A stretch of DNA of 38,298 nucleotides from a virus. Below, in pieces: positions 1-38,298 of the stretch (positions are counted from its first letter, which is position 1; each line of letters starts with the position of its first letter). The stretch lies in the IMG/VR virus record IMGVR_UViG_3300036851_000070, positions 1 to 38,298 of that record; one strand, given 5' to 3'. The notes under the pieces were generated by a model. It did not search any database and was not told the origin of the DNA. It saw only the letters and a program-made list of their open reading frames with translations. The translations under genes and the position numbers were made by a program.

Positions 1-65
1 CGATGACCGCTGGTACAAAGGCGTCGTCTTGGAGAAACCTCGCAAGATGTGGGTGCAGCTTGAGG
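1..65. repeat. Terminal direct repeat, left copy (circular overlap)
   Basis: The first 65 bases are identical to the last 65 (38234-38298). The simplest reading is an assembly overlap of a circular or circularly permuted genome, because a single reading frame passes through the joint without a break. A true short direct terminal repeat of a linear virion genome is possible but less likely, since the repeat lies inside a coding gene rather than in a non-coding end. Confidence 0.9.
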
Positions 66-142
66 ACTATGGACAGCCGTTCATCGCGGACGAAAACAAT
101 ATTGCCGAGTGGCGTGCTGAGCGTCGACCCGATGAGTGCTAA
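2..142 (+). CDS. Small hypothetical protein, C-terminal part (continues from 38184)
   Basis: This is the end of a gene that begins at 38184 and crosses the circle junction. Read across the joint, the protein starts MSEEMQEGQRVEVRLHGDD, continues WYKGVVLEKP and ends AEWRAERRPDEC at a TAA at 140-142. The frame at base 2 continues the right-hand piece exactly. The short beta-rich pattern (VEVRLHGDDRWYKGVVLE) resembles a small SH3/Tudor-like barrel, which is inference only. The next gene starts inside it at 132. Confidence 0.8.
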   Translation, partial: DDRWYKGVVLEKPRKMWVQLEDYGQPFIADENNIAEWRAERRPDEC

Positions 143-338
143 GCCGAAACCGGCCCCTGATCAGAACACGCCCGCATGGAAGTTGCGGAGGCTGGAGTGC
201 GCGTTGTGCGAGCAACGCCTCGATCGGGCGAAGAGCGGTCTTTGCGCCGACGTCCACCACGGCAAGGCCAAATGTCACTGGTACCACGTCCTCAACGGAC
301 GTCCATCACCGGATAGCGGAACAGGACCGCTCGCCTAG
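132..338 (+). CDS. Small zinc-finger-like protein
   Basis: A 68-residue protein starting MSAKPKPAPDQNTP. The ATG overlaps the end of the previous gene, the junction style of this whole operon; an upstream in-frame start at base 3 would overlap that gene almost entirely and is rejected. CALCEQR followed by CADVHHGKAKCHWYH gives a CxxC plus C/H set that could bind one zinc. It is the last gene of the plus-strand unit; a hairpin at 354-377 follows. Function unknown, possibly a host-interaction factor. Confidence 0.65.
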   Translation: MSAKPKPAPDQNTPAWKLRRLECALCEQRLDRAKSGLCADVHHGKAKCHWYHVLNGRPSPDSGTGPLA

Positions 339-353
339 CTTTCCACCTTTTGG

Positions 354-377
354 CCGGCATTCCCGACAGAGTGCCGG
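354..377. terminator. Hairpin between convergent operons, possible terminator
   Basis: CCGGCATTC (354-362) pairs with GAGTGCCGG (369-377) with one G-T pair, leaving a 6-base loop. It sits between the ends of the plus-strand unit (338) and the minus-strand unit (395), where a bidirectional terminator is expected. No T-run follows on either side, so a simple Rho-independent terminator is not proven. Confidence 0.4.
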
Positions 378-394
378 TGCTGGGCGGGCGATCC

Positions 395-919
395 TTACGA
401 AGCCTGAGCGATCTTTGACAGCGCCTCGTCCTTGTTTTTGCTCCCAACGCTCGACCCATAGTAGTACGTCATGATCCCGGCCCATGCGGTACCGAGCGAG
501 CCGAGCATCACGAGCAGCGCATCTCCGCCTGTTTCTGGCTTGCCGTGAATGAGCAGGAACGCGAGCGTCCCGAAGAAGCCGAGCGTCACCAGATATGCGA
601 GCACCTTGGGAGTATTGTCCCGTACCGCGATCTCACGGGCGCGCGCGCTGGCGATGTCCTGATAGAGGAGTTGATCCTCGGAGATCCCGAGCTCCTTCAT
701 ACGGAGCGCGAAATCCTGCTCTGCCTTGCGCAGGGCCAAGAGGGCCTCGGGGGTCGCGGCCAGGAGCGCGGTATCGGCTGCCTTGGAGCCCTCTGCAGAG
801 GTTCCGAGCGCGGCGGAGATCGCCGTAGCGGCGAGTGCCCCGAACGGCCCACCGACCGCCGTAGCGAGCGTTGGAGCCACTGTTTTCAGGACCTGCAGGG
901 CACGTTGGCCGATGTTCAT
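395..919 (-). CDS. Holin, three-TM gene-transfer-agent type
   Basis: A 174-residue protein that likely forms inner-membrane lesions releasing the endolysin. It has a small-residue-rich hydrophobic segment near residues 14-40, a charged helical middle (about 60-100) with the ARAREIAVRDNTPKVLAYLV stretch, and two clear membrane segments (VLAYLVTLGFFGTLAFLLI and ALLVMLGSLGTAWAGIMTYY), ending in a polar tail. This matches the family called holin of 3TMs for gene-transfer release. The ATG at 919 overlaps the stop of the endolysin gene (ATGA). It is the last gene of the late unit. The family call comes from pattern, not from a search. Confidence 0.8.
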   Translation of the reverse strand: MNIGQRALQVLKTVAPTLATAVGGPFGALAATAISAALGTSAEGSKAADTALLAATPEALLALRKAEQDFALRMKELGISEDQLLYQDIASARAREIAVRDNTPKVLAYLVTLGFFGTLAFLLIHGKPETGGDALLVMLGSLGTAWAGIMTYYYGSSVGSKNKDEALSKIAQAS

Positions 920-1389
920 GGGTTGATTCCAATCTCATAGTTTGTGCGACCATTGAGCACGCGCGCGGTCAGGTATTGGCGCCGCGGCTCACTGCCCTCG
1001 TGCGCGATCCCGATGTGTGTCCAGCCGCTTCCGGCCGAATCCGGGAATTCGAGAATGACCTGGTCGAACGGCAGATCGAGCGTGCCCATGCGCCGGCACA
1101 CCTCGGCCGGTGACATGCCGGGGACGATGATGTCCGCGGCCCTGCCCTCCATGTGCGCGCTCGTTTTCGAGCCGCCGATCGCTTCGTTGAGCCAGAAGGG
1201 CCGCAGTCCAGAACTGATGCGGATCGGCGCACCCAGTGAGGCTCGCAGCGGTTCGAGCACCGTGAAGCACAGGCGCGTGAGATTGGCGAGGTCCGCATCC
1301 GTGGGCTCGATCGCGCGACCCATGCGCGCCGCAGTCTGCGAGGCGCAGAACTCCTCCAGGGTGAAGTGCGGCGACAGCGACAGGTTCAT
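916..1389 (-). CDS. Endolysin, peptidase M15 (D-Ala-D-Ala carboxypeptidase-like)
   Basis: A 157-residue zinc peptidase expected to cut peptidoglycan cross-links at lysis. The M15 core is visible: SSGLRPFWLNEAIGG, then SAHMEGRAADI giving zinc ligands H79 and D86, then E114 and WTHIGI giving the third ligand H125. The start MNLSLSPHFTLEEF at 1389 is preferred over an in-frame start at 1404 because it makes an ATGA overlap with the 28-residue gene upstream and has GGGGAG before it. No signal peptide is seen, so it needs the holin that follows. Confidence 0.88.
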   Translation of the reverse strand: MNLSLSPHFTLEEFCASQTAARMGRAIEPTDADLANLTRLCFTVLEPLRASLGAPIRISSGLRPFWLNEAIGGSKTSAHMEGRAADIIVPGMSPAEVCRRMGTLDLPFDQVILEFPDSAGSGWTHIGIAHEGSEPRRQYLTARVLNGRTNYEIGINP

Positions 1390-1472
1390 GCGAACACTCC
1401 CCAATACAGCAGCCCGATAACCACCGCTGCGATGGCCAGTCCGAGCAGAATGGCACGCTGCAGATCACTCAT
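1386..1472 (-). CDS. 28-residue single-TM peptide in the lysis cassette
   Basis: A tiny gene: MSDLQRAILL, then a hydrophobic stretch GLAIAAVVIGLLYWGVFA to the stop. One membrane helix fills nearly the whole protein, with a short polar N-terminus. It fits exactly between its neighbours with a stop/start overlap at both ends (1469-1472 and 1386-1389), strong positional evidence that it is translated. By location it may be a pinholin-like or holin-modulating peptide; this is inference. Confidence 0.65.
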   Translation of the reverse strand: MSDLQRAILLGLAIAAVVIGLLYWGVFA

Positions 1473-1810
1473 CGATCATGCGTCCGGTTGTTCTTGGCGA
1501 GGACGGCCACCTGCATGGCAAGCGTGTGGACTTCATCCTTTGTGTCATGCCGGGTTTTCGCCGCGCGCTCTTCGTTGGCGTCGATCTTGGTCACGATGCG
1601 CTCGAGCAGGTCGCGATTTTCGCCATGATGGACTCGCTGGCGCACCTCGATCCGATCGAGCGCTTCGGTCAGTTCCTTGCGGGTGATGGCGTTCTGGCGC
1701 AGCTCATCGATGTGCTCCGCGTTTCGCTTGCCGAACCAGCCGACGATAGCCATCAGGATACCCAGCAGGATGATCGCAATACTTTTCCAGGCTTCGTAGA
1801 GCTCATTCAC
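1469..1810 (-). CDS. Membrane-anchored coiled-coil protein, i-spanin-like or accessory holin
   Basis: A 113-residue protein with one N-terminal membrane segment (SIAIILLGILMAIVGWFG, about residues 10-27) followed by a long charged helical region (DELRQ, RKELTEALDRIEVRQR, RDLLERIVTKI) likely to form a coiled coil. This is the topology of inner-membrane spanins (Rz-type) and of some XhlA-like lysis proteins. It is the first gene of the lysis cassette, after the tailspike. No partner lipoprotein is seen nested in it, which weakens the spanin reading. Confidence 0.65.
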   Translation of the reverse strand: MNELYEAWKSIAIILLGILMAIVGWFGKRNAEHIDELRQNAITRKELTEALDRIEVRQRVHHGENRDLLERIVTKIDANEERAAKTRHDTKDEVHTLAMQVAVLAKNNRTHDR

Positions 1811-1846
1811 TCGTGTCTCTCGTCATGTCTTGCGCATCTCTGCCAC

Positions 1847-3916
1847 CTAAGAGATCGAATAGACGATCGTGCCATCGGAGAATCCCTTGCTGCCTGCTGC
1901 AGCAAACGCATCGCCATTGGGTCCGGAGAAGAAGGTGAACGTGCCACCGGTTGAGAGCGTCGAAGTGCCAAATTTCCCGCTCCCGCCGTCTACGACATGA
2001 GAGAGAAATGCCCTGGCGACACGCGGGCGCAGCTCCGTAGGTAATCCGGTGCCTGTCATGGCGGTCGTGTTGGAGGTACCGGTGATGTTGGCGTTGGTGG
2101 ACAGGAGGACAGAGGTGCCATTCGCCTCCCACTCCACCGTCCCTGTGGTTACAGCATCCATCCCGGTCAGGGTCAATGTGAATGAGCCACGTGCGTAGTA
2201 GCGGAAGCCCACGGGCGTGCCACCACTGAAGGTGAGTGGCGTACCGCTCTCGATGAGATTCGGCCCGATCTCGTTGTCCTCGGACAGGCTGTCGATTGCA
2301 ATGGCGGTCGTAACCGCGTCGATCGAATTGTGCTGGGCGGTGAAGAAATCACCGGCGACGTTGCTGATGCCGATGTCGAATCCGTCGATCCGGTTGCCGA
2401 GAACGTTCACGCCATCCTGGTTGGAGGCGCCTGCGATGCCGATGTTGCCGGCGAACGCCTGGTTCGCGGTGATGTGGTTGTTCTCGATGGCGACATTGCC
2501 CCTGCGCACGGCGCCCAACGCGATCAGCCGCACCCCACACGTGACGGCCGCGGCATTCTCGGTGGCGATCCAGTTGTCCCGCACCGTGCAGCCGCCATCG
2601 ACCTGTGTCAGCCGAACCCCCACATCCTTCGCGAAATCGATGTCGCTGCCGCGCACGCCACTGTTCAGCACCTGCTCAAAATCGACGCCAATATCGTAGG
2701 CATAGATATGGCAGCCCTCGACCTGCACGTCCTCCGGGCGCAGCGCATCGGCTTCGGATGTCCAAACCCCTTTGGTGCCGCCCGCCCCGGTGATGCTGTC
2801 ATAGATGAATGCACAGTCCAGGACCTTCGTGACGATCGAGCGCTTGTGCACCTGGAGGCCGATGTAATTGTTGAAACCATAGATCCGCTCAAACGAGCAG
2901 TTCCACATGCCTCTGGCAAATACCCCCTTGCCGAACCCCTCGATGTACAGCTCGCGGAAGGTGACTCCCGTAATACGGGCCGTTATAGAATCCAGATCGC
3001 ACTTGATGCCAACCCGGTTTGCGCCCGTCACTGCACTGGCGGAGATGAGTGCAAAGTCTCTGAAGAATCGAGCGCCGCCCACCGTCTCCTGCCCGGCGAA
3101 AGTGAGCCCGTCGCAATCATCCGGCTGCAGGATGCTGTAGCGCCCCTCGCCATAGAGGCAGGCGCTCTCATTGACTGTGATGGTGGTGGTGTATCTCCAT
3201 GTGCCGGGTGGCGCATAGGCGGCGATACTGCCCTCAGCGGAGACATCGAGCGCCGCCTGGATGGCTGCCGAATCGTTAACAATTCCATCACCAATGCCGC
3301 CGTAGCGGCGGAAATCCCCGGACGGATAGATGTAGTTGACCGGCGTCACCCCGGCGGCGAGCTCGGCGGCGCTCTGCGGGTTGAGCAATCCACCGATGAG
3401 CGACTGCGTCAGTGTCGTCAGCGCAATGGCTGCTGCAGGCTCAAGCTCCCCATCGGCATTGATGAACAGATACCGCTCTTCCCAGCTCGAGATGGGATCG
3501 AGCTCCAGCTCACTACTGGGCTGCGGATTGCGCAGTGACAGCCGCACTGCGCGGCCGATATTCCGCTCGAGCTGCTGCATCCACATCGTGATGCGGTCCA
3601 GCTCGTCATTCATGTCGGCGGAGCTACGCGGGCCGTTCTGCTGGAAATCAGTGTCGCGCTCGATAGGAACATCACGATAGATCGTGATGATGTGGCCGGC
3701 GGTGCGCCCGATCAGAAAAGTAACGGTACCGCCATTGTCATCGCCTTCACCGCTGACGGTGTAGTCCGTGCCCAGCGCCTGCAGCGTGTCATTGTCGTAG
3801 ACGACCAGGTTGTCGTCCTCGAAGATCGGGAACGGGTACGGGAAGGCTGTTTGACCACCAGTCGCGGTGTACTGATCGAGCGGCTCGATATCTTGGACAT
3901 TGTCTACGCTGGGCAT
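1847..3916 (-). CDS. Tailspike: T7-fibre-like N-terminus with pectate-lyase-type beta-helix
   Basis: A 689-residue receptor-binding tail protein. Residues 1 to about 150 look like the phage T7 tail-fibre anchor (TGGQTAFPYPFPIFEDDNL, then RDTDFQQNGPRSSADMNDEL and a helical DRITMWMQQLERNIGRAV). A pectate-lyase-3-like start follows (YGGIGDGIVNDSAAIQAALD), with repeated short beta-strand turns up to about residue 560 (GNVAIENNHITANQAF, GVNVLGNRIDGFDIGIS). The C-terminal 120 residues are a beta-rich, Thr/Gly-rich domain. The spike probably binds, and may cut, a surface polysaccharide; no catalytic residues can be assigned by eye. It sits between the internal virion proteins and the lysis genes. 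Confidence 0.88.
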   Translation of the reverse strand: MPSVDNVQDIEPLDQYTATGGQTAFPYPFPIFEDDNLVVYDNDTLQALGTDYTVSGEGDDNGGTVTFLIGRTAGHIITIYRDVPIERDTDFQQNGPRSSADMNDELDRITMWMQQLERNIGRAVRLSLRNPQPSSELELDPISSWEERYLFINADGELEPAAAIALTTLTQSLIGGLLNPQSAAELAAGVTPVNYIYPSGDFRRYGGIGDGIVNDSAAIQAALDVSAEGSIAAYAPPGTWRYTTTITVNESACLYGEGRYSILQPDDCDGLTFAGQETVGGARFFRDFALISASAVTGANRVGIKCDLDSITARITGVTFRELYIEGFGKGVFARGMWNCSFERIYGFNNYIGLQVHKRSIVTKVLDCAFIYDSITGAGGTKGVWTSEADALRPEDVQVEGCHIYAYDIGVDFEQVLNSGVRGSDIDFAKDVGVRLTQVDGGCTVRDNWIATENAAAVTCGVRLIALGAVRRGNVAIENNHITANQAFAGNIGIAGASNQDGVNVLGNRIDGFDIGISNVAGDFFTAQHNSIDAVTTAIAIDSLSEDNEIGPNLIESGTPLTFSGGTPVGFRYYARGSFTLTLTGMDAVTTGTVEWEANGTSVLLSTNANITGTSNTTAMTGTGLPTELRPRVARAFLSHVVDGGSGKFGTSTLSTGGTFTFFSGPNGDAFAAAGSKGFSDGTIVYSIS

Positions 3917-3922
3917 CTTGGC

Positions 3923-4084
3923 TTACTCTCTGGCCGCATGAAATGGATCGCGGCTACGTGCGCCGTTGTCGGTATGACGCTGGTGATGTTCTCTGACCAT
4001 AATCCTGGCCGCCGAAAGCTCGGGCTCGCGCTGCTTGTCTTCGGCTGCGGTATCGGATTCGTCGTGGCGATGTAGTTGGCTCAT
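3923..4084 (-). CDS. Small polar ORF filling the gap before the tailspike (uncertain)
   Basis: A 53-residue reading frame starting MSQLHRHDESDTAAEDKQRE. Position supports it: its ATG overlaps the stop of the upstream internal virion gene (ATGA) and it ends 6 bases before the tailspike start, filling an otherwise empty gap in a tightly packed operon. Against it, the protein is very polar and the opposite strand carries a hydrophobic frame (3938-4075) with higher third-position GC. Only one of the two is likely real. Confidence 0.42.
   Translation of the reverse strand: MSQLHRHDESDTAAEDKQREPELSAARIMVREHHQRHTDNGARSRDPFHAARE
3938..4075 (+). CDS. Possible antisense two-TM membrane peptide (uncertain)
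   Basis: A 45-residue frame on the opposite strand: MKWIAATCAVVGMTLVMF, a charged turn SDHNPGRRK, then LGLALLVFGCGIGFVVAM. Two membrane helices with positive charges between them is a convincing small-membrane-protein layout, and about 73% of third positions are G or C. However, there is no clear ribosome-binding site, and no plus-strand promoter was found in this minus-strand region. Listed as an alternative to the minus-strand frame. Confidence 0.25.
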   Translation: MKWIAATCAVVGMTLVMFSDHNPGRRKLGLALLVFGCGIGFVVAM

Positions 4085-6915
4085 GGAGCCTCCTGTGGCA
4101 CGCCCAGCGCCTCGCCTGTCTCGTCTTCCATCCAGTTGATCAGGCGCCGCAGATAGAAGATGTTCTGGCCCGGCATCAGTTTGCGCAGCTTGTGAATGTC
4201 CTTCTGCGTGACGCCATCCCTGCGTAGATCCTCTATCGTTCGGCCCAGCTCGGTAATCGTCCCAGCGGTTGGCCCCGCTGCTGTTTCGAGCCACGAACGG
4301 TCCGTATATCGGGAGGCGCGCGGCAGTCCGGTCATCCCGGCGAACACGTCATAACCATCCATCAGGTAGGAGCTGAGACCCGCACCATCGATGGCCTCAC
4401 GGATCAGCGAGGGTGGCGAGGTATCGATCGGTTGCTCCGAGGTCCACTGCTTCGTGGCGTAGCGCATGACGCCCAGTCCGAGCATTACGGCCAGGCCATT
4501 CATCATCGCAAGGTCGCCACGTTGAATACCCTGCGCGGCCGGGATCAGTAAGCGATTGACCGCAGCCATGCCGAAGCTCTTGAACTGGAATAGCGTTTTG
4601 CCAAGCTCGGATGACATGAAGAGTGGCGTATCGCCAGCGCCTTTTGTCAGCACGGCTGTATCTGCTGCACGCAGGATCGCGGTTTCATAGGCGAGCGCCG
4701 CTTCCTTGTCTGCCCACAGATCAGTACGCGCACGCCTCAGTCCTTCATCTACGCCGTGCTTTTCGTATTCCTTGCTGATGCGACCGAGCAATGCTCCATC
4801 GATTCCGATGGACGCGAGTTGCGCCTTCTTGCGCGCTGAGGCAGTGCCCCTGGTCGCCACCCGCAGGATTTCATCCTGCTGAAGCGCGCTTGCCAGGAAC
4901 TTCAGGGACGAATTCCACGTCGCCATGCCGGTAACGCGCGTGAACAAGTTCGCGCCACGCTGCGCAACCTCCTCGATGGCCGTTTCGGCGTAGTCACCGA
5001 TGTCCCCGAGCGTCGAGCCGCGTGTATTGAGCGTCCAGTCCAGTCCGATCGCCATGCGCTTGGCATCTTCGCGGGCACCTTTCCATGCGCCAAGGTTCGT
5101 ACCGAAGGTGCCTATCGCCCTGGCCGTTCTCGCAAGCCCGTATTGCGTCACAATGCGACCGGCGTCGGCCAGACTCGACAATGCCTGCGAACCGAGCATC
5201 CGGATGTAGTTGTAGTTACGGAATAGACGCGCACCGCGCACGAGCATGCTGTCCGGATCGGCAGGGATACCTGCCTTACCGAGCAGGCGGTCACGAATCC
5301 CCATGACATCCTCGAAGTCGGATTTCAGCGCTGTTTCGAGGTCCTTCTTCACCTTGTCACTGCCGGCTTTTGCGAGCAGCTGGTCGTACTCATCCTTGAG
5401 GTTCTGTACGGCCTGCTTCATCTCGACGTCACCAAAACGACGCGTCACCTCCAGTTGAGGTGCGACGGACCGTATGTACTGCGTCAGTACCTTCTCGGCG
5501 TCATTGATCAGGAACGGTTCCAGAACCTCATCCGGAACGATGAGCGTGCGCTCCTTGAGTGGCCCGGCCTTGACGACGATGTTCGGCTGCAGGTCCACAA
5601 AGCCGCGGGTGGTTCCGAGAATGTTACGCGTGACATCAGAGACCAGAGCCTGCGCTTCGGCGCCTGTAACACCATTGCGCGTGAACCAGTCCATCAGCGT
5701 CTGATCCCACGCGGTACGGTTGTTCTTGATCTTGAGAACATTGTAAAGCCGCGGCAGATAGGATTGCGCGCCGACCGTGGCGACCTCTTCAGCCAGAAGG
5801 CCGACCTTTTGCAATTCTCGCTTCAATGGCTCTATCAATTCCGATCGGGCGCGCTTGGCCACCTGCGCGGCTTCTGTCAATGCAGAATCATCACCCCGCC
5901 GCATGGCGGCTGAGACCGCATCCTTGAACTCCCGGAACTTGACCGGCAGTTGTCCTGTCGGCTTCAGCCGTGCGGTGTAGCTTTTGAAGGCGTCATCCAG
6001 CTGCAACGACCAGCGTGCAACGACCGCGTCATATCGCTTCACTAGTGTTTCGACGGACGATACGGTCGCAATGCCCTGCTCGTTCTTCGTAAGCATGTAC
6101 GGGACTTCGGCGAGATCCTGTGCAATCTGGCGCGCTGCCTTTGACTTGCTCGTCATGAGACGCGACAGCGGACTGATCTTGCCGATAGTCTTTGCTATGG
6201 CCTTCCCGGCGCCGGAAATGCTCTCCTGCTCGAGCGTTGTGGCGCCTCGCACCGAAGCCGCACCGGCCGTCGAGTCTGCTGCATTTAATTCGGTGTCGAG
6301 CGCCTTGCGCGCACCATCAAACTCTCTTTTCGGCATGCGGGCAGAGACACCGCCTAGCACGCCCGTCAGGATGGCGCCGGCGCCGACATTGATGAGCGAC
6401 TGCTCGACTGAGCGGGTTTCCTGAAACGCCTGGAAGGCCAGCTCAGACGCCGTATCGACAGATGCCTGGGCGCCGACCATGCGCGATACGACACCTGGGA
6501 GAGATGCGCCGCGGACGACCGGCAATGCAAAACTGACCAGCGTTGCCGGATCGACGGCGCCCGCGGCAATAGATGCCGTCAGGCCCCATCCGCCCGCATC
6601 GTCGATCGTTTGCTTGTCTCGCAGCTCGGAATCGATGCGCGCTTTTATGTTCGCGGTTTCAGTCGAAGATTCCGCCTCGATGAAGCGGCGCCAGAACTGC
6701 TCGTATCCATCGATATCGTTCAGTGCGTTATAGCCATCTTCCGGTGCGGCATCGGGTGAGTCGGATGTCACGCGCTCATAGAGTGAGCTGACGATATTGT
6801 TCTGCCGGAACGCGGCCGATAGCGTATCCAGTACCGTCGGCCGTGGCGCATCAATATTCGTCTGCGGCAATGCCTGCGGCAGGCCCTCCTGATATCGGGT
6901 TGTCGCGAGCGGCAT
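4081..6915 (-). CDS. Large internal virion protein (T7 gp16 position)
   Basis: A 944-residue protein, the largest in the genome, in the place of the T7 gp16 ejection protein. It is mostly helical, with an Ala/Gly-rich hydrophobic region near 110-190 (GLTASIAAGAVDPATLVSFA, LINVGAGAILTGVLGG) that could enter a membrane on ejection, long helical segments, and a C-terminal end (LMPGQNIFYLRRLINWMED) typical of such podovirus proteins. No lytic transglycosylase motif is visible at the N-terminus, unlike T7 gp16. Its start meets the end of the previous gene at 6915. Confidence 0.7.
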   Translation of the reverse strand: MPLATTRYQEGLPQALPQTNIDAPRPTVLDTLSAAFRQNNIVSSLYERVTSDSPDAAPEDGYNALNDIDGYEQFWRRFIEAESSTETANIKARIDSELRDKQTIDDAGGWGLTASIAAGAVDPATLVSFALPVVRGASLPGVVSRMVGAQASVDTASELAFQAFQETRSVEQSLINVGAGAILTGVLGGVSARMPKREFDGARKALDTELNAADSTAGAASVRGATTLEQESISGAGKAIAKTIGKISPLSRLMTSKSKAARQIAQDLAEVPYMLTKNEQGIATVSSVETLVKRYDAVVARWSLQLDDAFKSYTARLKPTGQLPVKFREFKDAVSAAMRRGDDSALTEAAQVAKRARSELIEPLKRELQKVGLLAEEVATVGAQSYLPRLYNVLKIKNNRTAWDQTLMDWFTRNGVTGAEAQALVSDVTRNILGTTRGFVDLQPNIVVKAGPLKERTLIVPDEVLEPFLINDAEKVLTQYIRSVAPQLEVTRRFGDVEMKQAVQNLKDEYDQLLAKAGSDKVKKDLETALKSDFEDVMGIRDRLLGKAGIPADPDSMLVRGARLFRNYNYIRMLGSQALSSLADAGRIVTQYGLARTARAIGTFGTNLGAWKGAREDAKRMAIGLDWTLNTRGSTLGDIGDYAETAIEEVAQRGANLFTRVTGMATWNSSLKFLASALQQDEILRVATRGTASARKKAQLASIGIDGALLGRISKEYEKHGVDEGLRRARTDLWADKEAALAYETAILRAADTAVLTKGAGDTPLFMSSELGKTLFQFKSFGMAAVNRLLIPAAQGIQRGDLAMMNGLAVMLGLGVMRYATKQWTSEQPIDTSPPSLIREAIDGAGLSSYLMDGYDVFAGMTGLPRASRYTDRSWLETAAGPTAGTITELGRTIEDLRRDGVTQKDIHKLRKLMPGQNIFYLRRLINWMEDETGEALGVPQEAP

Positions 6916-9083
6916 TACTGAAATCCCTCCGCCGGCTTGGGCATGAAGTCGAGCAGCATCATGGCTTCTTCATCGCCCTGTTCAGCCAGCATCTTCAGGT
7001 GCTCGTTCATGGCGCGCTGTTGTTTCGAGAATGCTCGTGCCTTGTCAGTCGCTTCCTTCTTCAGCTTCGCGGCGGCGGCGTCAAAGGCTTCCCGCGTTAC
7101 TGGCAACTCGTAGCGCAACGGCCTATTGTTTTTATCCAGCACGACATCCGTCGCGCCGTACTCATTGAGCACGCCCACATTCCAGATGAGCCCGCCCGTT
7201 CCGGCAGTCTCCGGAGACGGAACGAGTTTTACCTTGGCGGGATCAAGCCCAAGCGGTTTGACGGATGCGGCGACATCATCCCGAACCATGTCCGGCGAGA
7301 GCTGCGGGAACATCGTTTCCGGCGCATACGGCATGAGCTCCGGTTTTCCGTTGACGCTTGAGTATCCCCACTTGCGCTTGACATCCCGCCACGCGAGATC
7401 CCGCGCCTGCTCTATGTTCCCATTGGTGTACTGGTAGTAGCGTTCGACCGCATCGTTGAATTCGCCGCGCAATCCGATCGGGGCAGACGGCGCACCGCTC
7501 AATATCGAGCGATCGTAAGACTCATCGGAGTCCAGGCGTGATTGAAGATCATCGGAGTTTGCGGCGGCGGCTTTCTTCGGACCCTTGAGCAAAGTGCTGT
7601 ATTGATCCTTCAACGCTTCCCTGGTTGAGTCCTTCAGTCCATAGGTATTGTTGAACGCCACCGTAACGGCGTGTTCAGGCGGAGTGCCTGAGCCGATCGC
7701 ATCGCTCACCTGGCTTGCGTACGACTTCAGCTTGTCATCCTCTACGTATCTGAAGGCTGATGGATTCGCCTGCTCGAGGCGGTGCAGGAAATCCGCCACT
7801 ACCGGTGACTGCTCGATATCACCGGCGGTGATGATCGTCCGCGCCCACGAGATCGAATCAGTCGGCACGATATTCGTGCGCTGAGCCATGTCGATGGCCG
7901 TGTTCTGCCACTGTGCTGAGCCGCGTTCGACGCCCGTAACAACCTGTGCGAATACCTTGTCCATCGTCTTGCGAATGTCCGCATCCTTTGGATCAAGCGC
8001 CGTGCCATCCCGCAGGGCCGCGAATCCGAGCGCCAGGTCCACTTCCTTTTTAGCCTTCTCAACGCGGGCTCGTTCGATCTGACTGACGAGCGAGGTGTAA
8101 TTGTCTTCGGTCATCGCCCCCTTTCGATAGAGCGCGAACGCAGTTCCCTCAGCAGCAGGCGATGGGTCTCCGTCGGCAATATCCTGATGGAGCGCTCCGG
8201 TGTGCTCGATGTACTGCCGCTTGCGCTGCTCCTGCATCAGGTTCAGACGTTTTCGCACTTCCGTTTGAACGCCAATCTTCGTCTCATCATCCAGCGCCAG
8301 TTTATCGATCTTGGACAGGGCCCGGTCTCCTGCAAGGATGTCCGCCTCGTACTGCCCCATGATGGCCGATGAGACATTGCTGACCTGGCCACTCTGGAAT
8401 CCCTTCTGGGCAGTCTCGGCGTATTGCGCGCGAAGCTGCCTGACTTGAGCCGCCGTGAAGAGACCGGATTGCTGGCCCGCCTGGAGTGAGGCGTTGATAT
8501 TCTCCTGCAAGACCACCATCGCTTCATCGGCGAGCGGCCCTTCCATCGGGACCTTGCGTGCAGCCGCCTGCACCATCGAGTCGAGGCCATCCAGAATGTC
8601 AGTGCGCTGGGTATCGCGTTCCACCGTCTGGGCCTGCACGACAACCCTGCGGCGACCCTCTACAGCACGACTCTGCGTCAGGATGTCGATCTGCGTACGC
8701 ATCGCCGGATCCTTCTGCGCATTGAGCAGGCCCTTGCGATAGCCATCCGACTTCGCCTCATACGCCACAGGATCCGTTGCTGCCTCCAGCTCAAAGCGCG
8801 CGTACTGGTCCTCGATGTCAATCTGCGTGCGCGCCATGTAAGCCGCATTGGCCGCATCGTTGTAGGCACGGCCAAAGGCGGTGAAACCGCTCTTGAGAGT
8901 CGGTGTGCCGGTGGTCTGCGCTCCAGCCTGTGCGCCTGCGGCCGCGCGTGCCTGCGTGTAGCGCTGCCCGGCAGCCTGCGAGAAACTTGACAGCACGCTC
9001 GCGAGCTGCCCCGCGCTCTGTGCACGCGAGAAATCCGCGCCGGTCGGCTGGTACTGAACGGAACGCTCGTATCGAGTCGCCAT
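6915..9083 (-). CDS. Internal virion protein (T7 gp15 position)
   Basis: A 722-residue, mainly alpha-helical protein rich in Ala, Gln and charged residues, with a low-complexity N-terminal stretch (ARAAAGAQAGAQTTGTP) and many heptad-like segments. It lies between the gp14-like small protein and the 944-residue protein, the standard order of the three podovirus ejection proteins. No enzymatic motif was recognised. Its start and stop each share a base with the neighbouring genes, implying translational coupling. Confidence 0.7.
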   Translation of the reverse strand: MATRYERSVQYQPTGADFSRAQSAGQLASVLSSFSQAAGQRYTQARAAAGAQAGAQTTGTPTLKSGFTAFGRAYNDAANAAYMARTQIDIEDQYARFELEAATDPVAYEAKSDGYRKGLLNAQKDPAMRTQIDILTQSRAVEGRRRVVVQAQTVERDTQRTDILDGLDSMVQAAARKVPMEGPLADEAMVVLQENINASLQAGQQSGLFTAAQVRQLRAQYAETAQKGFQSGQVSNVSSAIMGQYEADILAGDRALSKIDKLALDDETKIGVQTEVRKRLNLMQEQRKRQYIEHTGALHQDIADGDPSPAAEGTAFALYRKGAMTEDNYTSLVSQIERARVEKAKKEVDLALGFAALRDGTALDPKDADIRKTMDKVFAQVVTGVERGSAQWQNTAIDMAQRTNIVPTDSISWARTIITAGDIEQSPVVADFLHRLEQANPSAFRYVEDDKLKSYASQVSDAIGSGTPPEHAVTVAFNNTYGLKDSTREALKDQYSTLLKGPKKAAAANSDDLQSRLDSDESYDRSILSGAPSAPIGLRGEFNDAVERYYQYTNGNIEQARDLAWRDVKRKWGYSSVNGKPELMPYAPETMFPQLSPDMVRDDVAASVKPLGLDPAKVKLVPSPETAGTGGLIWNVGVLNEYGATDVVLDKNNRPLRYELPVTREAFDAAAAKLKKEATDKARAFSKQQRAMNEHLKMLAEQGDEEAMMLLDFMPKPAEGFQ

Positions 9084-9502
9084 CAGCCGCCGCCCGCGAT
9101 GGTGCTGGCGGTATCAAGAAGCGTCGCGCCCGCCTGCAGATTCCCCTGCCTGCGCGCTGCCCGACCGGCCGAGGCAAGTGATACCGCCCGACGCGAGGTC
9201 ATGGCGCGGTCGGTGAGGTCGTCCATCCTGGCGCGCCGTACGTCCTCCAGCGTGATCGCCCGGCGGCTGCCCGTGGTCGCATCGAGCCCCAGTGCGCCGG
9301 CTTCCGCATTCTGCGAGGCGAGCGCCTGTACGAGACGTCGACGACGTTCAATCTCGCGGTCGCGGGCGGAAGTCTCTTCTTCCTGCGCCTGACGCTTGTA
9401 TTCGATCTGCTGGAGCTTGCCGGCATTGCGCGACTGGATGGCGGAAGCCGCGCCGGCGGCGGCTGTCGCACCCAGGAAGATGAAGGGGAGTGCCTGAGCC
9501 AT
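9083..9502 (-). CDS. Small internal virion protein (T7 gp14-like)
   Basis: A 139-residue protein with a hydrophobic, Ala-rich N-terminus (FIFLGATAAAGAASAIQS), then a highly charged helix (KRQAQEEETSARDREIERRR) and a Ser/Ala/Arg-rich region ending in a small-residue tail. This pattern is common in podovirus gp14-like ejection proteins that sit in the outer membrane after infection. It follows the tail tubular B gene by four bases. Confidence 0.68.
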   Translation of the reverse strand: MAQALPFIFLGATAAAGAASAIQSRNAGKLQQIEYKRQAQEEETSARDREIERRRRLVQALASQNAEAGALGLDATTGSRRAITLEDVRRARMDDLTDRAMTSRRAVSLASAGRAARRQGNLQAGATLLDTASTIAGGG

Positions 9503-9506
9503 GGCG

Positions 9507-11999
9507 CTAACTCGATTCGACCGTTAAGTCCATCGCCAGAATGTGAAACGGCAACGGATCATCCTGGCTCAACTCCTGCGTGAGGGGTCCCTCATCCCAG
9601 TTGCTCGACTCCTCGAGCGAATGCACACCCGTAAAGGGCTCTGGTGCCTCATCGAAATTATCGAGGTCGAAGTAGTCATCGGGCAGCTCACGGCCGTTGA
9701 ACAGCACTCCGAGGGACTGGTACACATTGATGCGCGCATGCACGACGCGCTTCTTCCTCAGGAAGTTGTCACCGTTCCCGAAATCGTTATTGAGTGGCAT
9801 GGTCACCACGCGCGGGTGCCAATCGAGGCCAATCTCGAAATTCGTCCCGGCGTAGGGCTGGCCATCCCCAGTGACATTGACGCTGCCGGCTGCCGGGGTG
9901 CCATTGTCGAGCACGATGTTACCGTCACGGATGCGGCACTCCTCGCCATTCAGGTGCGCAAGATTCGTGAGCACGCTTTGTCCAGGCGGAGCAAAGATGA
10001 ACTGTTTTGCGGCATCCTGCCGATAGGCATCATCGAAGCGCTCGAGATACAGCACATTCACACCGTTGATCGCGCGCTGGACGGCAACATACCGTCCAGT
10101 CTCTGCAACACAGCTTGCCTTGTAGAGACCCTCAGTCGACCATTGCGAGAAAGCAGCGATCTCCTGCGAGCGCAGCGTCACGTGCACCGTCATCGTTCCA
10201 TCGCCGTTGACGAGCATCACGAGGTTCGCGTCATCCTCGCCATTGCCCTGCCACGCGGACATATCGACGACATTGTTGAGCAGATGCGCCGACAAGGCCG
10301 ACAGCGGCACGGAGCTGTAGGCGTCCTCCTCGTAACGAAAGAGGAAGTCACGCAGCACCTTTCGGGTTTTCTGGATAAAGACGGTCGCCCCATCGGTTGA
10401 CACCGGCTTGATCGGAGCCGCGCCGTACTGGGTCTGATTCTTCGGGGCGGCATTGGCTGGCGTGATGGGTGAGACGAGAAACCGGAACTCGCCTCCTGAA
10501 GTGAATAGCTGCAGATCCCGTCCGGAGAAGATCGCCGTGATCTTGTTCAGCGTTGAGGTATTGAGCGTGATGAAGATCGCATCATCATCGAGCCCTGCGC
10601 CGAGATCGAAGTTGAAGAAGTCATTCACGACCGAGCCGAACACGGACTGCGGCAGCGAGCGTGAACCGCCGAAATAGAGCCGGCCTTCGTGGAAGGTCAC
10701 GGTACGTGGCCAACCCCGGGTGTCCGACCATACCGCCTCGCGGCGGGAGACGCCGTTCGCGACCTTCACCGCCGTGATGGCGGCCGTACTGCCCGCCGTC
10801 AGCGGAGTACCGGAGATGAGCTTGTGGTTATCGGCCGAATCCTCGCCCATCGTGATCCGGAATGTCGTACCCGCCGTGAAGGCGACCGACACACCGGCGA
10901 GTCCCACGGTATAGAGTTTCTGCACCGCGCGGCGAATGTTCTCAGCGGTTGCGCTCTGCTGGTCTGCAGTGCCCACACCTTGGAAAACGATGACTCCGGT
11001 ACGCGCGCCTTCCAGCTCCAGCTGGAAGGTGTTGCCTTCGACGAAATTGGTGAACGTCACATCCTGTACGTCGCTGGTCACGGCAGGCGACAGTGAATCG
11101 TCGAAATCAAACTTCGGAATGTTCTCGAATACGATCTGCTCGACCGACCAGAGGCTGTTGATCTGATCGCGGATCAGAAGGCGCGGCGCGTGATCCTCCT
11201 GCACGAGCACGGCGGCATCCGCGGATTGCGCGGCATCCACTTCGGAGAGATCAGCCCCTGGGTAGGGCAGTGGAATCGCTGAGCTGAAGGCGTCTGCATC
11301 GTCATAGATCATGCCGGAGCGGTCGGTCATGGCGACCACATAGGCTTCATCAGTGCTGATGACGAACGGCAGCGTTCTCACCGCGGAGACCGTCGTCGTC
11401 TCGGACCACAAGAGGAAATCGCGCAGTTGAGCCTTGGCGGTCCCCAGGTCGGTTGCGCCGATGCGCACCACGCGCCAGTAGCGTGCAGTCACGTCACCGC
11501 CGAAACGGCCGCGGGAGCTGCGTTCGCTCGAATCGACGATGATCTGGCCACCGCCGTTGTTCCAGATCGCGTTATCCGTGCTCCACTGCACGAGAAACTG
11601 CGTGGAAGTACCGCTCGTCAATGAGAGGCCGAGGATGTCCCAGGCACGAATGAGCTGCGGTGTGCCAAGATCGTAGTGAATGACGACGTAGGGATTGACA
11701 GTGGAGATGTTGACGGTCGTGAGTACCGCCGTATCCCAGTCATCATCCTTCGCGTTATTGGCCGTGCCGCCATTGGGCGCGGTAGCCGTGGCTCCGGTGT
11801 GTCGCGCCGTTTGCGTGAAAGGGAGCTGATCGAGATACTTCTGGCCGGGACGGCGCTTCGTGCCACCCAGCGGCACGGGGACCACGTTCTCGCCAATGCT
11901 CATGCCCTGAAAGAATTGTCGTACATCGACACGCGCGGCCATGCGTGGATCGAGCACGCCGGCAACAAATGCGGTCTGTAGATAGTGGACGCGCGGCAT
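9507..11999 (-). CDS. Tail tubular protein B / tail nozzle (T7 gp12-like)
   Basis: An 830-residue structural protein. The N-terminus (AFVAGVLDPRMAARVDVRQF and GTKRRPGQKYLDQL) is the typical opening of podovirus tail nozzle proteins, and the middle contains the beta-rich, WSDTRGWPRTVTFHEGRLYF-type stretch found in this family. It would form the end of the short tail. It lies immediately after the small 12000-12308 gene and before the ejection proteins. Confidence 0.82.
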   Translation of the reverse strand: MPRVHYLQTAFVAGVLDPRMAARVDVRQFFQGMSIGENVVPVPLGGTKRRPGQKYLDQLPFTQTARHTGATATAPNGGTANNAKDDDWDTAVLTTVNISTVNPYVVIHYDLGTPQLIRAWDILGLSLTSGTSTQFLVQWSTDNAIWNNGGGQIIVDSSERSSRGRFGGDVTARYWRVVRIGATDLGTAKAQLRDFLLWSETTTVSAVRTLPFVISTDEAYVVAMTDRSGMIYDDADAFSSAIPLPYPGADLSEVDAAQSADAAVLVQEDHAPRLLIRDQINSLWSVEQIVFENIPKFDFDDSLSPAVTSDVQDVTFTNFVEGNTFQLELEGARTGVIVFQGVGTADQQSATAENIRRAVQKLYTVGLAGVSVAFTAGTTFRITMGEDSADNHKLISGTPLTAGSTAAITAVKVANGVSRREAVWSDTRGWPRTVTFHEGRLYFGGSRSLPQSVFGSVVNDFFNFDLGAGLDDDAIFITLNTSTLNKITAIFSGRDLQLFTSGGEFRFLVSPITPANAAPKNQTQYGAAPIKPVSTDGATVFIQKTRKVLRDFLFRYEEDAYSSVPLSALSAHLLNNVVDMSAWQGNGEDDANLVMLVNGDGTMTVHVTLRSQEIAAFSQWSTEGLYKASCVAETGRYVAVQRAINGVNVLYLERFDDAYRQDAAKQFIFAPPGQSVLTNLAHLNGEECRIRDGNIVLDNGTPAAGSVNVTGDGQPYAGTNFEIGLDWHPRVVTMPLNNDFGNGDNFLRKKRVVHARINVYQSLGVLFNGRELPDDYFDLDNFDEAPEPFTGVHSLEESSNWDEGPLTQELSQDDPLPFHILAMDLTVESS

Positions 12000-12308
12000 C
12001 TACGTTGCGAGCAACGCGATGAAGATGCTGTCCACCGCGCCGCTCTTGGTGATTTGCAACCGATCCACTGCAAGGTCGCGGATGTACCACGCCCCATTGG
12101 TGAGCGCTGTTGACGCTTGCGCTACGCCAGCGCTGGTGAACACCGGAATGCCAACACCAGAAAGTGTGCCGACCTGTGGCGTCACCGATATGGTCTCAGC
12201 GGCCAGCCCCTGGATGATCAGAGTCGCCATGCGGTAGCCGGCCAGGCTTTTCGTGGTGCCGACGGTAGCGGCTGTACCGCTCGCAGAGAACAACAGTTGC
12301 TTGGGCAT
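12000..12308 (-). CDS. Small tail-associated structural protein, unknown
   Basis: A 102-residue protein rich in small and beta-forming residues (SVTPQVGTLSGVGIPVF, LTNGAWYIRDLAVDRLQIT), which suggests a compact beta-sandwich virion protein. It lies between the tail tubular A and B genes. No family recognised; a minor tail or adaptor component is the likeliest role from position. Confidence 0.6.
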   Translation of the reverse strand: MPKQLLFSASGTAATVGTTKSLAGYRMATLIIQGLAAETISVTPQVGTLSGVGIPVFTSAGVAQASTALTNGAWYIRDLAVDRLQITKSGAVDSIFIALLAT

Positions 12309-12310
12309 GG

Positions 12311-12886
12311 CTACCTCGAAGTGTGAACGCGACCACGCGTGAATGGACTGTCGGCAATCGAGCGATTGGGCCGGCCCTGGGCATCAGCGAACAGCGCCCT
12401 ATCTCGCTGCCGGTTGTACTTGCCCTCCATGAGCTGCACGCCGGTATCGCTTTCTGTGAGCGGCTTGATCATGTCGCGCGCGAGCGCATAGCGCATGAGC
12501 TGCGCGAAGTACGCGGGGATCTCCGACACCTCGGGCTTGAAGAGATAGTCGAGCTCCACCGTCGAGCGATTCGTATAGAGATGGTCGGCGTATATTTCGT
12601 ACTGAGCTGCCGGATACACGCCGATCGGGATCAGCATGTCCGGCGGCAACTGATACGCGAATTGCCACTCGTTCAGCGGCGCATCGACTAGTTGCGACAG
12701 CGCATCCTTGGTCATCGCGAAGCGCCAGCGATTCGAGCACAGCTCGTTCTCGTAGATCGCCTCGAAGAGGTTGGCGCCGACCGTTACGCCGTAACGATTT
12801 TCGGTCAGCGATGAGGCCGGCTTCTCGCCAAGCAGCACGAGCGCATCTGAGATCAGGGAAATCTTGGTCGGCGTGACGATAGGCAT
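12311..12886 (-). CDS. Tail tubular protein A / tail gatekeeper (T7 gp11-like)
   Basis: A 191-residue protein with the usual features of this family: SLISDALVLLGEKPASSL at the N-terminus, a helical LFEAIYENELCSNRWRFA segment and a following NEWQFAYQLPPDMLIPIGVY stretch. It forms the ring joining the portal to the tail nozzle. The ATG at 12886 is preceded in frame by a GTG; the ATG is chosen. Confidence 0.82.
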   Translation of the reverse strand: MPIVTPTKISLISDALVLLGEKPASSLTENRYGVTVGANLFEAIYENELCSNRWRFAMTKDALSQLVDAPLNEWQFAYQLPPDMLIPIGVYPAAQYEIYADHLYTNRSTVELDYLFKPEVSEIPAYFAQLMRYALARDMIKPLTESDTGVQLMEGKYNRQRDRALFADAQGRPNRSIADSPFTRGRVHTSR

Positions 12887-12899
12887 CACGCGGTCCTTT

Positions 12900-13322
12900 T
12901 CAGGAGATCAGCGAAGACTCACGCGCCTCTTCGCCCTGGACTCTGGCCAGCCGGTCGATGCTTGGGGATTCGCTGAGCCCCGAGAACAACTGCTTGTCGA
13001 TGCGAAGTTCCATCGCTGCCGCCGGCCGCATGATTTCGTACTGGCTCGTCGCATCCGGCAGGGTCGGCCATGCCGCGGCCATCGTCGCAACACGCGTTGC
13101 AGCTACGTAGCTCGCGACATTCTTTGCCTGAAATGCCCCGGTGCCACCCACGATGACGATCACGCTGCCGACGATTTTCTGGTCGTTATCGATGGTGAAC
13201 GAGGCCGCTGCGTCGGTTGAAAGGGTCAGCGTGCCGGCGCCGCCGGCCGTCGCCGTTCCCCGATCGTGCGTCACCACTTGCGTGACGCGCCGCTGACTTT
13301 TCGTGGTTGAGTAAACTCTCAT
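12900..13322 (-). CDS. Candidate capsid cement or head protein, unknown
   Basis: A 140-residue beta-rich protein (GGAGTLTLSTDAAASFTIDN, KIVGSVIVIVGGTG) with a helical C-terminal tail. The start at 13322 has a clear GGAGG just before it, which decides against the in-frame start 15 bases upstream. BPP-1-like phages encode a cement protein of similar size beside the capsid gene, so a cement or decoration role is plausible but inferred. Confidence 0.62.
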   Translation of the reverse strand: MRVYSTTKSQRRVTQVVTHDRGTATAGGAGTLTLSTDAAASFTIDNDQKIVGSVIVIVGGTGAFQAKNVASYVAATRVATMAAAWPTLPDATSQYEIMRPAAAMELRIDKQLFSGLSESPSIDRLARVQGEEARESSLIS

Positions 13323-13377
13323 CGATCCTCCACGCAAAAAGAGGGGCCGGTGGCAGTCCCGGCCCGGACTTTGCCCG

Positions 13378-13662
13378 TCAGTCGGTATCGGTCACGACAC
13401 CCACGGTCGCATCGCTGATGTCGACTACATCCGGGTTGCCACGCACCACCGAATTCACGATGTGCCACCCGTACGAAGCGACTGCCTCGTTCGACAGATC
13501 GATGTTCGTCACGGTGACGCGCTCGATGACATCGCCGAGCTTCAGCGGGCTGCCGTCCTCGTTGAAGTAGCCGGCCGTGTCGACCACGGTCGTCGCGTCC
13601 TCGGTCTTGTAGCGCCAGTTACCCGCACCTGCGTGGATGAGCCTGTCTCTGTTGTAAGCCAT
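13378..13662 (-). CDS. Small head protein next to the capsid gene, unknown
   Basis: A 94-residue protein starting MAYNRDRLIHAGAGNWRYKT. It is mostly beta-forming (YFNEDGSPLKLGDVIERVTV, then WHIVNSVVRGNPDVVDIS), like small head decoration or stabilising proteins. The start at 13662 lies 4 bases after the capsid stop. Role as a capsid accessory protein is inferred from position. Confidence 0.62.
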   Translation of the reverse strand: MAYNRDRLIHAGAGNWRYKTEDATTVVDTAGYFNEDGSPLKLGDVIERVTVTNIDLSNEAVASYGWHIVNSVVRGNPDVVDISDATVGVVTDTD

Positions 13663-13666
13663 GGCT

Positions 13667-14521
13667 TTAGACCTCCACCGTCTGGATTTCGACGACGCCA
13701 TCGGCATCGCGCATCACCGAACCGCACTTGATCAGGCCGTTGGCGAGCCAGCTCACCTTCTCCGGGATGTAGTTGGTCTCCTGCTTGATATCGATGCCGC
13801 AGGCATGACCCACCGCCGCCTTGTGATAGGCAAAGCTGTGCGTCTCGTCCGGAGTTGCCGCGGTGTCAATTGGCAGGCCGCCCTCATCGCGCGTCTCGAT
13901 GACCGTGAACTTGAAGCCCATCCAGGAATTCAGTTCGCCATTCACGAGCGCCTTGATGGTGTTGTAGTCGCTCGAGGTGACTTCGGTTTCACCCAGAAGC
14001 TGCTCGAGACCGATCGCCGTGTGGATCAGGAAGCGATCCGTCATCGGCACACCAAGCGCATTGAGAAAGCGCGACGTGCGCCGGACCTTGTCCGGGTTCA
14101 GGCCCGTGTCCGCACCGCCCACATCCTCATCGACGATGCTGGTCGGCGTGCCATCCTCCAGCGCATCGATGATGAGCTGGTCCTCACGGCGGCCTATCGC
14201 CGAAGCGATGGTGTACGCAAGCTCACGCTGTTCGTCGAAGTTGACTTCGGCCTGGTCGAAGATGTCGGTGTACTCGGGCGCGTACCAGTTCGAGAGCGTT
14301 GCGGTCGGCTGGGTATGCACGATGTCCATCGGCACGACATCGCTCGATGGGGCTGGACGCTGTTTCGCCATGCCCTTGCCCATCTTCCTGAACTTGTAGG
14401 TGTCACCGACGACGCCACCGCGGTACGTGACTGTGCCGCGGAGCTTTCCGGTACTTTGATAAGCTTGATGTACTTCGCTGTCGAATTCCGTGTTCGCAAC
14501 TTGCGAGAGGAATTTGCTCAC
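13667..14521 (-). CDS. Major capsid protein
   Basis: A 284-residue protein in the expected place after the scaffold gene. It shows features of HK97-fold coat proteins of short-tailed phages: an N-arm (MSKFLSQVANTEFDSEVHQA), a YRGGVVGDTYKFRKMGKG extended loop, a long spine helix region (YTIASAIGRREDQLIIDALE), and a C-terminal domain with MGFKFTVIETRDEGGLP. An unusually long leader (150 bp) with a strong hairpin at 14574-14623 precedes it. Confidence 0.8.
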   Translation of the reverse strand: MSKFLSQVANTEFDSEVHQAYQSTGKLRGTVTYRGGVVGDTYKFRKMGKGMAKQRPAPSSDVVPMDIVHTQPTATLSNWYAPEYTDIFDQAEVNFDEQRELAYTIASAIGRREDQLIIDALEDGTPTSIVDEDVGGADTGLNPDKVRRTSRFLNALGVPMTDRFLIHTAIGLEQLLGETEVTSSDYNTIKALVNGELNSWMGFKFTVIETRDEGGLPIDTAATPDETHSFAYHKAAVGHACGIDIKQETNYIPEKVSWLANGLIKCGSVMRDADGVVEIQTVEV

Positions 14522-14573
14522 GTGGAGCCCTCCAGATGATCGAAAACAGGGTGTTTCCGATTCGGGTGACCGA

Positions 14574-14623
14574 TGACGGGCCGAATCTGGCGACGGCGTG
14601 TCGCCTCTTCCGGCCTTCCGTCA
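14574..14623 (-). promoter_or_regulatory. Nested RNA hairpin between scaffold and capsid genes
   Basis: Three stem segments nest around a 5-base loop: TGACGG with CCGTCA (14574-14579 / 14618-14623), GCCGAA with TTCCGGC (14580-14585 / 14608-14614, one bulged base), and GGCGAC with GTCGCC (14589-14594 / 14600-14605). It lies in the only 150-bp gap of the head gene cluster. It may set the ratio of scaffold to capsid transcript by partial termination or RNase III cleavage; no T-run follows on the coding strand. Confidence 0.6.
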
Positions 14624-14671
14624 CGGGCTCCAACTGGAGGTGACCGCTAAGGTAGGCGCAGCAATAGTAGC

Positions 14672-15508
14672 TCAGGAGGCTTTGCGTGCGCCACCGATGA
14701 TGACTTTGTGATCCCCGGTTCCGACCACTTGAGCACGCTTCGCCCGTACCTCGGCGCGATAGGCCGGATCAGTGCCAAAGCGCGGGTCAGCCTGCAAGCG
14801 GTCGACATCCGCCAGGGTGAGCGCGCCTGCCGCAGTCTCATCGTGCTTGTGGAGCGGGGGCTGCCGGCCTGCATTCTGGACCGCCTCAAGCGCCATGAAG
14901 ATCTCTGCAGGGGATGGCGCGATCCCCAGCGCACGCTTGACCGTCATCGCCGTCTGCTCATCGAAGTTCGCACCGGCCCAGTCCCAGAAACCGTTGAGCC
15001 GTTCATCCGCACGTTCACCGAGCGCCGTCTTCTCTTTCGCCCAGTCCGGCATCATGTTCGCGTATTCGTACTGCGCGAAGGTGTGCAGGACCTGCTCGAA
15101 CACCTGCTGCGACATGCCGGCTTCCTTTGCCAGAGTCTGGAACTGGCCAAGGAGCGGGTCATCGGGAAGCCATTCGAGCTTGTCCTGCAGATCCTCCGGG
15201 ACAGTCAGTTCATATTTCTCGGGTGCGCCGGCAAACCCCTTGAGCTTCGTGCGCAGGCCATCCAGCTCTCGACGAGCTTCAGGGTAGGCTTTCGCCTGTT
15301 CGGCGACGCTCTTGTACTTCTTTCCATCGAACCAGTCAGGCGGCTTCTCCGTGCCTTTGACACCATCGGACCAGAACCACTCGGTAGCTGTTTCCGTGGT
15401 CGTCGTTGCGGCAGGGTTTGCGGCTTTTGCCGCGTCGATCAGGTTCTCCGCGGGCGGCGTTTCCGACGTGGTTGTTTCTGCGGTGGTTGTGGTTGTCTCG
15501 TCTGTCAC
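14672..15508 (-). CDS. Capsid scaffold / assembly protein
   Basis: A 278-residue acidic protein with a Thr/Glu-rich disordered N-terminus (MTDETTTTTAETTTSETPP) and a helical remainder, including WFDGKKYKSVAEQAKAYPEA, a common motif in podovirus scaffold proteins, and a positively charged C-terminal end (AEVRAKRAQVVGTGDHKVII). It lies directly upstream of the capsid gene, as scaffolds usually do. It would guide procapsid assembly. Confidence 0.75.
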   Translation of the reverse strand: MTDETTTTTAETTTSETPPAENLIDAAKAANPAATTTTETATEWFWSDGVKGTEKPPDWFDGKKYKSVAEQAKAYPEARRELDGLRTKLKGFAGAPEKYELTVPEDLQDKLEWLPDDPLLGQFQTLAKEAGMSQQVFEQVLHTFAQYEYANMMPDWAKEKTALGERADERLNGFWDWAGANFDEQTAMTVKRALGIAPSPAEIFMALEAVQNAGRQPPLHKHDETAAGALTLADVDRLQADPRFGTDPAYRAEVRAKRAQVVGTGDHKVIIGGARKAS

Positions 15509-15750
15509 GGGGTTTCCGGTGAGCCGGTGGATGCGAGTTGATACTGACGGATGATTCCGACGATGAGCTTTCGCTGGCCGTCGAGCTCGGCGCGCTCCTG
15601 CAGCGATGCGGCAGCTGGGAGCGTGTGCTCGACGATGGTGCGGTAGAGATGCTGGAGCAGCTCAGGATCGAACGTGCGCACATACTTGCCGGCGAAGTCG
15701 ATGGCTTTGGCGAGCTGATCCTGGCGCTGTTCCGGGGTCTGCTCGAACAT
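15505..15750 (-). CDS. Small helical protein between portal and scaffold
   Basis: An 81-residue protein starting MFEQTPEQRQDQLAKAIDFA and ending QLASTGSPETP. Helical throughout with amphipathic character. Its ATG at 15750 overlaps the portal stop (ATGA), and its end overlaps the scaffold start, so it is probably translated from the head operon. Longer in-frame starts would lie inside the portal gene. Function unknown. Confidence 0.65.
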   Translation of the reverse strand: MFEQTPEQRQDQLAKAIDFAGKYVRTFDPELLQHLYRTIVEHTLPAAASLQERAELDGQRKLIVGIIRQYQLASTGSPETP

Positions 15751-17372
15751 CACGCCGCCTGCCGCAATGGTACGACATCGCTCCCTTGAGGCGCCTGACT
15801 CGCAGCCATCGCCTGGGCTGCGGCCTGCGCCACGGCCTGGCCCTCCTCCTCCGTGCGCAGGAGCGAAGCATCGAATCCCGTGCGCTTCGTCACCCAGGCG
15901 GGCATCTCTTCCCACTTCATGCGAGTGGCCATGGCCGCCTGAGCCGCAGGTCCACCAGCTGCCGTTGCAGCACCGATCAGCTCGAGCGACTGGCTCATCG
16001 CGAGCAGGTCCTCCTGGTCCTGTGCGCGAGCAAGCGGGGAGACGTACTTGAGCGTCACCATCTTCCCATCGACCTTGATCTTCGGCATCTTCCCGCGTCG
16101 CTGCAGAATCCACACACAGCGCGCGATGATCGGCGCGAACAGCTCCGCCATCACACGACCGAACTCCGCGCCCATGTCCCAGAGACGATTGCGATCCGTG
16201 ATCGCCCATTCGGTTGCGCTCTTCACCGGCCCCTCGGTTTGCTGCGGCCCAAGCAGGATGCGTCGTACGGCTGCCCGCAACTGCTCCATGATGGCATCGG
16301 TGATCGCAAAATTGCCGCCGATGTCCAGCGCCCGGATCGAGGGGTTGCCGTTGTCATTGCTCGCCACCGGAATGATGCTGTTCGGCACGAGCTGCGCGGT
16401 GTAGGGATTGAGCACGCCATCGGAGACCGCAGTCAGGGGCGGCGCGACCTGCATCGCCGAATGACGCAATACGAACTCCTGCATGGTATTCAGCGTCTTG
16501 ATGTCGGGGAGCGCGATCATCACGCGGCCTCGGCCGTAAATCTCACCGGACACCACCGAGGAGCGCGCCACGATCTTGGGGCTTGAATCCTCGTAGTCAT
16601 AGCGCCACAGGATCGACTTGCTGCCGATCTCGATCACGACCCCGTAGTAATGACGGTTCTTCGGGTAGTAGATACAGCCTTCGATCAACTCGACTTCGGA
16701 ATCCGGTTTCTTGCGCACCCGCTCCTGCAGGCTCTGCGGCAGATCCTTCATCTGCATGCCGGGGTAGCTGCGGATCAGATTGCGGGCGAGAACGCACCGC
16801 TTCATGAACGTGGTCTCGATTCGGCCCTTGGGGCCTTCCTCCAGCTCGATCACCGACAACGGAATCGCATCGAAGACGAGCGGATCATCATCCTCACCCT
16901 CGTTGATGGAGAGCGAACACGTTCCCACCATGAGGTCCTGCAGCACCTCGGGAATGATCGTCGTGAAGTTCGAATGATTGATGTAGTTGAAGAGGATGGC
17001 GGTTGCTTCCTGCAACTGCTCGACTACATCCGGATTTTCGGCTTCCTCCTTCGGAATATCACCACCGGGGGTGAGCTGCGCCCAGAGCTTCCAGGATGGA
17101 CATAGCAGCGCCTGCATGTTGTTCGCGGCGAGATACGTCATCTCCTGCCCGGTGGAGTCGTACAGGTGAAGGTTCTTCCTCTGGCCCGGCGCGTACATGT
17201 TGAACGTCTCGCGCTGGGGCATCGTGTACTCGAAGCATTCCCGGTAGACATCGCGCCACAGATCCTTGCGGGCAGCCGCCTTGTCACGGCGCTTCACGAG
17301 CGCTGCGCCATCCTCCAGCGGTCTCGGCAATGTCTTGACGTGCGGCAATTCAGTACGCCGACCGGCCGCCAC
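15750..17372 (-). CDS. Portal protein (head-to-tail connector, T7 gp8 type)
   Basis: A 540-residue protein forming the dodecameric portal at one capsid vertex. The T7-type connector pattern is clear: YRECFEYTMPQRETFN, LYDSTGQEMTYLAANNMQAL, WKLWAQLTPGG, and later GRVMIALPDIKTLNTMQEFV with a long helical C-terminal region. It follows the terminase cluster. Its start overlaps the previous gene by 23 bases. Confidence 0.9.
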   Translation of the reverse strand: MAAGRRTELPHVKTLPRPLEDGAALVKRRDKAAARKDLWRDVYRECFEYTMPQRETFNMYAPGQRKNLHLYDSTGQEMTYLAANNMQALLCPSWKLWAQLTPGGDIPKEEAENPDVVEQLQEATAILFNYINHSNFTTIIPEVLQDLMVGTCSLSINEGEDDDPLVFDAIPLSVIELEEGPKGRIETTFMKRCVLARNLIRSYPGMQMKDLPQSLQERVRKKPDSEVELIEGCIYYPKNRHYYGVVIEIGSKSILWRYDYEDSSPKIVARSSVVSGEIYGRGRVMIALPDIKTLNTMQEFVLRHSAMQVAPPLTAVSDGVLNPYTAQLVPNSIIPVASNDNGNPSIRALDIGGNFAITDAIMEQLRAAVRRILLGPQQTEGPVKSATEWAITDRNRLWDMGAEFGRVMAELFAPIIARCVWILQRRGKMPKIKVDGKMVTLKYVSPLARAQDQEDLLAMSQSLELIGAATAAGGPAAQAAMATRMKWEEMPAWVTKRTGFDASLLRTEEEGQAVAQAAAQAMAASQAPQGSDVVPLRQAA

Positions 17373-17715
17373 TGGGGGCGCGCGGAATCTTCACGGTCGT
17401 GCTGGCCGCAGTACCCGCGCCACTCGTGCTGGCCCGGGCCAGGCGGCTGGAGAGAAGCCGCGAGCCCTGCCGGCCGCGCAGGCCGCGTTTCAGACGCACG
17501 TTCTCCTCTTCGTCGAGCTTGGCCAGCTCTTCACGCTGGCGGTTCTGCAATTGCGTTTCGGCCTCCGTCGGCTCGGGCGTCTCCGGTTTCGGGAAAATCT
17601 CCTTCGCGCGTCCCTTGAGGAAGTTCGCCGTGTCCTTGGTGCCCTTGGCCGGGTTGTAGGCTGCGGTAAACCCGAGTTTGGCCTGCTTCTTGAAGCTTTT
17701 GCCGACATCACCCAT
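17350..17715 (-). CDS. Hypothetical head-region protein with basic, low-complexity tail
   Basis: A 121-residue protein starting MGDVGKSFKKQAKLGFTAAY; this start leaves only an 8-bp overlap with the preceding gene. A charged helix in the middle (NRQREELAKLDEEENVRLKR) is followed by GRQGSRLLSSRLA and a Ser/Thr/Ala-rich tail. Similar small proteins often precede portal genes in podoviruses, but the function is not known. Confidence 0.6.
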   Translation of the reverse strand: MGDVGKSFKKQAKLGFTAAYNPAKGTKDTANFLKGRAKEIFPKPETPEPTEAETQLQNRQREELAKLDEEENVRLKRGLRGRQGSRLLSSRLARASTSGAGTAASTTVKIPRAPSGGRSAY

Positions 17716-18130
17716 ACACCCTCCTGCAATACCGATAGAGCTGCCACGGACTGCGCACATACCACGCACGAATCCCGAGCAGGGATTTGATGAGCTCCAC
17801 GCAGGTGAGCGGCCCCACGTGGAATTCCGACAACGAGTACGCATTCTCACGCATAGCGATGATGTGCTGGATGGTGGCCTCCGGATACATCGCCCATGGC
17901 GTCAGATCCTCGCGAATTACCTGCACGTCGACGAACGAGAAATGCGGATGGATCGCAACCCACACCCGCCCGTCCCGACGCAATGCCAGCACGTGCTGGA
18001 AGCCGCGCTTGAATAGCCGCCCCATGAAGTGCGTCTGGTCGTCCATGTCGCTGTACACGAGCCACCAGTCGACGGGATAGCGATTGATGGTGTCGAGGAG
18101 CGAGGAACCTTGCGCCTTCAGCCATGGCAT
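17708..18130 (-). CDS. Conserved-looking hypothetical phage protein (terminase-portal region)
   Basis: A 140-residue protein rich in aromatic residues: YPVDWWLVYSDMDDQTHFMG, FSFVDVQVIREDLTPWAMYP, then LTCVELIKSLLGIRAWYVRS with a basic C-terminus. The compact alpha/beta pattern with a late cysteine (TCVELIK) resembles small papain-like-fold or amidase-like proteins, but no catalytic set can be assigned. Placed between terminase and portal genes. Confidence 0.6.
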   Translation of the reverse strand: MPWLKAQGSSLLDTINRYPVDWWLVYSDMDDQTHFMGRLFKRGFQHVLALRRDGRVWVAIHPHFSFVDVQVIREDLTPWAMYPEATIQHIIAMRENAYSLSEFHVGPLTCVELIKSLLGIRAWYVRSPWQLYRYCRRVYG

Positions 18131-18307
18131 TTACGCAGCTTTCCCTTTGGGCTTCTCGGCCGGCTTCGGATTGAAGAACTCCTCCGCTGCACGCCACGCC
18201 GCTTTCTCGCGTGCCTTGAGCTTGCGACCCTCGTCGTATTCGACGAACTTCTTCGCCGCAATGCGACGGCATTCGAGCAACTCTTTCAGAATCGAATCAG
18301 CTGACAT
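18131..18307 (-). CDS. Small charged helical protein overlapping terminase end
   Basis: A 58-residue protein: MSADSILKELLECRRIAAKK, then a charged helix (FVEYDEGRKLKAREKAAWRA) and a Lys/Pro-rich tail ending KPKGKAA. The ATG at 18307 overlaps the last 11 bases of the large terminase gene. The stop at 18131 directly precedes the next gene. Function unknown; the basic tail could bind nucleic acid. Confidence 0.6.
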   Translation of the reverse strand: MSADSILKELLECRRIAAKKFVEYDEGRKLKAREKAAWRAAEEFFNPKPAEKPKGKAA

Positions 18308-19796
18308 GGGGGCTCCAGGTCATTTTGTGGACAATCGGGCCGCTCGGGATTTTCATCCCGATGTTGATGGCGCGCGGGTTCTCGCCCATCTCGATGAGCG
18401 CGTACTGCTGCGACTCGGCCACATGCGAATGCATGTCCTTGTCAGGCTTGTCGCGGTACTTCTCGGCTGAGACCTGCACGCGCTTGAGACAATAGCCGCC
18501 TGCAAGGGCTTTGCGCAGGCGAACGCAGGCGGGGGAGACCATGAGGCCGGGCTTGCCATCGATCAGCCGGCTGAGCGCGTTACCGACGGCGTCACGCCGC
18601 AAGGCAAAGTCGTTCGTTCGTGCGGGCCGCGCGTTGATGTGCTTGGCGCGCAGGATCTGAAACACGGTGTGTTCATCGGTCTGCGCGGCCTGCTCGCCGG
18701 CCGGGTCTCCCACGATGTCCCACTCGCTGACCTTGTCGAACTTCGCGATCTCAGGTCCCAGCACCTCGGCAAAGCGGCTCGCCCCCATGCGCTCGGACAC
18801 GAGCTCGTGGAACGTGACGATGCGGCCATTCGGTAAACGCTGGTTGAACGTCGCGGCGGGAGTCAGACCAAAGTCCAGACCCACCGTGACCCTCTGTGGG
18901 AGCGGCGTGATGAGAGAGCTTGCACAGTGAACACTGTCCGAATACTCGGGATAAATCGCCTTGCCATCCATGACAAAACCGTACTCGCCCTTCACATAGA
19001 CCTTTATCCAGTCCTCGGACTTGCCCGCCTGCAGACGCACGTAGTACCCGGGTTTCAGGTTTTCGGCATTCTCGGCATTGGATGCGAGGCCGGAGGGCTG
19101 GGCAAAGAACTCGAACAGCGGCTGGCTCTCTCCAAGCAAGCCCTTGGTGCGCAGCTCCTTCTCGGTCCGGTCGATGCTCGCGACCAGTTCGGCCTTGGCC
19201 GGGGTTGAGGTATCCCGTTCAGCGAGCGTGTACCACCAGTGCTCCGTGTCGGGTGGATTCGTGTCGAGCAGTACGCCAGACCAGCTCGAGCCCCCATCTG
19301 CCTCTGATGGATAGCGGCCCACGCGCCCGGTGAGACCATCGATCACTGACTGTGGCACTTCGCGTGCCTCGTTCACCCACGCGGCGGTGAGATTCATCGA
19401 CAACAGCTTCTTCACGTCCGCCGGGCTGTCGAGCGCAAGAAACAGAATCTCTGCCTCGAACGAGGTTCGATCGTCCAGCTCACCCCGCAGGATGTGCGTT
19501 GGCGGACCCTGCGCGACCCAGTGACCAATACTCGGCGGGACGATCTCGTGCCACGTGGCAATCGTGGTCGTCTTCAGCTCCGGGTACGTGTTGCGGACGA
19601 TCGCCCACTTGGAGCGCCTCACACCACGCGTGTCAGGATGCTGCTCGATGATGTGCTGAAGAATGGCGACGACACAGGCAGTCGACTTGCCGGAGCCGAA
19701 CGGCCCGCGAAGGCCACGGACAAAGGCGCGTGAGCGCAGGAATGCATCAGCCACCGGGCCAGGCGGCTGGTAATTAACTGTCAGTTGGTCGTCCAT
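18297..19796 (-). CDS. terL: Terminase large subunit
   Basis: A 499-residue packaging motor. Walker A is GPFGSGKST (residues 31-39); a Walker B-like segment TAAWVNEA with E143 follows; the SWSGVLLDTNPPDTEHWWYT stretch is the family's coupling region. The RNase H-like nuclease domain has VGLDFGLTPAATF (D308) and WDIVGDPAGEQ (D364). It would cut concatemers and pump DNA through the portal. It overlaps the small terminase gene by 23 bases. The headful or site-specific mode cannot be told from the sequence. Confidence 0.93.
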   Translation of the reverse strand: MDDQLTVNYQPPGPVADAFLRSRAFVRGLRGPFGSGKSTACVVAILQHIIEQHPDTRGVRRSKWAIVRNTYPELKTTTIATWHEIVPPSIGHWVAQGPPTHILRGELDDRTSFEAEILFLALDSPADVKKLLSMNLTAAWVNEAREVPQSVIDGLTGRVGRYPSEADGGSSWSGVLLDTNPPDTEHWWYTLAERDTSTPAKAELVASIDRTEKELRTKGLLGESQPLFEFFAQPSGLASNAENAENLKPGYYVRLQAGKSEDWIKVYVKGEYGFVMDGKAIYPEYSDSVHCASSLITPLPQRVTVGLDFGLTPAATFNQRLPNGRIVTFHELVSERMGASRFAEVLGPEIAKFDKVSEWDIVGDPAGEQAAQTDEHTVFQILRAKHINARPARTNDFALRRDAVGNALSRLIDGKPGLMVSPACVRLRKALAGGYCLKRVQVSAEKYRDKPDKDMHSHVAESQQYALIEMGENPRAINIGMKIPSGPIVHKMTWSPHVS

Positions 19797-20034
19797 CGCG
19801 ATACAGGTTCACGGAGAGTTTCAGACCACCACCGATGCGAACGTCTTTCGGCAGGCGCTTGCCGAGTAGCCCCATGAATGCCTCTGGCTTCTTCTTCGCT
19901 GCCCTGACCAGCCACTGTTGCCCGCCCAGTTCCATCAGTGCACCATCGATCATCGCACCCAGCTCGCGGGTGATCTTGTTCGGCGTCCCCTTCGTGCGAC
20001 CGCCCCATCGCTTGTGCCCCTTTGGTGCAGCCAT
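19774..20034 (-). CDS. Probable terminase small subunit
   Basis: An 86-residue basic protein starting MAAPKGHKRWGGRTKGTPNK, an N-terminus very common in small phage proteins placed just before large terminase genes. It continues with a helical ITRELGAMIDGALMELGG and a basic LLGKRLPKDVRI. It would recognise the phage DNA for packaging. The call rests on this motif and its place before the large subunit. Confidence 0.72.
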   Translation of the reverse strand: MAAPKGHKRWGGRTKGTPNKITRELGAMIDGALMELGGQQWLVRAAKKKPEAFMGLLGKRLPKDVRIGGGLKLSVNLYRDGRPTDS

Positions 20035-20054
20035 ACAACATCAAACCACTTTCA

Positions 20055-20648
20055 TTAATGCCGCTCGATGTGCGAGTCCGGCGGCAGGAACACCCGCTTG
20101 CCCGTACGCGCTTTCCTGATGCCAGCCAGTGCCTGTCCGATCTCGACATCGCTCGGACCCCCCCGGCGCAGGATGCGCACGTGCAGGTACTGCATCGTGT
20201 TCTGCAGGATGGTCTCGGCCGTACCTGAGGGCAGATCGCCGTTCTTGTAGCGATGCGCAAGCTCGCTCACCGCGTCGTAGTACAGAGGCCAGTCGCGCTT
20301 GCAGGCGGCCGCTACGATCTCGCGCTCGATCTGGCCAAGTGGCATCTCCGAGACATCGAGCTTCTGGCGACGAAGCGGTGAGTCATCGGCAATCTCGAAG
20401 ATCTCGACGTCGTCCGAGGTCTTCACGTGACGGTATTCGCCGGCTTTGACCTTGGCATCAGTGCGTGCGGCAATGCCTTCGTTGGCCTTCTTGCGTCGCA
20501 GGTAGGCGTGCGTGCCGTCAGTCCAGAAGGCTCGACGTGTGTTCTTCGTCTTGCCGTCCCCGCCCTTCAGACGCGGCGTTTCGATGTGAACATCCGCTTT
20601 CGCCAGAAGCCTCTGGAGTGTCGCCTGCTCTTTGGCGGTGAGCGCCAT
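20055..20648 (-). CDS. Hypothetical protein before terminase
   Basis: A 197-residue protein with start MALTAKEQATLQRLLAKADV at 20648 (an in-frame start further upstream lies inside the preceding gene). It contains a charged linker (GDGKTKNTRRAFWTDGTHAY) and a helical C-terminal half with DWPLYYDAVSELAHRYKNGD. A DNA-binding or packaging accessory role is possible from its position and basic character; no family recognised. Confidence 0.6.
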   Translation of the reverse strand: MALTAKEQATLQRLLAKADVHIETPRLKGGDGKTKNTRRAFWTDGTHAYLRRKKANEGIAARTDAKVKAGEYRHVKTSDDVEIFEIADDSPLRRQKLDVSEMPLGQIEREIVAAACKRDWPLYYDAVSELAHRYKNGDLPSGTAETILQNTMQYLHVRILRRGGPSDVEIGQALAGIRKARTGKRVFLPPDSHIERH

Positions 20649-20673
20649 CAGGCTGCCCGCCTCTCGCGACAGG

Positions 20674-21372
20674 TCATTGCAGAGTGCATGTGAGCGTGAC
20701 TGTCTTGTTGTCGGTGACGGTGGCAATGGCGTTGACGCAGGTGAATTGCTTCGGGGTCTCGGTAGACGGCTTCACCTCGAATGAGATTTCGGCGGTCTTC
20801 GCACTCTCGCGGCCCGCTTCATCGACGGCGGTGACTGCCGCGTAAAACCGCCCAGGAGCCGACTGGGCAAGCGAATAGCGCACACCCTCTACCGGGATGG
20901 GTGCGGCGTAGATACCGGCCTGTGTGCCCAGGTAGAGCCTATAGCCCGCGATCTTCGCAGGAGTTCCATCCGTGTTCGTGGTGACTGGGCTCCACCACAC
21001 GGCGCTGAAGTCCTGCACTTCGGGCGTCGTGGGTGGCGAGGGATCTACGGGTGCTGCAACGGTCACCCCAGAAGCCTGCTTGCTGTTCCAGGCATCGGGC
21101 TGACATAGCCGCACGGTGCCATTCGCGGGAATCACATCCCAGCGCTGCCAGATGTGCGCCGGTCCCGAGAGCGTGCGGACAAGGGTTTCCGGTGAGAGTG
21201 TCGTGAGGCACGACTGCACGCCTGTGCAGCTCGAGAGCCCTCCGCCAGCGGTCCCGGCCGAACAGCTCACCACACCGGCATGCGCAAGATTCACCCACGA
21301 GCCGAAAATGGCGAGCGCGAGACACAGAAGCCAGAGCGTACGATTCAAGTAGGACCCCTTCGCTGTGATCAT
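20674..21372 (-). CDS. Secreted fibronectin type III protein (candidate moron)
   Basis: A 232-residue protein with a strong signal peptide (basic start, then LWLLCLALAIFGSWVNLAHA; cleavage likely after AHA). A cysteine-bearing region follows (VVSCSAGTAGGGLSSCTG). A fibronectin-III-like domain occupies about residues 110-200, with WWSPVTTNTDGTPAKIAGYR, LYLGTQAGIY and FYAAVTAVDEAGRES. The C-terminus has two cysteines (FTCVNAIATV and LTCTLQ). Secretion and an adhesion-type domain are unusual among cytoplasmic phage genes and suggest a cell-surface role during lysogeny or infection. It is in the minus-strand unit before the terminase. Confidence 0.75.
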   Translation of the reverse strand: MITAKGSYLNRTLWLLCLALAIFGSWVNLAHAGVVSCSAGTAGGGLSSCTGVQSCLTTLSPETLVRTLSGPAHIWQRWDVIPANGTVRLCQPDAWNSKQASGVTVAAPVDPSPPTTPEVQDFSAVWWSPVTTNTDGTPAKIAGYRLYLGTQAGIYAAPIPVEGVRYSLAQSAPGRFYAAVTAVDEAGRESAKTAEISFEVKPSTETPKQFTCVNAIATVTDNKTVTLTCTLQ

Positions 21373-21563
21373 CGCATCAGCTGGTTCGATGTGGAATGCG
21401 CGATTCGCGCAGTGTTGTAGCGTTTGACCGCCGCGAAGAGCAGGCGCCGGACGCTCGCCTCATGCACGCCGTACTTTTCCGCGAGCTCCTTGACGGTGGG
21501 GAGCTGCGCCTTCAGTTGCGCGAGGCGCTCGATCTCGGCATGCAATGCGGGGTTGGGTCTCAT
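21369..21563 (-). CDS. Small helix-turn-helix protein
   Basis: A 64-residue protein with a helix-turn-helix at about residues 22-45 (TVKELAEKYGVHEASVRRLL). It is joined to the genes on both sides by overlapping start/stop codons. It could regulate the late genes downstream, or be a DNA-binding packaging factor; the sequence does not decide. Confidence 0.68.
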   Translation of the reverse strand: MRPNPALHAEIERLAQLKAQLPTVKELAEKYGVHEASVRRLLFAAVKRYNTARIAHSTSNQLMR

Positions 21564-21922
21564 CGGAAGCGGAGCTTGTGCGCGAGACGTTCCAGTTTCC
21601 GCTCATGACGCCGGAAGAACCGTCTAGCCACTGCATCGACATCGACCATCTCACCAGCTATTCGACGTTCGTACGCTTCCCGAGCAGCGACGGAGATAAT
21701 TGCGGTCTGCGGGCGGCGGTATGGATTCTTTCCGCGCAGGACTTTCGGCAATGAGGTTGGCTCGAGCAGCCGTTGACGGTCCTCGTCCTGAATGCCTTCG
21801 ATAAGTTTTCCCAGGCGCGTGGAACATCTGATCGACTTCGATACATTCGACCTGAAAATCAGGTCATTGGCCGCTTCTGCCGGGAAGCGTGGAACATCGA
21901 AGTGCAGCCCGAGCTGCTTCAT
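21560..21922 (-). CDS. Hypothetical basic protein
   Basis: A 120-residue protein, Arg-rich (RHERKLERLAHKLRFR at the C-terminus), with GKLIEGIQDEDRQRLLEPTS in the middle and AAREAYERRIAGEMVDVDAV. Stop/start overlaps bind it to its neighbours. Probably a nucleic-acid-binding accessory of the nuclease upstream; this is inference. Confidence 0.58.
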   Translation of the reverse strand: MKQLGLHFDVPRFPAEAANDLIFRSNVSKSIRCSTRLGKLIEGIQDEDRQRLLEPTSLPKVLRGKNPYRRPQTAIISVAAREAYERRIAGEMVDVDAVARRFFRRHERKLERLAHKLRFR

Positions 21923-22194
21923 GCGATCTTCGCTCCGATCGCGCGAATCGCTTCGTCAGCCGTCTTCACGAGCGGAACCTGCCAGTCACGCAGGAACTCG
22001 AGTTGCTTCGGATCCCGCTTCCTGTATTTCGTGATGCCATCGACTTCGAGCAGGTGTATCGCGCCCCGAAATCGAACCAGAAGGTCACACGGACGGTCGA
22101 GGCGTTCGACGTCCGCACCGATACCTTCGAGTGCGTCGACGATGTCGCCTTCGGTTTCGTCACGGCGTTTGCCGCACCAGGCTGGACGACTCAC
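21919..22194 (-). CDS. PD-(D/E)XK-type nuclease, Holliday-junction-resolvase or VRR-NUC-like
   Basis: A 91-residue protein with the compact restriction-endonuclease-like core: an N-terminal helix with a conserved acid (RDETEGDIVDALEGIGADVE), CDLLVRFRG giving the first strand and acid, then IHLLEVDGITKYRKRD for the second strand with an acidic residue and nearby lysines, and PKQLEFLRDWQVPLVKTADE, the typical closing segment. The usual E-x-K is here EVDGITK, so the exact catalytic lysine is unclear. It probably resolves branched DNA before packaging or during recombination. Confidence 0.7.
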   Translation of the reverse strand: MSRPAWCGKRRDETEGDIVDALEGIGADVERLDRPCDLLVRFRGAIHLLEVDGITKYRKRDPKQLEFLRDWQVPLVKTADEAIRAIGAKIA

Positions 22195-22579
22195 GCTCGT
22201 TTTCCAGCTCGCACAGATGCTTCGCCTCCTCGGGAGTCAGACGCACTCCGAGTCCCGTCTGCGGATACTCCCGGCGCCCCGCGATCACCTGAACCTTGAA
22301 CGCGTGGTACATCGGCCTGCCGTACACGAGCACTTTCGCAACGGAGAAGCGCCCACACTGAGTCAGAACGTATCCAGTGTCTTTCCCAGTCTTCACGTGC
22401 TCCAGCCACACCAGAGGCTCCCGAACCCGGAGCTTCTCCTTCGGAGACTCCCCTACGGGGGACGTCGCATCCCGGAGTGAAGAACCCGAAGGAAGATGAC
22501 GTTTCAGCGTTTCCCACATGTCCTCCTGAGTGACCTCTTTGCGAGGCGGATGCATCGGGCTGTAGGCGGATTGGCTCAT
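22160..22579 (-). CDS. Hypothetical phage protein
   Basis: A 139-residue protein. After a polar N-terminus (MSQSAYSPMHPPRKEVTQED) it has a beta-rich core (REPLVWLEHVKTGKDTGYVL, GRFSVAKVLVYGRPMYHAF) and a helical end. It overlaps the nuclease gene by 35 bases. A later methionine at 22519 has AGGAGG only about 2-3 bases away, so the true start is uncertain. No function recognised. Confidence 0.55.
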   Translation of the reverse strand: MSQSAYSPMHPPRKEVTQEDMWETLKRHLPSGSSLRDATSPVGESPKEKLRVREPLVWLEHVKTGKDTGYVLTQCGRFSVAKVLVYGRPMYHAFKVQVIAGRREYPQTGLGVRLTPEEAKHLCELENERESSSLVRQTP

Positions 22580-22718
22580 TGGGCATACAATCTGCTTGCG
22601 ATGTTAACCACCATGGGAAAGTTGCTCACACTGCTGCTCGATCATCCCGAGCTCGCCCGCGAGTTCCCGGTGCCCTGTTGCCTGTGGGGATACATAGAGC
22701 GGGATGACGACGAAGCAA
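22580..22718. other. Intergenic gap, minus-strand unit
   Basis: This 139-bp gap in the minus-strand unit holds no convincing minus-strand gene. A plus-strand frame through it (from 22614) is not supported by a ribosome-binding site and continues antisense to a real gene. TACAAT at about 22586 resembles a plus-strand -10 box but lacks a -35 at proper spacing. Confidence 0.4.
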
Positions 22719-22940
22719 TCAGAACAACTCTCCCCCTCGTCTTTCACGATTCACGGCCTTGCGATCGAGCTGACGCTCGAATCGCTCTCGACTCTCGTCA
22801 CTGATCTCTATTCCGACGACTCGTCTGATCCAACCCTCACGTGGAGGCCACCCGATCCCAAGCGCCTCCAGTTGATCTCGCGTCCAGCCTCCGTTTCCAT
22901 TCTGGTACCGCCTCACCCACTCTTCGGTGACCTCAAACAT
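22719..22940 (-). CDS. Small conserved-looking phage protein
   Basis: A 73-residue protein starting MFEVTEEWVRRYQNGNGGWT, then DQLEALGIGWPPREGWIRRV and a charged tail. The pattern of a GGWT turn and GWPP motif is common in small early proteins of Gram-negative phages, with unknown role. The start at 22940 has a strong AGGAGG six bases upstream, which rules out two earlier in-frame methionines. Confidence 0.68.
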   Translation of the reverse strand: MFEVTEEWVRRYQNGNGGWTRDQLEALGIGWPPREGWIRRVVGIEISDESRERFERQLDRKAVNRERRGGELF

Positions 22941-22991
22941 TGCAACCTCCTGAGACATACGTTTTAGGAAACGGCTTCGGACTTCCGAGCA

Positions 22992-23047
22992 CGCCAAGAC
23001 CCCTGGAACTGAATCCAGTTGTCTTGGCGACGTGTTGAGCACACGTC
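22992..23047 (-). ncRNA. Tandem double-hairpin RNA element (put-like antiterminator candidate)
   Basis: Two stems adjoin with no gap. Read on the minus strand: first GACGTGT / ACACGTC (7 perfect pairs, 5-base loop, 23029-23047), then CGCCAAGAC / GTCTTGGCG (9 perfect pairs, 22992-23000 and 23021-23029), which continues inside with a 2x2 mismatch and CTGGA/TCCAG around a 6-base loop. It lies in the 213-bp leader between two small genes of the minus-strand unit, upstream of over 20 kb of late genes. The layout resembles the two-stem put RNAs of phage HK022, which make RNA polymerase resistant to terminators. Function is inferred. Confidence 0.55.
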
Positions 23048-23153
23048 TCGAGGTATCCGTATTCGTCAACCCTCGGCCCCTTGCTGTGTTCAGCTCAGAG
23101 CTGGCGGACCCTTCCGGCGATTCACACCGTCACAGCACTGTGGTCCACAGCCT

Positions 23154-23549
23154 TCATCCGGGCACGACCTGCAGGCCATCCACAGTCAAGGGATGGCAAG
23201 TCAATGCGACAGATGAAGGTTCCTCACCAGGGGGTGGTCTGCTGTTGCCGGTCGTACCACCTTTGAAAACACAACCCCCGACCGGGACACTTTCGTGGGA
23301 CTCATGAGGGTTGCGGGAATAGATCGCAGCGGTCGGCCCCGGAGCTGACACCTCGGGGCTCGTGAGAATGGGAGAGCACTCACGAACGGACTCAGCAGAT
23401 GTGGGCCTGCTGCCGCTGCGATGTTCGAGAAGCCGTTCGAGCTCGGCGCGGTTGAGCTGATCGTGAAGCGCCGGGGCATCTCTGTGCGCCGCGCGGAAAT
23501 CCCGCAGGAAATCGGCTGCCCACATCAGCGATCGCTGTTCTCTCGTCAT
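23154..23549 (-). CDS. Hypothetical early protein
   Basis: A 131-residue frame starting MTREQRSLMWAADFLRDFRA. The first 47 residues look like a genuine helical protein (HDQLNRAELERLLEHRSGS), but the rest is Pro/Ser/Gly-rich low-complexity sequence (SRPPPGEEPSSVALTCHPLT), so the C-terminal part may be poorly conserved. GGGAGTGG precedes the start. It follows the Cro-like gene after a 232-bp gap with inverted repeats. Confidence 0.5.
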   Translation of the reverse strand: MTREQRSLMWAADFLRDFRAAHRDAPALHDQLNRAELERLLEHRSGSRPTSAESVRECSPILTSPEVSAPGPTAAIYSRNPHESHESVPVGGCVFKGGTTGNSRPPPGEEPSSVALTCHPLTVDGLQVVPG

Positions 23550-23626
23550 CGACCACTCCCGCTCAACTCAATCGCCGTGCTGCGACCGGCGCCAACTTGT
23601 CTTAATCGAAGAGCAAGCAAGAAATG

Positions 23627-23640
23627 CCTATTTTCATAGG
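23627..23640. promoter_or_regulatory. Operator-like inverted repeat CCTAT-N4-ATAGG
   Basis: CCTAT at 23627-23631 and ATAGG at 23636-23640. The same CCTAT/ATAGG half-site recurs at 24503-24521 and 24607-24643 on early promoters, so this is probably one more binding site of a phage repressor, lying between the Cro-like gene and the next minus-strand gene. Confidence 0.45.
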
Positions 23641-23665
23641 ACTTTCGTGCTGGCTCTTATTGTCT

Positions 23666-23682
23666 TAGAAGATTTGCTTCTA
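23666..23682. repeat. Inverted repeat TAGAAG-N5-CTTCTA
   Basis: Six-base arms (23666-23671 and 23677-23682) with a 5-base spacer, directly beside the 10-base inverted repeat at 23684. In RNA both could fold as tandem hairpins; in DNA they could be regulator sites. Confidence 0.45.
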
Positions 23683-23683
23683 C

Positions 23684-23714
23684 ACTGTATGGACAGAATC
23701 TTGATCCATACAGT
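23684..23714. promoter_or_regulatory. Ten-base perfect inverted repeat (operator or attenuator)
   Basis: ACTGTATGGA (23684-23693) and TCCATACAGT (23705-23714) with an 11-base spacer. The CTGT...ACAG ends recall LexA boxes but the spacing is wrong for LexA. It lies in the 232-bp gap downstream of the Cro-like gene, where it could bind a regulator or fold in the minus-strand transcript. Confidence 0.5.
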
Positions 23715-23781
23715 CAGGTTAAGTTGAACCCCCTTTGCGCAGGAATCCGACTTCAGTCAGGGTGCGCATAATAAGAACGAA

Positions 23782-24000
23782 TTAGGCGGGAAGCGCTTGC
23801 GAAGCGCGGTTTCGGCTGTACCAGCCGATGTAATCAGTCGGGTCGTACTTCAGCGCGCCGCGCGTTTTCTGATGCAGGCGGGAAGCCTGGAACGGCGGGA
23901 TCTGGTCGCCCCATTTGCTGACGGCAGCCTTCTGGATGCCCAGCGCGCGAGCGACCGCGGCCTGGGAACCATAGTGCGCGACAGCGTCCTTCTTGAGCAT
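23782..24000 (-). CDS. Cro-like repressor
   Basis: A 72-residue DNA-binding protein starting MLKKDAVAHYGSQAAVARAL, with a helix-turn-helix at about residues 10-32 (SQAAVARALGIQKAAVSKWG) and the IPPFQASRLHQKTRGALKYD ending typical of small Cro/YdaS-type proteins. It is divergent from the XRE repressor at 24077, the usual immunity layout. A longer start at 24039 would run through the promoter and is rejected. A predicted minus-strand promoter (24011-24039) would start RNA only a few bases before the ATG, and no ribosome-binding site is seen, so the mRNA may be nearly leaderless. Confidence 0.82.
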   Translation of the reverse strand: MLKKDAVAHYGSQAAVARALGIQKAAVSKWGDQIPPFQASRLHQKTRGALKYDPTDYIGWYSRNRASQALPA

Positions 24001-24010
24001 AGGACCGCTA

Positions 24011-24039
24011 CGGTATCCCATGGGCAACCGCGAGGTCAA
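24011..24039 (-). promoter_or_regulatory. Leftward early promoter with operator
   Basis: Read on the minus strand: TTGACC (24039-24034), then 9 bases, then CCCATGGGATAC (24024-24013) overlapping the -10 region. The same TTGACC and CCCAT(A)GGATAC pair occurs in a plus-strand promoter at 24618. ATAGGA at 23999-24004 and TCCCAT at 24016-24021 form a near-symmetric pair across the predicted start. It should drive the Cro-like gene and the leftward unit. Confidence 0.6.
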
Positions 24040-24076
24040 TGATGGGAGACCGGGTTTCGTTCAACCATGGCTTCCG

Positions 24077-24364
24077 ATGGACGAAACCATGGCAGAACGA
24101 ATCAAGAGGCTCCGCGAGGCGCGCGGGCTTACTCAGCCCGCGCTCGCGAATCTGTTAATTTCGATGGGAGCGCCGGCGACCTTGACGAAAGCCGCGATTC
24201 ACAAGTGGGAAAGCGGCGACACAAAAAACATGCAAAACGCCACGTTTATCCTGCTGTGCCAGGCTCTGGCGACGGATCCGCCCTATGTGCTCTGGGGTCC
24301 GACCAGGATACCCCCCGAACAGCGCATCTCGAGAACCACCGCTGGCGCGAAGCAGAAGGCTTAG
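24077..24364 (+). CDS. XRE-family repressor (CI-like)
   Basis: A 95-residue protein with an N-terminal XRE helix-turn-helix (AERIKRLREARGLTQPALAN, with LTKAAIHKWESGDTKNM as recognition and closing helices). It has no C-terminal S24 peptidase domain, so RecA-stimulated self-cleavage, as in lambda CI, is not expected. Start choice: ATG 24077 or ATG 24089 (MAERIK); neither has a strong Shine-Dalgarno. It is divergent from the Cro-like gene, and the early promoters lie just downstream, so it is the likely master of the lysogeny switch. Confidence 0.8.
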   Translation: MDETMAERIKRLREARGLTQPALANLLISMGAPATLTKAAIHKWESGDTKNMQNATFILLCQALATDPPYVLWGPTRIPPEQRISRTTAGAKQKA

Positions 24365-24398
24365 CCTGGGATAACTGAGCCTGAAGTCTGCCCAAATC

Positions 24399-24418
24399 AC
24401 GTTTTCTAGCTGAAACGT
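24399..24418. repeat. Inverted repeat ACGTTT-N8-AAACGT downstream of the repressor
   Basis: Six-base perfect arms (24399-24404 and 24413-24418), 35 bases after the repressor stop. It may be a weak terminator or operator; no T-run follows. Confidence 0.35.
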
Positions 24419-24490
24419 TCGGATCCACTTCTTCATAGTCCTCTTCCGTTGAGCCCCGAGTCCACTATGCGGGCGACCTCCTTTCCGTAG

Positions 24491-24521
24491 TTGACGGCCC
24501 GCGCCTATCGTCTCTATAGGC
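24491..24521 (+). promoter_or_regulatory. Rightward early promoter 1 with CCTAT operator
   Basis: TTGACG (24491-24496) and TATAGG (24515-24520) 18 bases apart, or CTATAG at 17. An inverted repeat GCCTAT-N7-ATAGGC (24503-24508 and 24516-24521) covers the spacer and -10 box, so a bound protein would block RNA polymerase. It is in the 318-bp non-coding stretch 24365-24682. Confidence 0.6.
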
Positions 24522-24606
24522 CGACAGTCTACCCATTCCTGCGCATCGCGCGCTCGTGACTTGCATCGCAGATTTGATTCAATCGCAGCGCATCACAGCG
24601 CTTTAG

Positions 24607-24646
24607 GTATCCTATAGTTGACCCTCGGTGTCCCATAGGATACTCT
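24607..24646 (+). promoter_or_regulatory. Rightward early promoter 2 flanked by a nine-base inverted repeat
   Basis: GTATCCTAT (24607-24615) and ATAGGATAC (24635-24643) are perfect inverted repeats 19 bases apart. Between and over them lies TTGACC (24618-24623), a 17-base spacer and TACTCT (24641-24646). The right arm, CCCATAGGATAC, matches the operator on the leftward promoter at one mismatch. A dimer bridging the arms would cover the promoter. It lies 37 bases before the first gene of the rightward operon. Confidence 0.65.
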
Positions 24647-24682
24647 GGCTTCCATGCTCCAGCACCGGAGCCGGGAGGTCGG

Positions 24683-24823
24683 ATGGACATCATCGAGCTG
24701 CTGAATCGCCTGGCCACGGAACGGCTCTGCCGGGAGTTTCGCGAGCGCGTCTCGAGCGACCCGATCACCTACGTCTGCGATGACGGCGATATTTTGGCCG
24801 CGGCGATTGTGGTGATGCCGTGA
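24683..24823 (+). CDS. Small hypothetical, first gene of the rightward operon
   Basis: A 46-residue protein: MDIIELLNRLATERLCREFR then a short beta-like CDDGDILAAAIVVMP end. It has the best ribosome-binding site of the region (GGGAGG, 5-base spacing) and directly follows promoter 2, so it is probably a true immediate-early gene. No family recognised. Confidence 0.65.
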   Translation: MDIIELLNRLATERLCREFRERVSSDPITYVCDDGDILAAAIVVMP

Positions 24824-25128
24824 GTCACTCCCAGAGCGTCAACGCGTCGCCACTTACTGTCGCGACCGTCATATCGAAAATTGGCGGCCAGATGAGTGTC
24901 GGTGCGGATTGGATCGCTGGCGGCCCCCAAGGCCACTATCCGCAAACAGTTCAGTTGTCTGGTGACGAGTGGGCGGTATTGCAGGCTTACGCGAATCGAC
25001 CTCCACAAACGACCACCGAAATAGTGGACGCCTTGGAAGCAGCCGCAAATGAGCTGTGGAGCATTCCAATGGCATCGACTCGGGTACTGGATCAGGTTCG
25101 CGCGGCGCTTCGCAAGGTGCGGCCATGA
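24820..25128 (+). CDS. Hypothetical early protein
   Basis: A 102-residue protein with a GTG start overlapping the previous stop (GTGA). The C-terminal half is helical with charged patterning (TTEIVDALEAAANELWSIPM, then RVLDQVRAALRKVRP), similar to a small winged-helix or helical adaptor. Function unknown. Confidence 0.6.
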   Translation: MSHSQSVNASPLTVATVISKIGGQMSVGADWIAGGPQGHYPQTVQLSGDEWAVLQAYANRPPQTTTEIVDALEAAANELWSIPMASTRVLDQVRAALRKVRP

Positions 25129-25748
25129 CGCGCTCTCAAGAAATCAGTGCGCTTTTCGTGCACACGAACGGCCACTATTTCGGCCTGGAGGGCGTGGACC
25201 CCTGGGACATTGCGCGCGATGCGCGTAAGTACACCGGGCCGTATCCTGTAGTCGCTCACCCGCCTTGCAATCTCTGGGTGTCCTTTGCGTGGGTGAACTT
25301 CGCGCGGTATGGCGGTGAACACAATCGCCCCGGCAATGACGGTGGCTGCTTCGCCTCTGCACTAGCCTCGGTCCGTCGTTACGGCGGCGTGCTCGAGCAT
25401 CCTGCGTTCTCGCATGCCTGGAAAGCGCATGGACTCACCGCGCCAACCAATATCGGCTGGAATGCCTGCGGTCCCAGCGAATGGGTTTGCGAAGTCTGGC
25501 AGTCCGCGTACGGCCACCGAGCACGTAAGCGAACCTGGCTGCTCTACAACGGCTACACAGCTCCCGTGGAACTCAGATGGGAACGGAAAGCTGCTGAATT
25601 TCAAGTCGGCTACTACGATCAGCGTGGTCCTGCTCGCAACAAACCGACAGTGGGCAAGAAGGAAGCGAGTGCTACGCCACCTGCTCTCCGGGACGCACTG
25701 ATTGCGCTGGCGCGCGGCTCGCGCCCTGCGATCGCGGAGGCAGCATGA
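25125..25748 (+). CDS. DNA-methyltransferase-like protein with HPPC motif
   Basis: A 207-residue protein. It carries VVAHPPCNLW (HPPC at residues 45-48), in the position of the PPC loop of cytosine-type methylases, then GGVLEHPAFSHAW (about 87-99), like the phage methylase-like LEQP/LEHP element, and WQSAYGHRARKRTWLL, a C-terminal target-side signature seen in such proteins. No complete SAM-binding N-terminal motif (DxGxG) is seen, so the catalytic ability is uncertain. It might modify phage DNA to escape restriction, or be a catalytically reduced relative. Confidence 0.55.
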   Translation: MTRSQEISALFVHTNGHYFGLEGVDPWDIARDARKYTGPYPVVAHPPCNLWVSFAWVNFARYGGEHNRPGNDGGCFASALASVRRYGGVLEHPAFSHAWKAHGLTAPTNIGWNACGPSEWVCEVWQSAYGHRARKRTWLLYNGYTAPVELRWERKAAEFQVGYYDQRGPARNKPTVGKKEASATPPALRDALIALARGSRPAIAEAA

Positions 25749-25921
25749 GTCAGTGTCACACCGTGACCGCCTCGCGCTACGTGCCCATCGAATGCGCTCC
25801 GGGCGTGTGGCGCATCTGGGATGACCTGACCGGCTACTACGCGTGTCACCACATCGTGGGCAGTCGCGCGGAGGCCGAAGCCGTCGTCGATAACTGTCTG
25901 CTGTGGCGGAGGATCGCATGA
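25745..25921 (+). CDS. Small hypothetical protein
   Basis: A 58-residue protein starting MSQCHTVTASRYVPIECAPG, with VWRIWDDLTGYYACHHIVGS and a helical AEAEAVVDNCLLWRRI end. Overlapping stop/start codons tie it to both neighbours. Cys/His content (two Cys, several His) could bind metal, but no clear zinc ribbon. Confidence 0.6.
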   Translation: MSQCHTVTASRYVPIECAPGVWRIWDDLTGYYACHHIVGSRAEAEAVVDNCLLWRRIA

Positions 25922-26115
25922 ACCCTGAAGTCACCATCCATCCTGCGTCCAATGCTGAAGCCCGTTACAGGAAGGCATTGCTCCGGATCATCGAACTCGG
26001 CGAGCGCCATGTCGAGGAAGCCGCGGGCAAGCGCCTATTCGACTTCCGTGAAGCTATCCGAATCGCGAGCGAGGCGCTGTCGGATGATCGGGAAAGCCTA
26101 GGAAACAAGCCATGA
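25918..26115 (+). CDS. Small helical hypothetical protein
   Basis: A 65-residue protein starting MNPEVTIHPASNAEARYRKA, helical for most of its length with RIIELGERHVEEAAGKRLFD. The ATG at 25918 overlaps the previous stop. Unknown role. Confidence 0.58.
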   Translation: MNPEVTIHPASNAEARYRKALLRIIELGERHVEEAAGKRLFDFREAIRIASEALSDDRESLGNKP

Positions 26116-26318
26116 ACGCCGAATTCCGCGAGTTGCTTACGAGCATCGTCCAGCCGCCGCGCCTACGTGACCTGCAGCGGGAACGCGAGACTGCGTGCAT
26201 GGCTATCAAGGAATTCGGCGGTCAGGCCAACCACTACCTGCAGCAGAAGCGTCTCGCCGAGCTGCGGCTGGCCGAGATCGATGCACAGATCAAGCAGCAT
26301 TACGGAGTGATCCCCTAA
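26112..26318 (+). CDS. Small coiled-coil hypothetical protein
   Basis: A 68-residue helical protein (MNAEFRELLTSIVQPPRLRD, then LRLAEIDAQIKQHYGVI). The heptad-like charge pattern suggests an oligomeric adaptor. Overlaps both neighbours by a few bases. Unknown role. Confidence 0.58.
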   Translation: MNAEFRELLTSIVQPPRLRDLQRERETACMAIKEFGGQANHYLQQKRLAELRLAEIDAQIKQHYGVIP

Positions 26319-26782
26319 TGGCCGGTATCCCGACGTCCAGGCGTCACGGCTTGGCTCGCACAGCGGAGTACAAGTCATGGAAAGCCATGCGGGCCCGGTG
26401 CACTGATCCCGCGCATGCGCAATTCACTGACTACGGCGGACGGGGAATTGGAGTATGTCGGCGTTGGCTACATTCGCCTACCGAATTTGTGGCAGACATG
26501 GGCCTTCGCCCATCTCCGAATCATCAACTCGACCGGATCGACAACGATAAGGGTTACGAACCTGGAAATTGTCGTTGGGCTACGCCGAAACAGAATTCAC
26601 GAAATCGGCGCACAAACCTCCGGATCACATTCAACGGCCGAGTGACAACGGTTTCGGAGATCGTCGAAGCGACGGGTATTCCATACCTGCGAATTTGGGA
26701 GCGACTTAAAAGAGGGTGGCCCATTGAAAAAGCTCTTGCCTTAGCCCCGCACAAAGGGAAAAGAGATGCCGAACGTATTTAG
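26318..26782 (+). CDS. HNH endonuclease (free-standing homing type)
   Basis: A 154-residue nuclease with the phage AP2-associated HNH pattern: SWKAMRARCTDPAHAQFTDY, GGRGIGVCRRW, then LDRIDNDKGYEPGNCRWATP with N and H-type catalytic surroundings, and a basic NRRTNLRITFNGR linker before a helix-turn-helix-like C-terminus (VSEIVEATGIPYLRIWERLK). It would cut a specific DNA site and help spread its own gene. It begins on the last base of the preceding stop codon. Confidence 0.78.
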   Translation: MAGIPTSRRHGLARTAEYKSWKAMRARCTDPAHAQFTDYGGRGIGVCRRWLHSPTEFVADMGLRPSPNHQLDRIDNDKGYEPGNCRWATPKQNSRNRRTNLRITFNGRVTTVSEIVEATGIPYLRIWERLKRGWPIEKALALAPHKGKRDAERI

Positions 26783-26957
26783 TTTCCGCGACCTCGTGGC
26801 CGAGCGTAATGAGAGCGCCACCAAGGCCCGCGACGCCGCGTGGGACGAATTTCTCCGCACCATCAGTGTCCTGCGCAAGGCCCAGGATGCGATGGATGCC
26901 GCGCACCGTGAGTACCTCCGGCGCGACAACGAAGTAAGGCGCGTCAATGGGAGTTGA
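26766..26957 (+). CDS. Small helical hypothetical protein
   Basis: A 63-residue charged helix-rich protein (MPNVFSFRDLVAERNESATK, then LRKAQDAMDAAHREYLRRDN). It overlaps the HNH gene end by 17 bases. Function unknown. Confidence 0.55.
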   Translation: MPNVFSFRDLVAERNESATKARDAAWDEFLRTISVLRKAQDAMDAAHREYLRRDNEVRRVNGS

Positions 26958-27117
26958 GCCGCTCAACAAGCTCCAGCTCGTGACGATGGCCGCGAACATG
27001 AATGCGGACACCGTCCGCGAGCAGCAGAAGGCGATTCGAAAGCTGGAGGCTGAGAACGCGTCCCTCCGCCGGCTGATCAAGCCGCTGCTGAAGTTTCGCA
27101 AGGGGAAGAAGCGATGA
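26947..27117 (+). CDS. Small leucine-zipper-like basic protein
   Basis: A 56-residue protein: MGVEPLNKLQLVTMAANMNA, then a heptad-patterned charged stretch (EQQKAIRKLEAENASLRRLI) and a Lys/Arg end (KFRKGKKR). The short zipper plus basic tail is like a small DNA- or RNA-binding dimer. It overlaps the neighbouring genes at both ends. Confidence 0.6.
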   Translation: MGVEPLNKLQLVTMAANMNADTVREQQKAIRKLEAENASLRRLIKPLLKFRKGKKR

Positions 27118-27302
27118 CGGTCAAGACGCAGGAATTCGAACTGGTAGCGCGCCGCGAGTGCGCGGAACTGCTGACAAAGGTGCGGGAGGCGTTCGCGCCG
27201 TCCGAAGGCATCGAGGCGATTGTGATCATCGCTTTCACCCGCGGCGCAGCGTGGGCGCTCGACATCGATGTGGACAAGACGCTGGAGGCGAAACATGTCT
27301 GA
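27114..27302 (+). CDS. Small hypothetical protein
   Basis: A 62-residue protein starting MTVKTQEFELVARRECAELL, with a beta/helical central GIEAIVIIAFTRGAAWALDI. Overlapping start and stop link it to both neighbours. No family recognised. Confidence 0.58.
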   Translation: MTVKTQEFELVARRECAELLTKVREAFAPSEGIEAIVIIAFTRGAAWALDIDVDKTLEAKHV

Positions 27303-27621
27303 CGAAACGATGAGCCCATCACGAGCGGAAGTTGCCCGAGTGATGGTGGCCGCGGACCTGTACGGCGAATCCTTCCCGGCGAGAGAGCTTGGATTCAGGC
27401 CGAATACCTCGCTTTACCAAGGGCGCGCGTCCTTGCATGGCAAAACCCATCGTGAGGTAACGCTGGTGATGTACCCGGACAATTCGGAGAAGCACAGCAC
27501 GATCGACAACTGTCGCTGCTTCGACGTCACCGGGCCGCTCGGAAACCTACACGGCTACATCGATGACCGCGCATTCAGCGCAGTTTGCGAGGCGCTCGGC
27601 GTTCTAGAGATGCGCACATGA
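27295..27621 (+). CDS. Hypothetical early protein
   Basis: A 108-residue protein starting MSDETMSPSRAEVARVMVAA. Middle: FRPNTSLYQGRASLHGKTHR, then EKHSTIDNCRCFDVTGPLGN. Probably soluble and compact. The ATG at 27295 overlaps the preceding gene. Function unknown. Confidence 0.58.
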   Translation: MSDETMSPSRAEVARVMVAADLYGESFPARELGFRPNTSLYQGRASLHGKTHREVTLVMYPDNSEKHSTIDNCRCFDVTGPLGNLHGYIDDRAFSAVCEALGVLEMRT

Positions 27622-27797
27622 CTGAGCCTCCACTTCTGGAACTCTGCGACTGCTGCGGCGGTGATCGCGGGTTCGATGATACCTACATCGACCGTAGCCA
27701 TGAAGTGCGCTCTGACTGGTATTGGTGCGATCACTGCGACGGTACCGGCTTCATGCTGATCGAAGCCGAGCCGATTGAAATGGAGGACTTAGCATGA
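27618..27797 (+). CDS. Zinc-ribbon mini-protein (DnaJ-type CxxC pairs)
   Basis: A 59-residue protein with CDCCGG and CDHCDGTGF, two CxxC pairs spaced as in one DnaJ-like zinc ribbon, embedded in an acidic protein. It would bind zinc and contact nucleic acid or a host protein. The start at 27618 overlaps the previous stop (ATGA). One of several such mini-proteins in this operon. Confidence 0.68.
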   Translation: MTEPPLLELCDCCGGDRGFDDTYIDRSHEVRSDWYWCDHCDGTGFMLIEAEPIEMEDLA

Positions 27798-28210
27798 CTC
27801 ACGATCAAAAACCTCCTGACCTCGTGGTCACGAAAGACGGCATTCCGTTCAAGGATCAGGCCGAAGGCATCCGACAGTTCAAAGCCGCGTGTCGTCGTTC
27901 TGAGGCGCAGTCCAATGAACAGCGGAAGGACGAGCGCACCGGTGCGGATCGCTGCTGGATATGGCGCGATCACATGCACTACCCGCAGGTTGCGTTCACA
28001 AAGCCGGACCGCGTCCACAAGGCCGTGGAGTACATGCGCGTGTACTCCCGCGAGGAGGTCGAGCGGCTGGCCGACACCGAAGCTGGTGTCGATACGCAGC
28101 AACTGATCAACAGCCTCTACCGAACTGTCGACGGACAGCGACGCGAGATCAATCGGCTGAAGGCGAAGTTAGAGGCGCTTCATGCCGCACTAGATGGAGT
28201 CACGAAGTGA
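27794..28210 (+). CDS. Hypothetical protein with C-terminal coiled coil
   Basis: A 138-residue protein starting MTHDQKPPDLVVTKDGIPFK. The N-terminal half holds RTGADRCWIWRDHMHYPQVA; the C-terminal half is a coiled coil (LYRTVDGQRREINRLKAKLE). Overlapping codons link it to its neighbours. No function recognised. Confidence 0.58.
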   Translation: MTHDQKPPDLVVTKDGIPFKDQAEGIRQFKAACRRSEAQSNEQRKDERTGADRCWIWRDHMHYPQVAFTKPDRVHKAVEYMRVYSREEVERLADTEAGVDTQQLINSLYRTVDGQRREINRLKAKLEALHAALDGVTK

Positions 28211-28743
28211 AAGGCTCGCAATCAACCTATCGGCCAGTTGCCGGGACTCGTTGTCTGCTCTCGGGGCCGAATGAGGACAACGAGCAGGGATACGTGTTTG
28301 GTGAGACGACGATCCTATGGCGAAACGACACGTTCGTTCTCTACGGCAATGCAGGCTGCTGGCCGGTGCTCAACAAGTGGGAGCATGTGATCGCGAAGCC
28401 GCTGGAAGTTGACAGCGGACGAGACTCACAGCCCACTGGGCTCGCCTCAAAACAGATGACGGTTGGCGAGTACAGCGAGATGGCTGGCGGCTATCCGGTG
28501 ATCTGCGGTGAGAGGCGCGTCGCCACGGAGGAGCGCGACGAGTTACTCCGCCTCTGGCTCAAGGCGTACGGCGTCGAGGGCTCTGACGGCGGGCTTAGTC
28601 ATCGAACCCGCCTCGTTTTGAAAGTATCGGACTGCCTTGGCGGGCTGTGCGAAGTGAAGAACGGTAAGCAACTCTACTGTGCCAAGCACTGGAATGAGTT
28701 ACCGGAGAAAACAAACGACAAGCCAGCCGGAGATGACAGGTGA
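28207..28743 (+). CDS. Hypothetical early protein
   Basis: A 178-residue protein with a GTG start overlapping the preceding stop (GTGA). Features: RPVAGTRCLLSGPNEDNEQG, YVFGETTILWRNDTFVLYGN, then SDCLGGLCEVKNGKQLYCAK with several cysteines. It looks like a compact beta-rich protein with a possible metal site near the C-terminus. Function unknown. Confidence 0.56.
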   Translation: MKGSQSTYRPVAGTRCLLSGPNEDNEQGYVFGETTILWRNDTFVLYGNAGCWPVLNKWEHVIAKPLEVDSGRDSQPTGLASKQMTVGEYSEMAGGYPVICGERRVATEERDELLRLWLKAYGVEGSDGGLSHRTRLVLKVSDCLGGLCEVKNGKQLYCAKHWNELPEKTNDKPAGDDR

Positions 28744-28883
28744 GCCTCGAATACGGCATCCCGATCCTGCTCACGCTCGGCGCCTTCTGGATTCTGATCC
28801 GGATGGAGACGAAGCGACCCGATGTACTGCCGCCTCCATCGAAGGATGTCGAGCGCAGCAACGATGCGGGCTGGTGGACGTGA
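28740..28883 (+). CDS. Small single-TM membrane protein
   Basis: A 47-residue protein with GTG start, overlapping the previous stop. One membrane segment near the N-terminus (YGIPILLTLGAFWILIRM), then an acidic, Pro-rich tail. It could modify the host membrane or block superinfection; this is inference. It lies in the early operon, away from the lysis genes. Confidence 0.6.
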   Translation: MSLEYGIPILLTLGAFWILIRMETKRPDVLPPPSKDVERSNDAGWWT

Positions 28884-29146
28884 TGGGCGAGGACGGACCC
28901 GGTTGGGAACAGCAGGAGGCGTATGAACGCGAGAGATGGGATGAAGAACAAGAACTCGAGCGCATACGCCTCCTGACTGAGGCGCTACGGGAAGAGACTA
29001 TCGCTTTCGAACAGGCGAACAAAGAATTTTGGGATAACTGGAGAACGATGTATGCCGAAGGTATTGCCACTGAGGGATCGGTTCGCGCAGTTCATCAAGC
29101 CGATGAACGCTCGCGGATGCCAACTGTGGCTAAGCGCACAGGATGA
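28883..29146 (+). CDS. Acidic helical protein, C-terminus overlapped by HNH gene
   Basis: An 87-residue protein starting MGEDGPGWEQQEAYERERWD. Residues 1 to about 57 form a charged helix; the last 31 residues (from about 29052) are read in a different frame across the start of the HNH gene. An overlap of 95 bp is unusual here and suggests that the HNH gene was inserted and the C-terminus was replaced by chance codons. Alternatively the frame is simply longer than needed. Confidence 0.5.
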   Translation: MGEDGPGWEQQEAYERERWDEEQELERIRLLTEALREETIAFEQANKEFWDNWRTMYAEGIATEGSVRAVHQADERSRMPTVAKRTG

Positions 29147-29528
29147 GCACGGCTATGGCTTGTTCTGGCACAGCGGACGTTCCGTGCGTGCTCATCGCGC
29201 ATCGTGGGAGATACACAGAGGCCCGATTCCCAAGGGAATGAAAGTCCTGCATCGCTGCGACACGCCTTCCTGTGTTAACCCGGCTCATTTGTTCATCGGC
29301 ACGCAGAAAGACAACATTGATGACATGCGCCGCAAGGGTCGTGATCGCTTTGATGCCAATCCCCCGCGCGGAGCACGCCAGTGGACTGCAAAACTGACGG
29401 ATGAAACCGTCAGAGAAATTCGGGCTGATAAACGAAAACAAACAGCCATTGCGGCTGCATACGGGATCACTCAAAGCCAAGTGTCCCGTCTCAAAAACGG
29501 AAAGCGTTGGCAACATTTAGGAGAATAA
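29052..29528 (+). CDS. HNH endonuclease with C-terminal helix-turn-helix
   Basis: A 158-residue homing-type nuclease: MPKVLPLRDRFAQFIKPMNA, SVRAHRASWEIHRGPIPKGM, then VLHRCDTPSCVNPAHLFIGT, the HNH core with Cys pairs, and NIDDMRRKGR, a family signature. The C-terminal ITQSQVSRLKNGKRW is a helix-turn-helix for DNA recognition. GGAGAA precedes the start. It overlaps the end of the previous gene by 95 bp. Confidence 0.85.
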   Translation: MPKVLPLRDRFAQFIKPMNARGCQLWLSAQDEHGYGLFWHSGRSVRAHRASWEIHRGPIPKGMKVLHRCDTPSCVNPAHLFIGTQKDNIDDMRRKGRDRFDANPPRGARQWTAKLTDETVREIRADKRKQTAIAAAYGITQSQVSRLKNGKRWQHLGE

Positions 29529-29530
29529 CT

Positions 29531-29929
29531 GTGGCGAAAGTGAGCGACATGATCCAGAGCAAGTTCCTGCGCAAGGAGGACTTCGAAGAGGATCAGGTGT
29601 GCACCATAAAAGGCGTCGAGCTTGAGGCAATGCAGCAGTCGAGCGACACCAAGTGGGTGTTGCATTTTCGCGAGCACGCGAAGGGGATGGTGCTAAATAC
29701 GACCACCATCCGCGTCCTCGAACAGGCTTTCGGCGACGATTCTGACGCGTGGATCGGCCAGAAAGTCATGGTGTACGTGGACCCGAGCGTATCCTTTCAG
29801 GGTCGCGTGGTTGGAGGTCTGAGGCTTCGTGGACCGCGCAAACAGGCGGCCCCCAAGCCTGCCGCTGCGGCGATCACCTCGGCTCAGGCGCCCCCGGCTG
29901 AGTTCGACGATTCGGATATCCCGTTCTGA
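29531..29929 (+). CDS. SSB-like single-stranded DNA-binding protein
   Basis: A 132-residue protein with a GTG start. It has a beta-rich core (QVCTIKGVELEAMQQSSDTK, DSDAWIGQKVMVYVDPSVSF, GRVVGGLRLRGPRKQ), a Pro/Ala-rich linker and the ending FDDSDIPF, which closely matches the acidic tip of bacterial SSB proteins that binds host repair and replication enzymes. It would coat ssDNA during phage replication or recombination and recruit host factors. No phage polymerase or helicase was found to accompany it. Confidence 0.7.
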   Translation: MAKVSDMIQSKFLRKEDFEEDQVCTIKGVELEAMQQSSDTKWVLHFREHAKGMVLNTTTIRVLEQAFGDDSDAWIGQKVMVYVDPSVSFQGRVVGGLRLRGPRKQAAPKPAAAAITSAQAPPAEFDDSDIPF

Positions 29930-29931
29930 TC

Positions 29932-30162
29932 ATGACCAGCGTCTCGGACATGATGCGGGAGATGGCTCCGGAATGGACGCTCGCGGACACGTTGCGTGCG
30001 AAGAAATACGTGCACGACATGCTCGACATCATCAACACCTGGGACGAGCGCGCGATCCGCTCGCGCATGACTGAACTGGTCAATGACGACCGGGTGTTCG
30101 CTGCCGTGGTGTACACGATGCTCCCCGCACCGATCCGGCGCTTTTTGGATGATCCACCATGA
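29932..30162 (+). CDS. Small hypothetical protein after SSB-like gene
   Basis: A 76-residue helical protein starting MTSVSDMMREMAPEWTLADT, with YVHDMLDIINTWDERAIRSR. It follows the SSB-like gene by two bases and could be a replication partner; function unknown. Confidence 0.58.
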   Translation: MTSVSDMMREMAPEWTLADTLRAKKYVHDMLDIINTWDERAIRSRMTELVNDDRVFAAVVYTMLPAPIRRFLDDPP

Positions 30163-30506
30163 GACTCTCAGACGGCCAGATTGAACGACGGATGCAGCAG
30201 CTTCGCGAGACGGTCGAGAAGTACGCGAAGGCAAAGGCCGACTATGAATATCTGGAGGACTTCAAGAAGTCGAAGATCGCCATCCTCATGAAGGAAGCCG
30301 AGAAGCAGGGGTTCTCGACTGCTGCGGCGCAGGAACGTGAAGCTCGCGCCCATCCGGACTATCTCGAAGTTCTCGAAGGTCTGCGTGTTGCCAATTACGA
30401 GGCCGAAAAACTCAAACGCGAGTTGTGGCTGGCCGAACTGGCATCCGAGATCTGGCGCACGAATGAATCGAGCCGCCGGGCAGAAATGCGGGGGTACGGT
30501 ACTTGA
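30159..30506 (+). CDS. Coiled-coil protein
   Basis: A 115-residue protein that is helical and charged through its length (IERRMQQLRETVEKYAKAKA, VANYEAEKLKRELWLAELAS). Proteins of this kind often sit between SSB and nuclease genes in phage recombination modules. Function unknown. Confidence 0.6.
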   Translation: MRLSDGQIERRMQQLRETVEKYAKAKADYEYLEDFKKSKIAILMKEAEKQGFSTAAAQEREARAHPDYLEVLEGLRVANYEAEKLKRELWLAELASEIWRTNESSRRAEMRGYGT

Positions 30507-30874
30507 AGCATTCCACGGGAACGCCGACCGTTTACGAGGCGCGTCGCATCGATGATTTCAGCCTCGTCGGCTGTATTGCCTGCTGGATGCTGGGCTATCC
30601 AGAGACGCCTTATGACGTCCAACATTTTCTGTCCGGCGGCACGAGACGCGGTCATGCCGCCACTTGCCCGCTGTGTCCGGCTCATCACCGTGGCGTGGAC
30701 TTCAGTCCGTCACTGCACCTCGTGAGCTTTGCGACTCAGCCACGAACGTTCCGCCAGGTATTCGGCGATGACGACGAGTTGATCGCATTGACCGACAGGC
30801 TGATCGCGATTGAAAAGCACAGGCGTCACATCCTCAGGATCGACGCGCTGTCCGAAGCGGAGAAGAGCCTATGA
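30503..30874 (+). CDS. Ref-like HNH nuclease
   Basis: A 123-residue protein with a TTG start overlapping the previous stop (TTGA). The Ref/HNH pattern is clear: GCIACWMLGYPETPYDVQHF, SGGTRRGHAATCPLCPAHHR, then FRQVFGDDDELIALTDRLIA. The P1 Ref protein is a RecA-dependent nuclease; this relative, after the SSB-like gene, could act with host RecA. The usual HH just after the first Cys pair is replaced by VQH, so activity is uncertain. Confidence 0.7.
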   Translation: MKHSTGTPTVYEARRIDDFSLVGCIACWMLGYPETPYDVQHFLSGGTRRGHAATCPLCPAHHRGVDFSPSLHLVSFATQPRTFRQVFGDDDELIALTDRLIAIEKHRRHILRIDALSEAEKSL

Positions 30875-31071
30875 GCTTTCGAGCGATCTTTACTTGCGAC
30901 ATTTGCAAGGAGGACACCGCTAGAGCCGGAATTCTCGGCTGTCGATTCCAGAATCTGCACGACTTCAAGTTATCGCCGCCAGAGTCGACCGATGGCACGC
31001 ACATCTGCAATCGATGTCTTGACCAGCTTCGTGTGCAGCTTGGTCCGAAGAGAGTAGAGGCGAAGGCATGA
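30871..31071 (+). CDS. Zinc-ribbon mini-protein
   Basis: A 66-residue protein with CDICKED and ICNRCLDQL CxxC pairs, a typical small zinc ribbon. It lies directly after the Ref-like gene with overlapping start/stop. It could bind RNA polymerase, nucleic acid or a host protein. Confidence 0.65.
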   Translation: MSFRAIFTCDICKEDTARAGILGCRFQNLHDFKLSPPESTDGTHICNRCLDQLRVQLGPKRVEAKA

Positions 31072-31352
31072 CCTCCGGCAAGCATCCAGATATTCCCGCC
31101 ATCGTGCGTGCCATGCCGCACAAGGTGGCTGTCTACTATCGCGGGATTCTGTACCGCTGGAAGCAGTGTGGCTACGTGGAATGCGCCAGATGGTTTTGGA
31201 AGAACTACACGAACCATCGCAACAGGGACCACGGGCACGGAAAGCACAAGGTTTATTGCTGTGACGAATGCCGCTTGGCGAACTGGAAGATTCTGAATAG
31301 GGAACGACAGCGACGCTGGAAGAAGCGACAGGTGGAAGGCTTGATCAGATGA
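31068..31352 (+). CDS. Small Cys/His-rich basic protein
   Basis: A 94-residue protein, Arg/Lys/His-rich, with QCGYVECARWFWKNYTNHRN and HKVYCCDECRLANWKILNRE, followed by RERQRRWKKRQ. The Cys/His set suggests one zinc site and the basic end suggests nucleic-acid binding. Function unknown. Confidence 0.6.
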   Translation: MTSGKHPDIPAIVRAMPHKVAVYYRGILYRWKQCGYVECARWFWKNYTNHRNRDHGHGKHKVYCCDECRLANWKILNRERQRRWKKRQVEGLIR

Positions 31353-31379
31353 TTACTACAAGCGACGGAGTGCGCAACT

Positions 31380-31604
31380 ATGAAAGCCTGGATCGTACTG
31401 ATGTCGATCACGCTCGGAAGCCATTCCGAGACACACGCGCTCGGTTACTTCCTGAACGAGGACGCGTGTCGTCGCTGGGCGAGCATGTACAGCACAGCGT
31501 TGCTGGCGAAGCAGGAGAGCGGAACGGTGATTGGTATCTGCTGGACGGAAGCGGAGTTCCGGCGGCTCAAGCCGGACATGCGCCTCGAATTGAGGGACTC
31601 GTAG
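31380..31604 (+). CDS. Small hypothetical protein, possibly exported
   Basis: A 74-residue protein starting MKAWIVLMSITLGSHSETHA, a short hydrophobic N-terminus that could be a weak signal or membrane anchor, followed by FLNEDACRRWASMYSTALLA. GGAG lies about 10 bases upstream. Its stop overlaps the start of the lipoprotein gene next to it, so the two may work together. Confidence 0.5.
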   Translation: MKAWIVLMSITLGSHSETHALGYFLNEDACRRWASMYSTALLAKQESGTVIGICWTEAEFRRLKPDMRLELRDS

Positions 31605-31858
31605 TGGTCGCTCTCGGACTCCTGCTCGCCGGCTGTGCTGAGCAACTGCTGCGCAAATGTACGTCCGAGGACGAATGCGCCAAAAACGGCTGCGAGATGC
31701 GCGCCACCGACGAAGGGTATCGCGCCCTGATCTGCCGGGACACGATGGAGAACGGGTGCTGGCGTCTGCGGTCGTGGATTGAGGGCGATCCGATGATCAC
31801 TAAGGATCAGATGCTCTCTCGCGTTGGTCCATGGCATTGCCCGGAGACCGGAACATGA
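31604..31858 (+). CDS. Small lipoprotein, cysteine-rich
   Basis: An 84-residue lipoprotein with a GTG start (GAGGGA seven bases upstream) reading MVALGLLLAGCAEQLLRKCT. LLAGC is a lipobox, so Cys11 would be lipidated and the protein anchored to a membrane. Further cysteines (CTSEDECAKNGCEMRATDEG, CRDTMENGCW) suggest disulphide bonds in the periplasm. Early-operon lipoproteins in phages often exclude superinfecting phages; no spanin partner is next to it, so that reading is disfavoured. The role is inferred. Confidence 0.65.
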   Translation: MVALGLLLAGCAEQLLRKCTSEDECAKNGCEMRATDEGYRALICRDTMENGCWRLRSWIEGDPMITKDQMLSRVGPWHCPETGT

Positions 31859-32100
31859 GCACCGAAACGGTAATGCAGATGCAGCGAAAGATTCGCGCCT
31901 GTCCTCAGGTGTGGCTCGTGTGGGTCCGCTGCGATGGCGAGCAAAGCCTCGAAGCGATCTACGACAACCGCGAGGCCGCTGACCTGCACGTCAAGCACTA
32001 CAACGGCATGAAGGGCAACGCGGCCGGTTACTACGGCAAAGCGCACGTTGGGCAGTCGAACGTGTTGACGCTTGAAATAGCGCAGAGGTTCACGAAATGA
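31855..32100 (+). CDS. Small hypothetical protein
   Basis: An 81-residue protein starting MSTETVMQMQRKIRACPQVW. Beta-leaning start (VWLVWVRCDGEQSLEAIYDN) then helical DLHVKHYNGMKG. ATGA overlap with the lipoprotein stop. Unknown role. Confidence 0.56.
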   Translation: MSTETVMQMQRKIRACPQVWLVWVRCDGEQSLEAIYDNREAADLHVKHYNGMKGNAAGYYGKAHVGQSNVLTLEIAQRFTK

Positions 32101-32480
32101 ATGCTCCGCAGTCCACTGATCTTGAAAGCCTGCCTGAAGACCTGCGCGACGCGGCCAAAGTACGCGAGCGTGGCACCATGCTCAACATGCTGATGGAACA
32201 GCGAGACGCCGCGTACGCCGAACGCAACCAGTGCGTGGCGTTAATCGCTCGCTTGGTGATGAAGATGGGCGGTTTTGCAGGCGTCACGAAGACGGCCATC
32301 GAAGGCTGGGAGCCCGAATGGCACAACTGCATCTATATCAACCTGCCGACCGGCCAAGTCTCGTGGCACTTCCATGACCGGGAAGCGCATTTCTTCACTG
32401 GCATCCCTCGCATCAACACGATTTGGGATGGACACGACACGCCAGAGAAGTATCGCCGCGTGAACACGGCATGGGAGTAG
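32097..32480 (+). CDS. Hypothetical protein with helical N-terminus and beta-rich C-terminus
   Basis: A 127-residue protein starting MNAPQSTDLESLPEDLRDAA. The C-terminal half (EWHNCIYINLPTGQVSWHFH, then HFFTGIPRINTIWDGHDTPE) looks like a small phage protein with a His/Asp/Trp-rich strand-turn-strand. Similar pieces occur in many phage early proteins; no function is known. Confidence 0.58.
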   Translation: MNAPQSTDLESLPEDLRDAAKVRERGTMLNMLMEQRDAAYAERNQCVALIARLVMKMGGFAGVTKTAIEGWEPEWHNCIYINLPTGQVSWHFHDREAHFFTGIPRINTIWDGHDTPEKYRRVNTAWE

Positions 32481-32485
32481 AGGCG

Positions 32486-32884
32486 ATGACTGCAGACCTT
32501 GTGAGTCAGCTTCGCTTCCTGCGCCGTACCGCGAAATTTAAGTACGCAAAGGATGAGCTCTACATTGTCGGCGAGGTCATGCACAACGCAGCCGACGAGA
32601 TCGAGCGCCTCGACGCCGACGCCGCATGCGAACGGGCGGAGAAGGAATCGCTGAAGATTCAGGTTCTGTACCTGATGCGTGCGCTCCACGCCAAGCAGGC
32701 CAAGATCGATGCGCTGATGCTGGAATTCTGTCCGGGCGAGATGTCGAAAGAGCAGCGCGACGAATGGGCAGAGCATCAGCGACCCGCCGACGATGTGTCC
32801 GGTTGCGCGGTATGCGGCGAACCGACGCTAACCGACAGAAAATATTGCAGTGAAATTTGTGAGTCGGACGCGACGCCGCGCTGA
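32486..32884 (+). CDS. Coiled-coil protein with C-terminal zinc ribbon
   Basis: A 132-residue protein: an N-terminal helical part (MTADLVSQLRFLRRTAKFKY, AADEIERLDADAACERAEKE) and a C-terminal zinc site CAVCGEPTLTDRKYCSEIC. The start at 32486 is preferred to ATG 32471, which would overlap the previous stop by ten bases. Confidence 0.6.
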   Translation: MTADLVSQLRFLRRTAKFKYAKDELYIVGEVMHNAADEIERLDADAACERAEKESLKIQVLYLMRALHAKQAKIDALMLEFCPGEMSKEQRDEWAEHQRPADDVSGCAVCGEPTLTDRKYCSEICESDATPR

Positions 32885-32893
32885 CACAAGGCC

Positions 32894-33049
32894 ATGAAAC
32901 CCAAGATCGCAGAAATGGAGTGCTTCGAGGAAGAGTGCGGCTGGATCGGCGATCGTGCCGATGCGCTGTGCCCGACTGACGATCCAGACGACCTGCGCTG
33001 TCCGGGATGCGGGACACGCCTTACTGTGAGCGAGGAAGTAACTCGATGA
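32894..33049 (+). CDS. Zinc-ribbon mini-protein
   Basis: A 51-residue protein: MKPKIAEMECFEEECGWIGD, ALCPTDDPDDLRCPGCGTR. Six cysteines in CxxxxC and CxxC style, enough for one zinc. The stop overlaps the next start. One of the recurrent small zinc proteins of this operon. Confidence 0.62.
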   Translation: MKPKIAEMECFEEECGWIGDRADALCPTDDPDDLRCPGCGTRLTVSEEVTR

Positions 33050-33279
33050 AGCTCCCCACGAAAGAGGCCGCGAAGCTGTTTGCGGATGGCTATACGAAAG
33101 GCCATCAGGAAGGGCTGAACAGCAGCGCCAAGACGATCGCCAAGCTCAATCGCCGTCTAGCGTATCGAGCACATCGCGTACAAGTCCTCGCGCAATGGCG
33201 TCGAGATGCCATCGACCGGCTAGGTCTCGGGCCGCAGGTGATTGCAGAGATCGACAAACGCGTGAAGCTCCGCAGATAG
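33046..33279 (+). CDS. Small basic helical protein
   Basis: A 77-residue protein starting MKLPTKEAAKLFADGYTKGH and then RLAYRAHRVQVLAQWRRDAI, strongly basic and helical. ATGA overlap with the preceding gene. It precedes the excision/integration genes and could be a nucleoid- or integration-associated helper; unknown. Confidence 0.55.
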   Translation: MKLPTKEAAKLFADGYTKGHQEGLNSSAKTIAKLNRRLAYRAHRVQVLAQWRRDAIDRLGLGPQVIAEIDKRVKLRR

Positions 33280-33295
33280 ATGGCCTACGCCTCAC

Positions 33296-33673
33296 ATGGC
33301 TGAAGTCCCCTTTAACGCGCTCGCGCGATTGGCCGACACCAGAAAGGTGAAAGCGGTCGCTGCGTGGTGCGCGCGAAATCGAATCCTGACGTTCAGGGAT
33401 TCGAAGGGACGACCATGCACAACAGAGGCTGCGCTTGACCGCGCCCTCTTCCGCGGCAAGGATGCTGAAAACGAACCGAACTACGGACCGCCACCGTGGC
33501 AAAGCTCTCTTGCGGACTCTCAATCCCCGCTGTCGTCGAGAAGGACGGCCGGTACTACAAGATCATCCGCAACAAGTGGCACCCGCTCAGCAGGATCGAC
33601 GAAGGGGTCAACGCGCTTTACCGGGCGCTCTACGAACTCGACCCCACCCGGCCCGGGACGATCGGCGAGTTGA
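33296..33673 (+). CDS. Excisionase-like / DUF4224-like protein overlapping the integrase gene
   Basis: A 125-residue frame; the first 65 residues (MAEVPFNALARLADTRKVKA, AAWCARNRILTFRDSKGRPC, EAALDRALFRGKD) resemble the small helix-turn-helix proteins that commonly precede phage integrases and act as excisionases. The frame overlaps the integrase gene by 178 bp, and the overlapping part (Ser/Thr/Arg-rich, TGRSTNSTPPGPGRSAS) looks non-conserved. The real function is probably held in the N-terminal part. Confidence 0.6.
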   Translation: MAEVPFNALARLADTRKVKAVAAWCARNRILTFRDSKGRPCTTEAALDRALFRGKDAENEPNYGPPPWQSSLADSQSPLSSRRTAGTTRSSATSGTRSAGSTKGSTRFTGRSTNSTPPGPGRSAS

Positions 33674-34416
33674 TCAACGTGTACCGCGCCGCTGGCATGG
33701 ACGAGCTCGCCGAGGCCACCCGCCAGGACTATGGGAAGATGCTGCCGCGGCTCGCGCATCATTTCGGCCACATCCGTCTTGGAATGCTGAAGCCCTCGCA
33801 GATTGCGGTGTGGCTCGAGACGCGCCGGAAGGCCGGCAAGGGAGCGATCCGCGCTAACCGCGAGTTCGCTGTGCTGGCGAGCATCCACAAGTTCGGCATG
33901 CGCCAAGGCTGGGTCGAGGCGAACCCCTGCCGCGGCGTTCCCCGAAATACTGAGCGGCCGCGCAGCCGGGTCGTCACGGACGAGGAATTCTTAGAGGGCT
34001 TTAACCGCGCTCCTGAGGCGTTCCAGGACCTGATCGCAGCGGCCTACCTCTCAGGTGTCCGGCAGACCGATATCATCGCCTGGAGCCGCACAGCTCATTT
34101 GCGGCCCGATGGCATCCACTACGTCCAGAGCAAAACGCGCAAGCCGCACCACGTTGAATGGACCGATGCCCTGCGCTACTTCGTCCGGCGCGCGATGGCC
34201 CGATTCCCCGATGAAGACTTGGTATTCCTGAACACCCGCGGGCAGCCGTGGACGATCTGGGCGATCAACAGCCAGAAGCGCCGGCTGGAGCTGGATTGGT
34301 GCTTCAAGGATCTGCGGGCGAAGGCGCAGACCGATTCACCGCATTCCGTGCTCGGACACGGCGCCGCGCTCGAAGCGGTGTACCGAAAGGCGCTGCGCAC
34401 GAGGCCGGTGCGATGA
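33496..34416 (+). CDS. int: Tyrosine integrase
   Basis: A 306-residue site-specific recombinase of the phage type. N-terminal arm-binding-like segment GRYYKIIRNKWHPLSRIDEG (19-38); core-binding region (DYGKMLPRLAHHFGHIRLGM); catalytic domain with SGVRQTDI (R189), SKTRKPHH (K213/K215 region), FKDLRAKAQTD (R274, with K271 in place of the usual H) and LGHGA (H288), ending with VYRK (Y296 nucleophile). It uses GTG as start. It faces attP just downstream at 34456, and CTTAGAGG repeats flank that core. It catalyses insertion into a tRNA-Lys gene. Confidence 0.92.
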   Translation: MAKLSCGLSIPAVVEKDGRYYKIIRNKWHPLSRIDEGVNALYRALYELDPTRPGTIGELINVYRAAGMDELAEATRQDYGKMLPRLAHHFGHIRLGMLKPSQIAVWLETRRKAGKGAIRANREFAVLASIHKFGMRQGWVEANPCRGVPRNTERPRSRVVTDEEFLEGFNRAPEAFQDLIAAAYLSGVRQTDIIAWSRTAHLRPDGIHYVQSKTRKPHHVEWTDALRYFVRRAMARFPDEDLVFLNTRGQPWTIWAINSQKRRLELDWCFKDLRAKAQTDSPHSVLGHGAALEAVYRKALRTRPVR

Positions 34417-34421
34417 ATATT

Positions 34422-34606
34422 CTTAGAGGCTGCGGAGCCACCCTTAGAGGGAAATTGGTGGGGTGGGAGGGAATCGAACCCTCGACCAGCGGATTAAAAG
34501 TCCCCAAGACAAGCACGTGCCGCTGCAGTAACACGCATATTTTCCTCGCTGTCAGTCCTCTAGGTCGCATGTCTGGGGCTGCGGAAATACGGTATAGTCT
34601 TAGAGG
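34422..34606. repeat. CTTAGAGG repeats flanking attP (candidate integrase arm sites)
   Basis: The 8-mer CTTAGAGG occurs in direct orientation at 34422-34429, 34443-34450 and 34599-34606. A related reverse copy (CCTCTAGG) lies near 34555-34562. Two direct copies on one side and one on the other side of the tRNA-derived core is the usual layout of integrase arm-type sites. A fourth copy within the integrase gene (33990-33997) may be chance. Confidence 0.6.
34456..34505 (-). other. attP core: 3' half of a tRNA-Lys (UUU) gene
   Basis: Read on the minus strand this 50-bp stretch runs from the anticodon arm to the CCA end of a tRNA: loop CTTTTAA (anticodon UUU), variable loop TGGTC, T-arm GAGGG-TTCGATT-CCCTC, acceptor strand CCACCCC, A73, CCA. 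The 5' half is missing (the upstream sequence does not form a D-arm or acceptor strand), so this is not an expressed tRNA. It is the classic phage attachment-site copy that rebuilds the host tRNA-Lys 3' end after insertion. One anticodon-stem pair is mismatched, marking the edge of identity. Confidence 0.85.
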
Positions 34607-34608
34607 AG

Positions 34609-35142
34609 ATGCCTCGCGATCTGCCGCCCCGGCTGCACTTCAAAGACCACGGGTATTACTACGTCTATCGGAACAAATGGACGTATGTTTCGGACACCAG
34701 ATTAGGCGCCCTGCGCCGGTACATCGATACCTTCGCGGATTCCGAGGACCTTCGTCGGGCGGCGGCTGCCCTGATGAACGATCCGAAAGAGTTGAGGCGC
34801 TATACATCCGAGTCGTACAGGCGCGCCAAGAAGAACGCGGTAACGCGCCAGATCGAGTTCCGGCTCACCCGTGCGGACTACGCCGAGATCGTGGCGCGCG
34901 CCGCCGGCAGATGCGAAGTCAGCGGGATCGCGTTCGACCTGCAGTTGAGGCCACGTTCACTTCGACGGCCATTCGCCCCGAGCCTCGACCGCATCAAAGC
35001 GCACGAGCCGTACACGGTCGAGAACTGCCGGCTGGTGTGTGGACTCGTGAATGCCGCCATGAGCGATTGGGGCGAAGAGCCGTTTCGATTCGTGGCGACG
35101 AAGATGGCCGAGCGCGCGGGCTGGTACGAACCAGACGAGTGA
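34609..35142 (+). CDS. HNH-type endonuclease with integrase-like N-terminus
   Basis: A 177-residue protein. The N-terminal HFKDHGYYYVYRNKWTYVSD closely resembles the arm-binding N-terminus of the integrase (GRYYKIIRNKWHPLS). The C-terminal part is nuclease-like: AGRCEVSGIAFD, then PSLDRIKAHEPYTVENCRLV and CGLVNAAMSDWG, the SLDRI...NCRLVC pattern of HNH-type phage endonucleases. AGAGGAG precedes the start. It lies immediately downstream of attP, so in a prophage it would be at the far end of the element from the integrase. The fusion suggests it binds attachment-site-like DNA. Confidence 0.65.
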   Translation: MPRDLPPRLHFKDHGYYYVYRNKWTYVSDTRLGALRRYIDTFADSEDLRRAAAALMNDPKELRRYTSESYRRAKKNAVTRQIEFRLTRADYAEIVARAAGRCEVSGIAFDLQLRPRSLRRPFAPSLDRIKAHEPYTVENCRLVCGLVNAAMSDWGEEPFRFVATKMAERAGWYEPDE

Positions 35143-35152
35143 GAACGGGTGG

Positions 35153-35215
35153 CCCGGAGTTTAACCGGGGCGCTAGGCTCGTAAGAGCAGTCAAATGGCA
35201 CCGCCTTGCGGCGGT
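35153..35215 (+). terminator. Two hairpins after the HNH-like gene
   Basis: CCCGG/CCGGG (35153-35157 and 35165-35169, 7-base loop) and ACCGCC-TTGC-GGCGGT (35200-35215, perfect six pairs, tetraloop) follow the stop at 35142. No T-run follows, so the elements may slow or partly terminate transcription or protect mRNA rather than being simple terminators. Confidence 0.4.
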
Positions 35216-35319
35216 TACGGCCATCCACCCGCCGCGCACCCTACGCGCGCCCTCCCCTTCTCGCAAGGCTCTGGACGACAAACTGTCCGGTGAGCATTCC
35301 GCATTCAATGGAGATGGTA

Positions 35320-35496
35320 ATGTTCGTTGAGTTCGACCCAGAGCATGAAACGTACTCGATTCATGAGGGTGCCTTGATTCGGAGCCGCTTATCGCCGGCT
35401 GCCGCCCGGCAACTTATGGATGCGCCCAAAAACAATTGCGACGCAATCATGGCGGCTGCCAGACGCGCTGCCAGCGCATCAGCGGAGTCCAAATGA
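35320..35496 (+). CDS. Small MFVEFDP-family protein (copy A)
   Basis: A 58-residue protein starting MFVEFDPEHETYSIHEGALI. It is a paralogue of the gene at 36543 (shared MFVE(F/Y)DP start, TYxxxE, and an AARRAA end). Chosen start is 35320, with GGAG upstream, matching the paralogue. Function unknown; the pair may arise by duplication. Confidence 0.6.
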   Translation: MFVEFDPEHETYSIHEGALIRSRLSPAAARQLMDAPKNNCDAIMAAARRAASASAESK

Positions 35497-35669
35497 GACT
35501 CGGCGATATTATTCGCGGCTATCGGCTGCACAAAGAATTGGACCTGCGCACGCTTGCCGACGAGATTGGTATTGGCCATGTGACGCTGATGAGAATCGAA
35601 CAGGGTCATGAACCGAGCGGCGGTTCGCTGGCGAAGATAATCATCTGGCTCACGAAAGAGTCGGAATAA
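35493..35669 (+). CDS. Small XRE-family regulator
   Basis: A 58-residue protein, essentially one XRE helix-turn-helix domain: MRLGDIIRGYRLHKELDLRT, LADEIGIGHVTLMRIEQGHE. Overlapping codons join it to the gene before. It may be an extra regulator of this terminal cluster, independent of the main repressor at 24077. Confidence 0.75.
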   Translation: MRLGDIIRGYRLHKELDLRTLADEIGIGHVTLMRIEQGHEPSGGSLAKIIIWLTKESE

Positions 35670-35685
35670 CCGTGGAAGCGCCTCG

Positions 35686-35898
35686 ATGAACTGGAGTTGC
35701 GAGACCTGTCGAGACACCGGCGAGATCGACGAGACGCTCGGCGGCATCGGCACGTCTGATCCGCACTGCCCATGCCCGGATTGCGTCACGCCTGCGCCGT
35801 CGGCGCCGATCTGCATATGTCGACGATTCTCGCGCGGTCTACGGCTCGTGAACCTGCGATGCCGCGCTCACCCCACGAACGAAGGGCCTGCGCGGTGA
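35686..35898 (+). CDS. Small cysteine-rich zinc-binding protein
   Basis: A 70-residue protein with SCETCRDTGEIDE and PHCPCPDC, a four-Cys set, and further cysteines ICICRRFSRGLRLVNLRC. The C-terminal half is Arg-rich. Probably a zinc ribbon; role unknown. Confidence 0.58.
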   Translation: MNWSCETCRDTGEIDETLGGIGTSDPHCPCPDCVTPAPSAPICICRRFSRGLRLVNLRCRAHPTNEGPAR

Positions 35899-35996
35899 CC
35901 GCCATGACTACGGGCGTCAATGTGCTGTGGCGGCACAAGATCCGTCCCGAGCACCGCGTAGGCTTTTCTCCGCCACAGCCAGCGGAGCCGAAGTGA
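35895..35996 (+). CDS. Tiny hypothetical peptide
   Basis: A 33-residue frame with a GTG start overlapping the preceding stop, reading MTAMTTGVNVLWRHKIRPEH and ending PPQPAEPK. Its stop overlaps the next GTG start. Short and without features, it is supported by position only. Confidence 0.42.
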   Translation: MTAMTTGVNVLWRHKIRPEHRVGFSPPQPAEPK

Positions 35997-36178
35997 ACGC
36001 GAATTGGCGCCCGCACTGCCATGCGCCGGGCATCTGGTCAGTCGTTCGGCACACCACGACTGGGCGCGGATACTTCGACTACCTCAATCCCGCACATCTG
36101 AAGTGGCACGAGGCGCGTGCGAAGGCGCGCGAGGCGAACCGAGCTACTGAACCACAGACACCACCTCATGAGGACTGA
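35993..36178 (+). CDS. Small hypothetical protein
   Basis: A 61-residue protein with a GTG start overlapping the previous stop, reading NANWRPHCHAPGIWSVVRHT then GRGYFDYLNPAHLKWHEARA. It has several His and aromatic residues. Unknown role. Confidence 0.52.
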   Translation: MNANWRPHCHAPGIWSVVRHTTTGRGYFDYLNPAHLKWHEARAKAREANRATEPQTPPHED

Positions 36179-36180
36179 GT

Positions 36181-36402
36181 ATGGCCGAGATAAATCCTGG
36201 TACTAAAATCGCGCGCCTGATCGAGCGCATGAGGCCGTTAGCGGATTGGTATGCACAAAATCGGCCGAGCGTGGACACGATCCGCGTCACGGCGGATGAT
36301 CTAAAGCTACTAAGCGACAATGAGGCGGCTGCCATCGCCAATGGGATCTACGCCGACAACAAGGGCCTGAAGTGGCGCAACTTCTATCTCAAAAGCGCGT
36401 AG
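36181..36402 (+). CDS. Small helical hypothetical protein
   Basis: A 73-residue protein starting MAEINPGTKIARLIERMRPL with ADDLKLLSDNEAAAIANGIY and a basic, aromatic end. No overlap with neighbours. Unknown role. Confidence 0.55.
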   Translation: MAEINPGTKIARLIERMRPLADWYAQNRPSVDTIRVTADDLKLLSDNEAAAIANGIYADNKGLKWRNFYLKSA

Positions 36403-36427
36403 GCGCTGTTCAACCAACATGAAGTCT

Positions 36428-36529
36428 CGGGCGGTAGTGGAATCGGTAGACACAGCAGTTCTCTGCCGTCGGATCAGCTATCGCGCAGTAGCCCCGGCCC
36501 TGAAGGTTCGAATCCTTCCCGCCCGACCA
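36428..36529 (+). tRNA. Class II tRNA-like gene with aberrant anticodon arm (102 nt)
   Basis: The ends are tRNA-perfect: acceptor CGGGCGG pairs with CCGCCCG, then A73 and encoded CCA (ending 36529); the T-arm is GAAGG-TTCGAAT-CCTTC; the D-arm GTGG-AATCGGTAGA-CAC is typical of tRNA-Leu. The anticodon arm is not: in its place is GCAG-TTCT-CTGC, a four-pair stem with a four-base loop, so no anticodon can be assigned. A long variable region follows, with a GCTAT/GTAGC stem inside CGG/CCG. The total length of 102 nt exceeds a usual tRNA-Leu (about 85-87) and even tRNA-Sec. It may be degenerate, or a tRNA mimic. Confidence 0.65.
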
Positions 36530-36542
36530 TTGGAACTGAGCA

Positions 36543-36731
36543 ATGTTCGTTGAGTACGATCCGAAGCGGAAGACGTATACGCTGCGAGAGCAGGTAAGCG
36601 GGGCAATCCTATTCGCTCAGCTCTGTGAGGCTGCCACGATCATGAGACTTGAGGCGCCGCCTGAGAATGCAAAAGCGATCCTCTTCGCGGCTCGGCGAGC
36701 TGCTGGTAACTCAGAACAAGCTCGCACATGA
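36543..36731 (+). CDS. Small MFVEYDP-family protein (copy B)
   Basis: A 62-residue protein starting MFVEYDPKRKTYTLREQVSG, a diverged paralogue of the 35320 gene; both end with an AARRAA-type segment. It starts 13 bases after the tRNA-like gene. Function unknown. Confidence 0.6.
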   Translation: MFVEYDPKRKTYTLREQVSGAILFAQLCEAATIMRLEAPPENAKAILFAARRAAGNSEQART

Positions 36732-37231
36732 AAGTCTTCGATCAAACACTGTATGACCGGTTAGTCGACAAGATCCGATTCGATCTGGAGACAGCTTGCT
36801 GGGTATGGCACGGCAGCATGCATCCAACCGGCTACGGTGAATTCCACTACAAGGGCCGGAAGTGGAGCGCGCACCGCGCTATGTGGAAGGCCGTATACGA
36901 CGAGTTCGACGGTCTGGACGTTTGCCATCGATGCGATAACAAACGCTGCATCAGCCCTCTGCATCTCTACTTGGCCACGCATAAACAGAACCTACGGGAC
37001 GCGAGCAAGAGCAGGCTCTTACAAGGCCAATGGAAGACGCACTGCAAGCGCGGCCATCCTCTCAGTGGTGACAATCTCTACATCCAGCCGCAATATGGAT
37101 TTCGCGGTTGCAAGCAGTGCCAGAAAGATCGCAAGAATCAGAAGTGGATCGAAGATCCGGAATATCGAGCGCGTGTCTACGCACGCCAAAAGCTCAGGCG
37201 CGAACAGATGCGCCAAGCGAGGTCAGTTTGA
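36728..37231 (+). CDS. HNH endonuclease with extra zinc ribbon
   Basis: A 167-residue nuclease: CWVWHGSMHPTGYGEFHYKG, WSAHRAMWKAVYDEFDGLDV, then CHRCDNKRCISPLHLYLATH, the HNH core, and a second Cys cluster (THCKRGHPLSGDNLYIQPQY, GCKQCQKDRKNQKW). This architecture is common in phage free-standing homing endonucleases. It overlaps the paralogue gene stop (ATGA). Confidence 0.85.
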   Translation: MKVFDQTLYDRLVDKIRFDLETACWVWHGSMHPTGYGEFHYKGRKWSAHRAMWKAVYDEFDGLDVCHRCDNKRCISPLHLYLATHKQNLRDASKSRLLQGQWKTHCKRGHPLSGDNLYIQPQYGFRGCKQCQKDRKNQKWIEDPEYRARVYARQKLRREQMRQARSV

Positions 37232-37530
37232 CAAATCTTGAAAGCCTGCATCCGAATATCGGCCACGGGCACGTATTTGCACGCGCAGACGGTGTAAGGG
37301 CTCGATGCGGCGGACCGGGAATCTACGCGGAGTGTTCGCGCGACTTGGCGCGCCATAGAGCAGGATTGTCACGCGAATCTGAACCTAAACCGCGCGTCTA
37401 TACCGGATGGCTTCGGCTGGAGAATGGCGTCGAAATGCTCGGCAACTGGGTGCGCGAGGATGAGATACCCGCCGCCAAGCCGACCCCGACTCAAGATCCC
37501 TATCGCCCGAAGAACACGGCGGATGTATGA
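37228..37530 (+). CDS. Small hypothetical protein
   Basis: A 100-residue protein with a TTG start overlapping the preceding stop (GAGG upstream), reading MTNLESLHPNIGHGHVFARA and later WLRLENGVEMLGNWVREDEI. Two cysteines in GVRARCGGPGIYAECSRDLA. No family recognised. Confidence 0.58.
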   Translation: MTNLESLHPNIGHGHVFARADGVRARCGGPGIYAECSRDLARHRAGLSRESEPKPRVYTGWLRLENGVEMLGNWVREDEIPAAKPTPTQDPYRPKNTADV

Positions 37531-37850
37531 CGAATCAGCAGGCATTGGCAAAACAGCATGCACTGGAGTGGCTCGACAGCGTGATTCCCAATGCCAAGCA
37601 ATGGTGGGGCATGGGGTCAGCGGACGTGAATTCACTGAAGGAAATCCGCCGGTTCATCGGCGGCTTACCCGACGAACCGCCACGTGACCCTAAAGGCTCA
37701 TTTGTGGACCGGCCGGCCGAAAACCCTCAGTGGACGCCTGAGCAGATCGCGGAATTCCGGGCGCGACAAGCGCAGAATATATGCCAAGGATGCTTCCGGC
37801 CGGTATCCGCCTGCGTGTGTTCACAGATGAACCGGGGAGAAAAGCCGTGA
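37527..37850 (+). CDS. Hypothetical protein with C-terminal Cys cluster
   Basis: A 107-residue protein: helical N-terminus (MTNQQALAKQHALEWLDSVI), Trp-rich QWWGMGSADVNSLKEIRRF, then NICQGCFRPVSACVCSQMN with four cysteines likely holding a zinc. ATGA overlap upstream, GTGA downstream. Function unknown. Confidence 0.6.
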   Translation: MTNQQALAKQHALEWLDSVIPNAKQWWGMGSADVNSLKEIRRFIGGLPDEPPRDPKGSFVDRPAENPQWTPEQIAEFRARQAQNICQGCFRPVSACVCSQMNRGEKP

Positions 37851-38191
37851 TCGACAACATACATCTTCTCTCCATCGAAGCCGAGGCGCGGGAGTATTGC
37901 GACCGACATGAGATCCGCGACTACGACTCCTTCCAGCGAATCGCCGTCAGCTTGAGGCATCAGGCGTTTCTGCGCGCTATTGAGCCACTCAACGCGATGA
38001 AGCGGCGTTGGATGAGCTTGTGTTTGGTGCCCGCGAAAATGCTGATACATGCGGATGGCCGTTTCGAACATCTTCCGATCGAGCTACCGCCAGAAATGAA
38101 GAAGGCGTTCGCTGAGCTGGACGAGTTGATCATCTTGGAGGCACAGCGCTGGGGGTTCGACACATCACAAGTGAGAACCTCCGATGAGTGA
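37847..38191 (+). CDS. Hypothetical protein
   Basis: A 114-residue protein with a GTG start overlapping the previous stop. Helical with SIEAEAREYCDRHEIRDYDS, FLRAIEPLNAMKRRWMSLCL and ELPPEMKKAFAELDELIILE. No known family or motif. An earlier in-frame start at 37781 lies inside the previous gene and is rejected. Confidence 0.56.
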   Translation: MIDNIHLLSIEAEAREYCDRHEIRDYDSFQRIAVSLRHQAFLRAIEPLNAMKRRWMSLCLVPAKMLIHADGRFEHLPIELPPEMKKAFAELDELIILEAQRWGFDTSQVRTSDE

Positions 38192-38298
38192 GGAAATGCA
38201 GGAGGGCCAGCGCGTCGAGGTTCGGCTCCATGGCGATGACCGCTGGTACAAAGGCGTCGTCTTGGAGAAACCTCGCAAGATGTGGGTGCAGCTTGAGG
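38184..38298 (+). CDS. Small hypothetical protein, N-terminal part (continues at base 2)
   Basis: The first 38 codons of the junction-crossing gene, starting MSEEMQEGQRVEVRLHGDD at 38184 (8-bp overlap with the gene before). The frame continues at base 2, to a stop at 142, giving 85 residues in the closed circle. Its reading through the joint is good support for the circular form. Confidence 0.8.
   Translation, partial: MSEEMQEGQRVEVRLHGDDRWYKGVVLEKPRKMWVQLE
38234..38298. repeat. Terminal direct repeat, right copy (circular overlap)
   Basis: Exact copy of bases 1-65. Joining the two ends gives a circle of about 38,233 bp and completes the 85-residue gene that starts at 38184. Confidence 0.9.

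Follow-up and report, generated by a model that had tools for sequence, protein, structure and literature searches.

The window, that is, the whole stretch of DNA that was analyzed (38,298 nucleotides, IMG/VR record IMGVR_UViG_3300036851_000070), corresponds to a podovirus record of 38.3 kb with T7-like portal, tail and internal virion proteins encoded on the minus strand and a terminase closest to those of Pelagibacter phage Hodr and Burkholderia phage BcepC6B. The phage is temperate and encodes an integrase (33496-34416). Directly beside the integrase gene, the minus strand reads as the 3′ half of a tRNA-Lys(UUU), from the anticodon loop to the CCA (34459-34504), which represents a candidate attP of the classical form; because this half adjoins the integrase, a tRNA-Lys gene is the probable site of integration. 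The attP tRNA-Lys sequence had no match in the genomes searched for a host.

On the plus strand, a 102-nt tRNA-like gene with an encoded CCA (36428-36529) sits cleanly between two open reading frames of the same direction, neither of which has a Pfam match: a small upstream frame of 73 amino acids (36181-36402), ending 25 nt before the gene, and a downstream frame of 62 amino acids (36543-36731), starting 13 nt past the CCA. The window also contains three HNH endonuclease genes at 26195-26782, 29052-29528 and 36728-37231 (+), the last of them 0.2 kb downstream of the tRNA-like gene. A member of the same HNH family lies near another phage tRNA-like gene (L187), and it is the sole family shared between neighborhoods: no conserved protein neighbor was found across the class of related genes described below, and the HNH link is probably a coincidence.

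Another reading takes the gene for an attP tRNA fragment or an assembly artefact, which we regard as very improbable overall. The phage does encode an integrase, but the tRNA-Lys 3′ half adjoins it, whereas the tRNA-like gene has the 5′ as well as the 3′ half of a tRNA and is 2 kb distant; it was rejected as the integration site. In the nearest relative with an available sequence, whose tail protein is 73% identical and whose structural genes are shared, this region is absent. Searches for close homologues in phages returned nothing beyond D-arm or T-arm matches, and no homologue was found in plasmids, in relatives of the same phage, via the neighboring HNH protein or via the exact D-arm.

Architecture of the tRNA-like gene

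ARAGORN reports exactly positions 36428-36529 (+) as "tRNA-???", a tRNA of unknown identity. The Rfam tRNA model RF00005 matches 36428-36526 over its full length (model positions 1-71 of 71) with 39.0 bits against a gathering score of 29 (E = 1.9e-6 for 1.1 kb, 1.5e-8 per genome); the default whole-window Rfam scan passed over the gene owing to its fast filters. In the minimum free energy fold, the 5′ acceptor strand CGGGCGG (36428-36434) forms seven of seven pairs with the 3′ strand CCGCCCG (36519-36525), beginning with a Pro-like C1-G72 pair, and A73 and CCA follow up to position 36529. The D-arm GUG-GAAUCGGUAGA-CAC (36437-36453), with three stem pairs, is of the class II Leu type and carries a motif common to 109 viral tRNA genes, mostly with Leu anticodons. 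The 17-nt anticodon arm is replaced by a pseudo-anticodon hairpin of 4 bp with a 4-nt loop, GCAG-UUCU-CUGC (36455-36466), followed by a 35-nt variable region (36467-36501, with U48 at 36501) that folds into a two-part arm, GUCGG/CCGGC plus GCUAU/GUAGC (36468-36498). The 5-bp T-arm GAAGG-UUCGAAU-CCUUC (36502-36518) is supported by both the fold and the Rfam match. The acceptor stem, D-stem, T-arm, A15-U48, A73 and CCA are thus all intact in a gene of ordinary 7/5 geometry that has no anticodon. These data confirm the central observation of the initial annotation, a gene with perfect tRNA ends and no decoding part: neither the covariance model nor any ARAGORN mode assigned an ordinary anticodon arm.

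A 5-bp/7-nt arm with U33 is absent at the anticodon position, and deleting a single insertion, of whatever length up to 27 nt, never brings back such an arm together with a variable stem, which led us to reject an intron or single-insertion model. Two decoding readings are offered by ARAGORN, namely an 8-nt loop (GCCG) and, with introns allowed, a forced Pro(CGG) that contains an A.A mismatch and requires an intron of 9 nt. C1-G72 together with A73 is a bacterial tRNA-Pro signature, and the amino-acid identity of the gene is therefore uncertain. That it is a functional tRNA with an unusual decoding arm nevertheless appears very unlikely. Both readings contain stem mismatches, Pro(CGG) would need the 9-nt intron to be spliced and leaves a poor variable arm, and Pro identity also uses G15-C48, where the gene has A15-U48. 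We know of no bacterial enzyme that splices such a 9-nt intron.

The middle of the gene folds no better than about one in five shuffles (z -0.87, not significant), and the whole-gene folding z is -1.31. A pseudoknot between the anticodon-side strand and the variable-arm loop was considered and rejected, as it gave no signal (p 0.42). The GCAG-TTCT-CTGC hairpin described initially is present in the fold, but it does not exceed chance expectation: across the class, comparable mini-hairpins with 3-6-nt loops were seen 15 times against 13.1 expected, and they were dropped as evidence.

Comparison with tRNAs sharing the D-arm

As a control, we drew a sample of viral genes in which the D-arm motif GGTAGACAC is followed by a T-arm, allowing a spacer of 28 to 58 nt between the two motifs. 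A canonical anticodon arm with U33 is present in all 109 unique genes sampled, and the anticodon is Leu in almost every one, so the window gene is a true outlier among them. Its spacer is 51 nt, compared with 30-39 nt in 107/109 controls and 49-50 nt in the other two. The Leu-type class II body described in the initial annotation holds for most positions, including A15-U48, which is found in 107/107 controls; it does not hold for C1-G72, which occurs in none of the 107 and is therefore not Leu-like. Canonical class II bacterial tRNA-Leu shares with the gene the D-arm sequence, A15-U48, the T-arm, A73, CCA and a long variable arm. Of the features of a functional tRNA-Leu, the gene thus retains the 7-bp acceptor, the D-arm, the 5-bp T-arm, A73 and CCA; it has neither the 5/7/5 anticodon arm containing U33 nor a Leu anticodon, begins with C1-G72 in place of G1, and has a variable region above normal length.

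A class of phage Leu-type tRNA-like genes without an anticodon arm

Viral contigs (IMG/VR) were scanned for a Leu-type D-arm followed by a T-arm at a spacer of 44-66 nt, which yielded many matches. A canonical anticodon arm is lacking in 103 of 134 long-spacer genes with at least six acceptor pairs, and the 31 that have one mostly belong to a group of their own, marked by the anticodon GUU and by G73. A TCTGGGG group (L068, L071, L095, L124 and similar loci) comprises phage tRNAs with class II bodies, a canonical GUU (Asn) loop, G73 and a long variable arm. A second scan, based on the commonest acceptor, AGTCAGG, gave at least 142 unique middles of 27-75 nt, with several different copies per contig (L217, L288, L369). 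Genes of this AGTCAGG class (L063-L182, L287-L388) have conserved ends, AGTCAGG-TGGCGGAAT...CCTGACT-A, enclosing hypervariable middles and pseudoknots with covariation. Rfam returned only weak tRNA matches, or none, for ten loci of the class.

At positions not forced by the search, the AGTCAGG subgroup has perfect acceptors in 43/45 genes, D-stems in 44/45 and T-stems in 43/45, equal to the integrity of the control bodies (acceptor 105/107, D-stem 106/107, T-stem 106/107). The remaining matches are more mixed (39/51 perfect acceptors), partly owing to a start misplaced by one base. The middles of the class are more stably folded than their shuffled counterparts (mean z -1.21 +/- 0.15), the two-arm plan is correctly placed in 27 cases where chance predicts 11.6, and complementarity between the anticodon-side strand and the variable-arm loop reaches p<0.05 in 16/102 cases (Fisher p ~1e-6). 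The tests on bodies and middles alike were picked after seeing the data, and their clusters are only roughly independent. Covariation is illustrated by GACCC/GGGTC in L193, which becomes GACCA/TGGTC in L070, and by the GTGCCATTGGGG group, where a C-G/T-A swap couples the two strands. Two otherwise dissimilar armless genes, L188 and L205, have in common an 11-nt motif, GAGTGATATCC, in the variable region. Inspection by eye for a tmRNA-like mini-ORF in the class revealed AT-rich middles with many stop codons, and the idea was dropped.

Members of the class also occur, unannotated, in isolated Enterococcus phages: a full, pseudoknotted copy in EH-TP1 (L225, around 3900-4030) and an internally shortened one in phiFL2A (L224, around 3980-4033), each with an ordinary tRNA after it and upstream of the terminase genes. 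No description of phage tRNAs without an anticodon arm was found in the literature searched, which was without most subscription journals and bioRxiv preprints, and the class appears to be undescribed there. It is a more interesting result than the window gene itself.

The window gene fits this class by architecture, having a Leu-type D-arm, an intact acceptor and T-arm, a long spacer and no canonical anticodon arm; like the AGTCAGG and other armless phage genes, it combines an intact body with a replaced anticodon region and an enlarged variable region. It does so without the strongest signs of the class, since many armless genes have a pseudoknot and an A1-U72 acceptor pair and the window gene has neither, although the pseudoknot is confined to part of the class. 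Its middle shows no sequence similarity to those of other members. We tentatively propose, at somewhat short of even odds, that phages of diverse kinds carry such genes, in which a hairpin or pseudoknot replaces the anticodon arm while purifying selection preserves the features recognized by RNase P, the CCA enzyme, LeuRS and EF-Tu, and that the window gene is one of them. The initial suggestion that selection kept the processing and EF-Tu parts and not the decoding part finds support in the class, where AGTCAGG bodies equal those of normal tRNAs; for the window gene by itself selection is not demonstrable, as its middle is not significantly structured and no homologue was found.

Relation to known tRNAs and tRNA-like structures

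Close architectural parallels include Leu-core tRNAs with long two-part variable arms and non-Leu anticodons (bacterial L228, L233, L258 and L278; phage L198), which share with the window gene the D-arm, the two-part variable arm, A73 and CCA, and in several of which the variable arm begins with CG after the anticodon stem, as it does here. They keep a normal 7-nt anticodon loop, however, which the window gene does not. Bacterial tRNAs of this kind (L228, L267, L233, L237, L246, L247, L258, L261, L264, L270, L274 and L278; L226, L240, L242 and L254) carry the non-Leu anticodons CGC, GGC, GCC, GGA, TGG and GTC, with several per genome, and would misread other codons if they are charged by LeuRS. 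Several other bacterial tRNA-Leu genes contain internal partial tandem duplications (L232, L243, L245, L260, L280, L284).

These tRNAs also bear on the possibility that the window gene is a recently broken tRNA, a pseudogene in which a Leu-core tRNA with a long two-part variable arm had its anticodon loop shortened by about 5 nt, too recently for decay to have reached the rest. Two-part variable arms of 25-35 nt accompany canonical anticodon arms in bacterial and phage Leu-core tRNAs such as L278 (35 nt) and L198, and the L198 sequence GCAGC-CUUGGAA-GCUGC followed by CGGG is about 5 nt longer than the window sequence GCAG-UUCU-CUGC followed by CGUC. Because one such deletion would explain the gene, which has neither a homologue nor significant structure in its middle, a fresh pseudogene is a serious rival, if on balance a somewhat doubtful one, and the window copy taken by itself is not provably more than a recently damaged tRNA. 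Against it, every tRNA-defining position outside the anticodon region is perfect, so the damage must be very recent, and comparable genes with intact bodies occur in many phages, which decay does not predict.

More distant systems share single features with the gene. The tRNA-like domain of tmRNA likewise consists of an acceptor and T-arm around a non-anticodon insert, but the window gene has no mRNA-like part, has G3-C70 in place of G3-U70 and retains a full D-stem; with no RF00023 match listed at the gene, tmRNA was rejected. Allo-tRNAs and tRNA-Sec (8/4, 9/3, 8/5) are also class II tRNAs with an unusual cloverleaf, in contrast to the ordinary 7/5 geometry found here without an anticodon. 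A tRNA-Sec, with its 8-bp acceptor, 6-bp D-stem and UCA, was likewise rejected, given the 7-bp acceptor, the 3-bp D-stem and no listed match to a Sec model. The 3′ TLS-Tyr of Brome mosaic virus is a chargeable tRNA mimic without an anticodon and with a 4-nt pseudo-anticodon loop (PMC9976931). The window gene resembles it in both the missing anticodon and the 4-nt loop, although TLS-Tyr forms the end of an RNA virus genome and has no sequence relation to the gene.

A proposed non-decoding tRNA mimic

We favor, at roughly even odds (a probability of about 0.5), the reading that the window gene encodes a non-decoding tRNA mimic that is matured by the host, possibly aminoacylated, and acts as a decoy. 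Its most likely ancestor would be a class II tRNA that had a Leu-type core and a long variable arm in two parts and then lost the anticodon loop. It would be transcribed within the co-directional region of small genes, and host RNase P could then cut at C1 and the transcript be trimmed to the encoded CCA, yielding a stabilized RNA. Through A73, the D-loop/T-loop contacts and the long variable arm, this RNA could bind LeuRS and perhaps EF-Tu, with no reading of codons. It may thereby compete for a host factor that recognizes the tRNA body or 3′ end, candidate targets being an aminoacyl-tRNA synthetase, a tRNA-end-modifying toxin or a tRNA-acting defense enzyme.

Charging with leucine is suggested by A73, the D/T core and published LeuRS rules. 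In E. coli minimal variants, A73 and the D/T-loop contacts suffice for leucylation, changes to the variable arm are tolerated, and tRNA-Leu can be aminoacylated without its anticodon arm, which LeuRS editing does need (PMC9976931). On these rules, a non-decoding but chargeable tRNA-Leu is plausible.

The intact body, the clean position between co-directional frames, the outlier status, the recurrence of long-spacer armless genes and the structured and covarying middles of the class count for the mimic. The lack of a homologue, the middle without significant structure, the missing pseudoknot, the chance-level frequency of short anticodon-position hairpins in the class, C1-G72, the nearest relative without the gene and the lack of a partner neighbor count against it. 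Among the functions put forward in the initial annotation, a decoy for host anticodon nucleases is unlikely, as the part that they cut is gone from the gene. A maturation handle or a tRNA in decay may still apply, and so may a decoy whose targets recognize the body of the tRNA.

Implications for phage tRNA biology

The usual explanations for phage tRNA genes, codon use and resistance to anticodon nucleases, each need a tRNA that decodes. The model in which phage tRNAs escape anticodon nucleases (PMC10264068) is not directly applicable here because the escaping tRNA must still decode, and a gene with all tRNA features but decoding would serve neither purpose. A recurring class of such genes, if true, would imply that the shape of a tRNA serves phages in some other way, possibly competing for tRNA-binding host factors, supplying aminoacyl-RNA or stabilizing another RNA, and the class is directly accessible in isolated Enterococcus phages such as EH-TP1.
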